A stretch of DNA of 40,168 nt from Paludibacter sp. (GTDB lineage: Bacteria; Bacteroidota; Bacteroidia; Bacteroidales; Paludibacteraceae): the NCBI RefSeq assembly GCF_009712605.1, contig NZ_WASO01000007.1, positions 1 to 40,168 on the forward strand, written 5' to 3'. The notes beneath the pieces were generated by a model that worked only from the letters and a program-made list of their open reading frames with translations, was not told where the DNA came from and ran no database searches. Made by a program: the position numbers and the translations under genes. Of the stretch, positions 1 through 40,168 are shown piece by piece; positions within the stretch are counted from its first letter, which is position 1, and the number at the start of each line of letters is the position of its first letter.

Positions 1-3000
1 GTTTGCTCATTCCACAGTCAGCTACCCAGTTTGCTGGTGCAAAGTCATTGGTCCATGTGATATTCCCACCACAGAGGTCACTGGCAGTAGCTCCGGCATG
101 ATTTGTCAACCATGTGTTGAAGTCAGTAGTATTACCGGCTCCGTCACATTCAACGCTCTTGTTCTGAGCGGCGGCTGTGATGTCGGGAGGCATATTGTCA
201 ATTACATTAATACTTTTTTGGCATGTCGACTGACAATTATGTGCATCAGTTATATTCAATGTCAATGTAAAGGAAGCATTACAGTTAAGTCCCGCTATTA
301 CCGTAACCGTCTTCGAATTAGAAGAACCTGAAATTGTTCCATTTCCATCAATTGACCAACTATATGTAGCCATTCCATCCGGAGCGGAATATACATTGGA
401 AGATGAAGGACAAACCATTTCGTTTTGTGCACTAATAAAACATGTCGGAGATGTATTATTAATCAGTACAACTTCGTCACTCGAAGGAGTGCAGGTGCCA
501 TTACTGATGGTCCAGCGCAAGGTCGCGCTGCTGCCTGACGGTATGCCTGTCACAGTAGATGTTGGCGACGACGGGGTTGTTATTGTAGCCGTTCCGCTTA
601 CAATGCTCCATACACCACGGCCCATAACGGGACTATTGCCGGCCAGCACGAAGCTGCCACTGTTGCAATTGCTCTGATCTTGTCCTGCATTGGCTACTGT
701 CGGCAGTGCATAAACGGTGACTGCAAGAGGTGTTCTATTTGAACTTATACATGATCCTGACGGTCCTTCGGCAACATAGTATGTTGTTGTTCCTGGAGTT
801 GCAGTTGATGGAGTCACACTTGTAGTCGGAGTTCCACCGGTCTGAGCTGTATAATAATAGAGCTGGTAGCCAGCAACTGAAGGTATTGCTGTTAATGGTG
901 TGGCAGCATCTCCCTGACAATAATTTGCCGGTGAGGTGGTCGGCACACTCGTTACGCTCGTTACGCTTATTGTGAAGTCAAATATGCAGGCATTTGTTCC
1001 CGGAGGAATGGCTTTGTAATGAATACTTCCAACTGTTGCCGGGAATGGATTGCTGATAGTGTATTCCACGGATTGATCGGCACTATAAAAACGTGAGCCG
1101 GGAGGAAAACTGCCCGAAACAGCCGTAATTGGAATTGTGTTATCGGTTAAATTGCAAAAAGCAATATCCTTAGTGGTTGATGTGCCCTGACAATGAGCAG
1201 CCACGTAAGCATCCCGATCTAAAATTATAGAAAGAGGTGTGGTTATTGGTTCTCCAATGCAACCTCCGGAAATTTCGTATCCCTGTATGAACTTTCCGTT
1301 TGAAAGTGTAGCTCCTGAGGTGGATCCAACTCCGGTTACGTTTCCATCAATAGTAATGGTTGGAGTACAGGAGGTGTTGCTTAAAATATAGCAGTCGGTA
1401 GTTGCTGTGAGTTTATAGCTCAGTTCTGCTAATAGTGTGTTTGGATCAGTTGGTTTTGGTAGATTCCCAATATTCCAGACCAATGATCCGGTAGCTCCCA
1501 GAGTGGGGTCAAACACAATTGAGTTGATGGCAGGAGAGAAATAAACATTATTAGAAACGCTTGCTAACGAGGTAGCTGTGTATGGCATTGGAATAACCAC
1601 CTGAGCGTTGTTAACGCCTTCGGTTCCCTTGTTGTAAATGGAAATTTTGTAAACTACGTCCTGACCGGGGACAACAGTTGGCGTGGTTCCCAGAGCTGCG
1701 CCATTGATACTTACAACAGCATTTAATGCTTGTACATCAGGAATGTAGGCATCAACTGCCATGGCGATACAGAAAATGATATAAGTATCCTGAGTAGAGC
1801 CATATTGGAATTTTGTTGATGTCTGATTATTAGTAATTACAGAATTATTCGAGTTCGGGATATTGAACATGTGGATATCTACGCCGGTATTGTTTGTGAT
1901 GTTGGGATTCCGGGTGTTGCCTCCTGTACTGATCGAAGAGTTGAAGAAATTACCTGTTGAGTTACTGGCATCACTTAAAGTGACCCAAGATGCAGTTTGC
2001 AATTGTTGAATTTTAAAATAGTCTCCGGAAATATCCAGGTCGCCTTCTCCCGCTGCTATACCTAGTTTAAGATTAACATTTCCGTTTTGAACAGTTTGAA
2101 AACCTGACACAGGAAGTTCATTACTGGCAGTTCCACCTATAACATAAGCATGTCCATCAAATACGGTTACGTCTCTCCATTTCATTTTTGAGTTTTCGTA
2201 GACCACAACCATTGTCCATCCGCCATACAATCCGGTTCCCCCTCCATCTCCTTCTTTCAGAGCCATATCTGCAACGGTATAAGTTCCCAGCCCGTGTTGC
2301 CGTACGTAATCAGTTACCTCGGCATAAGCAGAGTACATATATCCATAATTAGATGTTGGATAATAAATATCATTAGCATTGGCCGTTACGGTAGTATAAG
2401 ACGTTTCGCCCGGACCTTTAAATGAAAGCACATGTTTATCATAATTCTTTGTTATTGTTGTATAATTAGTTACTAAATAGATTGTGGTTCCGGAAACCGA
2501 ACAGTTATTTATGTCCGATTTTTTATCGGTTCTTGAATCGCGTGTTAAGCTTGTAACCTTAACGCTAGTACCATCACTACCAGTATAAACTGTTACAGCA
2601 TCAAATTTGGCCGTTGTAACATTGTTATTATTAGTAGAAGTATAGTGAGTCACACTGTTCCAGTTGCTATTATCGGTTGAATATTGAACATAAGGAACCG
2701 CATTATTAAACTTGAAGTACATGGTAGGTTTACCTGTTGCTGAAAAAACATACTGATAGTAATAACTGCCGGATGAGCCCTGTCTTGTTATTGCTACTGA
2801 ATAATCGGAATTGCTAACGCTCCCACCATTGCCTGTTACTGAAAATGTCCCATTAGTTAGAGTTGTTCCTGATACAACTTGCTTGCTTACGGTAAAAGTA
2901 TTCGGACTTGTTCCATCATCTGTTCTTCCTGTCCAATAAAGTCCTGCATAGATGATGTTAGAACACGAAGGTATTGCCCCATTTTCAGTAGAAAAAGTAA

Positions 3001-3310
3001 GATCGGCAGACGACGAATTAAATGTAGAAGGGTCGCCATCTACATCAACATACACCATATTGTTATTGCCGTTTTGTGAATTACGATCTGTTATTGATGG
3101 GTCAAGGGTAAGATTGGTATTCCCAATCATCGTAAAATCGCCCTTGATATTATATATTTTTTTTGTGGGAGTATATGAAGATGTTCTCTGCGTGAACGCT
3201 TTTAACACTTGCGCACTGGTGAATTGCGACAAACCGGCTATCATAACAATTGCCAAAACTATAGTTCTGGTCCAAATTGTTGATTTATTGGTGGGGTAAA
3301 ATGTTTTCAT
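1..3310 (-). CDS. Very large secreted Ig-like/DUF11-type repeat protein, 3' end outside window
   Basis: An unbroken reading frame of about 1,103 codons starts at the ATG at 3310-3308 and runs off the left edge, so the C-terminus is missing. Residues 1 to about 34 form a signal peptide ending FTSAQ. Residues of roughly 250-330 include a glycine-rich stretch and the sequence YGGWTMVVVYEN followed by VTVFDG, a motif I associate with large Bacteroidota surface proteins. About residues 515-640 look like a DUF11-type repeat (VVPGQDVVYKISIYNKG, VWNIGNL). From about 780 on there are Ser/Thr/Pro-rich Ig-like or PKD-like units with paired cysteines, ending in a CGGNITWTNDF-like HYR-type unit. The family is usually exported, often by the type IX system with a C-terminal sorting domain, which cannot be checked here. 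Likely a cell-surface or matrix protein; the ligand is unknown. Confidence 0.85.
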   Translation of the reverse strand, partial: MKTFYPTNKSTIWTRTIVLAIVMIAGLSQFTSAQVLKAFTQRTSSYTPTKKIYNIKGDFTMIGNTNLTLDPSITDRNSQNGNNNMVYVDVDGDPSTFNSSSADLTFSTENGAIPSCSNIIYAGLYWTGRTDDGTSPNTFTVSKQVVSGTTLTNGTFSVTGNGGSVSNSDYSVAITRQGSSGSYYYQYVFSATGKPTMYFKFNNAVPYVQYSTDNSNWNSVTHYTSTNNNNVTTAKFDAVTVYTGSDGTSVKVTSLTRDSRTDKKSDINNCSVSGTTIYLVTNYTTITKNYDKHVLSFKGPGETSYTTVTANANDIYYPTSNYGYMYSAYAEVTDYVRQHGLGTYTVADMALKEGDGGGTGLYGGWTMVVVYENSKMKWRDVTVFDGHAYVIGGTASNELPVSGFQTVQNGNVNLKLGIAAGEGDLDISGDYFKIQQLQTASWVTLSDASNSTGNFFNSSISTGGNTRNPNITNNTGVDIHMFNIPNSNNSVITNNQTSTKFQYGSTQDTYIIFCIAMAVDAYIPDVQALNAVVSINGAALGTTPTVVPGQDVVYKISIYNKGTEGVNNAQVVIPMPYTATSLASVSNNVYFSPAINSIVFDPTLGATGSLVWNIGNLPKPTDPNTLLAELSYKLTATTDCYILSNTSCTPTITIDGNVTGVGSTSGATLSNGKFIQGYEISGGCIGEPITTPLSIILDRDAYVAAHCQGTSTTKDIAFCNLTDNTIPITAVSGSFPPGSRFYSADQSVEYTISNPFPATVGSIHYKAIPPGTNACIFDFTISVTSVTSVPTTSPANYCQGDAATPLTAIPSVAGYQLYYYTAQTGGTPTTSVTPSTATPGTTTYYVAEGPSGSCISSNRTPLAVTVYALPTVANAGQDQSNCNSGSFVLAGNSPVMGRGVWSIVSGTATITTPSSPTSTVTGIPSGSSATLRWTISNGTCTPSSDEVVLINNTSPTCFISAQNEMVCPSSSNVYSAPDGMATYSWSIDGNGTISGSSNSKTVTVIAGLNCNASFTLTLNITDAHNCQSTCQKSINVIDNMPPDITAAAQNKSVECDGAGNTTDFNTWLTNHAGATASDLCGGNITWTNDFAPANWVADCGMSK

Positions 3311-3420
3311 ACGATAATAATTTAATTTTTAATAGTCGTATGAAACTCTATGTTGCCGTTTTATATTCTAGCGCTCGTTTTTGAGCAACATGTTCGTTTC
3401 ATAATAAATAAGTTTGGAAA

Positions 3421-3972
3421 TTATGAGAGAATTGACACCTTATAAATAACAGTAATTCCGGTGTTGGGCACAAATAGATTCTGAATGTCGCTTGCAGTCG
3501 TAGTGAATTCACTTATGAAAAGAACGTATTTCAGTTTTGTGAATCCGTTGAGAGTAGATAAATCAATTGAGAAATTCAGATCGGATGGACTTTTTAGCTT
3601 TACAATGATCATCTCCACCTCTGAAAATGCTGCATTCGTATCATTCAGTTTTGAAATATTACCGGCTTCTACAATGGCGCGAACCGGTTGAGATTCTCCG
3701 CTTACCCTTATATTCTCACCAATATATATGGTGGGCAGTGGTGCTGTAATAAGATTTTGAATGTAAATCCCTTCCGCAACTATTGCATTATCTCCGGAAG
3801 AGGACATGTTGTTCAGCATCTGGGTTGCTTCCTGAACTTGTTGAGCTTGTAAGCAGAACGGGATAAAAAAGGTAATAAGAGTGAGGAGTCCAATGATTTT
3901 CTTAAATCCACTTTTGTTTGAATTATGGGATGTAAATTCAAATCTTTCCTGGAGTAGAGTAGTCTTTTCCAT
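3421..3972 (-). CDS. Small exported hypothetical protein
   Basis: A 183-residue protein starting at the ATG at 3972. A hydrophilic stretch of about 24 residues precedes a hydrophobic segment (IIGLLTLITFFIPFCLQAQQ, about 26-45) that ends in LQAQQ, a typical Bacteroidota signal-peptide end. The mature part of about 140 residues has alternating hydrophobic patterns suggesting beta structure, with no cysteines and no motif I recognise. It lies 110 bp upstream of the giant secreted protein on the same strand, so the two may be co-expressed and co-exported. The long n-region is unusual but no later ATG is available. Function unknown. Confidence 0.7.
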   Translation of the reverse strand: MEKTTLLQERFEFTSHNSNKSGFKKIIGLLTLITFFIPFCLQAQQVQEATQMLNNMSSSGDNAIVAEGIYIQNLITAPLPTIYIGENIRVSGESQPVRAIVEAGNISKLNDTNAAFSEVEMIIVKLKSPSDLNFSIDLSTLNGFTKLKYVLFISEFTTTASDIQNLFVPNTGITVIYKVSILS

Positions 3973-5120
3973 GATGTATGTTTTTAATTTCTATCGAACG
4001 ATGAAATGCAGTAGAATTTTGTTAATCAACATTTAATTATAGGTCACCACAAGAGGTGATTTGCCACAATACAAGGTTTCACTTCAAAGGTAAATGTTGA
4101 CAATACTATTAAAAATGGTAAAACGACATAAATCGAGATACGTAAAAGTTGCAGTTCAAGCAGTGTGAAGTAAAAACATAAATGGGAAAATAATTTAGAC
4201 GTGACCTTTTATCAGCTAGATTTATACAACTAAATTTCAACGAGTTAAATTCAAGAAGCAGAAAAAGAGATCAATAAGGGGTGGTGTTTGGGTACTAGGG
4301 AAGTATGCAAATGGAGGACTTAGGTTAATTACTGATTGTCCATTTTTACATATATATTTTACAATCAATTATTTCTGATTATTATTTCTGACTATATAAA
4401 GAAGCCGGACAATGTTATTTTTGTGTTAATAAACCATATATTTTTGTTAGACAAATACAAACATCTTGTGATATGTATAATTTAAATATCATATAACTAC
4501 CGCCTTTACGAATAAACATGAGCAATGAGAATTTATTTTATTTATTCTGTCATGTAAAATTGCCGCAAATGCATATTACAAATTTAATTAACGTAAGAAA
4601 AATATGATATATTTGCTTATTCAAATATGTATATTTACATAAACAACAAGTAAAAACACTTGCTTTAGAATAAGTAAATAGTGGAAGTATTTATATTAAA
4701 ATCATATTCTTGCTTTCGTAATCCCACTATAATTAAAAACAAAACACCAACAGTTCATTCAGCAAACAATTGATAACGTTAATATTACACATTTATTCAT
4801 ATCAGAATAAAAGAAGCTGGTTTGTTCTTCAGATCTTTTGGTACAATAGGTACTTATCTAACCAAAATTATCAACTGAACTGCTACCGCAAAAGCGTTAA
4901 GAGTTGCAAGGATAACTAAATAGAATTTATCATTCCATTTGTATAAAATGGTCTTAAAAACTGGTTCTTTTGAACATACCCGATAGCATTTAATATAAAA
5001 ACGAAATTCATATACATTTTTCACATAATGAAGTTTTTGTTGCCTGGTTAAGTATGGAAAAAATGTATCAGAGAGAAAAATATAAATTGTTGAGATGAGA
5101 TCAACACAACTGATTGATTT
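3973..5120. other. 1.15-kb AT-rich region without a recognisable gene
   Basis: No reading frame with coding character was found on either strand. The stretch is very AT-rich, with many stops in all frames. It separates the leftward surface-protein genes from the rightward LuxR-type regulator and must carry both promoters. A 7-bp inverted repeat (ATATTTG, 6-nt spacer, CAAATAT) lies at 4609-4628 and overlaps a TAtaTTTG match at 4608-4615 on the plus strand. No RNA gene is recognised. Confidence 0.5.
4085..4092 (-). promoter_or_regulatory. Candidate -7 element for the minus-strand surface-protein genes
   Basis: On the minus strand this reads TAccTTTG, matching the Bacteroidota -7 consensus TAnnTTTG, about 112 bp upstream of the ATG at 3972. 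No clear -33 TTG is found at 19-21 bp, so the call is tentative. Confidence 0.35.
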
Positions 5121-5786
5121 ATGTCAAAGTCTAAGATTTGTTTAGTTGATGAACACGCAATCTTTCGTGCAGGTATAAAACAGATTCTGGCCTCAATGAA
5201 AGAAAAATTTGAATACGAAGAAGTATCTAACTATTCACAATTACTGCTGCGATTAGAGCATCAAAAACCGAGTTTGATTATTATGAATCTGGGCATTACA
5301 GATGACCGTATTTATCTTACTGAGCAGTTGATGACAAAATACCCAGACATTAAGATTTTAATATTTGCAGATCATGCTAATGATAAAATTCTGATTAGAC
5401 TAATAAATAATGGCTTGTTCGGTTGTTTGTTGCGTACTGCAGAACCTCAGGAACTAAAATTGGCCATTGAAATGGTTTTGTCAGATCAATGTTACTTTTC
5501 TCCTTTATTGATAAACAGAATCTTGATTAATCGTGCTATTCCTGACAAAAATGGAAATAAAAAGATAATTAATGACAGTTTTTTGACTGAAAGAGAACTT
5601 GAAATTGTAAGACTACTTTGTAAAGGTTTGGATCAAAAAGAAATAGCAGATAAGCTGTTCATAAGTCCCCGCACGGTAGATACACATAAAGCAAATATCA
5701 TGTCGAAGCTGGAGGTTAAAAATACTACTGGAATTATCTTACAAGCAATTAAATATTTAATTGTTAAGACGAGTGAGCTAAAATAA
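5121..5786 (+). CDS. NarL/FixJ-type response regulator with degenerate receiver
   Basis: 221 residues: a receiver-like domain (about 4-120) and a LuxR-type helix-turn-helix (about 150-215, with LTERELEIVRLLCKG and ISPRTVDTHKANIMSKL). The acidic pair D10/E11 remains, but the usual phosphoacceptor Asp is Asn56 (LIIMNLG), the conserved Thr/Ser is Ala83 (IFADH) and the conserved Lys is Arg105 (LLRTAE). Phosphorylation by a histidine kinase is therefore unlikely, and no kinase gene is adjacent. The DNA-binding domain is intact, so the protein probably works as a phosphorylation-independent regulator. It is divergent from the surface-protein genes across a long intergenic region, and regulation of those genes is possible but unproven. 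Confidence 0.9.
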   Translation: MSKSKICLVDEHAIFRAGIKQILASMKEKFEYEEVSNYSQLLLRLEHQKPSLIIMNLGITDDRIYLTEQLMTKYPDIKILIFADHANDKILIRLINNGLFGCLLRTAEPQELKLAIEMVLSDQCYFSPLLINRILINRAIPDKNGNKKIINDSFLTERELEIVRLLCKGLDQKEIADKLFISPRTVDTHKANIMSKLEVKNTTGIILQAIKYLIVKTSELK

Positions 5787-6387
5787 ATCAAAATCCACAC
5801 TATACAATTGTAGTAATCTAAGTTTTTCAGATTGCATAAGTAACAGATTTACAGAAAACATTTTACATATAAATACTACAGTCAGAATAATCCATTCTTT
5901 GGTAGATTTGGCGTAATACAAATAGCCTTACGGGTTGAAATTAAGACTCTTGTCCTTTACATTATCAAAACAAAGGGACAAGGAGAGACAAAACTAAACA
6001 TTTTGCCACAGTCAGTTCATGTGAGCTTTATTAGAGATATATGGCATTGAATATCTTCCGAACAATAGTGAATTGACGCCGGAATAAGTAGTTAATACCC
6101 CTCTCAATGGGAACAAGGCTCATAAGGCACCAATTTCAGGTTATATCTATGTTTTTTTTTGACACTCTGAATCAATAAAAAGTATCTCCAAATAGAGCTA
6201 TACTAAAAATCCTCATTATGATGGAGAAGAAAGGATAACTGATCAATGTCAACGCATCTATAAAACTAAAGATTCAGATCAAATAGATTATATCTTTTTA
6301 TTTTCAAGAATTTGTAGATAAAATAAATATGATAAATACAAGACAATTCGAAAGTATAAACAATTGAATATTTTTAAAATAAGATTC
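5787..6387. other. Non-coding AT-rich stretch with an imperfect hairpin
   Basis: No gene was found. One imperfect inverted repeat (CTTGTCCTTT at 5949-5958 and AAAGGGACAAG at 5972-5982, one bulged base) could form a hairpin about 160 bp after the regulator gene. It is not followed by a T-run, so it is not a standard terminator. Confidence 0.4.
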
Positions 6388-6439
6388 TTCGTGTAAGGTG
6401 CAAGCTATCTATATATAGATAGCTTGCACCTTACACGAA
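6388..6439. repeat. Perfect 52-bp palindrome (26-bp arms, no spacer)
   Basis: Each base from 6388 to 6413 pairs with its partner from 6439 back to 6414; the left arm begins TTCGTGTAAGGTGCAAGC and the centre is TATATATA. It sits in non-coding DNA, 25 bp upstream of a good Bacteroidota promoter. It could extrude as a cruciform, form a very stable RNA hairpin if transcribed, or be a trace of a mobile element. No T-run follows on the plus strand, which argues against a simple terminator. Confidence 0.95.
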
Positions 6440-6464
6440 AGCTAATAATTTAATAAATAACAAG

Positions 6465-6494
6465 TTGAAAAATCAAAAATAGCTCGTATCTTTG
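6465..6494 (+). promoter_or_regulatory. Bacteroidota-type promoter (TTG-N19-TAtcTTTG)
   Basis: TTG at 6465-6467 and TAtcTTTG at 6487-6494 are separated by 19 bp, a full match to the -33/-7 consensus. Transcription would start near 6500, a few bases before the ATG of the small broken gene at 6507. Confidence 0.65.
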
Positions 6495-6506
6495 AACCTG
6501 AGATTT

Positions 6507-6733
6507 ATGCAGACACAAGATGGACAAGTAATGCCATTACTGACAAAAGATAAACGAATATCTTTATTATCGTTGTATAAACTTATTGACTCGGTAAAAT
6601 CGTAAAACCAGAAGAATTTTTTGTTTTACAAACCGAACAGAAGGATAAAACAATAGCGGATTCCTTTGTTAAAAATGCCCGTAAAAACTGTACATTTAAC
6701 TGTACCCCCGAGGTAAATCACAATGTTAAATAA
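6507..6733 (+). pseudogene. Small gene with an apparent one-base frameshift, unknown family
   Basis: The ATG at 6507 opens a 32-codon frame ending at a TAA at 6603-6605. A second frame, open from 6590 to a TAA at 6731-6733, continues with protein-like sequence (GKIVKPEEFFVLQTEQKDKT, then IADSFVKNARKN). Joining the two near 6590-6593 gives about 75 residues with no internal stop, ending in a segment with two cysteines (NCTFNCTPEVN). A strong promoter lies just upstream and a strong terminator just downstream, so this was, or still is, a transcribed unit. I do not recognise the family. A sequencing error or programmed -1 shift would also explain the pattern. The first ATG lies so near the predicted transcription start that M9 at 6531 may be the true start. 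Confidence 0.45.
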
Positions 6734-6791
6734 CTAGTAAACAGTCAACAAAAGCAAAGGTTCACGTTCCGTCCATACCGCCATTAGTTGT

Positions 6792-6829
6792 AAAAGAGCG
6801 AGCCGATTTGGCTTGCTCTTTTTTGTTTT
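6792..6829 (+). terminator. Rho-independent terminator
   Basis: Stem AAGAGCGAGCC (6794-6804), loop GATTT, stem GGCTTGCTCTT (6810-6820, one G-T pair), followed by a T-rich run. It ends the transcript of the small frameshifted gene. Confidence 0.85.
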
Positions 6830-7035
6830 ATCCTCAACCGAAACACCTGCCATAAGCAAAAGAGAGATCACGTAAAAGTACCAGACATTACGAACGAAAC
6901 AGCTCTGGGCTGAACAGATCCAATCCGTCTCTAAAAAAATATCATCTTAAGTTTACTTATCAACAAATTTCATATCCATAACCAAAAGTTATCGTTAATA
7001 ACAAACTGCTATTTTAAACAACGAGAAGGAAAGCC

Positions 7036-7043
7036 TAATTTTG
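7036..7043 (+). promoter_or_regulatory. -7 promoter element TAatTTTG for the YeiH-family gene
   Basis: TAatTTTG fits the consensus; a weak -33 (TTTT at 7012-7015) lies 20 bp upstream. Predicted transcription start is near 7050, leaving a leader of about 26 nt. Confidence 0.55.
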
Positions 7044-7075
7044 CAGCACTTTTAATTCAAATCAATAGATATACG

Positions 7076-8032
7076 ATGCAGAATATAATTAGTGAGGCAA
7101 AAAACATGAAGAGTACGTACCAAAGCGTAGCATATATCCTCTTAGGCTTATTATGTCTCTTCCCCTTCGTAACAGCTCCGGTGGCTCTTATTGCCGGCAT
7201 TATCTTTGCGCTAAGCATAGGCACTCCCTGGATGAAGCTGAACAAGAAAGCATCCAAATACTTGTTACAAATTTCAGTGGTGGGACTGGGATTCGGGATG
7301 AATCTGGGAGATTCTTTGCGTGCCGGTTCGGATGGCATGGTTTTTACGCTTGTTTCCGTTGGAAGTGTGATGCTGATTGGCGTGTTGGCAGGAAAATGGT
7401 TGAAAGTTGAACGTGTCCCGTCGTATCTGATCGCTTCGGGAACTGCTATATGCGGCGGTAGCGCTATTGCGGCTGTCGGACCGATTGCAAAAGCCAAAGA
7501 TGGAGAAATGTCAATCTCGCTCGCAACTATCTTCGTCCTGAATGCCATTGCACTGTTTATCTTTCCTCCGTTCGGGCATTGGCTGCATCTTTCCGAACAT
7601 CAGTTTGGTCTATGGTCAGCGATTGCTATTCACGACACAAGTTCTGTGGTGGGTGCCGGCGCCACATATGGCGAAGAGGCTCTGAAAGTAGCGACGACGG
7701 TAAAGTTGACCCGTGCCTTGTGGATTATTCCCTTGTCTCTGTTTTCAATCTTCTATTTCAAAGCCAAAGGCCGGAAAATTTCAATTCCGTGGTTTATTTT
7801 TCTGTTTATATGCGCTATGGTAATAAACTCCTATTTTTCACTTCCGCAAGCACTTACAAGCAACATCACGCTCCTTTCGCGCCGTATGCTAACACTGACG
7901 CTTTTCTTTATCGGTGCCGGACTAACAAGAGAAACGCTAAAAGCGGTAGGTTTCAGGCCTCTGATACTTGGAATCCTGCTGTGGATATTTATAGCAGTTA
8001 TAAGCCTGACATTTATTTATACAATGTACTAA
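7076..8032 (+). CDS. YeiH/UPF0324-family membrane transporter
   Basis: 318 residues, with about ten hydrophobic segments across the whole length. The family motifs are present: GTAICGGSAIAAVGPI at about 122-137 and AIHDTSSVVGAGATYG at about 183-198. The family is described as putative sulfate or organosulfur exporters, but substrate assignments are weak. The length is normal. A start at Met11 (7106) is quite possible, since it follows GAGG and an A-rich stretch. The gene is convergent with a Crp/Fnr gene only 8 bp away and shares a region rich in thiol and sulfur genes, so a role in exporting a sulfur compound is a reasonable inference. Confidence 0.85.
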   Translation: MQNIISEAKNMKSTYQSVAYILLGLLCLFPFVTAPVALIAGIIFALSIGTPWMKLNKKASKYLLQISVVGLGFGMNLGDSLRAGSDGMVFTLVSVGSVMLIGVLAGKWLKVERVPSYLIASGTAICGGSAIAAVGPIAKAKDGEMSISLATIFVLNAIALFIFPPFGHWLHLSEHQFGLWSAIAIHDTSSVVGAGATYGEEALKVATTVKLTRALWIIPLSLFSIFYFKAKGRKISIPWFIFLFICAMVINSYFSLPQALTSNITLLSRRMLTLTLFFIGAGLTRETLKAVGFRPLILGILLWIFIAVISLTFIYTMY

Positions 8033-8040
8033 AAAAACAT

Positions 8041-8736
8041 TCAGCCCCGTTTGCTGATTTCAACCAAAAGGTCTCTGTTCAAAATGGAGACCTTTTTTTC
8101 GTCCAGACGGATAATTCCATCTTTCTCAAAAGTCTTGAGCAATTTTACAGTACTCTCGGTAGATATCCCGGCAAACTCGGCTATTTCTTTTCTTCCAAGT
8201 AAAGATATCACGTCTTCACCGCCAAAGTGCTCCGAACTAAGATAAAGCAAAGCATCGGCCAGATGACCGTTCATTTGTTTGAACATCATGCCTTTGATAG
8301 TTCCAAATAAAGAGGTATTTTGCTCGCAGTAGCGTTTTACAATACGGTATGCAAACTGCCCGTTTTGCTGTATCACTTTAGCGATAGCATCCTTTTCGAT
8401 AAGGAAAACGCGGGTATCTGTAAGCGCTGTAGCCGAGTAGGTATAGATACTTTCGCCAAAGACCGCTGATAGACCGATAAATTCGCCTTTACGGATTATT
8501 TGCAGGTTGAAATTGCGATTGCCCCCATCTTCCACATACTGTTTTACAAGACCATCCATCACAAACAAAACGTACGAGGCAAACGTTCCCTGCTTCGTCA
8601 GGTTTTCTCCTTTCCGAAAAAAGACCTGAGTTTTACTGGCTCTCACCATAGCAACCTCTTCTTCAGTCAATAACTGAAAACAGGGAGCTTCCACATCACA
8701 AATAAAATCAATATCGGTTTCAACAATCGTCTTCAT
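8041..8736 (-). CDS. Crp/Fnr-family transcriptional regulator
   Basis: 231 residues: a cyclic-nucleotide-binding-like beta-roll (about 20-130), the dimerisation helix, and a C-terminal winged helix-turn-helix (about 175-225, GRKEIAEFAGISTESTVKLL). The N-terminus has only Cys10-like and Cys17-like cysteines (ICDVEAPC), not a clear iron-sulfur ligand set, so the signal is not obvious. The gene is divergent from the OsmC-thioredoxin operon, and a palindrome with a repeated half-site lies between them, suggesting control of that operon and of itself. No cAMP-binding arginine motif stands out. Confidence 0.88.
   Translation of the reverse strand: MKTIVETDIDFICDVEAPCFQLLTEEEVAMVRASKTQVFFRKGENLTKQGTFASYVLFVMDGLVKQYVEDGGNRNFNLQIIRKGEFIGLSAVFGESIYTYSATALTDTRVFLIEKDAIAKVIQQNGQFAYRIVKRYCEQNTSLFGTIKGMMFKQMNGHLADALLYLSSEHFGGEDVISLLGRKEIAEFAGISTESTVKLLKTFEKDGIIRLDEKKVSILNRDLLVEISKRG
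8066..8099 (+). terminator. Terminator inside the 3' end of the convergent Crp/Fnr gene
   Basis: Perfect 10-bp stem AAAAGGTCTC (8066-8075) / GAGACCTTTT (8087-8096), 11-nt loop and a run of seven T. It terminates the YeiH-family transcript while lying within the coding sequence of the opposite-strand regulator. Confidence 0.8.
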
Positions 8737-8790
8737 ACCCTAGGGTTTCTAAATTTCGGGTTAAAGTTAGTGATAATTCAAGAAAACAGG

Positions 8791-8850
8791 CTGTATCCGA
8801 TTCAATCCGATACAGATCAATAAAAAAATTGAGCTATTTCAATCCGACAC
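8791..8850. promoter_or_regulatory. Candidate operator: 25-bp palindrome plus repeated half-site
   Basis: 8791-8815 is a near-perfect palindrome: CTGTATC at 8791-8797 mirrors GATACAG at 8809-8815 and inner GATT mirrors AATC, with one mismatched pair (bases 8 and 18) around the central base. The half-site TCAATCCGATAC (8802-8813) recurs as TCAATCCGACAC at 8839-8850, 37 bp on. It lies between the divergent Crp/Fnr gene and the osmC-like operon, so binding by that regulator is the obvious inference. Confidence 0.6.
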
Positions 8851-8874
8851 CCGTTTTGCCAGACCTCTGAATCC

Positions 8875-8906
8875 TTGACAATTGCACTGCCGGGAATGTA
8901 ACTTTG
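8875..8906 (+). promoter_or_regulatory. Promoter of the osmC-thioredoxin operon (TTG-N21-TAacTTTG)
   Basis: TTG at 8875-8877 and TAacTTTG at 8899-8906 match the Bacteroidota consensus with 21-bp spacing. The element overlaps an upstream TTG start candidate at 8904, which excludes that start. Confidence 0.75.
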
Positions 8907-8930
8907 CATCAAACAAAATCATTTGACATT

Positions 8931-9344
8931 ATGACACATACAGTAAATACATCATGGAAGGGCGATATGCAGTTCACCGCTCTTGTAAGCGGACACAGCG
9001 TAACAATGGATGCATCGCCCGAATTCGGCGGACAGGATGCCGGTTCACGCCCCAAAGAATTATTGCTGGCAGCTATTGCCGGATGTACCGGAATGGACGT
9101 CGTGGAATTATTGCGAAAAATGAGGGTAGATTTCCAGGAATTTAACCTCGAAGTAAAAGCCGAGGTTTCCGAAAGTCACCCGAAAGTATACACTAAACTA
9201 CACATTATTTACAAGTTAAAAGGCTCCAATATTGACCCGGCAAAAGTACAAAAGGCGGTAGATATGTCGCAGGAAAAATATTGCGGAGTGTCGGCCATGT
9301 TCCGCAAAGCAATGGAAATAACTTACGAGATAAAGATAGTATAA
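8931..9344 (+). CDS. OsmC/Ohr-family thiol peroxidase-like protein
   Basis: 137 residues from the ATG at 8931; a longer in-frame extension to a TTG at 8904 falls inside the promoter and is rejected. The two catalytic cysteines of the family are present: Cys52 (AGCTGMD) and Cys118 (KYCGVSAM). Family members reduce organic or other hydroperoxides with small thiols in the cytoplasm. It is the first gene of an operon with three thioredoxin-fold proteins, which could be its reductants. Exact peroxide substrate unknown. Confidence 0.88.
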   Translation: MTHTVNTSWKGDMQFTALVSGHSVTMDASPEFGGQDAGSRPKELLLAAIAGCTGMDVVELLRKMRVDFQEFNLEVKAEVSESHPKVYTKLHIIYKLKGSNIDPAKVQKAVDMSQEKYCGVSAMFRKAMEITYEIKIV

Positions 9345-9393
9345 TTGAGAAAAGTAGAGAGAAATTGCTAATAGGTATTTATAGAATTATTAT

Positions 9394-9693
9394 ATGAAAG
9401 CTAATTTTGACACACTGATTACAGAAGACCGTCCGGTAATTGTAGATTTCCACGCGCTGTGGTGCGGGCCATGCAAAATGCAGGCCCCCATTTTGCAACA
9501 ACTGGCAGCCGAACAAGGAGATAACGTAAAGATTATCAAAATTGACGTCGATCAGAATCCGGCCATTGCCGATCGTTACCAAATCAGGAGCGTGCCTACA
9601 CTTATGATTTTCAAGAATGGAGAGATTAAACACAAACAACCGGGCGTTCATTCCAAACAACAGCTGGATTCTTTGATTCAACAGTACAAGTAA
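9394..9693 (+). CDS. trxA: Thioredoxin
   Basis: 99 residues, a single thioredoxin fold with active site WCGPC (Cys24 and Cys27) and the cis-proline loop RSVPT. The length is slightly short for thioredoxin because the N-terminus is trimmed. It is a cytoplasmic disulfide reductase, expected to be recharged by thioredoxin reductase, which is not encoded here. It lies 49 bp after the OsmC-like gene and 12 bp before another thioredoxin-fold gene, so it is probably co-transcribed. Confidence 0.92.
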   Translation: MKANFDTLITEDRPVIVDFHALWCGPCKMQAPILQQLAAEQGDNVKIIKIDVDQNPAIADRYQIRSVPTLMIFKNGEIKHKQPGVHSKQQLDSLIQQYK

Positions 9694-9705
9694 ACACAAA
9701 AATCT

Positions 9706-10062
9706 ATGTTGTACACGAATTTAAAACACATAGAAACGGCCAGCGAACATGAACAAATGATTCGTGAGCATGAAAACGTAATCGTCTGTTGCGGCCGCAT
9801 GGGGGGGCTCGTGTGCATCCCGGTTTACAACATAATGGAAGAATTGCAAAAGAAATACCGTCATGTAAAATTCTTCGACATTGAATTTGACAATCCGGAA
9901 TCGCAACATCTAAGAAACGACTTCAAGTGCAACCAAATGGAGGAACTCCCCTATCTAATCTATTACAAAAACGGAAATCCGGTACAAATCACATCCGGTT
10001 ATCAAACAAAACAACAGATTGTGTCCATTATAAATAAACAATTCGAAAAACCAACCCATTAA
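9706..10062 (+). CDS. Thioredoxin-like protein with atypical one-cysteine active site
   Basis: 118 residues with a thioredoxin-like pattern, including a likely cis-proline in EELPYLIYYKNG. Where normal thioredoxin has W-C-G-P-C, this protein has C28-C29-G-R-M, so the resolving cysteine appears replaced by Met32; a further Cys37 follows (LVCIPVYN). It may act as a monothiol protein or use the C28/C29 or C29/C37 pair instead. It lies between a normal thioredoxin and a membrane-anchored one, separated by 12 bp and 1 bp. Its partner is not known. Confidence 0.75.
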   Translation: MLYTNLKHIETASEHEQMIREHENVIVCCGRMGGLVCIPVYNIMEELQKKYRHVKFFDIEFDNPESQHLRNDFKCNQMEELPYLIYYKNGNPVQITSGYQTKQQIVSIINKQFEKPTH

Positions 10063-10063
10063 A

Positions 10064-10492
10064 ATGATAAAAATGAGCACAGTATTAATTATTGTCGGCA
10101 TTGTAATCGTTGTCATTGTAGGATACGGACTTTACATGGCCAACAAAATCAAAAACACTCCCGAAGTTGCCAATAGCGAAAAAGTCAAAGTATTGACGGA
10201 GAAAAATTTCGTGCAGCAAACAAATAAGGGAATCGTTTTGGTAGATTTTTGGGCAGTATGGTGTATGCCCTGCAAGATGATGGCACCCATTATCAACGAT
10301 GTAGCAAACAACGCTCCTGATGGAGTTACCATCGGCAAGCTGAATGTAGAAGAAGCACAAAGCATTGCCCAAAAATACAATGTCCGCAGCATACCAACCA
10401 CCATCCTGTTCAAAGATGGAAAAGAAATCAACCGCTTTGTCGGCGTAAAAAGCAAAGACTTTCTGCTGAAAGAGATAAACAAAGCCCGGTAG
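10064..10492 (+). CDS. Membrane-anchored thioredoxin
   Basis: 142 residues. One N-terminal hydrophobic helix (about 5-25, VLIIVGIVIVVIVGYGLYM) is followed by a thioredoxin domain with WCMPC (Cys67, Cys70) and the cis-proline loop RSIPTT. The helix looks like an uncleaved anchor; whether the domain faces the periplasm or cytoplasm is not certain, though the lysines just after the helix favour the cytoplasm. It is the last gene of the OsmC-thioredoxin operon. Met4 is an alternative start. Confidence 0.9.
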   Translation: MIKMSTVLIIVGIVIVVIVGYGLYMANKIKNTPEVANSEKVKVLTEKNFVQQTNKGIVLVDFWAVWCMPCKMMAPIINDVANNAPDGVTIGKLNVEEAQSIAQKYNVRSIPTTILFKDGKEINRFVGVKSKDFLLKEINKAR

Positions 10493-10518
10493 CTTCAAAA
10501 CAGTTTTAATATATCTTC

Positions 10519-10557
10519 AAGAGGGAGGAATCCGAAAGGAAACTTTCCTCTTTTATT
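10519..10557 (+). terminator. Probable terminator of the osmC-thioredoxin operon
   Basis: AAGAGG (10519-10524) can pair with CCTCTT (10547-10552), or GAGGAA (10525-10530) with TTCCTC (10545-10550), followed by TTTATT. The stem is imperfect but the place and T-run fit. Confidence 0.5.
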
Positions 10558-10594
10558 ATGCCACTTTAACCCTTACAAACAACCAATTGCACTC

Positions 10595-11227
10595 ATGAAC
10601 ACGTTGAATGAAATTATCGAATTCAAGACCTCGCTGCCTATTCGCAGAAAATTGGCATCGTACAGCATTGTAAAACTCTTTCAGGCCGGTGAAGTGATTC
10701 AACGTGAGAATGCCTATATCAAGGCGATTCCAATTGTGTCGTACGGGCGCATCAAGGTGGTACGAACCGACGACGAGGGTCGCGAGATTTTTCTCTATTA
10801 CATCAAGGCCGGTGAAAGTTGCATCATGTCGTTTTTGGGAGGTATGTACAACGAAACAGCCAAGGTGAAAGCCATTGCCGAAGAGGAGACCGAGATCTAT
10901 TTCATTCCGGTAAACCATATCGTGCCGCTTATCAAGGAGTTTCCGGAGTGGCTCGAATATATTTTCCGTCTCTATCACAAGCGCTTCGAAGAACTTTTGG
11001 AGGTGGTGAATGCTCTGGCTTTCAAAAAAGTGGACGACCGTCTGCTTTCGTTGCTAAAAATCAAATGCGAAATGGAGGGCAAATCGACCATCTCGGTGAC
11101 ACATGCCCAACTGGCTTCCGAACTCGGTACCGCCCGCGTGGTAGTATCTCGCTTGCTAAAACAGATGGAAGATGCAGGACTGGTGACTCTTGGCCGTAAT
11201 AAAATCACGCTGATCGAAGGCAATTAA
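10595..11227 (+). CDS. Crp/Fnr-family transcriptional regulator
   Basis: 210 residues: cyclic-nucleotide-binding-like domain (about 20-125), long dimerisation helix, and winged helix-turn-helix (about 165-205, THAQLASELGTARVVVSRLLKQME). Only two cysteines are seen (Cys75-like in GESCIM and one in KIKCEM), so no iron-sulfur cluster is expected. It is transcribed toward the efflux operon, whose promoter region starts about 50 bp after its stop and holds a perfect inverted repeat. Control of that operon is an inference from position; the MarR protein at the far end is the rival candidate. Confidence 0.88.
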   Translation: MNTLNEIIEFKTSLPIRRKLASYSIVKLFQAGEVIQRENAYIKAIPIVSYGRIKVVRTDDEGREIFLYYIKAGESCIMSFLGGMYNETAKVKAIAEEETEIYFIPVNHIVPLIKEFPEWLEYIFRLYHKRFEELLEVVNALAFKKVDDRLLSLLKIKCEMEGKSTISVTHAQLASELGTARVVVSRLLKQMEDAGLVTLGRNKITLIEGN

Positions 11228-11278
11228 GCAGAAACTTCATCATTTCACGCCTTGTGTAACAAAAGTAGCTGACCACCA

Positions 11279-11326
11279 ATTTTAGAGGGTTTAATTTTGC
11301 ACAATCAAAATTAAACCCTCTAAAAT
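11279..11326. promoter_or_regulatory. Perfect 21-bp inverted repeat over the efflux-operon promoter
   Basis: Left arm 11279-11299 and right arm 11306-11326 are exact reverse complements; the spacer is CACAAT. The arm contains TAatTTTG at 11292-11299, a -7 match, with an imperfect -33 (CTG at 11269-11271, 20 bp upstream). The right arm ends at the base before the ATG at 11327. A transcript starting near 11305 would carry only the right arm, so this is better explained as a DNA operator than as an RNA hairpin. Confidence 0.8.
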
Positions 11327-12667
11327 ATGGTTCGTACAAAAGCAAATCCTTTATTATTCCTCACTTTCGGGTTGTCTCTTCTGCTTACGGTTTCGCCGTC
11401 TGCAACAGCACAATCCTCTTCTACACGAAAAATTCAACTCAAGGATGCGGTTATTGCCGCACTTGCAAAAAATACAACACTTAAAATATCCGGAGCGGAG
11501 TCGCAGGTGGCAGCTTCCAATTTCAGGCAGACAAACGCCGTCTTTTTACCATCAGTAGAACTTGGTTACACTGCCATGACATCCAATAATCCGCTGAATG
11601 CCTTCGGATTCAAACTGCAACAGCAACGGGTAGCTGCCAGCGATTTTATGCCCGATCTGCTCAATCATCCGGGACATACGCAGGATTACAGTGCCAAAGT
11701 GGAAGTGCAGCAGCCCTTGCTCAATCTCGACATGCTTTATCAGCGCAGCGCGGCTGCCAAACAAAAAGAACTTTACGAATACAAATACCAGCGCACGCGT
11801 GAATTTGTGGAGTTCGATACCCGCAAAGCCTATCTGAATTTGCAATTGGCCTATCGCTCGATGGCAGTGCTCGAAGAGTCGCTGCGCAATATGCGCGAAA
11901 TTGCCGCTTCTACCCAACGCTTCTTCGATCAGGGATTGCTCAAAAAATCGGATGTACTGAATGCGCAGGTGCAGGTGGCAACGGTGGAAAGCCAATTAGC
12001 AAAAGCCAATAGCATGGTGCTGAATGCGTCGGAAGCCCTTGCCATTACTATGGGGGCTGATGTTGCTACCGTGTATCAACCCGACTCGCTTTTGCTCGAA
12101 GAGTCGGCAGAAGGAACCGCCTCACGGCAGGTATCGTCAACACGAGCCGACCTGATGGCGATGAAAAAAGCGGTGGATGCCACCTCCATGATGGTGCGCT
12201 CGGAACAGATGAATCTGCTACCCCGCATCAATGCCTTCGGCAGTTTTCAGTACAACAATTCGCAGTTGGGTCAATTCGATGCCAACTCCTATTTAGTGGG
12301 GGTAAAACTCTCCTGGACACTCTTTAACGGCACCAAAAATTACAATTCTATCCGCTCCCGCAAAGCCGAACGCACCAAAATGGAGCTGGAGTTGAAACAA
12401 CAACAGGATCAGAGTCAACTGGAACTCGACAAAGCACTGCGTGACCGTCTCGATCTTCTGACCGAAATCAACCGGCAAAACGTGTCGGTGGCACAAGCCG
12501 AAGAGTCACTGCGCATCCAGCAGGATCGCTATCGTGAGGGGCTTGTTTCCACAACCGATCTGTTGACTGCACAAACTCAACTGCTGCAACAAAAAATGGC
12601 ACTCGCTCAGGCTGTTTACGGCAACAATCTTACGTTGGCTTATCTGCAATTTCTTACCGCAAAATAA
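11327..12667 (+). CDS. TolC-family outer-membrane efflux protein
   Basis: 446 residues with a signal peptide (about 1-29, ending ATAQ) and the two repeated alpha-helical OEP domains of the family, rich in Gln/Ala heptads; the C-terminal part has ...YREGLVSTTDLLTAQTQLL, a typical TolC-family sequence. It is expected to form the trimeric outer-membrane channel of the tripartite pump whose adaptor (12 bp downstream) and RND permease follow. The start codon directly touches the inverted-repeat operator, which leaves a very short leader and no Shine-Dalgarno sequence. Confidence 0.92.
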   Translation: MVRTKANPLLFLTFGLSLLLTVSPSATAQSSSTRKIQLKDAVIAALAKNTTLKISGAESQVAASNFRQTNAVFLPSVELGYTAMTSNNPLNAFGFKLQQQRVAASDFMPDLLNHPGHTQDYSAKVEVQQPLLNLDMLYQRSAAAKQKELYEYKYQRTREFVEFDTRKAYLNLQLAYRSMAVLEESLRNMREIAASTQRFFDQGLLKKSDVLNAQVQVATVESQLAKANSMVLNASEALAITMGADVATVYQPDSLLLEESAEGTASRQVSSTRADLMAMKKAVDATSMMVRSEQMNLLPRINAFGSFQYNNSQLGQFDANSYLVGVKLSWTLFNGTKNYNSIRSRKAERTKMELELKQQQDQSQLELDKALRDRLDLLTEINRQNVSVAQAEESLRIQQDRYREGLVSTTDLLTAQTQLLQQKMALAQAVYGNNLTLAYLQFLTAK

Positions 12668-12679
12668 AAAACAAACAAT

Positions 12680-13777
12680 ATGATAACTTCTACATTCAAA
12701 TCGTTGAAAATCTACGGAATTATTTTGGTTACCACACTTTCGGCTGCCTGTTCGTCGAACGAAAAACCTGCCGATAGCAGTGATAAGCCTGTTAAAGTGG
12801 TGGTTTCAACTCCGGCAAAAAGCGTCGGCGGTGAAATTCTATTGAGCGGCAAACTGGAGTCGGAAAATACCGCCAACCTAAGTACCCGTATGATGGGGTA
12901 TATCACCTCCATCAATGTCAAACCGGGTGATCGGGTTGCAAAAGGAGCGCTGTTGGCAACTATCAGCAGCCAGGATATGCTGGCAAAAAAAGCACAGGCT
13001 TCGGCCATGATTGCCGAGGCGGAAGCGGCTGCCCGCAATGCCGCCAAAGATTATGCCCGTTATCAAACCCTCTACAAACAACAGAGTGTATCGGCCAAGG
13101 AGTTGGAAAACGTTTCGTTGCAAAACACATCGGCACAATCGCGCCTCGAAGCCGCCCGACAAATGCGCAATGAAGTAAATGCAATGCTGGCATACACCCA
13201 GATCAGAGCTCCGTTCGTTGGTGTAATTACCCAAAAGCTGGCCGATGCGGGTAGTATGGCTTCACCCGGAATGCCCCTGCTGATTCTGGAACAGGGAGGC
13301 AACCTGCGTGTGACGGCTACCGTACCCGAAAGCGAAGTGTCGCATATCAAAGTGGGTGACATGGCTACCGTCGATGTAAAATCGACCGGAAAACAGATGC
13401 ACGGCAAGGTGCTCGAACTGAGTCCGTCGTCACTTGCTTCGGGCGGGCAGTATTTGGTAAAAATATCGATTCCTGCCGCCGAACAAAAAGGATTATTGTC
13501 AGGAATGTATGTCAATGTTACCCTATCAGGTAAGACTGTGAGCGACCAACCGGCTTCGGGCAATCTCCGCATTCCGGTATCGGCATTAGTTACCCGCGAT
13601 CAGTTGACTGGGGTGTACGTGTTGAACGAAAACAATACGGTGTCGTTGCGCTGGTTACGCATCGGGAAAACCGTTGGCAATGAGGTGGAGGTACTTTCGG
13701 GTCTCAACACCACCGAACGTTATGTGTTACAGTCCGAAGGCAAGTTGTATAATGGTGCAGTGGTGACGCTACGATAA
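12680..13777 (+). CDS. RND efflux adaptor (membrane fusion protein), lipoprotein
   Basis: 365 residues. The lipobox LSAAC at about 20-24 predicts lipidation after signal cleavage. Then come the barrel-sandwich/biotinyl-lipoyl halves (GYITSINVKPGDRVAKGALL and YTQIRAPFVGVITQKLADAG), an alpha-hairpin between them (about 105-165) and a beta-barrel domain. It links the inner-membrane RND pump to the TolC-type channel. It lies between both in the operon. Substrate is not predictable. Confidence 0.93.
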   Translation: MITSTFKSLKIYGIILVTTLSAACSSNEKPADSSDKPVKVVVSTPAKSVGGEILLSGKLESENTANLSTRMMGYITSINVKPGDRVAKGALLATISSQDMLAKKAQASAMIAEAEAAARNAAKDYARYQTLYKQQSVSAKELENVSLQNTSAQSRLEAARQMRNEVNAMLAYTQIRAPFVGVITQKLADAGSMASPGMPLLILEQGGNLRVTATVPESEVSHIKVGDMATVDVKSTGKQMHGKVLELSPSSLASGGQYLVKISIPAAEQKGLLSGMYVNVTLSGKTVSDQPASGNLRIPVSALVTRDQLTGVYVLNENNTVSLRWLRIGKTVGNEVEVLSGLNTTERYVLQSEGKLYNGAVVTLR

Positions 13778-13793
13778 GCGCAAAGCCTAAACG

Positions 13794-13875
13794 TTTCCAC
13801 CCCCAGAATTTCATTAAGAGATTTATGATGCTAAACATAGCAGATCAAAAGCCCCTTCAGGGGTCTGGGGTGAAA
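13794..13875. repeat. REP-like palindromic doublet, family A
   Basis: An intergenic element inside the efflux operon. TTTCCACCCCCAGA (13794-13807) mirrors TCTGGGGTGAAA (13864-13875), and the inner hairpin CCCCTTCAGGGG is at 13852-13863. Its right half (ATAGCAGAT..., then AGCCCCTTCAGGGG) recurs at 18239-18271, which shows a dispersed family. Confidence 0.65.
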
Positions 13876-13920
13876 CTGAAATAAATACACAAAATTTACA
13901 ATCCTCAAATTAATATATAG

Positions 13921-16900
13921 ATGAAAGAAGGATTATCGGGCAGAATTGCCAACCTGTTTTTGAAGTCGAAACTCACTATCCTGCTGATGGTCGCCTTCCT
14001 GTTGCTGGGCGCATACAGCACTTTTCTGATTCCCCGCGAAGAAGAACCTCAAATCGACGTGCCAATGGCTGACATCATGATCGGTTATCCCGGAGCCTCG
14101 CCCAAAGAGGTGGAATCGACAGTTGCCGCACCACTCGAAAAAGTAGTTTCGAACATCAAGGGAGTAGAATATGTCTATTCGACCTCCATGAAGGGACAAG
14201 CCATGGTGTCGGTGCAGTTTTATGTGGGACAGGATGTGGAGCGCTCGTTGGTGAAGCTCTACAACGAGATTATGAAAAACATGGATAAATTGCCGCAGGG
14301 CGTTACCATGCCGCTGGTGAAAACCCGAGCTATCGACGATGCGCCGGCGCTGAGTCTTACCCTTTGGAGCGATAAAAGCAGCGATTATGCCCTGACGCAG
14401 TTGGCCGAAGTGGTGACCACCGAAATCAAGAAAATTCCCAATGTGGCCAACGTTACAGTACTGGGAGGCCGCAGCCGCGAAGTAAAAGTGGTGCTCGATA
14501 AAGACAAGATGGCCGAAAGTCATGTAGATTTTCTTTCTGTTGCCAAGCAGATTCAGGGAAATAATGCGCAAATGAACTCGGGGAATCTGTTGCAGTCCGA
14601 TACCGCTTTTACGGTAGAGACTGGCAATTTTCTGAGCAGTGCGGACGATGTGGCGAATCTGATTGTCGGTTCTAACGGCAATCAACCTGTCTACCTGCGC
14701 CAGATCGCCAAGGTGGAAGATGGTGCCGAAACTCCCCGCCAATACGTAACATTCGGTTACGGAGGTGCTGCGAAAGCCGATCAGAGCAACCGCAAGGGAA
14801 ACTTTCCTGCGGTGACGCTGGCCATTGCCAAAAAGAAAGGAGCCGATGCCATGCATCTTTCCGAACAGATACTCAACAAGGTCGATCATCTCAAAAAAGA
14901 TCTGATCCCTGCCGATGTTACCGTCACTACGACCCGCAACTACGGGGAGTCGGCCTCGCACAAAGCATCGGAGCTGCTGATGCACCTATTCATTGCTATC
15001 ATTGTGGTCACGTTGTTTGTGATGCTGGCCATGGGCTGGCGCGGCGGATTAGTGGTATTCCTTTCTGTGCCGGTTACCTTTGCCATGACGCTTTTTGCCT
15101 ACTATTTCCTCGATTATACACTGAACCGTATCACGCTCTTTGCGTTGGTATTTGTCACGGGAATCGTGGTGGACGACTCCATCATCATTGCCGAAAATAT
15201 GCACCGTCACTTCAAAATGAAACGATTGCCGTTCCATCAGGCAGCCATTTTTGCCATCAATGAAGTGGGTAATCCTACCATTCTGGCAACTTTTACGGTG
15301 ATTGCCGCCGTGTTGCCGATGGCTTTCGTATCAGGATTGATGGGGCCGTATATGAGTCCGATGCCAATCGGAGCATCCATTGCCATGCTTATTTCATTAA
15401 TTATCGCTCTGACACTCACGCCTTATCTTGGCTATCTTTTCCTGCGTGGGAAAAACGATGGTGGAAAAAAGCACAAAGAGCACCGGATGGAGGAGAGTAA
15501 AATATACCGTTTGTACCGGGCAACGATTGTTCCGTTGCTTGAAAACCGTAAAAGACGATGGGCGTTTATGCTGACAACGGTTGCCGTTTTGCTTCTATCG
15601 ATGCTGTTGTTCTACACCAAGGCGGTACCGGTGAAAATGTTGCCTTTCGACAATAAAAATGAGTTTCAGGTGGTAATCGATATGCCCGAAGGCACCACGC
15701 TGGAACGGACGGCTGCTGTTACGCAGGAGATTTCGCAATACATTGCCAAACAACCGTTGGTTACCAATTATCAGGGCTATGTGGGCACTTCGGCTCCCAT
15801 CAGTTTCAACGGGCTGGTACGACATTATGATATGCGCCGCGGCGAAAATGTGGCCGATATTCAGGTAAATCTGGTAGACAAAGGCGAACGTAGCGAGCAG
15901 AGTCACCAGATTGCCAAAGGGATGCGTCCGGCGATTCAGGCAATTGCCAAAAAATACAATGCCAACGTGAAAGTGGTAGAAGTGCCTCCCGGTCCTCCGG
16001 TAATGTCGACCATGGTAGCCGAGATTTACGGTCCCGATTATGACCAGCAGATGGCCATCGCCCGTCAGGTAAAACAACTGATGAAATCGACTCCCGATGT
16101 GGTGGATGTGGACTGGATGGTGGAAGACGATCAGCCGGAACTGAACTTTGAAGTGGACAAAGAAAAGGCTATGAAGATGGGCGTTGCTCCCGCGCAGGTA
16201 GTGGCAACGGTCAGGGCGGCTCTGTCGGGTATGCCCGCAGGGGTTTTGCATCGACCCAATAGTTACCAACCCGTGAATATTATGTTGCAACTGAACGATG
16301 CCGATAAAGCCAGCGTGGCCGATCTGAGCAACTTGAAGGTCGTCAATCAGCAAGGGATGGTAGTTCCCGTCAGCGATTTGATTCAGGTGAAAAAAGAGGT
16401 TGCTCCGAAGAGTATCTTCCGCAAAAACCAGAAACGGGTCGTCTACGTCACCGGCGATATGGCCGGAAAATTAGAAAGTCCGTTCTATGCCATGAATAAA
16501 ATATCGGATCGGTTGAAAGAGGTCAAACTGCCGGCCGGTTATTCGCTCAACGAAGAGTACAGCAAGCAACCCGAACTGGAAGATAATTACTCGCTGAAGT
16601 GGGATGGCGAGTGGCAAATCACCTACGAGGTGTTCCGCGATCTGGGCATTGCCTTTATGGTCGTGCTGGTTATTATCTACATCCTGATTGTTGGGTGGTT
16701 TCAGAATTTTACTGTTCCTTTTGTAATGTTGGCGGCCATTCCGTTGTCACTGATTGGTATTGTTATCGGCCACTGGATAATGGGTACTTTCTTCAGTGCA
16801 ACTTCCATGATCGGATTCATTGCGCTGGCCGGAGTGATGGTGCGTAATTCGGTATTGCTGATCGACTTTATCAATATCCGACTGAAGGATGGTATTCCAC

Positions 16901-17127
16901 TCAAGCAATCGATTATCGAGGCTGGTGCCGTGCGTACCACGCCCATTTTGCTGACTGCCGGAGCGGTGGCACTGGGAGCTGTAGTCATCCTGTTCGACCC
17001 GATATTTCAGGGTTTGGCTATTTCTCTGATGGGTGGAACCATCACCTCAACGTTGCTGACACTGATCGTTGTTCCGTTGCTCTATTTCAAAATGATGAGA
17101 AAGAAATATCCCGAATCACAAGCATAA
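13921..17127 (+). CDS. RND-family efflux permease
   Basis: 1,068 residues, the usual length for AcrB/CusA-type pumps. The N-terminal TM1 (about 17-33) and periplasmic porter domain are followed by TM4 with the proton-relay pair Asp-Asp in FVTGIVVDDSIIIAENMHRH (about 414-433), and a second half repeating the layout up to TM12 near the end. It is the inner-membrane, proton-driven component of the tripartite pump. The sequence alone does not separate drug exporters from metal exporters; I see no methionine-pair set that would prove a CusA role. A small PII-like gene follows 13 bp later. Confidence 0.93.
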   Translation: MKEGLSGRIANLFLKSKLTILLMVAFLLLGAYSTFLIPREEEPQIDVPMADIMIGYPGASPKEVESTVAAPLEKVVSNIKGVEYVYSTSMKGQAMVSVQFYVGQDVERSLVKLYNEIMKNMDKLPQGVTMPLVKTRAIDDAPALSLTLWSDKSSDYALTQLAEVVTTEIKKIPNVANVTVLGGRSREVKVVLDKDKMAESHVDFLSVAKQIQGNNAQMNSGNLLQSDTAFTVETGNFLSSADDVANLIVGSNGNQPVYLRQIAKVEDGAETPRQYVTFGYGGAAKADQSNRKGNFPAVTLAIAKKKGADAMHLSEQILNKVDHLKKDLIPADVTVTTTRNYGESASHKASELLMHLFIAIIVVTLFVMLAMGWRGGLVVFLSVPVTFAMTLFAYYFLDYTLNRITLFALVFVTGIVVDDSIIIAENMHRHFKMKRLPFHQAAIFAINEVGNPTILATFTVIAAVLPMAFVSGLMGPYMSPMPIGASIAMLISLIIALTLTPYLGYLFLRGKNDGGKKHKEHRMEESKIYRLYRATIVPLLENRKRRWAFMLTTVAVLLLSMLLFYTKAVPVKMLPFDNKNEFQVVIDMPEGTTLERTAAVTQEISQYIAKQPLVTNYQGYVGTSAPISFNGLVRHYDMRRGENVADIQVNLVDKGERSEQSHQIAKGMRPAIQAIAKKYNANVKVVEVPPGPPVMSTMVAEIYGPDYDQQMAIARQVKQLMKSTPDVVDVDWMVEDDQPELNFEVDKEKAMKMGVAPAQVVATVRAALSGMPAGVLHRPNSYQPVNIMLQLNDADKASVADLSNLKVVNQQGMVVPVSDLIQVKKEVAPKSIFRKNQKRVVYVTGDMAGKLESPFYAMNKISDRLKEVKLPAGYSLNEEYSKQPELEDNYSLKWDGEWQITYEVFRDLGIAFMVVLVIIYILIVGWFQNFTVPFVMLAAIPLSLIGIVIGHWIMGTFFSATSMIGFIALAGVMVRNSVLLIDFINIRLKDGIPLKQSIIEAGAVRTTPILLTAGAVALGAVVILFDPIFQGLAISLMGGTITSTLLTLIVVPLLYFKMMRKKYPESQA

Positions 17128-17140
17128 AACATTTATCCAT

Positions 17141-17461
17141 ATGAAGTTACTTATCATAGCCTGCCTCGATGCAGACCGTCATACTGTTTCCAAACTATTG
17201 CAAAGTGCCGGAATCAATATTTTCAGCGTAAGCGAAACGACCGGTTATAAGCGCAACAACGGACAGCCCAACCTTCTCGACAACTGGTTTGGCAACCACA
17301 ATGCCGAGTTCGAATCAGCCCTCTTTTTCTGCTTTACAGATGACCTGAATGCTAAAAATGCGGTCGAAGTAATTGACCGCAGAAATGCCGACCAGCCGGA
17401 AAGGATGCCGTTACACGCATTTGTAATGCCGGTTGAAAATCAGACACAAGTAAGTCGTTGA
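17141..17461 (+). CDS. Small PII-like/ferredoxin-fold protein of the efflux operon
   Basis: 106 residues, with no signal peptide. The beta-alpha-beta start (MKLLIIACLDADRHTVSKLLQSAGI) and the second half (ESALFFCFTDDLNAKNAVEVIDRR) fit a PII-like or ferredoxin-like fold; the family is not identified with confidence. Lying 13 bp after the RND permease, it is probably co-transcribed. Small PII-like proteins beside RND pumps are known in other bacteria and might sense a ligand for the pump, but here that is an inference. Confidence 0.6.
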   Translation: MKLLIIACLDADRHTVSKLLQSAGINIFSVSETTGYKRNNGQPNLLDNWFGNHNAEFESALFFCFTDDLNAKNAVEVIDRRNADQPERMPLHAFVMPVENQTQVSR

Positions 17462-17480
17462 ACCAATAATATGATTGAAA

Positions 17481-17930
17481 ATGATACAAGAAAAAGACTT
17501 GTACAGGATAAAAGGATTACTATCGAACAATTTATGCAACAATCTCAAAAGTCCCTTCAACAAAACAGCCTCACTCCGGAAGGTTAGGATCTCTTCCGAA
17601 CAGTTTCAGGTACTTGGCTTTTTACGGAAAGGCAAGCCCATGTCGCAAAAACGGCTTTGTGAGCTAACCCGTCGGGATAAACCATCCGTGACCCGCTTGC
17701 TGGATAAACTGGAAGCAAAATCGTTGGTAAAAAGAGAAGCCGACGTTACCGACAAGCGGATTAAAAACATTTCAATTACCGAGCTGGGAATCCGGGAATT
17801 TGAAAAAGTCAGTCGTATCACGGATGATTTGATACAAAGTGCGATGGAAGATATAGACAGTAATCAACTAGTGATTTTCAACTCGGTATTAAACAACATT
17901 CTAAACAATCTGGCCGTAAAAGCCAATTAA
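17481..17930 (+). CDS. MarR-family transcriptional regulator
   Basis: 149 residues from the ATG at 17481; a TTG six bases upstream is less likely. Winged helix-turn-helix of MarR type (about 45-110): QFQVLGFLRKGKPMSQKRL, RRDKPSVTRLLDKLEAKSLV and the wing KREADVTDKRIKNISITELG. It sits at the end of the efflux operon, 19 bp after the PII-like gene. Such regulators often repress their own pump genes by binding palindromes; the 21-bp inverted repeat at 11279-11326 is a candidate target. The ligand is unknown. Confidence 0.9.
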   Translation: MIQEKDLYRIKGLLSNNLCNNLKSPFNKTASLRKVRISSEQFQVLGFLRKGKPMSQKRLCELTRRDKPSVTRLLDKLEAKSLVKREADVTDKRIKNISITELGIREFEKVSRITDDLIQSAMEDIDSNQLVIFNSVLNNILNNLAVKAN

Positions 17931-17943
17931 CAGAAAAGTAATT

Positions 17944-18120
17944 ATGTCAGAAAAAATTATACGTGCCGTGGCAGGCACACTTATCCTAACGAGCATTATT
18001 TTGTCGCTTACCGTTTCGTTGAAATGGTTATGGTTGGGCGGCTTCGTCGGTTTTAATCTTCTGCAATCATCCTTCACAGGCTTTTGCCCGCTGGAGTATT
18101 TTCTGAAAAAGGGAAAATAG
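17944..18120 (+). CDS. DUF2892-family small inner-membrane protein
   Basis: 58 residues from the ATG at 17944. Two hydrophobic segments (about 8-26 and 28-45) and the family motif GFNLLQSSFTGFCPLEYFLKK, with one conserved Cys. DUF2892 units also occur fused to rhodanese domains in YgaP-type proteins, which gives the family a link to sulfur chemistry. It lies 13 bp after the MarR gene and ends the operon. No function can be assigned beyond membrane location. Confidence 0.85.
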   Translation: MSEKIIRAVAGTLILTSIILSLTVSLKWLWLGGFVGFNLLQSSFTGFCPLEYFLKKGK

Positions 18121-18126
18121 AAAACG

Positions 18127-18197
18127 AAAATGAGGTTATCAAAAAATCAATGTTGCTATTGATAAACTTATAAACAGAAAGATAACCTCATTTTTTT
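18127..18197 (+). terminator. Long-stem terminator of the efflux operon
   Basis: AAAATGAGGTTATC (18127-18140) pairs exactly with GATAACCTCATTTT (18181-18194), followed by more T. The 40-nt loop contains a smaller hairpin (ATCAA/TTGAT). The stem is 14 bp. Confidence 0.7.
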
Positions 18198-18272
18198 ACC
18201 CCTCAATCCCCTTAAGGGGACTTTTACGCCAATAAAAATAGCAGATTTATAGCCCCTTCAGGGGTTGGGGTA
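18197..18272. repeat. REP-like palindromic doublet, family A
   Basis: TACCCC (18197-18202) mirrors GGGGTA (18267-18272). It contains the perfect palindrome CCCCTTAAGGGG at 18208-18219 and the hairpin CCCCTTCAGGGG at 18253-18264. The right half matches the element at 13794-13875. Confidence 0.65.
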
Positions 18273-18362
18273 CAAAATAAACAAAGATGCACTTTCGATT
18301 CGCAAGTTTTACAAAATAAATATCCCTTTTGAGACACCCTCTCTCCGTTTAAAAGCTTATAA

Positions 18363-19043
18363 TCATCCCTTTTCACTAATCTGTTCCAGCAATTCCTTAT
18401 TGAGAATTGAAATTTCGCGTCCTTCCTGACGGATAATCCCCGTTGCATTGAATTCAGCCAAAATCCGGCTGATACTTTCTCGCGTTACTCCAATCCAGTC
18501 GCCCAACTCCTGACGGGAAAACGGAATCACAAACGAATCATTTTCATAAATATCGTTGGCCAGGTAGAGCAACGCATCAGCAACACGCCCGTTTGCCTGC
18601 TTTTGACCCAGATTGAGCGACACGTGGAAGTTATTCATCTCGCGCTGACTCAAAGCCGTGATGATTTGATAAGCAAAATCACCGTTTTCCACAATCAACT
18701 GCCTGAACGTGGACAATTCTATAAAGCAAGCCTCGGTCGGTTCCAGAGCGGTTGCCGTAAAGCGGTTAACTGACGCACCGAGCGAACTGGGTAAACATAG
18801 ATAGGATGGCGCTTTTGTCAAACGTAGAATCCGGTCTTTCGCCTGTGTGCAGGTATGAATTTTGACCAATCCGGATTTCAGATAAACCACTCCGGCATTG
18901 ATCGCATTTTCCTTAAAAATGGTCTCTCCGGGGTTGAACTTCACTTTAGAACAATGATTATGAAGCGATTCCAGGCCCTGATTCCTAAGGCAAATTTCAC
19001 TATCAGTGTGCAAAATACATTCGTTACAAAGTTTTTGAGACAT
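18363..19043 (-). CDS. FNR-like Crp/Fnr regulator with N-terminal cysteines
   Basis: 226 residues. The N-terminus carries Cys6, Cys9 and Cys18 (CNEC, then SEIC) with Cys31 next, a layout able to bind a [4Fe-4S] cluster as in FNR, though spacing differs from E. coli. The cyclic-nucleotide-binding-like domain covers about 25-140. The helix-turn-helix has ELGDWIGVTRESISRILAEF (about 178-197), with the E-SR recognition residues of FNR/CRP proteins. It is divergent from the DsrE2-TusA-Qmo operon, and the palindrome TGTGAT-N4-ATCACA lies 24 bp before its own start. Likely an anaerobiosis or redox sensor that controls the sulfur/Qmo operon and itself. Confidence 0.88.
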   Translation of the reverse strand: MSQKLCNECILHTDSEICLRNQGLESLHNHCSKVKFNPGETIFKENAINAGVVYLKSGLVKIHTCTQAKDRILRLTKAPSYLCLPSSLGASVNRFTATALEPTEACFIELSTFRQLIVENGDFAYQIITALSQREMNNFHVSLNLGQKQANGRVADALLYLANDIYENDSFVIPFSRQELGDWIGVTRESISRILAEFNATGIIRQEGREISILNKELLEQISEKG

Positions 19044-19067
19044 GGTGACAAATAAAAGTGATACGTA

Positions 19068-19083
19068 TGTGATTTATATCACA
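19068..19083. promoter_or_regulatory. CRP/FNR-type operator TGTGAT-N4-ATCACA
   Basis: A perfect 6-bp-arm palindrome (TGTGATTTATATCACA) in the divergent region between the FNR-like regulator and the DsrE2 gene. It matches the half-site logic of the CRP/FNR family. Confidence 0.7.
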
Positions 19084-19103
19084 AATATCGGTATAAAACC
19101 TCA

Positions 19104-19145
19104 CACTATATCGCTTCATAGTGATTTTTTAATAATATAAATTTG
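19104..19145 (+). promoter_or_regulatory. Promoter region of the sulfur/Qmo operon with upstream dyad
   Basis: TAaaTTTG at 19138-19145 fits the -7 consensus, but no -33 TTG is present at 19-21 bp. Instead a dyad CACTAT-N8-ATAGTG (19104-19123) is centred about 38 bp before the predicted start near 19152, the place where a Crp/Fnr activator would bind. This suggests an activator-dependent promoter. Confidence 0.55.
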
Positions 19146-19236
19146 TGTCCGTGATTCAGGAAATAATTCTGTAAATCAAGAAGTCGCTATGTGCATGAAA
19201 GTGATACTATAATAATTCAAACCAAAATAATTCATC

Positions 19237-19785
19237 ATGGCAAACGAACTGGAAGCTCAGGTTCAGCTACTCGAAGCTCAACTGAAAAAACTGCAAAAAA
19301 ATCAACCGAAAGACCAACTTTCCATCATCGTCTTTTCCGGCGATCTGGACAAAGTGCTTGCTGCAATGATCATTGCCACCGGCGCACGGGCAATGGACAT
19401 GGAAGTGAAAATGTTCTTCACTTTCTGGGGTACGGCAATGTTGCGTGACAAGAATAAATCGCCAAAGGGCAAAGACTTCATGTCGAAAATGTTCGGATTC
19501 ATGCTGCCCAAAGGCAGTACCAAACTGAAACTCTCCAAACTCAACATGTGCGGTATGGGTACGGCAATGCTCAAAGATCTGATGAAAAAGAAAAATGTGG
19601 CTTCGTTGGAAGATTTAATCGCCACGGCTGCTGAATTCGGTGTTGAAATCTGCATCTGCGAAATGAGCATGAACCTCATGGGCTTCAAGAAAGAAGAGAT
19701 GATCGACTACCCGAACCTCTCGTATGTAGGCGTTGGCACCTATCTTTCTGATGCCGACGAAAGTAAAATACAGTTATTTATCTAA
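19237..19785 (+). CDS. DsrE2-like (DsrE/DsrF/DrsE_2) sulfur-carrier protein
   Basis: 182 residues: a short coiled-coil-like N-terminus (about 2-22, ELEAQVQLLEAQLKKLQK) and then the DsrE2 fold (LSIIVFSGDLDKVLAAMIIA, then FFTFWGTAMLR). Conserved cysteine candidates are Cys105 (LNMCGMG) and Cys139/Cys141 (EICICEMSMNLMG); Cys141 matches the family's ACxMSxxxMG position. DsrE2 proteins carry persulfide sulfur in transfer chains with TusA and rhodaneses, often as membrane-peripheral proteins. It heads an operon with TusA and a Qmo-like complex. No rhodanese is nearby. Confidence 0.88.
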   Translation: MANELEAQVQLLEAQLKKLQKNQPKDQLSIIVFSGDLDKVLAAMIIATGARAMDMEVKMFFTFWGTAMLRDKNKSPKGKDFMSKMFGFMLPKGSTKLKLSKLNMCGMGTAMLKDLMKKKNVASLEDLIATAAEFGVEICICEMSMNLMGFKKEEMIDYPNLSYVGVGTYLSDADESKIQLFI

Positions 19786-19804
19786 TTCAAAGATCTTGAT
19801 TTTT

Positions 19805-19966
19805 GACCTCTCCTCGCGACGACTTCGTGTCGGAGTCAGATATTAATCGTCTGACCCTAGCCCCTCTCCCTGAGAGAGGGGGATTAGGCGGCTAAACGAG
19901 TAACATTTCTATTTTCCACGGACGTGTTCCTCCTCTCCTTGGGAGAGGAGGTTAGGAGGAGAGGTC
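19805..19966. repeat. REP-like palindromic composite, family B
   Basis: Outer 11-bp inverted repeat GACCTCTCCTC (19805-19815) / GAGGAGAGGTC (19956-19966). Inside are hairpins GTCAGA/TCTGAC (near 19836-19855), CCCCTCTC/GAGAGGGG (19861-19881) and a 10-bp stem CCTCCTCTCC/GGAGAGGAGG (19929-19951). It lies between the DsrE2 and TusA genes, within the operon. Confidence 0.7.
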
Positions 19967-20007
19967 TGATATAATTATAAACCAATACATTTAATTACAA
20001 AATAATT

Positions 20008-20256
20008 ATGACAACAGAAGAATTGAAAGCACTGAAAAGCGATAAAGTAGTTGATGCACGTAGTATGGCATGTCCCGGTCCGCTGCTCGCGGCCAAAAAA
20101 GCGATCGGCGACGTGGACGAAGGTCAAATAATGGAAATCCTTTCGTCTGACGAAGGTACCAAAAGCGACATCCCAAAATGGTGCAGAAAACAAGAATTCG
20201 AATACCTCGGTTCCATCGACGAAGATGGAATCTATCGTCTTTTCCTCAAAAAATAA
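20008..20256 (+). CDS. tusA: TusA-family sulfur carrier
   Basis: 82 residues with the family signature ACPGPLLAAKKAI at about 21-33 and the persulfide-carrying Cys22 in CPGP; another cysteine is Cys59. TusA proteins accept sulfane sulfur from cysteine desulfurase or rhodanese and hand it to DsrE-type proteins or biosynthetic enzymes. Here it lies between DsrE2 and the Qmo-like genes, 6 bp before the FlpD-like gene. A role in feeding or receiving persulfide from the complex is inferred. A housekeeping role in tRNA thiolation is less likely in this context. Confidence 0.92.
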   Translation: MTTEELKALKSDKVVDARSMACPGPLLAAKKAIGDVDEGQIMEILSSDEGTKSDIPKWCRKQEFEYLGSIDEDGIYRLFLKK

Positions 20257-20262
20257 GCAGCT

Positions 20263-20646
20263 ATGCCAAAGATTTTGGTCTTCTCGACCGAAAAAATCTC
20301 CGATCCCGCGATTGACCTCGCGGGATTGTTGAAAAAGCACTATCCCTACACGGTCTACACCATCAGCGTTCCCTGCTCGAGTTGCATCAAGCCACGGTGG
20401 ATTATGCACGCTTACGAAAAAGGTTTCGACGGCGTATTCATTGCTGCCGACGGAAGCGATTGTTCGTACGGAGAATCGTGTTCCGACCGCACTGCCGAAG
20501 TGGTAGCCACCACACACCGTTTGATGAAAGAAAAAGGGCTGAAGCCTTCGCAACTGAAAATGGCGGCCATCTGTTCGGTTTGCGCAGAGCCGTTTGTGAA
20601 GCATATCACCTCGTTTATGAAAGATTTATCTCAAAAAGAGAATTAA
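20263..20646 (+). CDS. FlpD/MvhD-like hydrogenase iron-sulfur subunit protein
   Basis: 127 residues, a stand-alone version of the FlpD/MvhD domain (hydrogenase delta subunit family). Cysteines: Cys38 and Cys41 (PCSSC), Cys67 and Cys73 (DCSYGESC), Cys104 and Cys107 (ICSVC); the central GVFIAADGSDCSYGES matches the domain core. In MvhD the domain binds a [2Fe-2S] cluster and passes electrons to HdrA; in the QmoB of sulfate reducers a similar domain is the C-terminus. Here it is separate, 3 bp upstream of the QmoA-like gene. The partner is most likely the QmoB-like protein, which lacks this domain. Confidence 0.82.
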   Translation: MPKILVFSTEKISDPAIDLAGLLKKHYPYTVYTISVPCSSCIKPRWIMHAYEKGFDGVFIAADGSDCSYGESCSDRTAEVVATTHRLMKEKGLKPSQLKMAAICSVCAEPFVKHITSFMKDLSQKEN

Positions 20647-20649
20647 AAA

Positions 20650-21963
20650 ATGGAAATTCAGCAGGAAACCTGTATTAACGAATCGTTGTACGACGTACTG
20701 GTAATCGGTGCGGGAATTGCCGGTGAAGAATCGGCTCTTAAACTGGCCGACATGGGCTACCGGGTGTTGCTGGTGGAGAAAGAACCTTCCATCGGCGGCA
20801 AAATGATTTTGCTCAGCAAAGTATTTCCCACGCTCGATTGTGCCGCCTGTATCACCACTCCGAAAGTGTCGGAAACGGCTCGTCATCCCAATATTACCAT
20901 ACTCACGCTCACCGAAGTGGAGGAAATTGTGCGTGATACTAAAAACCGGTTTTCGGTAACGCTCAAAAAGAAACCCCGCTACGTGGTTGAAAAAGACTGC
21001 ACCGGATGTCAGGAGTGCGAAAAGGCGTGCCCGGCCATTGTCAATGACCAGTTCCAGTTTAATCTGACGGCACGCAAAGCGGTTTACATTCCTTTCACCA
21101 TCGCCAATCCTCGGGTGGCTTTGATCGACATCGACAATTGTCTGTTGTGCGGCGCCTGCGAAAAAGCATGTCCGTCCAATTGTATTGATTTCACGCAAAA
21201 GGAAGAGCAGTTGAAAATTACCGCAAAATCGGTAATCGTTTCTACCGGTTTCAAACTGTTCGATCCCATTCAGATAGAACGTTACGGTTTTGGACGTTAC
21301 AAAAACGTGATCACCTCCATGCAGATGGAACGTCAGTTGGCTCCTACCCGCCCGTTCAACAACATTCTGCGGCCTTCCGATGGCAAAGTTCCCGACAAAA
21401 TCGCCTATGTTTTCTGTGCCGGTTCGCGTGACCATACAGTAGGTAATCCAATCTGTTCACAGGTATGCTGCATGTATTCCACCAAACAGGCTCAACTCCT
21501 GATGGGTGCGTTGCCTATGGCCGATGTCTCGCTCTACTATATCAATATCCGGGCCTTTGGGAAGGGCTTCGACGAATTTTACGAACAGGCGAAAGACATG
21601 GGAGCAAAGTATGTGAAAGGAAAAATTGCCTCCATCACCGAAAAAGAAAACGGCAACCTGATTCTACGTTACGAAGATATTGCAACAGGCAAAGTGACCG
21701 AGAAAGAACACGATTTGGTGGTATTGTCGGTCGGTATTCTGGCCAATCCGGGCATTACCCGCGTGTTCAAAAAAGAACGACTGGAAACCGATGCGCTTAA
21801 TTACATCCGTCAGACGGATCTGCTGCAAAGTCCGGCCATCACCTCTATCGAAGGAGTATTTGCCGCCGGAACAGCTACCGCTCCGATGGATATTCCCGAC
21901 ACCATCATGTCCGCCGGAGCAGCAGCCACAGAAACATCAAGTTATTTAGCCAGATTGTCATGA
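20650..21963 (+). CDS. HdrA-like flavoprotein, QmoA-like
   Basis: 437 residues. Rossmann FAD motif GAGIAGEESALKLAD at about 20-34, then the HdrA-typical sequence TLDCAACITTPK (Cys64, Cys67). Two inserted [4Fe-4S] motifs: Cys117/120/123/127 and Cys164/167/170/174. A further cysteine group CAGSR...CSQVCC (Cys256, 269, 273, 274) is also HdrA-typical. It lacks the N-terminal HdrA domain, as QmoA proteins do. In sulfate reducers Qmo passes electrons between menaquinone and APS reductase; the soluble partner here is unknown. The stop overlaps the next start (ATGA). Confidence 0.87.
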   Translation: MEIQQETCINESLYDVLVIGAGIAGEESALKLADMGYRVLLVEKEPSIGGKMILLSKVFPTLDCAACITTPKVSETARHPNITILTLTEVEEIVRDTKNRFSVTLKKKPRYVVEKDCTGCQECEKACPAIVNDQFQFNLTARKAVYIPFTIANPRVALIDIDNCLLCGACEKACPSNCIDFTQKEEQLKITAKSVIVSTGFKLFDPIQIERYGFGRYKNVITSMQMERQLAPTRPFNNILRPSDGKVPDKIAYVFCAGSRDHTVGNPICSQVCCMYSTKQAQLLMGALPMADVSLYYINIRAFGKGFDEFYEQAKDMGAKYVKGKIASITEKENGNLILRYEDIATGKVTEKEHDLVVLSVGILANPGITRVFKKERLETDALNYIRQTDLLQSPAITSIEGVFAAGTATAPMDIPDTIMSAGAAATETSSYLARLS

Positions 21964-23894
21964 AGAAAAAAATAGGAGTTTACGTTTGCCACTGCGGAGG
22001 CAACATTTCCGACCATGTGGATATTGAAAAGGTGAAAGCTGCCGTGCGCGACGAAGCAGACGTCTATTTGGTAAAAAACACGCTTTTTGCCTGTGCCGAC
22101 TCTTCACAAAAAGAGATTGGCAGCGACATTGAAAATGAACATCTCGACGCCATCGTAGTGGCTTCCTGCTCACCCAAACTGCACCTCAACACTTTCCGTG
22201 GAGTAGCGCAACGTGCCGGGTTGAATCCTTACAACTACGTGCAGGTAAACATTCGCGAACAAAGTTCGTGGGCTCACTCCGACAACAAAACCGGCGCTAC
22301 CGAAAAGGCGATATTGCTGGTAAAAGCCGGTATCGCCAAAGCGAAAGAAAGTGAAGCACTTCAATCGCTCAAAATTCCTGCTGCCAATGTGGTGGCCGTC
22401 ATCGGAGCCGGTGTGGGTGGCATGAAAACAGCGATCGGTTTGGCCGACATGGGCACCGAAGTTTACCTCATCGAGAAAGATTTCTTTGTGGGGGGACGCA
22501 CTCCGCAATGGGGCACCGTCTCCCCGAACGGAGATGAAGGCGCTATTCTGACAGAAAAGCTCTACAAAGAGGTGGTTCGTCGTCCGAACATCACACTGTT
22601 TACCGGAGCCGAACTGGTTGAGAAATCGGGAAGCATCGGAAATTTCGATCTCAAAATTGCTCTTCGGCCCCGTTTTGTTTCGGGCAATCCGAGCACAGAA
22701 GCGATGCAACGCGCAGCAGAAGCTTGTCCGGTTGCGGTGAAAGATGATTTCAATTTCGGATTAACCAACCGGAGGGCGTTTATGCTCCCCGCACAAGGAC
22801 AGTTTCCTCAGGTTCCAGCTATCGACCAATCAGCCTGCACCCGCTGTGGAGAATGCACCGCCGCTTGTCACGAAGTGGATCTGACACAAGAAGTGCAAAC
22901 AATTACGCTGCATGTGGGTGCCTTTGTGGTCAATACCGGTTTCGATCCGTATCAACCTGCCCAAGGTGAATACGGCTACGGAGAATTGGACAACGTCATC
23001 ACGCTTCCTCAGTTCCGCCGTTTGATGGAGATGAATGAAAGCGAACTGGTTTTCAACGGAAAAAAAATTAAGAAAATCGCATATATTTATTGTGTCGGCA
23101 GTCGGCAGGACGACGATGAAGGAAATACCTATTGCTCGCGTTACTGCTGTACGGCAACTTCACTGACGGCAGTCCTTGCTAAAAAGAAGTTCGGCAATAT
23201 CATCAATTTCCATTTCAACCGCGGAATCCGCACATACGGAAAACACGAACTGGTTTACGAAGCTGCGTCGAAACAAGGCGATATTTTCCTTCAGTTTTCA
23301 CTGAAGAGTATTCCGCAAATCGAAAAGCGCGGTAACAAAACCTACGTTAAAGTCAAAGATATTCTTACTGCCGGCAAAGAGCTGGAAACGGAAGCCGATC
23401 TGATTGTGTTGGTTACCGGCATGGTTCCCCGCAAGAATGAGTTATTGGCGCAACAGCTCAAAATCCCAACCGGTCGCGATCATTTCTTCAACGAAATTCA
23501 CATGAAACTTCGTCCGGTAGAAACGGTGATCGACGGCGTATTGATTGCAGGAACCTGCCAATCGCCGAAGAATATTTTGGAAACGGTTAATTCGTCGATG
23601 GCGGCAGCAGCCAAAATCAATTCGGTACTGACCAAAGGCGAACTGTCGCTCGAACCTACACTAGCCAAGGTAAATCCGGCAGCCTGCGACTGGTGCGACA
23701 ACTGCTCGAAGGCCTGCCCTTTTGATGCCATCCTGCAAACAGAGATCAATGGCAAAAAAGTGGCACGCGTCAACGAATCCAACTGCAAAGGTTGCGGTAT
23801 GTGCACACCGGTTTGCCCGACCGACGCCATCGATTTGGCTGGTTATACCAATGCCCAGGTCGAGTCGATGATTGATGCTCTTGCAGAAGCGTAA
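21960..23894 (+). CDS. HdrA-like flavoprotein with C-terminal ferredoxin, QmoB-like
   Basis: 644 residues. HdrA N-terminal domain (GVYVCHCGGN, about 6-15), FAD motif GAGVGGMKTAIGLADMG at about 149-165, a [4Fe-4S] set at Cys293/296/299/303, the CVGSR...YCSRYCC group (about 388-397), and a C-terminal 2x[4Fe-4S] ferredoxin: Cys576/579/582/586 and Cys609/612/615/619. This resembles QmoB, except that the C-terminal MvhD domain is absent and occurs as the separate gene upstream. FAD and several clusters could allow electron bifurcation or confurcation, which the sequence cannot prove. Overlaps the QmoA-like gene by 4 bp. Confidence 0.87.
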   Translation: MKKKIGVYVCHCGGNISDHVDIEKVKAAVRDEADVYLVKNTLFACADSSQKEIGSDIENEHLDAIVVASCSPKLHLNTFRGVAQRAGLNPYNYVQVNIREQSSWAHSDNKTGATEKAILLVKAGIAKAKESEALQSLKIPAANVVAVIGAGVGGMKTAIGLADMGTEVYLIEKDFFVGGRTPQWGTVSPNGDEGAILTEKLYKEVVRRPNITLFTGAELVEKSGSIGNFDLKIALRPRFVSGNPSTEAMQRAAEACPVAVKDDFNFGLTNRRAFMLPAQGQFPQVPAIDQSACTRCGECTAACHEVDLTQEVQTITLHVGAFVVNTGFDPYQPAQGEYGYGELDNVITLPQFRRLMEMNESELVFNGKKIKKIAYIYCVGSRQDDDEGNTYCSRYCCTATSLTAVLAKKKFGNIINFHFNRGIRTYGKHELVYEAASKQGDIFLQFSLKSIPQIEKRGNKTYVKVKDILTAGKELETEADLIVLVTGMVPRKNELLAQQLKIPTGRDHFFNEIHMKLRPVETVIDGVLIAGTCQSPKNILETVNSSMAAAAKINSVLTKGELSLEPTLAKVNPAACDWCDNCSKACPFDAILQTEINGKKVARVNESNCKGCGMCTPVCPTDAIDLAGYTNAQVESMIDALAEA

Positions 23895-23946
23895 TCAAAT
23901 AAAGAAACGAGTATATGATGTTTTGCCTAATGGCTTGAAAAGCCCC

Positions 23947-24098
23947 ATTTTCATAACCGCAGGTCTGTGACCTGCGGGCGAGCATAGCTTGAACTCACAC
24001 GACCTGAAAGGTCGGACTATACGAGAAGTAATGCCTTTCAGGCATAGAAGAACGGGGACTTGACAACCCGTAAGCCAATGGCTTACGGTTATGAAAAT
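23947..24098. repeat. REP-like symmetric element of four hairpins, family C
   Basis: Flanked by a 13-bp inverted repeat ATTTTCATAACCG (23947-23959) / CGGTTATGAAAAT (24086-24098). Inside are a 9-bp hairpin CCGCAGGTC/GACCTGCGG (23957-23977), 6-bp hairpins CGACCT/AGGTCG (24000-24014) and ATGCCT/AGGCAT (24031-24045), and a 9-bp hairpin CCGTAAGCC/GGCTTACGG (24068-24088). The mirrored 9-6-6-9 layout, all with 3-nt loops, is typical of REP doublets. The element fills the 267-bp gap between the QmoB-like and the winged-helix-like genes; otherwise that gap holds no gene. Confidence 0.8.
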
Positions 24099-24161
24099 GA
24101 CGTCTTTCAGACGACATAAACTCAATTAGGAGACATATCAGATAATCATTATAAAGAAATC

Positions 24162-24440
24162 ATGGAAGCAAAACAGAAAACAATCGATATAATCAAGCAA
24201 ACGCGGAAAGCTGCCCCCGAAGCGTTCGAAGCCCGGAAGCTTTATCTGAAAATGCGCAAAGCTATTGCCGAGGCGTTGAAAGATGAACCCAAAACTATTC
24301 CGCAGGTTGCCGAAGCGACGAATATTCCCATCGGAGAGGCCACTTACTACATGATGGCTATGCTGAAATTCGGCGAGCTATCCGTCAACGGCATCGACGA
24401 TATGGACGAGTACTATTTTTACGAACTGAAAAAGGCATAA
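24162..24440 (+). CDS. Small winged-helix-like protein of the Qmo-like operon
   Basis: 92 residues, highly charged, without cysteines or membrane segments. The middle (KTIPQVAEATNIPIGEATYYMMAMLKFGELSVNG) resembles a winged helix, and the end is acidic and aromatic (GIDDMDEYYFYELKK). It lies 5 bp before the QmoC-like gene and is therefore probably part of the same operon. A small subunit or assembly factor is as likely as a DNA-binding protein. I do not assign a family. Confidence 0.7.
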   Translation: MEAKQKTIDIIKQTRKAAPEAFEARKLYLKMRKAIAEALKDEPKTIPQVAEATNIPIGEATYYMMAMLKFGELSVNGIDDMDEYYFYELKKA

Positions 24441-24445
24441 GAACC

Positions 24446-25555
24446 ATGACACAGATACAACCCGAACTGACTGAAGATATAAAAAAATACGGAGCGTTCG
24501 ATTTTACGGCTTGCTACAACTGCGGTAATTGTACGGCAGTATGCAACCTAACGGAAAAGAATTCCAATTTTCCGCGCATGATGGTACGTTATTCCATGTT
24601 GGGACTGAAAGAAGAGATTCTGTCGAGCAAAGAACTCTGGATGTGTTATGCCTGCGGAGAATGTAGCGATACCTGCCCGCGCGAGGCCGGCCCAGGCGTT
24701 CTGATGTCCAACCTGCGCCGCTATGCCATTGCCAATTACGAAAAGACAGGACTCACCCGCCTGATGTTCAAAAACAATCCGTTCTTTATTGCCATCACAC
24801 TGATTTTGGCCGTAGTGCTGGCGTTTTTCCTGCTCACCATCAAACCCGATACTGAAGTGGCACGCTGGCTTTTCCGCTACGTGCCTTACGAGGTATTGCA
24901 CAGTTTCGGCATGGGCGCTTTTGCCTTGATGGGACTTTCGGCATTCGTTGGAGTCGTAGTGATGTGGCGTCACATTGGTAAAGAGAAGAAAATTGCTTTT
25001 ACAGGAGAATTCTTCAAAAAAGCGGTCAATGCAGCCAAAAAGGTAATCGGTGAAGTTGCAACCTTGAAACGGTATCAAAATTGCGACAGCGACAGCTCTA
25101 TCTGGAGCAAAAAGGCGGTTTGGTTACGCCCATGGTTTGTTCACTGGACGATTATGTGGGGATTTATCGGTCTGCTGGTAGCCACTACACTCGATTTTAT
25201 CTTCAAAGATCCGGCAACAACCATCTGGTGGCCGTCTCGAATTTTGGGCACGATTGCCGGAATTCTGATGGTGTACGGATCAACGGTGGCGCTCAACTAT
25301 CGATTCCGCAAGATAACCAAAACCTATGCCAATACCTTGATGGCCGACTGGATGTTCCTCGGATTCCTATGGTTGGCAGGCATCACCGGGTTCTGGCTGG
25401 AAATTGCCGTTGCGATGGGAGCCGATCTGTTCATCAACCACGTTGTACTCATGATCCACATCATTATCTCGATGGAATTGGTCATCCTTTTTGCCTTCTC
25501 AAAATTTGCACATGCCTTTTATCGCCCGCTGGCATTGTTCATGCATAACCTCTAA
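24446..25555 (+). CDS. QmoC-like fusion: HdrC iron-sulfur domain plus membrane cytochrome b
   Basis: 369 residues. The N-terminal HdrC-type domain has Cys23/26/29/33 and Cys67/70/73/77 for two [4Fe-4S] clusters. From about residue 110 the protein has about five to six membrane helices of the NarI/HdrE/DsrM type, with histidines able to bind heme b (near 152, 226, and in FINHVVLMIHIIIS). This fused layout is that of QmoC, which exchanges electrons with menaquinone. It is the last gene of the operon and the only integral-membrane one, so it should anchor the complex. Confidence 0.87.
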   Translation: MTQIQPELTEDIKKYGAFDFTACYNCGNCTAVCNLTEKNSNFPRMMVRYSMLGLKEEILSSKELWMCYACGECSDTCPREAGPGVLMSNLRRYAIANYEKTGLTRLMFKNNPFFIAITLILAVVLAFFLLTIKPDTEVARWLFRYVPYEVLHSFGMGAFALMGLSAFVGVVVMWRHIGKEKKIAFTGEFFKKAVNAAKKVIGEVATLKRYQNCDSDSSIWSKKAVWLRPWFVHWTIMWGFIGLLVATTLDFIFKDPATTIWWPSRILGTIAGILMVYGSTVALNYRFRKITKTYANTLMADWMFLGFLWLAGITGFWLEIAVAMGADLFINHVVLMIHIIISMELVILFAFSKFAHAFYRPLALFMHNL

Positions 25556-25626
25556 GCCATTGGGCATATACTTACCAATAGCAACTATCCAGTATATTAC
25601 TTTTAGGCTATGAGTATTTAGACAAA

Positions 25627-25670
25627 CAGTCTGGTTCCACATTAGATCAATAACTATGGGACCAGACTGT
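25627..25670. repeat. 13-bp inverted repeat downstream of the Qmo-like operon
   Basis: ACAGTCTGGTTCC (25627-25639) pairs with GGGACCAGACTGT (25658-25670) with one G-T pair and an 18-nt loop. No T-run follows on either strand, so it may be a weak or factor-dependent terminator, or an unrelated palindrome. Confidence 0.5.
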
Positions 25671-25711
25671 AAAACCATCCAAATATTTCAAATCCTACTT
25701 CACACTCATTG

Positions 25712-25972
25712 CTATTTACAAACATTCAATAGTTTGGGTCTAAGCTCGCGTATCCACAAATCATACCCCTTGGGGTTCATATGCCTCCTGTCGGCCTTAA
25801 AGATATCTTCACGCAATTTTTTCGGTTCATCATACAGACAAGTCGCCACATCCACAAATTGAACAGTTGTCTGATTCGTGCACCATTCTGACAACAGGCT
25901 ATTAATTGCTTTTTGCTTTACAAGCATCTTTAAACGAGCATATGACGGTTTGAAGGACAACAAAAAAATCAT
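25712..25972 (-). pseudogene. C-terminal remnant of an SGNH/GDSL hydrolase
   Basis: 86 codons that read as only the last part of an SGNH hydrolase: SFKPSYARLK, then FVDVATCLYD, and the catalytic Asp-His block KADRRHMNPKGYDLW near the end. The N-terminal half with the GDS nucleophile, roughly 130-150 residues, is absent; the upstream DNA instead holds the promoter of the superoxide dismutase. The gene was therefore probably cut by a deletion or insertion at about 25973. It is unlikely to be active. Confidence 0.7.
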
Positions 25973-26013
25973 TTAAAAAGCTGTACATCTCCACATTTCG
26001 GGCTTCACCGTTG

Positions 26014-26021
26014 TATCTTTG
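26014..26021 (+). promoter_or_regulatory. -7 promoter element for the superoxide dismutase gene
   Basis: TAtcTTTG matches the -7 consensus about 94 bp before the ATG at 26115; a clear -33 is lacking. Confidence 0.45.
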
Positions 26022-26100
26022 ATATTTCGTTGCAAACCAACCGGCTTCATCTAAAACAGAATGAGAACGGTAAATTCAACAAGTAATTCAACAAAATAAT

Positions 26101-26114
26101 TAAGGAGGAGAACT
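26101..26114 (+). promoter_or_regulatory. Strong Shine-Dalgarno sequence
   Basis: AAGGAGGAG (26102-26110) ends 4 bp before the ATG at 26115. It is nearly a full anti-16S match, unlike the other genes of the window, where such sites are absent or weak. Confidence 0.7.
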
Positions 26115-26849
26115 ATGAAAAAAGCTATATCACTTTTCGCATTCCTTTTTCTGGGAATGCTTTATTCAGGATGTATTTTGCATGCTGAAAAGCCATCTGA
26201 TGATCAGAGTAAAAATGGTATCGTCAACAAATTTGAATTCAAAGCCCTGCCGTATGCGTATGACGCCCTTGAACCATATATCGATAAACTAACGGTAGAA
26301 ATACATTACAGTAAGCACCATAAAGCATACTTTGATAACTTTACTAAGGCAATAAGCGGCACTGAAATGGAATCAATGGACATAAAGGATATTTTCAAAA
26401 ACATCAGCAAATATTCTGCGGCGATCCGAAACAATAGCGGAGGGTATTTCAACCATATGCTTTATTGGGAAAACATGAAACCTCATGGAGGCGGTCAGCC
26501 TTCAGGCCAACTGATGGAAGCTATTGTAAAATCATTCAATTCTTTCGATGCATTCAAAAAACAGTTTTCAGATGCCGGCAAATCAAGGTTTGGAAGCGGA
26601 TGGGCATGGTTGTGCCTCGACTACAAAGGCAATTTATTTATCTGTTCCACTCCCAATCAGGATAATCCGCTAATGGATATCGCAGATCAGAAAGGAATTC
26701 CCCTATTGACCATGGATGTTTGGGAACATGCTTATTATCTTAAGTACCAAAACAGAAGGGCTGATTACATCGATGCATTCTGGAATGTTATAAACTGGGA
26801 CGAAGTAGCCCGAAGGTATGCAAACGCTTTGATGGAGATTGCAAAATAA
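26115..26849 (+). CDS. Lipoprotein Fe/Mn-family superoxide dismutase
   Basis: 244 residues. A signal peptide with a lipobox (LYSGC, Cys20) predicts export and lipidation, unusual for this normally cytoplasmic enzyme. Metal ligands are His64, His114, Asp201 and His205. The residues NNSGGYFNH (Gly rather than Gln) and STPNQDNPL (Gln182) resemble Mn-type enzymes, so Mn or cambialistic use is more likely than strict Fe. It would destroy superoxide at the cell surface or in the periplasm. It has a strong Shine-Dalgarno site and is flanked by a broken SGNH gene, both of which would fit acquisition by transfer. It converges with the aminopeptidase gene. Confidence 0.9.
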   Translation: MKKAISLFAFLFLGMLYSGCILHAEKPSDDQSKNGIVNKFEFKALPYAYDALEPYIDKLTVEIHYSKHHKAYFDNFTKAISGTEMESMDIKDIFKNISKYSAAIRNNSGGYFNHMLYWENMKPHGGGQPSGQLMEAIVKSFNSFDAFKKQFSDAGKSRFGSGWAWLCLDYKGNLFICSTPNQDNPLMDIADQKGIPLLTMDVWEHAYYLKYQNRRADYIDAFWNVINWDEVARRYANALMEIAK

Positions 26850-26852
26850 AAA

Positions 26853-26876
26853 AAAGCCGGGCACAAGCCCGGCTTT
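26853..26876. terminator. Bidirectional terminator
   Basis: Perfect 10-bp stem AAAGCCGGGC (26853-26862) / GCCCGGCTTT (26867-26876) with loop ACAA, flanked by an A-run upstream that gives a T-run on the minus strand. It serves the converging dismutase and aminopeptidase genes. Confidence 0.88.
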
Positions 26877-26895
26877 ACAATTGTACAATTTCGTA

Positions 26896-28284
26896 TCAGT
26901 TTCCTTTGCGGATGGCTTCTACTTCGTCTACACACATTGGTTTATGCTTACCCACGCGGCAGGCGCCGGTTTCGGTAATCATATAATCTTCTTCGTTACG
27001 GATACCACCGAAATCCCGAAACTTCTGCACCTCGTTCCAATTCACAAACTCTTTGAACAAGCCTTCGGACTGCCATTTATCCATCAACTCGGGAATAAAA
27101 TAGATTCCGGGTTCGATGGTAAACACATGTCCCGGACGCAAAGGTTTGGCAAACCGCAATGACTTCAGTCCAAACTGAGTGCTCTTCGGTTCGCCGTCAT
27201 AACCTACCCATACCTCACCCAGGTTTTCCATATCGTGCACGTCGAGCCCCATCATGTGACCCGTGCCGCAAGGCATAAACAGTGCATGTGCTCCGGCTAT
27301 CAACGATTCTTCCACATCTCCTTTCATCAGTCCGAGCTCCTGCATACTCAAAACAATAGAGCGACAGGCAGCAAAATGCACATCACGGAAAGGCACACCG
27401 GGAGCTAGCTTCGCGACAGCTGCATCATAAGCCTTCAGACTCATTTCATACACCATTTTTTGCTGCGCGGTAAAAGTTTTATCTACCGGAAATGTACTCG
27501 ACAAGTCGCCGGCATAGTGCATCTTCGATTCGCCCCCGGCATCCAACAAAAATAGATCGCCGCTTTTTAGCACGTTGCCGTGATAGTGGTTATGGAGGGT
27601 TTGTCCGTTGATAGTGGCAATGATGGGGAACGACAACTCACAATCGGCAGCCAGTGCCACCTCGTAAACACGGGCAGCCACCTGCGCTTCTGTGAGACCG
27701 GGCCGTACCATCTGCATGGCAGCCACGTGCATATCTACCGAAAGGTTGACGCCCTTTTCGATTTCTGCAATTTCCTCCGCCGTCTTTATTTCACGCTGAC
27801 TAACCACTGCTTTTGTCAATGACAGCGACGCTTTTGCAGCAATTTCGTCGGGATGGAGACCAAGCCATGATTGCAGCTTCAGTTTCGTTTCGGCACGGTA
27901 GGGAGACAGAAAATGAATTGCGCGACCACGTTTTTGCGCGTCGGTCAGAAAGTCCTGCAATTTTGACGAAGGCCGTGTTTCGATTATACCGGCTTCGGCA
28001 GCACGGTCTGCAATGGTAGGTTGCGGTCCCATCCACACAATGTCGTCGATGGTATAATCTTCGCCGAAAATAATCTGGCGCTGATTGTCCACGTCGATCA
28101 CGCCCACGATGGAAGGAAAATCCACACCGAAATAGTAGAGAAAAGTACTATCCTGACGAAAATGATAGCCATTATCGGCATAATTCATCGGACTTTCATC
28201 ATTTCCGGGCAGTAATACAATACCCGATCCAAGTTTCTTTGCCAGCGTCAACCGGCGCTGGATATAAGTCTCTTTATTAAACAT
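26896..28284 (-). CDS. pepP: Xaa-Pro aminopeptidase (M24B)
   Basis: 462 residues: an N-terminal aminopeptidase-P domain (about 5-140) and a C-terminal pita-bread M24 domain. The dinuclear metal ligands are visible: LLDAGGE, then HYAGDLSSTFPV (two Asp), GTGHMMGLDVHD (His), TIEPGIYF (Glu) and GGIRNEEDYMIT (Glu). It removes the N-terminal residue before proline in peptides in the cytoplasm. There is no signal peptide. It stands alone, transcribed leftward, with a good terminator behind it. Confidence 0.93.
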   Translation of the reverse strand: MFNKETYIQRRLTLAKKLGSGIVLLPGNDESPMNYADNGYHFRQDSTFLYYFGVDFPSIVGVIDVDNQRQIIFGEDYTIDDIVWMGPQPTIADRAAEAGIIETRPSSKLQDFLTDAQKRGRAIHFLSPYRAETKLKLQSWLGLHPDEIAAKASLSLTKAVVSQREIKTAEEIAEIEKGVNLSVDMHVAAMQMVRPGLTEAQVAARVYEVALAADCELSFPIIATINGQTLHNHYHGNVLKSGDLFLLDAGGESKMHYAGDLSSTFPVDKTFTAQQKMVYEMSLKAYDAAVAKLAPGVPFRDVHFAACRSIVLSMQELGLMKGDVEESLIAGAHALFMPCGTGHMMGLDVHDMENLGEVWVGYDGEPKSTQFGLKSLRFAKPLRPGHVFTIEPGIYFIPELMDKWQSEGLFKEFVNWNEVQKFRDFGGIRNEEDYMITETGACRVGKHKPMCVDEVEAIRKGN

Positions 28285-28471
28285 AGTTGAAATTATTATT
28301 AATCTGCAGAATCTGAAATTGTCTACGCCAACCAGAAACCCTGCAACTATTTTGAAATCATTACATGCAAGAGTTTTCTCCCCTCAATAAAAACAATGGC
28401 TAAGTTACGATTTATCCCTAAGAGAATGACCTTTTGAGGCAGAAATCAATCCCAATAAGACAAAAAAACAA

Positions 28472-28500
28472 ATCCCGATTCTCTTCTCGAGAACCGGGAC
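28472..28500 (-). terminator. Terminator of the arabinose operon
   Basis: On the minus strand TCCCGGTTCTC (28499-28489) pairs with GAGAATCGGGA (28483-28473) with one G-U pair, followed by T-rich sequence. It lies 27 bp after the araB stop. Confidence 0.8.
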
Positions 28501-28525
28501 TCAAACCTATGAATTAAAACACAAA

Positions 28526-30163
28526 TTAAAATTCTTTCTCTGTAAATGCACCCAGCTTGCAGTACTTTTCGTACAGAGCCTGATACATTTTATGATTTTC
28601 GGCATTGGGATAGTACTCTTTGGCAAAGCCCATTCCCATTGCGCTTTGTGCATCTTCTACCTTGACATACACACCGGCAGCCACAGCAGCAAACATCGAA
28701 GCACCGAAAGCACAAGCCTGTTCGGCTTTCGCCACTTTAATAGGCATATTAAGCACATCGGCGAGCGTTTGCATTACAAAAGAAGATTTCAGAGCGATGC
28801 CACCGATACCGATAATCTCTTTAATTTCAACACCGTTTTCGATAAAACGATCAACAATCGCTTTGGAACCGTAAGCAGTGGCTTCCACCAATGCACGGAA
28901 AATAAGCGGAGCTGAGCTACCGAGATTCAAGCCGGTAATCGTTCCCTTTACCGCCTGATTGGCATCGGGAGTACGGCGACCATTCATCCAGTCGGTTGCC
29001 AGAATTGTTGATTCGGATACTGGAACTTTAGCAGCTTCTTTTTCCAAAGCAGGAATAATGCCGTCGATAATCTTCTTTTTGGTTTCGGCATCAATCAGAT
29101 CAGATTGTTCGATTGGCCATGCTACCACACGTTTGAACCATGCGTAAACATCGCCGAAAGCTGACTGACCTGCTTCCAGACCTACCAGGCCCGGGATAAC
29201 CGAACCGTCAACCTGTCCGCAAATACCGGGGATAAGCTTATCGCCCATCTCTTCATAGCTCGACACCATGATGTCGCAGGTTGAAGTACCGATAACGCGT
29301 ACCAACGCACCCGGCTTTACTTCTGCACCAACGGCTCCCATGTGGCAGTCGAATGCTCCTACAGCAACGGCAACATTGGTCGTCAGACCAAGGCGTTGCG
29401 CCCATTCTGCAGTCAATGTACCGGTTTTCTTGTCACTGGGGCAAGTGCTGGTATAGAGGCGATCGCGATAGCCAGCCAAAAGCGGATCGAGAGATGTCAG
29501 GAATTCTTCTGATGGAAGCCCGCCCCATTTTTCGAGCCACATAGCTTTATGACCCGAAGCACAACGGCTACGGCAAATATCTTCTGGTTTGGTTTTGCCT
29601 ACAAGCAAACCGGGCAACCAGTCGCAATGTTCTACGATAGAGTAAGCTGCAGAACGTACCTTTTCGTCGGAACGAAGTACATGCAGGGCTTTTGCCCAGA
29701 ACCATTCGGAAGAGTAGATACCACCTTCGTAAGAGCTATAGTCGATATCCCATTTTGCACACAGATCGTTAATTTCCTGTGCTTCCTGAATAGCAGTGTG
29801 GTCTTTCCACAACACGAACATGGCATTGGGATTTTCAGCAAATTCGGGCAACATGGACAGCGGTGTACCTTCTTTATCGGTAAATACAGGGGTACTTCCG
29901 GTTGTATCGAATGCCATACCTACCACATTTTCAGCAGTACCGGCCGGACACCTTGATAGAGCATCTTTCACTGTATATTCGAGTACATCAATATAATCCT
30001 GCGGGTGTTGGCGATACTGATTGGCGGTCTGAACGCAATATTTACCCTCAGTCCAGCGGGGATAATATTTCACCGAAGAGGCCAGTTCTTTGCCACTCTC
30101 GGCATCTACCACAACGGCACGGGCAGAGTCACTGCCATAGTCAAGTCCTATAACGTATTTCAT
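28526..30163 (-). CDS. araB: L-ribulokinase
   Basis: 545 residues, FGGY-family carbohydrate kinase. The N-terminal start MKYVIGLDYGSDSARAVVVD holds the phosphate-binding motif, and the middle has FDTTGSTPVF and WKDHTA, as in ribulokinases. The C-terminal ATPase half includes IGIGGIALKSSFVMQ. It phosphorylates L-ribulose to L-ribulose-5-phosphate in the cytoplasm, between AraA and AraD in the pathway. It is the last gene of the leftward arabinose operon, 96 bp after araA, with a hairpin in the gap. Confidence 0.93.
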   Translation of the reverse strand: MKYVIGLDYGSDSARAVVVDAESGKELASSVKYYPRWTEGKYCVQTANQYRQHPQDYIDVLEYTVKDALSRCPAGTAENVVGMAFDTTGSTPVFTDKEGTPLSMLPEFAENPNAMFVLWKDHTAIQEAQEINDLCAKWDIDYSSYEGGIYSSEWFWAKALHVLRSDEKVRSAAYSIVEHCDWLPGLLVGKTKPEDICRSRCASGHKAMWLEKWGGLPSEEFLTSLDPLLAGYRDRLYTSTCPSDKKTGTLTAEWAQRLGLTTNVAVAVGAFDCHMGAVGAEVKPGALVRVIGTSTCDIMVSSYEEMGDKLIPGICGQVDGSVIPGLVGLEAGQSAFGDVYAWFKRVVAWPIEQSDLIDAETKKKIIDGIIPALEKEAAKVPVSESTILATDWMNGRRTPDANQAVKGTITGLNLGSSAPLIFRALVEATAYGSKAIVDRFIENGVEIKEIIGIGGIALKSSFVMQTLADVLNMPIKVAKAEQACAFGASMFAAVAAGVYVKVEDAQSAMGMGFAKEYYPNAENHKMYQALYEKYCKLGAFTEKEF

Positions 30164-30181
30164 AAATGTTAGTTGTAAGGA

Positions 30182-30249
30182 ATCAGTTATAAGTTGTAAG
30201 TTAAGAACCCGAAATTCAGATTACTTACAACTTACCACTTATAACTGAT
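30182..30249. repeat. 13-bp inverted repeat between araA and araB
   Basis: ATCAGTTATAAGT (30182-30194) mirrors ACTTATAACTGAT (30237-30249), with a second TTGTAAG/CTTACAA pairing inside. In the transcript it would be a hairpin between the two genes; it could adjust araB expression or protect the mRNA end. Confidence 0.6.
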
Positions 30250-30259
30250 CACTCGTTTT

Positions 30260-31762
30260 TTATCTCAACGCTTTGTTAAGCATGTAATACACTTCGTTGT
30301 TGCGCAAATCCTGACGGAACTGACGGATAGTAGTATCCTTGTCGATAATCAGCATTTCGATGTCAGCGATTTCAGCATAGTCTTCCAACATTTCTGTGGT
30401 TACGGCAAACGAGAAGCTGGAGTGGTGAGTACCACCGGCCAGAATCCATGCACCTGCACCTACTTCAAAATTAGGCATCGGTTTCCACAAAGCACATGCA
30501 ACCGGAAGTTTAGGCAAAGCCTGCGGTTTAACCACTTCTACTTCGTTTACGATCATGCGGAAACGGTTACCCATATCAACGATGGTAGCTGCAACACCTG
30601 TACCTTCGTGAGCCTGGAATACCAGACGAGCGCAGGTTTTAGAATCGCCGATACCGAGGAAATGAACTTCCACACGCGGTTTAACGCCGGTAATATCCGG
30701 GTTGATTTCCAACATGTGGGCCTGCAGAATGGTTGAGTTCTCGCCGTCGAAGTTCAGTGTGTAATCTTCGAGGAACGACTGACCACCTTTCAAGCCCTGA
30801 CCCATTACCCACATGGTACGAACCAAAGCAGCCGATTTCCAGTCGCCTTCGGCACCAAAACCGTAACCTTCGGCCATCAAACGCTGAGAAGCAAAGCCCA
30901 TCAACTGTTTCATACCTTCCAGTTCGTTGAAGCTGGTAGTAAACGCTTTTGCTCCCTTATCCTGAAGGAAACGACGGAGACCGATTTCCTGAGCAGCAGC
31001 ATCGCGAACGAACTGATGTTTTTCTGCACCTTTCTTGCTGTCGGCTGCAAAGTCGTAGAGTTTTTCGTATTCGTCAACCAACGCGTCAATTTCAGCTTCG
31101 GTAACAGCGTTTACATAAGGCACCAACTGTGCGATAGGAGCATTGTCCACGTGGTAACCCAGACGGATTTCAGCTTCTACTTTATCACCATCGGTAACAG
31201 CCACGTTGTTCATATTGTCGCCAAAACGGATAATCAACATATCCTGTGAATCGGCCCAACCGGCACAAACGCGCATCCAGCCTGCAATTTTAGACTGAGT
31301 AACGGCATCTTTCCAGTAACCCACAACCACTTTACGCGGTTTGCGCAGACGGCTGGTGATGTGACCGAATTCGCGGTCGCCGTGAGCCGACTGGTTGAGG
31401 TTCATAAAGTCCATGTCGATTTCGTTCCATGGAATTTGATCGTTGTATTGTGTATGCAGGTGAAGCAACGGTTTTTTGAAGTCCATCAAACCGTGAATCC
31501 ACATTTTGGCAGGAGAGAAAGTGTGCATCCAGGTAATCATACCCACACACTTTGTATCGCCATTGGCAGCACGCATGATTTCCGAAATTTCGGCTGAAGA
31601 GTTAGCGGTACCTTTATAAACCACTTTAATTGGCAGGTTACCCGACTCGTTCAAACCTTTCACCATTTCGTTAGAGTGTGCATCAACTGCAACAACTGCA
31701 TCGCCACCGTATAAAAGCTGTGCTCCGGTAACGAACCAAACTTCTAAATCTTGATATTGCAT
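30260..31762 (-). CDS. araA: L-arabinose isomerase
   Basis: 500 residues, full length for the family. The N-terminal VWFVTGAQLLYG, the central GAEGDWKSAALVRTMWVM and the C-terminal GGTHHSSFSF are diagnostic. It converts L-arabinose to L-ribulose with a divalent metal, usually Mn(II), in the cytoplasm. It lies between araD and araB in the operon. Confidence 0.95.
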   Translation of the reverse strand: MQYQDLEVWFVTGAQLLYGGDAVVAVDAHSNEMVKGLNESGNLPIKVVYKGTANSSAEISEIMRAANGDTKCVGMITWMHTFSPAKMWIHGLMDFKKPLLHLHTQYNDQIPWNEIDMDFMNLNQSAHGDREFGHITSRLRKPRKVVVGYWKDAVTQSKIAGWMRVCAGWADSQDMLIIRFGDNMNNVAVTDGDKVEAEIRLGYHVDNAPIAQLVPYVNAVTEAEIDALVDEYEKLYDFAADSKKGAEKHQFVRDAAAQEIGLRRFLQDKGAKAFTTSFNELEGMKQLMGFASQRLMAEGYGFGAEGDWKSAALVRTMWVMGQGLKGGQSFLEDYTLNFDGENSTILQAHMLEINPDITGVKPRVEVHFLGIGDSKTCARLVFQAHEGTGVAATIVDMGNRFRMIVNEVEVVKPQALPKLPVACALWKPMPNFEVGAGAWILAGGTHHSSFSFAVTTEMLEDYAEIADIEMLIIDKDTTIRQFRQDLRNNEVYYMLNKALR

Positions 31763-31864
31763 ATTATTATTCTTTTAAGGCTCGCCATTACTCCGGTTCA
31801 GGAGCAATTGGTTCGCAAGGATTATTTATATATCTGTTGTTTTCTGTTCAAAAAGAGAGTCTTG

Positions 31865-32551
31865 TTACTGTCCGTAATAGGCATTTGGCCCGTGTTTACG
31901 CATAAAATGTTTTTCGACAAGCAAAGGATTCATCTGTAATTGCGGATTAACACTGTAAGCCACAAACGCCATTTTAGCCACTTGTTCCATTACCACGGCA
32001 TTGTGCACTGCATCGTGAGCATCTTTGCCCCACGAGAACGGACCGTGGTTTTTCACCAGCACGCCCGGCACATGCACCGGATTGATTCCCTGAAAACGTT
32101 CGATAATTACATTTCCGGTTTCCAGTTCATATTCGCCTTTCACTTCGGCTTCTGTCATTGCACGGGTACAGGGAATTGCCTGACTGAAATAGTCGGCATG
32201 TGTTGTGCCGATATTTGGAATATCGCATCCGGCCTGAGCCCATGAGGTTGCAAATGTTGAGTGTGTATGCACTACCCCACCGATGCCTTCAAACGCACGA
32301 TAGAGTGCAAGGTGAGTAGGAGTATCGGAAGATGGTTTCCATTTCCCTTCCACCACATTACCGTCAATATCAAGCAATACCATATCTTCCGGTTTCATAT
32401 CATCATAAGAGATACCCGAAGGTTTAATTGCCACAATACCTTCGTTACGGTCAATGGCACTGACGTTTCCCCAGGTAAAAATCACCAAACCATGTTTTAC
32501 AAGGTCGAGGTTCGTTTGCCATACAACTTCTTTCAGTTCTTTTCTGGTCAT
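31865..32551 (-). CDS. araD: L-ribulose-5-phosphate 4-epimerase
   Basis: 228 residues, class II aldolase fold. The sugar-binding and zinc residues are visible: [38 protein letters not shown] (two His ligands) and [10 protein letters not shown] (third His). It converts L-ribulose-5-phosphate to D-xylulose-5-phosphate, which enters the pentose phosphate pathway. It lies between araR and araA. Confidence 0.95.
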
Positions 32552-32734
32552 ATTTTTTCAGAGTAAAGAATAAAGAGTAAAGAGCAAAGACGTTTCAGTA
32601 CTTTGATTCACTGTTTATTCTGTTTATTTTCTAACTATCAATCACCTTCAAATGCAATAAATTGGATTGCTCGTGATTCTTTTTTTCAAGATCCAAGTCT
32701 TTATTCTTTGATCTTTTATCTTTGTTCTCTAAGA
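32552..32734. repeat. Short A/G-rich repeats between araD and araR
   Basis: Near 32563-32592 there are tandem AGTAAAGA/AATAAAGA-like heptads (for example AGAGTAAAGAGCAAAG); near 32698-32730 the inverse CTTTATTCTTTGATC occurs. They could form a long imperfect stem in the operon mRNA. No gene is seen. Confidence 0.45.
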
Positions 32735-33442
32735 CTACAATGCAAACCGGAGTCCACTTTGTACCAGTTCAGTATACTTATCGTAATCAAAACGATAATA
32801 GTATGCTCCTCTTTTAGAGTTACTTTTGTCTTTTTCTTCGGTCTTTTCAAAGACATCCATTGCCAGCAGCTTCTTACGGAAATTACGTTTATCGAGCGTA
32901 TCTCCAAAAATTGCTTCGTAGAGCGACTGCAACTGAGGCAATGTAAACAATTCGGGCAACAGGTTAAAGCCAATCGGTTCCACCGCTGCTTTGCGTTTCA
33001 GTTGTTTCTGGGCAATCCGAACCATCTTGTTATGGTCAAAAATCAGATCAGGAATTTCGGTAATCGGCACCCAAACAGCATTATGACTCTCTGCCAGTTC
33101 TTTATCGTAATCGTCAATATTAATCAACGCATAATAAGCTGCCGAAAGTACCCGTTCTCCGGGATCGCGATCCAGTTCTCCAAAAATGCCGATCTGCTCC
33201 ATGTAAACATTTTCCAGCCCCGTCAAATCCTGGAGTACCCGTTCGGCAGCAGCATCAATACTTTCGTCTTTGTTTAAGAAACCTCCCATCAGCGACCACT
33301 CTCCCATGCAGGGATCAAATTTTCGTTTTATCAGCAACAGTTTCAACGTTCCCTGATGAAATCCGAAAATAATACAGTCCACCGCCACATAAAAGCGATC
33401 GTTTTGTTCGTAAAGATTTACTATTCCGTTCGTTTCAGACAC
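32735..33442 (-). CDS. araR: AraR, Nudix-type arabinose regulator (NrtR family)
   Basis: 235 residues: a Nudix domain (about 15-150) and a C-terminal winged helix (about 165-235, FTLPQLQSLYEAIFGDTLDKRNFRKKLL). The Nudix box GGFLNKDESIDAAAERVLQDLTG keeps G, E and R but has lost the catalytic Glu pair (RVLQDLTG for REUXEEXG), so it should sense a ligand, not hydrolyse it. In Bacteroidota such NrtR-family AraR proteins repress arabinose genes and are released by L-arabinose; its place within the ara cluster supports that. The DNA-binding end RRFDY-like ...RYYRFDYDKYTEL is typical. Confidence 0.88.
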   Translation of the reverse strand: MSETNGIVNLYEQNDRFYVAVDCIIFGFHQGTLKLLLIKRKFDPCMGEWSLMGGFLNKDESIDAAAERVLQDLTGLENVYMEQIGIFGELDRDPGERVLSAAYYALINIDDYDKELAESHNAVWVPITEIPDLIFDHNKMVRIAQKQLKRKAAVEPIGFNLLPELFTLPQLQSLYEAIFGDTLDKRNFRKKLLAMDVFEKTEEKDKSNSKRGAYYYRFDYDKYTELVQSGLRFAL

Positions 33443-33467
33443 TATTCTATATTTTAATTTCTAAATA

Positions 33468-33515
33468 GATGACTTTATCCCTCCTTCCAAATCTGAAAGA
33501 AGGAATAAAGTCATC
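33468..33515. repeat. Long hairpin between the SSS transporter and araR
   Basis: GATGACTTTAT (33468-33478) mirrors ATAAAGTCATC (33505-33515), with an inner TCCTTC/GAAGGA stem (33482-33487/33499-33504). On the minus strand no strong T-run follows, so it may only partly reduce read-through from the transporter into araR. Confidence 0.65.
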
Positions 33516-33523
33516 GTTTTTAA

Positions 33524-35269
33524 TTACCAGAAGTACAGGTAAAATGCAGTACAGAAAGCAATTACCCCAATAGAGGCAATAACATCCCATTTGTTCCAAC
33601 TCTGTTTGATAAGAGTTTTGTAATCGTCGTTAAATGTGATGAATTCAATCTGTTTAGCGGTCGGTTTTTTAGTAAAGAAGGAAACCACAACCATAAACAT
33701 CATGATGAATACCAACAACCAGATTTCAAAGATTAGCCAGTTTGTATGCCAGAACCAATGTGTTGAATTCCAGAACCAACCTGTCATTACATCTTTTCCT
33801 GTATTTGTAAAGATATTGGTCAACAAGCGAGCCATACCGATAAGGAAACCGGCGATCAAACCAGCTTCACCTGCTTTCGGTGTAATTTTCTTGGAGAATA
33901 TACCCATCAGGAACACAGCCACCATGGCAGGAGCCAGCAACGACTGAATACCTTGCAGGTAAGAATAAAGGCTACCGAGACTCATCATAACCGGAATCCA
34001 GATAATACCCAGTATAACTACAACAATTGTAGCCATACGACCTACCAAAACGTAAGTAGCTTCGCTTCTGTTTTTGAACATTGGTTTGTAGAAGTCTTCG
34101 GTAAACAAAGTTGCGCATGAGTTGAAGAATGCTGCCAACGAAGCCACCAAAGCAGAAATAAAACCAATAGTAACGATACCTTTTACACCGGCAGGCAACA
34201 CAAATTTAACCATCGAACCGAAAGCGGTATCGGGATTATCCAAGGTAAAACCGCTCTCCGGACGAGCTGCCAATGCTGCGGCAACCATACCCGGAATAAG
34301 GAACATGAATACGGGTAACAATTTGAAATAACCGGCAGCAATAGTACCTCTGCGCGCACGCTTCATCACAACATCGCTTGATTCGCCTTTTTGTTGTCCG
34401 AGTACACGTTGAACAATGTGCTGGTCGGTAGCCCAATACCACAAACCGATAATGGAAGCACCGATAAACACCCAAAAGCCTGGATATTCGTCATACATCG
34501 GGTCACCTGTCTCGAAGTGGAACATGTGATTTGTGCCGTAAGCATGGCCATCAGCTCCAAGACCCATGCTTTTTGCGTGGTCGATCATTGCTGTCCAACC
34601 GTCAGCGATACAACCGTGACCGAGAGCAGCCAAGCCAAGGAAAAGTACGAGGAACGAACCGATAATAAGGATAGGAGTTTGAATGGCAGACAGTGTCATC
34701 ACGCCTTTCATACCACCAAAGATGGTAAAAATACCCGTTAAAACGATCAAACCGATAGCGCCGTACCAGAAAGGAAGGCCAAGAAGACTCTCCATGAAGA
34801 TACCACCGGTAAATGCTGTCACACTCACTTTTGTCAGCACGTATGCAATCAATGTGATGATAGACAACCACGAACCTGTACGGGGGGTGTAACGATTTTT
34901 GAGGAAGTCGGGCATTGTGATGATTTTACCCAGCTTGTTATTCATAAGTTGATAGAACGGAACAAAGAGCCAACCCAGAATGAGGATCATCCAGCCCTGC
35001 ATCTCCCAGTGTGCCATACCAACACCATTTTTTGCTCCTGTTCCGGCCAGACCCACAAGGTGTTCCGAACCAATATTTGCAGCAAAGATAGCAGCACCAA
35101 TAATATACCAGGGCTCGCCTTTACCAAACAGGTAGTTCTCACTATCGGCACCTTTTTGTAAACGTTTGTCCTTCTGTATCGAGCGCCATACAGCCCACGT
35201 TACAGCCAAAATCCCGACCGCGATAATCACCCAGTCGAGCCAAATAAATTCATGTGAATTCCAGTTCAT
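33524..35269 (-). CDS. SSS-family sodium:sugar symporter, probable arabinose transporter
   Basis: 581 residues with about 13-14 membrane helices. Typical SSS sequences: IGAAIFAANIGSEHLVGLAGTGA, YWATDQHIVQRVLG, FISALVASLAAFFNSCATLFTEDFYKP and a sodium-site region. Members transport sugars with sodium ions in the inner membrane. It is the first gene of the arabinose cluster, so L-arabinose is the likely substrate, an inference from context; in Bacteroidota such a gene is often called araT. Confidence 0.9.
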   Translation of the reverse strand: MNWNSHEFIWLDWVIIAVGILAVTWAVWRSIQKDKRLQKGADSENYLFGKGEPWYIIGAAIFAANIGSEHLVGLAGTGAKNGVGMAHWEMQGWMILILGWLFVPFYQLMNNKLGKIITMPDFLKNRYTPRTGSWLSIITLIAYVLTKVSVTAFTGGIFMESLLGLPFWYGAIGLIVLTGIFTIFGGMKGVMTLSAIQTPILIIGSFLVLFLGLAALGHGCIADGWTAMIDHAKSMGLGADGHAYGTNHMFHFETGDPMYDEYPGFWVFIGASIIGLWYWATDQHIVQRVLGQQKGESSDVVMKRARRGTIAAGYFKLLPVFMFLIPGMVAAALAARPESGFTLDNPDTAFGSMVKFVLPAGVKGIVTIGFISALVASLAAFFNSCATLFTEDFYKPMFKNRSEATYVLVGRMATIVVVILGIIWIPVMMSLGSLYSYLQGIQSLLAPAMVAVFLMGIFSKKITPKAGEAGLIAGFLIGMARLLTNIFTNTGKDVMTGWFWNSTHWFWHTNWLIFEIWLLVFIMMFMVVVSFFTKKPTAKQIEFITFNDDYKTLIKQSWNKWDVIASIGVIAFCTAFYLYFW

Positions 35270-35386
35270 AATTTTTATTAGACTATTTTTAATTAAGAGG
35301 ATTTATTCTGCTTCTTTTATTTATCAGTCATTAGTTCTTGGATGCACTATTTACAAGCCTTCTTTAAGGTTGGCATCTCATTTTTG

Positions 35387-35419
35387 CAAAGCCAATACCC
35401 GAAACAGAATCGTCAAAAA
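35387..35419 (-). promoter_or_regulatory. Candidate promoter of the arabinose operon
   Basis: On the minus strand TTTTTG (35419-35414), 19 bp and TGgcTTTG (35394-35387) match the -33/-7 consensus except one base. The transcription start would be near 35380, about 110 bp before the transporter start. Confidence 0.5.
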
Positions 35420-35650
35420 CAGTCCACACGCAACGTATTCAATTGTTTTCAAGGTATTTATTTTTTCAGTTCGCAATAAGCAATCACGACAATGCGCATT
35501 CTTATTAATGGGTGTAAAAATAACACTTATTTCCTATGCCTGCACCTTCATTTATATGTTATGCAACATAATTTTGCCTCAAGTCATTGCGAGGTCTATC
35601 CGTCTTTTCATCTATACAACCTATGTTACAGCGACATTTACACTCAACAA

Positions 35651-35674
35651 AAAAGCGAACCGAAGTCCGCTTTT
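35651..35674 (-). terminator. Terminator with UUCG loop for the CDF-VIT1 operon
   Basis: On the minus strand AAAAGCGGAC-TTCG-GTTCGCTTTT forms a 10-bp stem with one G-U pair and a stable UUCG tetraloop, followed by a T-run. It lies 24 bp after the VIT1-type gene. Confidence 0.9.
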
Positions 35675-35697
35675 CATTGCTAAATATATCTTATCTA

Positions 35698-36561
35698 TCA
35701 AATATTCACTCCCAGAATAGCTTTCAGTCCCCACCCGACTAAAAATGAGAAACCGGCCACACCTAAACTGATCAGCGTCATTTCCCAGAAACGCGCCCTG
35801 AAATTCAGGTCTTTTGCCATCGAAATGTAATAATTGAAGGCATAAATAATGAGTACGGCTATCGCCAGAGTAATCGCCAGAGCAATCAATTTGCTGGTAA
35901 GCAGCAAAAACGGAAGTATCAGAAATATGACGGTAAAAAGGTAAGCCACTCCGGTATAAACTGCCGATTTTTTGGCTCGTGCGTCACCTTCGGCTTTCGA
36001 CGAAAGATAATCGGACGAAGCCATTGACAAAGCCGCTGAGATTCCGGTTACCAGCCCGGCAAGCGTAATCACCCGGGTATCGCCCAATGCCAGCGTGAAA
36101 CCGGCAAGCGAACCGGTAAGCTCCACCAACGCATCGTTCAAACCAAGCACAACCGAACCGACATACTGAAGCCGCTCTTCATCCAGCATATTGAGCACTG
36201 TTTTTTCATGCTCCAGCTCTTCCTCCGAAAAGCGTTTTGTCTCTGGAAAATGATCTATGAGAGAGTCATACAATCGCGAGCCGGTTCCTTCCCGTTTTTC
36301 CATCTGTTTGAGGACAAACGAAAAGCCCAACAATTTGGCCAAAAATACCGTGCGCCATATTCTTCTTCTGTCCGGAGCTACATCTACTCCGGTTTTAGAT
36401 TTCCAGAAATTATAATGACCTTTTTCCTGATCGCCGATACGACGCAATACGGCAGCATTATTGGCATCTTTCGTCTGCTCTGCGAGTTTGTTATAAATAT
36501 AGTATTCTGTGATTTCGGTACGTTGCGCCGCAAGTACCAGCTTTTTTATTTTTGGTTCCAT
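35698..36561 (-). CDS. Ferritin-like (rubrerythrin)-VIT1 fusion membrane protein
   Basis: 287 residues from the ATG at 36561; a TTG six bases upstream is less likely. The N-terminal ferritin-like di-iron domain (about 1-140) has TEITEYYIY, DQEKGHYNF and EELEHEK as ligand motifs. The C-terminal VIT1/CCC1 domain (about 140-287) has five hydrophobic helices, with GLNDALVELTGSLAGF and SMASSDYLSSKAEGDA. Such fusions are known as membrane-bound ferritin-like proteins (MbfA-like) that move iron or manganese out under peroxide or metal stress. It lies 19 bp after the CDF gene, in the same operon. Confidence 0.88.
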   Translation of the reverse strand: MEPKIKKLVLAAQRTEITEYYIYNKLAEQTKDANNAAVLRRIGDQEKGHYNFWKSKTGVDVAPDRRRIWRTVFLAKLLGFSFVLKQMEKREGTGSRLYDSLIDHFPETKRFSEEELEHEKTVLNMLDEERLQYVGSVVLGLNDALVELTGSLAGFTLALGDTRVITLAGLVTGISAALSMASSDYLSSKAEGDARAKKSAVYTGVAYLFTVIFLILPFLLLTSKLIALAITLAIAVLIIYAFNYYISMAKDLNFRARFWEMTLISLGVAGFSFLVGWGLKAILGVNI

Positions 36562-36580
36562 AAGCAAAATTTGTATTTAA

Positions 36581-37498
36581 TCAATCATTTTTATCCTCAA
36601 CATCAGGTTCAAAAAATATCCATTGTATATTGGGGAATGTTTCTCTCAGCGCTTTTTCGCACGTGTTGATATGCAGAATCAATTGTTCGGCGCTTTCGGT
36701 CAGAGCCATTTTGGCCTTTACCGCTACCATTATCCGGTCGCCCAACTGTATGGTGATAAGGTTAAAAACAAAATCCACCTCCGGACGTGCTTCCAGAAAA
36801 GCTTTCATCTCCTGCCTTACCGTCACATCCGAGCTCTGCCCTATCAGCAAGCCTTTTACTTTGGTGGCAATAAACAATGACACGACAACCAGCAAAGCTC
36901 CAATACCAATGCTACCGATGGAGTCGTATACCGGATTGCCGGTTACTACCGACAGAATGATAAAAACCAGCGCAAAAGCCAGACCCAGCAAGGCCGCCAC
37001 GTCTTCTCCCAACACAACAACCAGTTCACTCTGACGGGTATTTTTCACCCAGCTCCATACGCTTTGCGTACCCCTGATGGGCTTGATTTGCTTCAGGCAG
37101 CCCAACAGCGAAGCGCCTTCGAGCAACATACTGAACAACAAAACGATAATTGCCACCAACGGATTACTCACCGGCTCATTCGTGTGCAGCTTGTGAATGC
37201 CCTCGTAAATGGAGAACAAACCACCCATGCTGAAAAGCATCAGTGCCACTATAAACGACCAGAAATAGATTGACATGCCATAACCCAGAGGATGCTCGTC
37301 ATTCGGCTGTCGCTTTGATGTCTTTAAGCCTAGAAAAAGTAACAACTGGTTGCCGCAGTCGGCAAAGGAGTGGATGGACTCGGCAAGCATGGAACCCGAA
37401 CCGGTGATAACCGCCGCGACAGTTTTGGTAACTGCAATGCCGAAATTGGCCGAAAGGGCAAAAATAATGGATTTTACAGAGGCGTTTTGATGTGACAT
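36581..37498 (-). CDS. Cation diffusion facilitator transporter (SLC30A9-like)
   Basis: 305 residues with six membrane helices. The metal-site motif in TM2 is ESIHSFADCGNQ (His43, Asp47), the second site in TM5 is GEDVAALLGL, and a cytoplasmic C-terminal domain follows (about 215-300). These residues resemble the SLC30A9 subgroup rather than FieF/CzcD. It exports divalent metal, perhaps Zn, Fe or Mn, by antiport. It is the first gene of a two-gene operon with the ferritin-VIT1 protein, and its promoter lies under a palindrome. Confidence 0.9.
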   Translation of the reverse strand: MSHQNASVKSIIFALSANFGIAVTKTVAAVITGSGSMLAESIHSFADCGNQLLLFLGLKTSKRQPNDEHPLGYGMSIYFWSFIVALMLFSMGGLFSIYEGIHKLHTNEPVSNPLVAIIVLLFSMLLEGASLLGCLKQIKPIRGTQSVWSWVKNTRQSELVVVLGEDVAALLGLAFALVFIILSVVTGNPVYDSIGSIGIGALLVVVSLFIATKVKGLLIGQSSDVTVRQEMKAFLEARPEVDFVFNLITIQLGDRIMVAVKAKMALTESAEQLILHINTCEKALRETFPNIQWIFFEPDVEDKND

Positions 37499-37508
37499 AA
37501 ACTAAAAA

Positions 37509-37543
37509 TTGTGATTACAAAAATAACGCTTTTGTAACCACAA
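37509..37543. promoter_or_regulatory. Palindromic operator candidate over the CDF-VIT1 promoter
   Basis: TTGTGATTACAAAA (37509-37522) mirrors TTTTGTAACCACAA (37530-37543) with a single mismatch and a 7-bp spacer. The minus-strand -7 element TAttTTTG (37525-37518) lies inside it, and the start codon is 11 bp away. A metal- or redox-sensing repressor is the expected binder; no regulator gene is adjacent. Confidence 0.65.
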
Positions 37544-37665
37544 TTCATCAAACGAAAAACTTTTCAGGATTAACAAAACAGGGAAAGGCTTATTTACAGG
37601 ACTTTCAGGACCATCATAAAAGATTTGTGCAGGAATCGGGAACCATCAGCAATAAACAATGTTTA

Positions 37666-38247
37666 TCAATTTATCCTCTCGTTAATCTCGTCAACAACAA
37701 CTTCATATTCATTCTGAGTAATAATATTCTCAGAATATAACCACTCCATTTTATTGAGTTCTTTCTTTCTCTGATTCTCGTAATCAATATAGAAATAATT
37801 CTCTCTTAAATAACTTCTTCTTCGCTCAAAAACCTCATCTACAAAATGCAATGCCTGTGTTTTCGATGGTTTGTTAAAGAAGACAAGAAATACAGTATCA
37901 TTGTCCAGAGATACAGAATAATATTTGATCAATGTCAATTGATAATAAACATAAGCCAACATCGCTATTATAAATGAAGTTCCAATAGCAGCAAGAGCAG
38001 ATTTCGGATCAGAGTTATATCCTATTATTGCTTTCAACAGCATTAGTCCCGCAAAAGCAAAGCCAATTTGAAGGACTATCTTCTTCTTTATTGTAGTTAT
38101 TTGAACCTTCTCCCTCGAAAGAATATCATCAAAATGCACAAAATAAGAAAAATCCCCATCATTGTCTTTCAACTCAATTTGAAGACCATCTTCCTTGAAG
38201 ATAAATTTCCTTTTGATCAAAAATGTTCTCTGAAAAAACTGATCCAT
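37666..38247 (-). CDS. Hypothetical membrane protein
   Basis: 193 residues. Two membrane segments (about 58-75 and 85-108, KKKIVLQIGFAFAGLMLLKAI and SFIIAMLAYVYYQL) separate an N-terminal beta-rich part, possibly PH-like, from a charged C-terminal part (about 125-193) with ERRRSYLRENYFYIDYENQRKKEL. No family is recognised. It is a single gene with a 7-bp palindrome (ATAAACA-A-TGTTTAT, 37652-37666) at its stop codon. Confidence 0.65.
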   Translation of the reverse strand: MDQFFQRTFLIKRKFIFKEDGLQIELKDNDGDFSYFVHFDDILSREKVQITTIKKKIVLQIGFAFAGLMLLKAIIGYNSDPKSALAAIGTSFIIAMLAYVYYQLTLIKYYSVSLDNDTVFLVFFNKPSKTQALHFVDEVFERRRSYLRENYFYIDYENQRKKELNKMEWLYSENIITQNEYEVVVDEINERIN

Positions 38248-38348
38248 GATAATTAGTATTAAAGCTTAAAAAAGAAATATCAATATACGAGTTATTAACA
38301 ATACTTACAAGGCAAGTGCTTTATTCTGACATCCTGATTTTATTAACT

Positions 38349-38380
38349 AAAAAACCGAATCTACAACGAAGTAAATTCGG
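38349..38380 (-). terminator. Terminator of the alpha/beta hydrolase gene
   Basis: On the minus strand CCGAAT (38380-38375) pairs with ATTCGG (38360-38355), followed by a T-run of six. It lies about 30 bp after the stop at 38412. Confidence 0.65.
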
Positions 38381-38411
38381 CATTATAAAATTCAAATAGA
38401 TTTCAATATGA

Positions 38412-39350
38412 TCAAATGTATTTACTCACAAATTTACAGGTTTTTTCTGTATATTCGTCTGTATAATCCCAATATGACTGAGCATGAGTTACTTTTGGTG
38501 TTATCCACAGCTCCTTCACACCTAGTTTTGCTTGATAAAGTTCATAGACCATTTTTGTTGGCACATAAGTATCAGAGCCTCCATGTATAAAAAACATGGG
38601 TAACCGACATTTCTTTACCTGATTTATGGCAGATGCTTCACCAAAACTCCAGCCCAATTTCAATTTACAATACAAAGATGTAGTATAGAGTAACGGGAAA
38701 GAAGGCATATGATACTCTTTCTTTAATTTATAACTAAATTCATCCCAAACTGAAGTAAAACCGCAATCTTCAACGAAACACTTCACATGTTTATCCAAAG
38801 TTTCACCAGATGTCATCATGGTTGTTGCTGCACCCATTGAAATACCATGTATAACAATACGGTTATCTGAGCCAAATTTAGCTTGAACCACATCAATCCA
38901 TTTCAAAATATCGAGTCTGTCTTTCCATCCCATTTGGATATATTTACCATCACTTTTCCCTTGCCCACGCAAATCTGGCAATAAGATATTAAAACCCAGT
39001 TTTTTGTGATACAAATAACCTATCATCAACATTCGAATTGAATTGTCGGTATAGCCGTGTATAATCAACGCTGTTTTTTTTGCCTTAACAGGTGATTCAA
39101 CATACAAGGCATGTAATTTTTCATTATCCGACGATATAATAAATGTATCTTTCAACGCCTTCACAGATCGAAGGCTATCTACCCAACTCTTAAGATAATC
39201 GTGTTTTGTAATATACTCATAGGCACTTTTTTCATCATTTGGTTCTACCTTTGACTTTATGGATATATTAAGCATATAGACAGATCCAAAGGCAAGCACA
39301 ACAATAAAAATTATAGCACTCCAAACAAGAAAACGTTTTAGTTTTTTCAT
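38412..39350 (-). CDS. Membrane-anchored alpha/beta hydrolase
   Basis: 312 residues. An N-terminal helix (about 8-28) anchors or exports the protein. The alpha/beta hydrolase core has the oxyanion loop HGYTDN (98-103), LPDLRGQGKSDG, the nucleophile elbow GISMGA with Ser171, Asp260 (HGGSDTYVP) and His289 (THAQSYW). The residues match the BAAT/FrsA-like or Bem46-like serine hydrolases that act on small esters, thioesters or amides. Substrate unknown. Confidence 0.85.
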   Translation of the reverse strand: MKKLKRFLVWSAIIFIVVLAFGSVYMLNISIKSKVEPNDEKSAYEYITKHDYLKSWVDSLRSVKALKDTFIISSDNEKLHALYVESPVKAKKTALIIHGYTDNSIRMLMIGYLYHKKLGFNILLPDLRGQGKSDGKYIQMGWKDRLDILKWIDVVQAKFGSDNRIVIHGISMGAATTMMTSGETLDKHVKCFVEDCGFTSVWDEFSYKLKKEYHMPSFPLLYTTSLYCKLKLGWSFGEASAINQVKKCRLPMFFIHGGSDTYVPTKMVYELYQAKLGVKELWITPKVTHAQSYWDYTDEYTEKTCKFVSKYI

Positions 39351-39439
39351 ACATAAATTTTATCTAAAGCCAAATAATTGCAGCTCTATTTCTCGCATTA
39401 ACTCAACTACAATGGCTTGAACTCTTTATAATAAGACCA

Positions 39440-39889
39440 CTATCTTTTTTTTCGAGCAGCCATATAATCGCGAACATTCTTCTGTACCGTAATTGCAGAA
39501 AACAAACTTAGAGCAAAAGACATTCCATAAAAGCCTTTTTCACTCAAGGTTAAAGTCGCATTATACAACCCAATAGTTAACAAAATGATAGCAACAATTG
39601 CTGAAAACCAACTTATTCCATAATAAATACCCGAAATAGGTAAGCCTTCAATTCTATCACGAACGCTCTTTTGAACAGAAACTGCAGAAAACAGACCATA
39701 CAAAAGAACCACAAAATAGTAACCTTTTTCATTCAATTGCATACTTGCATTGTACAATCCAACATTATAAGCAACTACACCTACTATCAATGCTGCCCAT
39801 GTTGCTCCTACAAACGCTAATGAAGGTTCCATATTCGCTTTAGGGGATAGCTGTCCTGAGCCTTCTACAACATTTTCGAAATTTTCCAT
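39440..39889 (-). CDS. YiaA/YiaB-like inner-membrane protein
   Basis: 149 residues from the ATG at 39889; a longer frame to a TTG at 39922 overlaps the promoter. The sequence is an internal duplication: the pattern VGLYNASMQLNEKGYYFVVLLYGLFSAVSVQKSVRD (first copy, about 42-78) recurs as IGLYNATLTLSEKGFYGMSFALSLFSAITVQKNVRD (about 104-140), each with two membrane helices. This is the two-helix repeat of YiaA/YiaB. The function is unknown. Confidence 0.85.
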   Translation of the reverse strand: MENFENVVEGSGQLSPKANMEPSLAFVGATWAALIVGVVAYNVGLYNASMQLNEKGYYFVVLLYGLFSAVSVQKSVRDRIEGLPISGIYYGISWFSAIVAIILLTIGLYNATLTLSEKGFYGMSFALSLFSAITVQKNVRDYMAARKKR

Positions 39890-39919
39890 AATAAAATTAT
39901 TAGTTAATCTAAGAAGTAG

Positions 39920-39927
39920 CAAATATA
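39920..39927 (-). promoter_or_regulatory. -7 promoter element of the YiaA/B-like gene
   Basis: TAtaTTTG on the minus strand matches the consensus, about 31 bp before the ATG. A -33 element is not clear. Confidence 0.5.
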
Positions 39928-39960
39928 CGATTTTTTTATATTTTCACCATACATCACAAT

Positions 39961-40107
39961 TCAATTAAAGCACAAACAATATCCTTCTTCTTTTCGAATA
40001 TACAATTGACGGAATTCTTCTTCAATTTTTTGCTGCTCCTTTATCGTCGCCTCTCTTGCTTCCGCACGATTGTATCGTGTGGCCTTGCTGGTTTGTCTGG
40101 CCAGTTG
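39961..40107 (-). pseudogene. Possible small gene or gene remnant, no ATG
   Basis: A 48-codon open frame on the minus strand with protein-like sequence (RQTSKATRYNRAEAREATIK, then EFRQLYIRKEEGYCLCFN) from a CTG or upstream CAA to a TGA at 39961-39963. An in-frame stop lies just before it at 40108-40110, and no ATG, GTG or TTG is available. It may be the tail of a broken gene or chance. I do not recognise it. Confidence 0.3.
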
Positions 40108-40127
40108 CTACTATTTCAGTTACTCTA

Positions 40128-40161
40128 CGCGGGGTTTTCCCGCGCGAAAAATTCGCGCGGG
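40128..40161. repeat. GC-rich hairpin cluster at the right edge
   Basis: A 10-bp stem CCCGCGCGAA/TTCGCGCGGG (40139-40161) with a 3-nt loop, overlapped by an alternative CGCGGG/CCCGCG stem (40128-40144). It differs sharply from the AT-rich surroundings. It continues toward the window edge with GAGCGGGG, so more of the element may lie outside. Confidence 0.7.
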
Positions 40162-40168
40162 AGCGGGG

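Follow-up and report, generated by a model that had tools for sequence, protein, structure and literature searches.

The seven genes dsrE2-tusA-flpD-qmoA-qmoB-winged helix-qmoC, found on one strand at positions 19237-25555 of the window (the whole stretch of Paludibacter sp. DNA analysed, 40,168 nucleotides), form a conserved operon. Judging from the sequences, we give a probability of about 0.65 to the reading that the gene products constitute a quinone-to-sulfane-sulfur redox complex, working in either direction. In the proposed mechanism, a membrane-bound Hdr-type flavin/iron-sulfur complex would link the menaquinone pool by electron exchange to sulfane sulfur, which TusA and DsrE2 would carry in persulfide form. 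Among the sequences compared, the history of the complex is separate from that of canonical Qmo.

A conserved seven-gene operon

The domain search and the open reading frames place all seven genes where a preliminary description had put them, and six of them have domain matches. The operon begins with a DsrE2-like sulfurtransferase (19237..19785, + strand), followed by a 222-nt intergenic stretch (19786..20007), which holds two palindromes (19863-19879 and 19932-19948), and by the TusA sulfur carrier (20008..20256, +; TusA domain, 73 bits). The stand-alone FlpD/MvhD gene (20263..20646, +; FlpD domain, 90 bits) starts after 6 nt and, after another 3 nt, the gene for the QmoA-like HdrA-type flavoprotein (20650..21963, +), which overlaps by 4 nt with that for the QmoB-like HdrA-type flavoprotein (21960..23894, +). 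A 267-nt intergenic stretch (23895..24161) separates qmoB from the gene of a 92-aa winged-helix protein (24162..24440, +), and the gene for the QmoC-like membrane subunit (24446..25555, +) follows 5 nt later. Both long gaps are much shorter in one relative (L106), measuring only 17 nt between dsrE2 and tusA and 12 nt between qmoB and the winged-helix gene. The nearest loci by QmoA come from Paludibacter sp. and Bacteroidota MAGs, with 80-84% identity.

The recurrence of the gene order across genomes, proposed earlier as a check, was confirmed in 110 distinct loci. Among the testable ones, flpD precedes qmoA in 104/104 and qmoB follows it in 103/103, accompanied by tusA (101/102), a DsrE-type gene of either kind (93/99), the winged-helix gene (98/102), and qmoC (98/99). 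This count leaves out L037, L040, and L066, which have no full qmoA, and 15 further loci; it tallies five fusions of QmoB with the winged-helix protein and scores L074 as lacking the latter, whereas there are six (L070 to L075). A winged-helix match occurs in 55 of the 295 Bacteroidales genomes drawn, each having one beside qmoB or qmoC, and the operon is thus present in about one in five of the genomes drawn. Isolates that carry it include Prolixibacter denitrificans DSM 27267 and Seramator thermalis. Its spread is patchy, covering 45 of the 184 genera of the order, and when plasmids were searched for copies, no more than two remote matches (36-38% identity) came up.

A Crp/FNR-family regulator (18363..19043, - strand; HTH_Crp_2 and cNMP_binding matches) is divergent from the operon in the window, and 61 of the 87 testable loci have a relative in the same divergent upstream position. 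The protein reaches no NCBIfam cut-off. Its 65 divergent relatives keep Cys6 (64/64), Cys9 (63/64), and Cys106 (64/65), with Cys31 in 42/64, and the regulator may carry an FNR-like cluster. The presence of such a regulator and the patchy spread would also fit a role in redox balance or detoxification, in which the operon keeps cytoplasmic persulfide/thiol pools in check or handles sulfur for biosynthesis without energy conservation; persulfide carriers are indeed shared with biosynthesis. We consider this role improbable, as seven genes, one of them for a quinone-type membrane subunit, would be a costly outlay for mere balance, and 240 of the 295 genomes have no winged-helix match, so that the operon is dispensable for basic sulfur assimilation.

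Some operon loci add genes for a YedE sulfur transporter, rhodaneses, and a porin, according to a neighbour tally in which loci were not de-duplicated. The YedE family as a whole is not linked to the operon (28/55 genomes with it versus 111/240 without, 139/295 in total). A YedE type of about 404 aa, counted by hand from open-frame length among the matches listed (to about E 2e-20), was found in at least 13 of the 55 operon genomes and at least 2 of the 240 others (Fisher 7e-9). In two of the 13 (G033 and G287) the frame is shorter and lies close to a contig end; the two operon-free genomes with this type are 81% (G187) and 66% (G253) complete.

Subunits and sulfur carriers

The sulfur carriers retain conserved cysteines, with TusA Cys22 being invariant in 101/101 and DsrE2 Cys141 in 57/57, which fits working sulfur carriers; DsrE2 Cys105 is kept in only 14/57. 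The DsrE2 label of the preliminary description stands at the family level (DrsE_2, Pfam ID PF13686; 181 bits) but not at that of the DsrE2 equivalog, where the window protein, at 79 bits, falls short of the 210 required (NF047629). The nearest solved sequence is 3pnx (E 1.9e-33). DsrE2 proper is not universal; in many loci its place is taken by a DsrE-type protein of about 140 aa that is more distantly related.

FlpD keeps Cys38, Cys67, Cys73, Cys104, and Cys107 in 104/104 aligned sequences. The QmoA-like protein (482 bits to NF040770) is an HdrA core with the FAD motif and, at 117 and 164, a pair of 4Fe-4S motifs, covering positions 140-560 of the 777 in NF040770 and lacking the N-terminal domain and the C-terminal ferredoxin of HdrA. 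The QmoB-like protein (557 bits to the same family) has the full-length HdrA form, with the N-terminal domain, the FAD motif, one remaining 4Fe-4S motif in the insert (293), and two at the C-terminus (576 and 609); the domain search found no FlpD domain in it. Seven loci (L070, L071, L073, L075, L253, L254, and L255) encode a long QmoA of 914-921 aa. The extra part in L073 is a GltD/NfnB-like domain, and the other six probably carry the same insert. Of the four checked, L071, L073, and L075 contain an NAD(P)-type motif, which was not detected by pattern in L070. With such an insert, these members could plausibly have an NAD(P)H branch.

QmoC combines two 4Fe-4S motifs with a NarI-like domain. 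Its eight cysteines are found in 102/102 sequences, together with His233 (100/100), His356 (100/100), His338 (95/100), and His152 (82/102). The protein is QmoC-like by its match to NF038018 (182 bits), but the named equivalog, with a cut-off of 300, does not extend to it; the canonical controls L189 and L232 score 497 and 384 bits. Low-scoring QmoC proteins (about 170 bits) were considered as soluble HdrCB, and their sequences and the tree show a second QmoC-type kind instead. The window has the first kind, whereas the second is found in L106 and L036, the loci closest to it in the QmoA tree, suggesting that the membrane subunit was probably exchanged.

Neither Pfam nor NCBIfam contains a match to the 92-aa protein. 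Its AlphaFold model (pLDDT 90.8) folds into a winged helix, in line with the earlier suggestion, and the best Foldseek match is NolR (4omz; E 9.3e-4), followed by MarR and SmtB folds. It is fused to the QmoB C-terminus in nine loci (L070 to L075 and L253 to L255), and 56 of the 57 matches in the 55 genomes adjoin qmoB or qmoC, the remaining one (G154, C474) lying outside the stretches read. Because of these fusions and neighbours, an ordinary DNA-binding regulator is less likely, and the protein is probably a subunit of the complex.

Proposed function and sulfur metabolism of the hosts

The direction that we find most likely, at slightly less than even odds, is reduction, in which persulfide would be converted to sulfide via the menaquinone-linked complex as an anaerobic electron sink. 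The products would form one complex, and the fusions support the pairing of QmoB with the winged-helix protein. Electrons might pass between the QmoC hemes and iron-sulfur clusters, the QmoA iron-sulfur clusters, FAD, the QmoB iron-sulfur clusters, and FlpD, with menaquinone and heme b as putative partners of QmoC and with TusA and DsrE2 docking on the complex. Flavin-based confurcation may also take place. The midpoint potentials are about -74 mV for menaquinone and about -270 mV for S0/HS-. Persulfide reduction by menaquinol only is therefore uphill, and would require a second donor or the proton motive force; candidate donors are NAD(P)H or ferredoxin, entering through FlpD or the GltD-like insert.

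Counting against the reductive direction, the operon encodes no HdrB-type CCG catalytic subunit, the Paludibacter genome (assembly 97.8% complete) has no YedE (Pfam ID PF04143), its five rhodanese stretches all lie on other contigs than the operon, and the literature covered shows no sulfur reduction by an operon host. Persulfide could also be reduced without the Qmo-like complex, by a CoA-disulfide-reductase-like protein that the genome encodes separately and that has three rhodanese domains.

Running the other way, sulfane sulfur on TusA and DsrE2 would be oxidized towards sulfite in an sHdr-like manner, with menaquinone (and NAD+) receiving the electrons, either by itself or as the oxidative arm of a disproportionation. 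With menaquinone as the acceptor this is downhill, and aprA is somewhat commoner with the operon, occurring in 7/55 operon genomes versus 11/240 others (Fisher p 0.053), where a genome with two aprA pieces, each under the cut-off (G075), counts as lacking it. The difference is not significant, and we dropped the enrichment; in 36 of the 40 operon genomes tested, no AprA match exceeds the cut-off, and two aprBA loci come with a complete canonical qmoABC. The ten window proteins scanned include neither HdrB/CCG nor a lipoate-binding protein. In favour of oxidation, the DsrE/TusA genes of the sulfur oxidizer Metallosphaera cuprina are flanked by a heterodisulfide-reductase-like cluster, according to the available part of PMC4175335. 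We regard the oxidative direction as rather unlikely.

The Bacteroidales hosts are mostly described as fermenters. If electrons are exchanged between menaquinone and persulfide as we propose, the operon gives them a way of taking up or releasing electrons through sulfur that has gone unrecognised and that surveys of dsr, apr, sox, and psr miss. The open-licence PMC literature, at the level of titles and abstract starts and among the matches listed, contains no description of the operon, and the available parts of PMC12142623 and PMC10266427 hold nothing on it.

Relation to Qmo and Hdr systems

The preliminary description saw a Qmo complex built from split parts, a view that the trees contradict. 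The QmoA-like and QmoB-like proteins each form their own clade (support of 100/99 and 100/100), separate from canonical Qmo, and both clades lie on the HdrA side. Forced grouping with canonical QmoA (AU p 7.8e-5) or QmoB (p 0.0055) is rejected, and the reference nearest to the window QmoA (40%) and QmoB (37% identity), among those compared, is the HdrA of the same genome. The FlpD tree carries a long-branch warning and was left out of the argument. Open reading frames of the genome include a separate hdrCBA-mvhD operon, which also has a stand-alone FlpD, so a history of splitting need not be invoked.

In sulfate reducers and green sulfur bacteria, the canonical type I QmoABC likewise combines two HdrA-derived flavoproteins, an FlpD module, and a QmoC-type subunit, but its FlpD is fused to the QmoB C-terminus (residues 618-743 in L189), as the preliminary description had pointed out, its neighbours are aprBA, and its clade is separate. 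The shared subunit types could indicate that the operon serves an APS reductase elsewhere in the genome. The domain search of the whole genome, however, yielded no match to AprA, ATP-sulfurylase (Sat), or NIR_SIR, the sulfite reductase domain that we take to be carried by DsrAB, so the absence noted earlier in the window holds genome-wide for these three. There is also no molybdopterin oxidoreductase match, and the two PF02910 matches are an L-aspartate oxidase and, by sequence reading, an SdhA-type protein. Two genomes (G007 and G176) carry both a canonical aprBA-qmoABC and this operon, each complete, and a third (G098) has at least aprA-qmoA in addition to it. Together with the AU tests, these results leave a canonical Qmo function extremely improbable, and what stands of the earlier account is a quinone-type complex with a separate FlpD, tied to sulfur carriers.

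More tentatively, the operon might encode a respiratory complex class of its own, based on HdrA duplication and a winged-helix subunit, which evolved independently of canonical Qmo for electron transfer from menaquinone to persulfide; we find this doubtful. About a fifth of Bacteroidales genomes would then provide for a cytoplasmic respiration of sulfane sulfur that needs no Dsr, Apr, or molybdenum enzymes. Part of that reading, and similarly doubtful, is a branch to NAD(P)H or a low-potential partner via FlpD or the GltD-like insert.

The soluble HdrABC-MvhD and Flx-HdrABC systems share the HdrA core and the stand-alone FlpD/MvhD, but the operon has a membrane QmoC and HdrA as two partly reduced copies, and HdrABC proper was rejected since the domain search of ten window proteins, including all seven operon products, found no HdrB (CCG). 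The sHdr sulfur-oxidation system contains HdrB copies and a lipoate-binding protein. Its Hdr-like proteins are similarly accompanied by TusA/DsrE carriers (PMC4175335, available part), whereas the operon in the window lacks both of these components and has a quinone-type membrane subunit. The YTD cluster of sulfur disproportionators, described in the available parts of PMC12998232 and PMC9751629 as yedE-tusA-dsrE with conserved hypothetical genes, shares the TusA and DsrE-type genes and, in some loci such as L126, yedE, but the Paludibacter genome has no yedE, and Hdr/Qmo-type genes are the core here.

A further likeness in description is to type II QmoABC, which is HdrA-like and has no assigned role (Neukirchen et al. 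2023, PMC10504309). The available part of that paper names Vulcanisaeta moutnovskia and Ammonifex degensii as type II and makes no reference to either a TusA/DsrE operon or a winged-helix subunit. The type II QmoA/QmoB-like proteins resemble HdrA more than they do canonical Qmo, as do those of the window, and the operon may belong to this kind as a large branch tied to sulfur carriers, a likeness drawn by description, the tree being built without Vulcanisaeta and Ammonifex. Our results suggest that HdrA gave rise to Qmo-like quinone complexes more than once, a point that the available part of PMC10504309 also makes for type II, and matches to "qmo" alone can thus not be read as sulfate metabolism.

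Composition of the operon and the proposed complex

The operon genes form a compact run on the + strand, which is composed of dsrE2 (19237-19785), tusA (20008-20256), flpD (20263-20646), a qmoA-like gene (20650-21963), a qmoB-like gene (21960-23894), a gene for a 92-residue protein with a high-confidence winged-helix (wHTH) prediction (24162-24440) and a qmoC-like gene (24446-25555), with a Crp/FNR-family gene (18363-19043) divergent from it. Domain matches concur with the gene identities of the preliminary description, two of the names being loose, since DsrE2 (79 bits) and QmoC (182 bits) score far under the curated NCBIfam equivalog cut-offs of 210 and 300. The gaps at 19786-20007 and 23895-24161 are long, and the first contains palindromic repeats (four strand matches, representing two places, versus 0.15 expected). 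The corresponding gaps in locus L106 measure just 17 and 12 nt, so small repeat elements have probably been inserted into the operon. A P-II-like small protein under the Pfam cut-off (17141-17461) follows an RND efflux gene, and locus L054 has a similar pair downstream of its operon.

QmoA carries two 4Fe-4S motifs and an FAD motif and lacks the HdrA N-terminal domain and the C-terminal ferredoxin, both of which are retained by QmoB. One motif of the insert clusters remains in the QmoB of the window, and the insert stretch is wholly absent from about 30 of 108 aligned rows (e.g., L036 and L164). QmoA and QmoB resemble two reduced HdrA copies that complement each other. Invariant cysteines number five in FlpD and eight in QmoC, which also has four histidines, two of them invariant and two mostly conserved, that could be ligands of heme b, as is the case in its family. 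QmoC occurs in two kinds, and the kind in the window is not the one that accompanies the QmoA proteins closest to its own in the tree.

Nine loci encode the winged-helix protein as a fusion with QmoB, so a role as a subunit is more probable than one as a free regulator. A long QmoA is confined to loci with this fusion, measuring 914-921 residues in seven of the nine (L070, L071, L073, L075, L253, L254, and L255). For L073 (2058-4802), the one locus with domains annotated here, the extra part is an inserted, GltD/NfnB-like Fer4_20 plus Pyr_redox_2 module, pointing to an NAD(P)H branch in that locus.

Distribution and conservation

The 92-residue protein, being the least generic part of the operon, served as the query in 295 genomes of the same order and was found in 55 of them (57 matches, 45 of 184 genera), including only one of the four genomes drawn from the window's own taxonomic family. 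Surroundings were inspected in all 55 genomes (the window, 39 and 15 more), where several contigs end within the operon. All 56 matches inspected adjoin qmoB and/or qmoC of the operon; the 57th is a second match in one genome (G154 C474). Among 395 genomes drawn from the phylum, the profile gave 12 matches, of which just those in the own genome, in G333, and in G551 were strong. Both of the latter carry tusA-flpD-qmoA-qmoB-qmoC; the wHTH gene is annotated in locus L192, with a profile match at the same place in G333.

As the preliminary description had proposed looking for, the gene order recurs, in 110 distinct loci with qmoA. These were picked by wHTH or QmoA similarity (two via a QmoC match), so the counts, scored only where the contig extends far enough, characterize the family and should not be taken as an unbiased survey: tusA 101/102, flpD immediately 5' of qmoA 104/104, qmoB 103/103, wHTH 98/102, qmoC 98/99, a DsrE-type gene of either kind 93/99, and the divergent Crp gene 61/87. 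Bacteroidota is named in 74 of the best 80 loci from scanning named genomes with the QmoA alignment, which include the isolates Prolixibacter denitrificans and Seramator thermalis. The other six are labelled Chlorobi/Chlorobiota (3), Krumholzibacteriota, Aminicenantes, and Anaerolineae (1 each), and such non-Bacteroidota names on MAGs may be wrong.

Relation to canonical Qmo and HdrA

The claim that the FlpD/MvhD part is fused in canonical QmoB was borne out in L189, a locus from the same phylum and, at a guess, from a green sulfur bacterium, with FlpD at residues 618-743. The further idea of a Qmo built from split parts was not supported. In a tree of 44 HdrA-type proteins, nearly all from one phylum, the operon QmoA forms one clade (100/99) and the operon QmoB another (100/100), and a 100/99 branch places both, along with the HdrA rows, on the opposite side from a joint group of canonical QmoA and QmoB. 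A 1015-residue HdrA from G551 adjoins the operon QmoA (97/93), and four HdrA rows join the operon QmoB weakly (86/83). Forcing operon and canonical QmoA together is 45 log units worse (AU p 7.8e-5), and 29 units worse for QmoB (AU p 0.0055), both constraints being set after the tree was seen, though aimed at that idea. In BLAST, QmoA of the window scores 309 bits against the HdrA of its own genome versus 215-255 against canonical QmoA, and QmoB 377 bits (37% identity) versus 96-131 against canonical QmoB. A second FlpD of this genome lies in L003 (7899-15925), in an apparent hdrC-hdrB-hdrA-mvhD operon with Flx-like FeS/flavin genes behind it; FlpD alone was identified by a family model.

Among Bacteroidales genomes with aprA, G176 and G007 have aprBA followed by a complete canonical qmoABC, and in G098 aprA is adjoined by at least qmoA before the contig ends. 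All three also carry the operon under study (L241, L069, and L053, respectively); canonical Qmo and the operon are therefore distinct, coexisting systems. In G103, the contig ends just past aprA. AprA exceeds the cut-off in 7 of the 55 genomes with the operon and in 11 of the 240 without it (p 0.053). Loci L231, L232, and L233 represent members of the order that combine aprBA with canonical qmo genes; no NIR_SIR match was found in G007, G098, G103, or G176, which would make this a sulfate/sulfite branch without DsrAB.

Possible sulfur supply and direction, and known systems

The reported lack of aprAB, sat, and dsrAB extends, as far as searched, to the whole genome, which yielded no match to AprA, ATP-sulfurylase, NIR_SIR sulfite reductases, or molybdopterin oxidoreductases. 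The searches are able to find their targets, as PF01077, PF00384, and PF01747 were positive in 11, 11, and 5 of 14 control genomes, and the AprA search, with no control over the cut-off, detects AprA above it in 18 of the 295 genomes drawn from the order. The genome being 97.8% complete, these absences are strong but not absolute.

TusA Cys22 is kept in 101/101 sequences and DsrE2 Cys141 in 57/57; some loci lack DsrE2 proper and encode just a less closely related DsrE-type protein of about 140 residues, with its own cysteine (Cys98 in L160) kept in 52/52. Upstream, several relatives encode a YedE-type transporter, rhodaneses, and a porin. By hand count, the roughly 404-residue YedE type occurs in 13 of 55 operon genomes versus 2 of 240 others (p 7e-9); a family search found no YedE in the own genome. 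This genome has five rhodanese stretches, three within one CoA-disulfide-reductase-like protein (L239 2821-5100, - strand, 759 residues), and these proteins are a possible sulfane source or rival persulfide reductase.

We propose that sulfane sulfur would arrive on TusA/DsrE2 as persulfide, and that the complex would move electrons between it and menaquinone via FAD and FeS clusters, FlpD or the GltD-like part providing a second electron entry. The direction favoured here is reduction to sulfide, since most hosts are described as fermentative anaerobes and since sulfite-using enzymes, as far as searched for, are missing from the majority of those tested (NIR_SIR in 3 and AprA over the cut-off in 4 of 40 operon genomes). 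By midpoint potentials, however, menaquinol alone is too weak a donor, and the complex may work oxidatively.

Among known systems, the YTD cluster is given in the relevant passages of PMC12998232 and PMC9751629 as yedE, tusA, dsrE, and conserved hypothetical genes. For Thermosulfurimonas dismutans, the sections of PMC4911364 on these genes place qmoABC beside aprBA, with an MvhD-like domain on QmoB, and propose Qmo/Hdr in sulfur oxidation. We found no description of the operon's gene order in the open-licence literature, and the operon fits the type II Qmo, with QmoA- and QmoB-like proteins nearer to HdrA than to their canonical counterparts, as outlined in part of Neukirchen et al. (PMC10504309), a comparison by description only.
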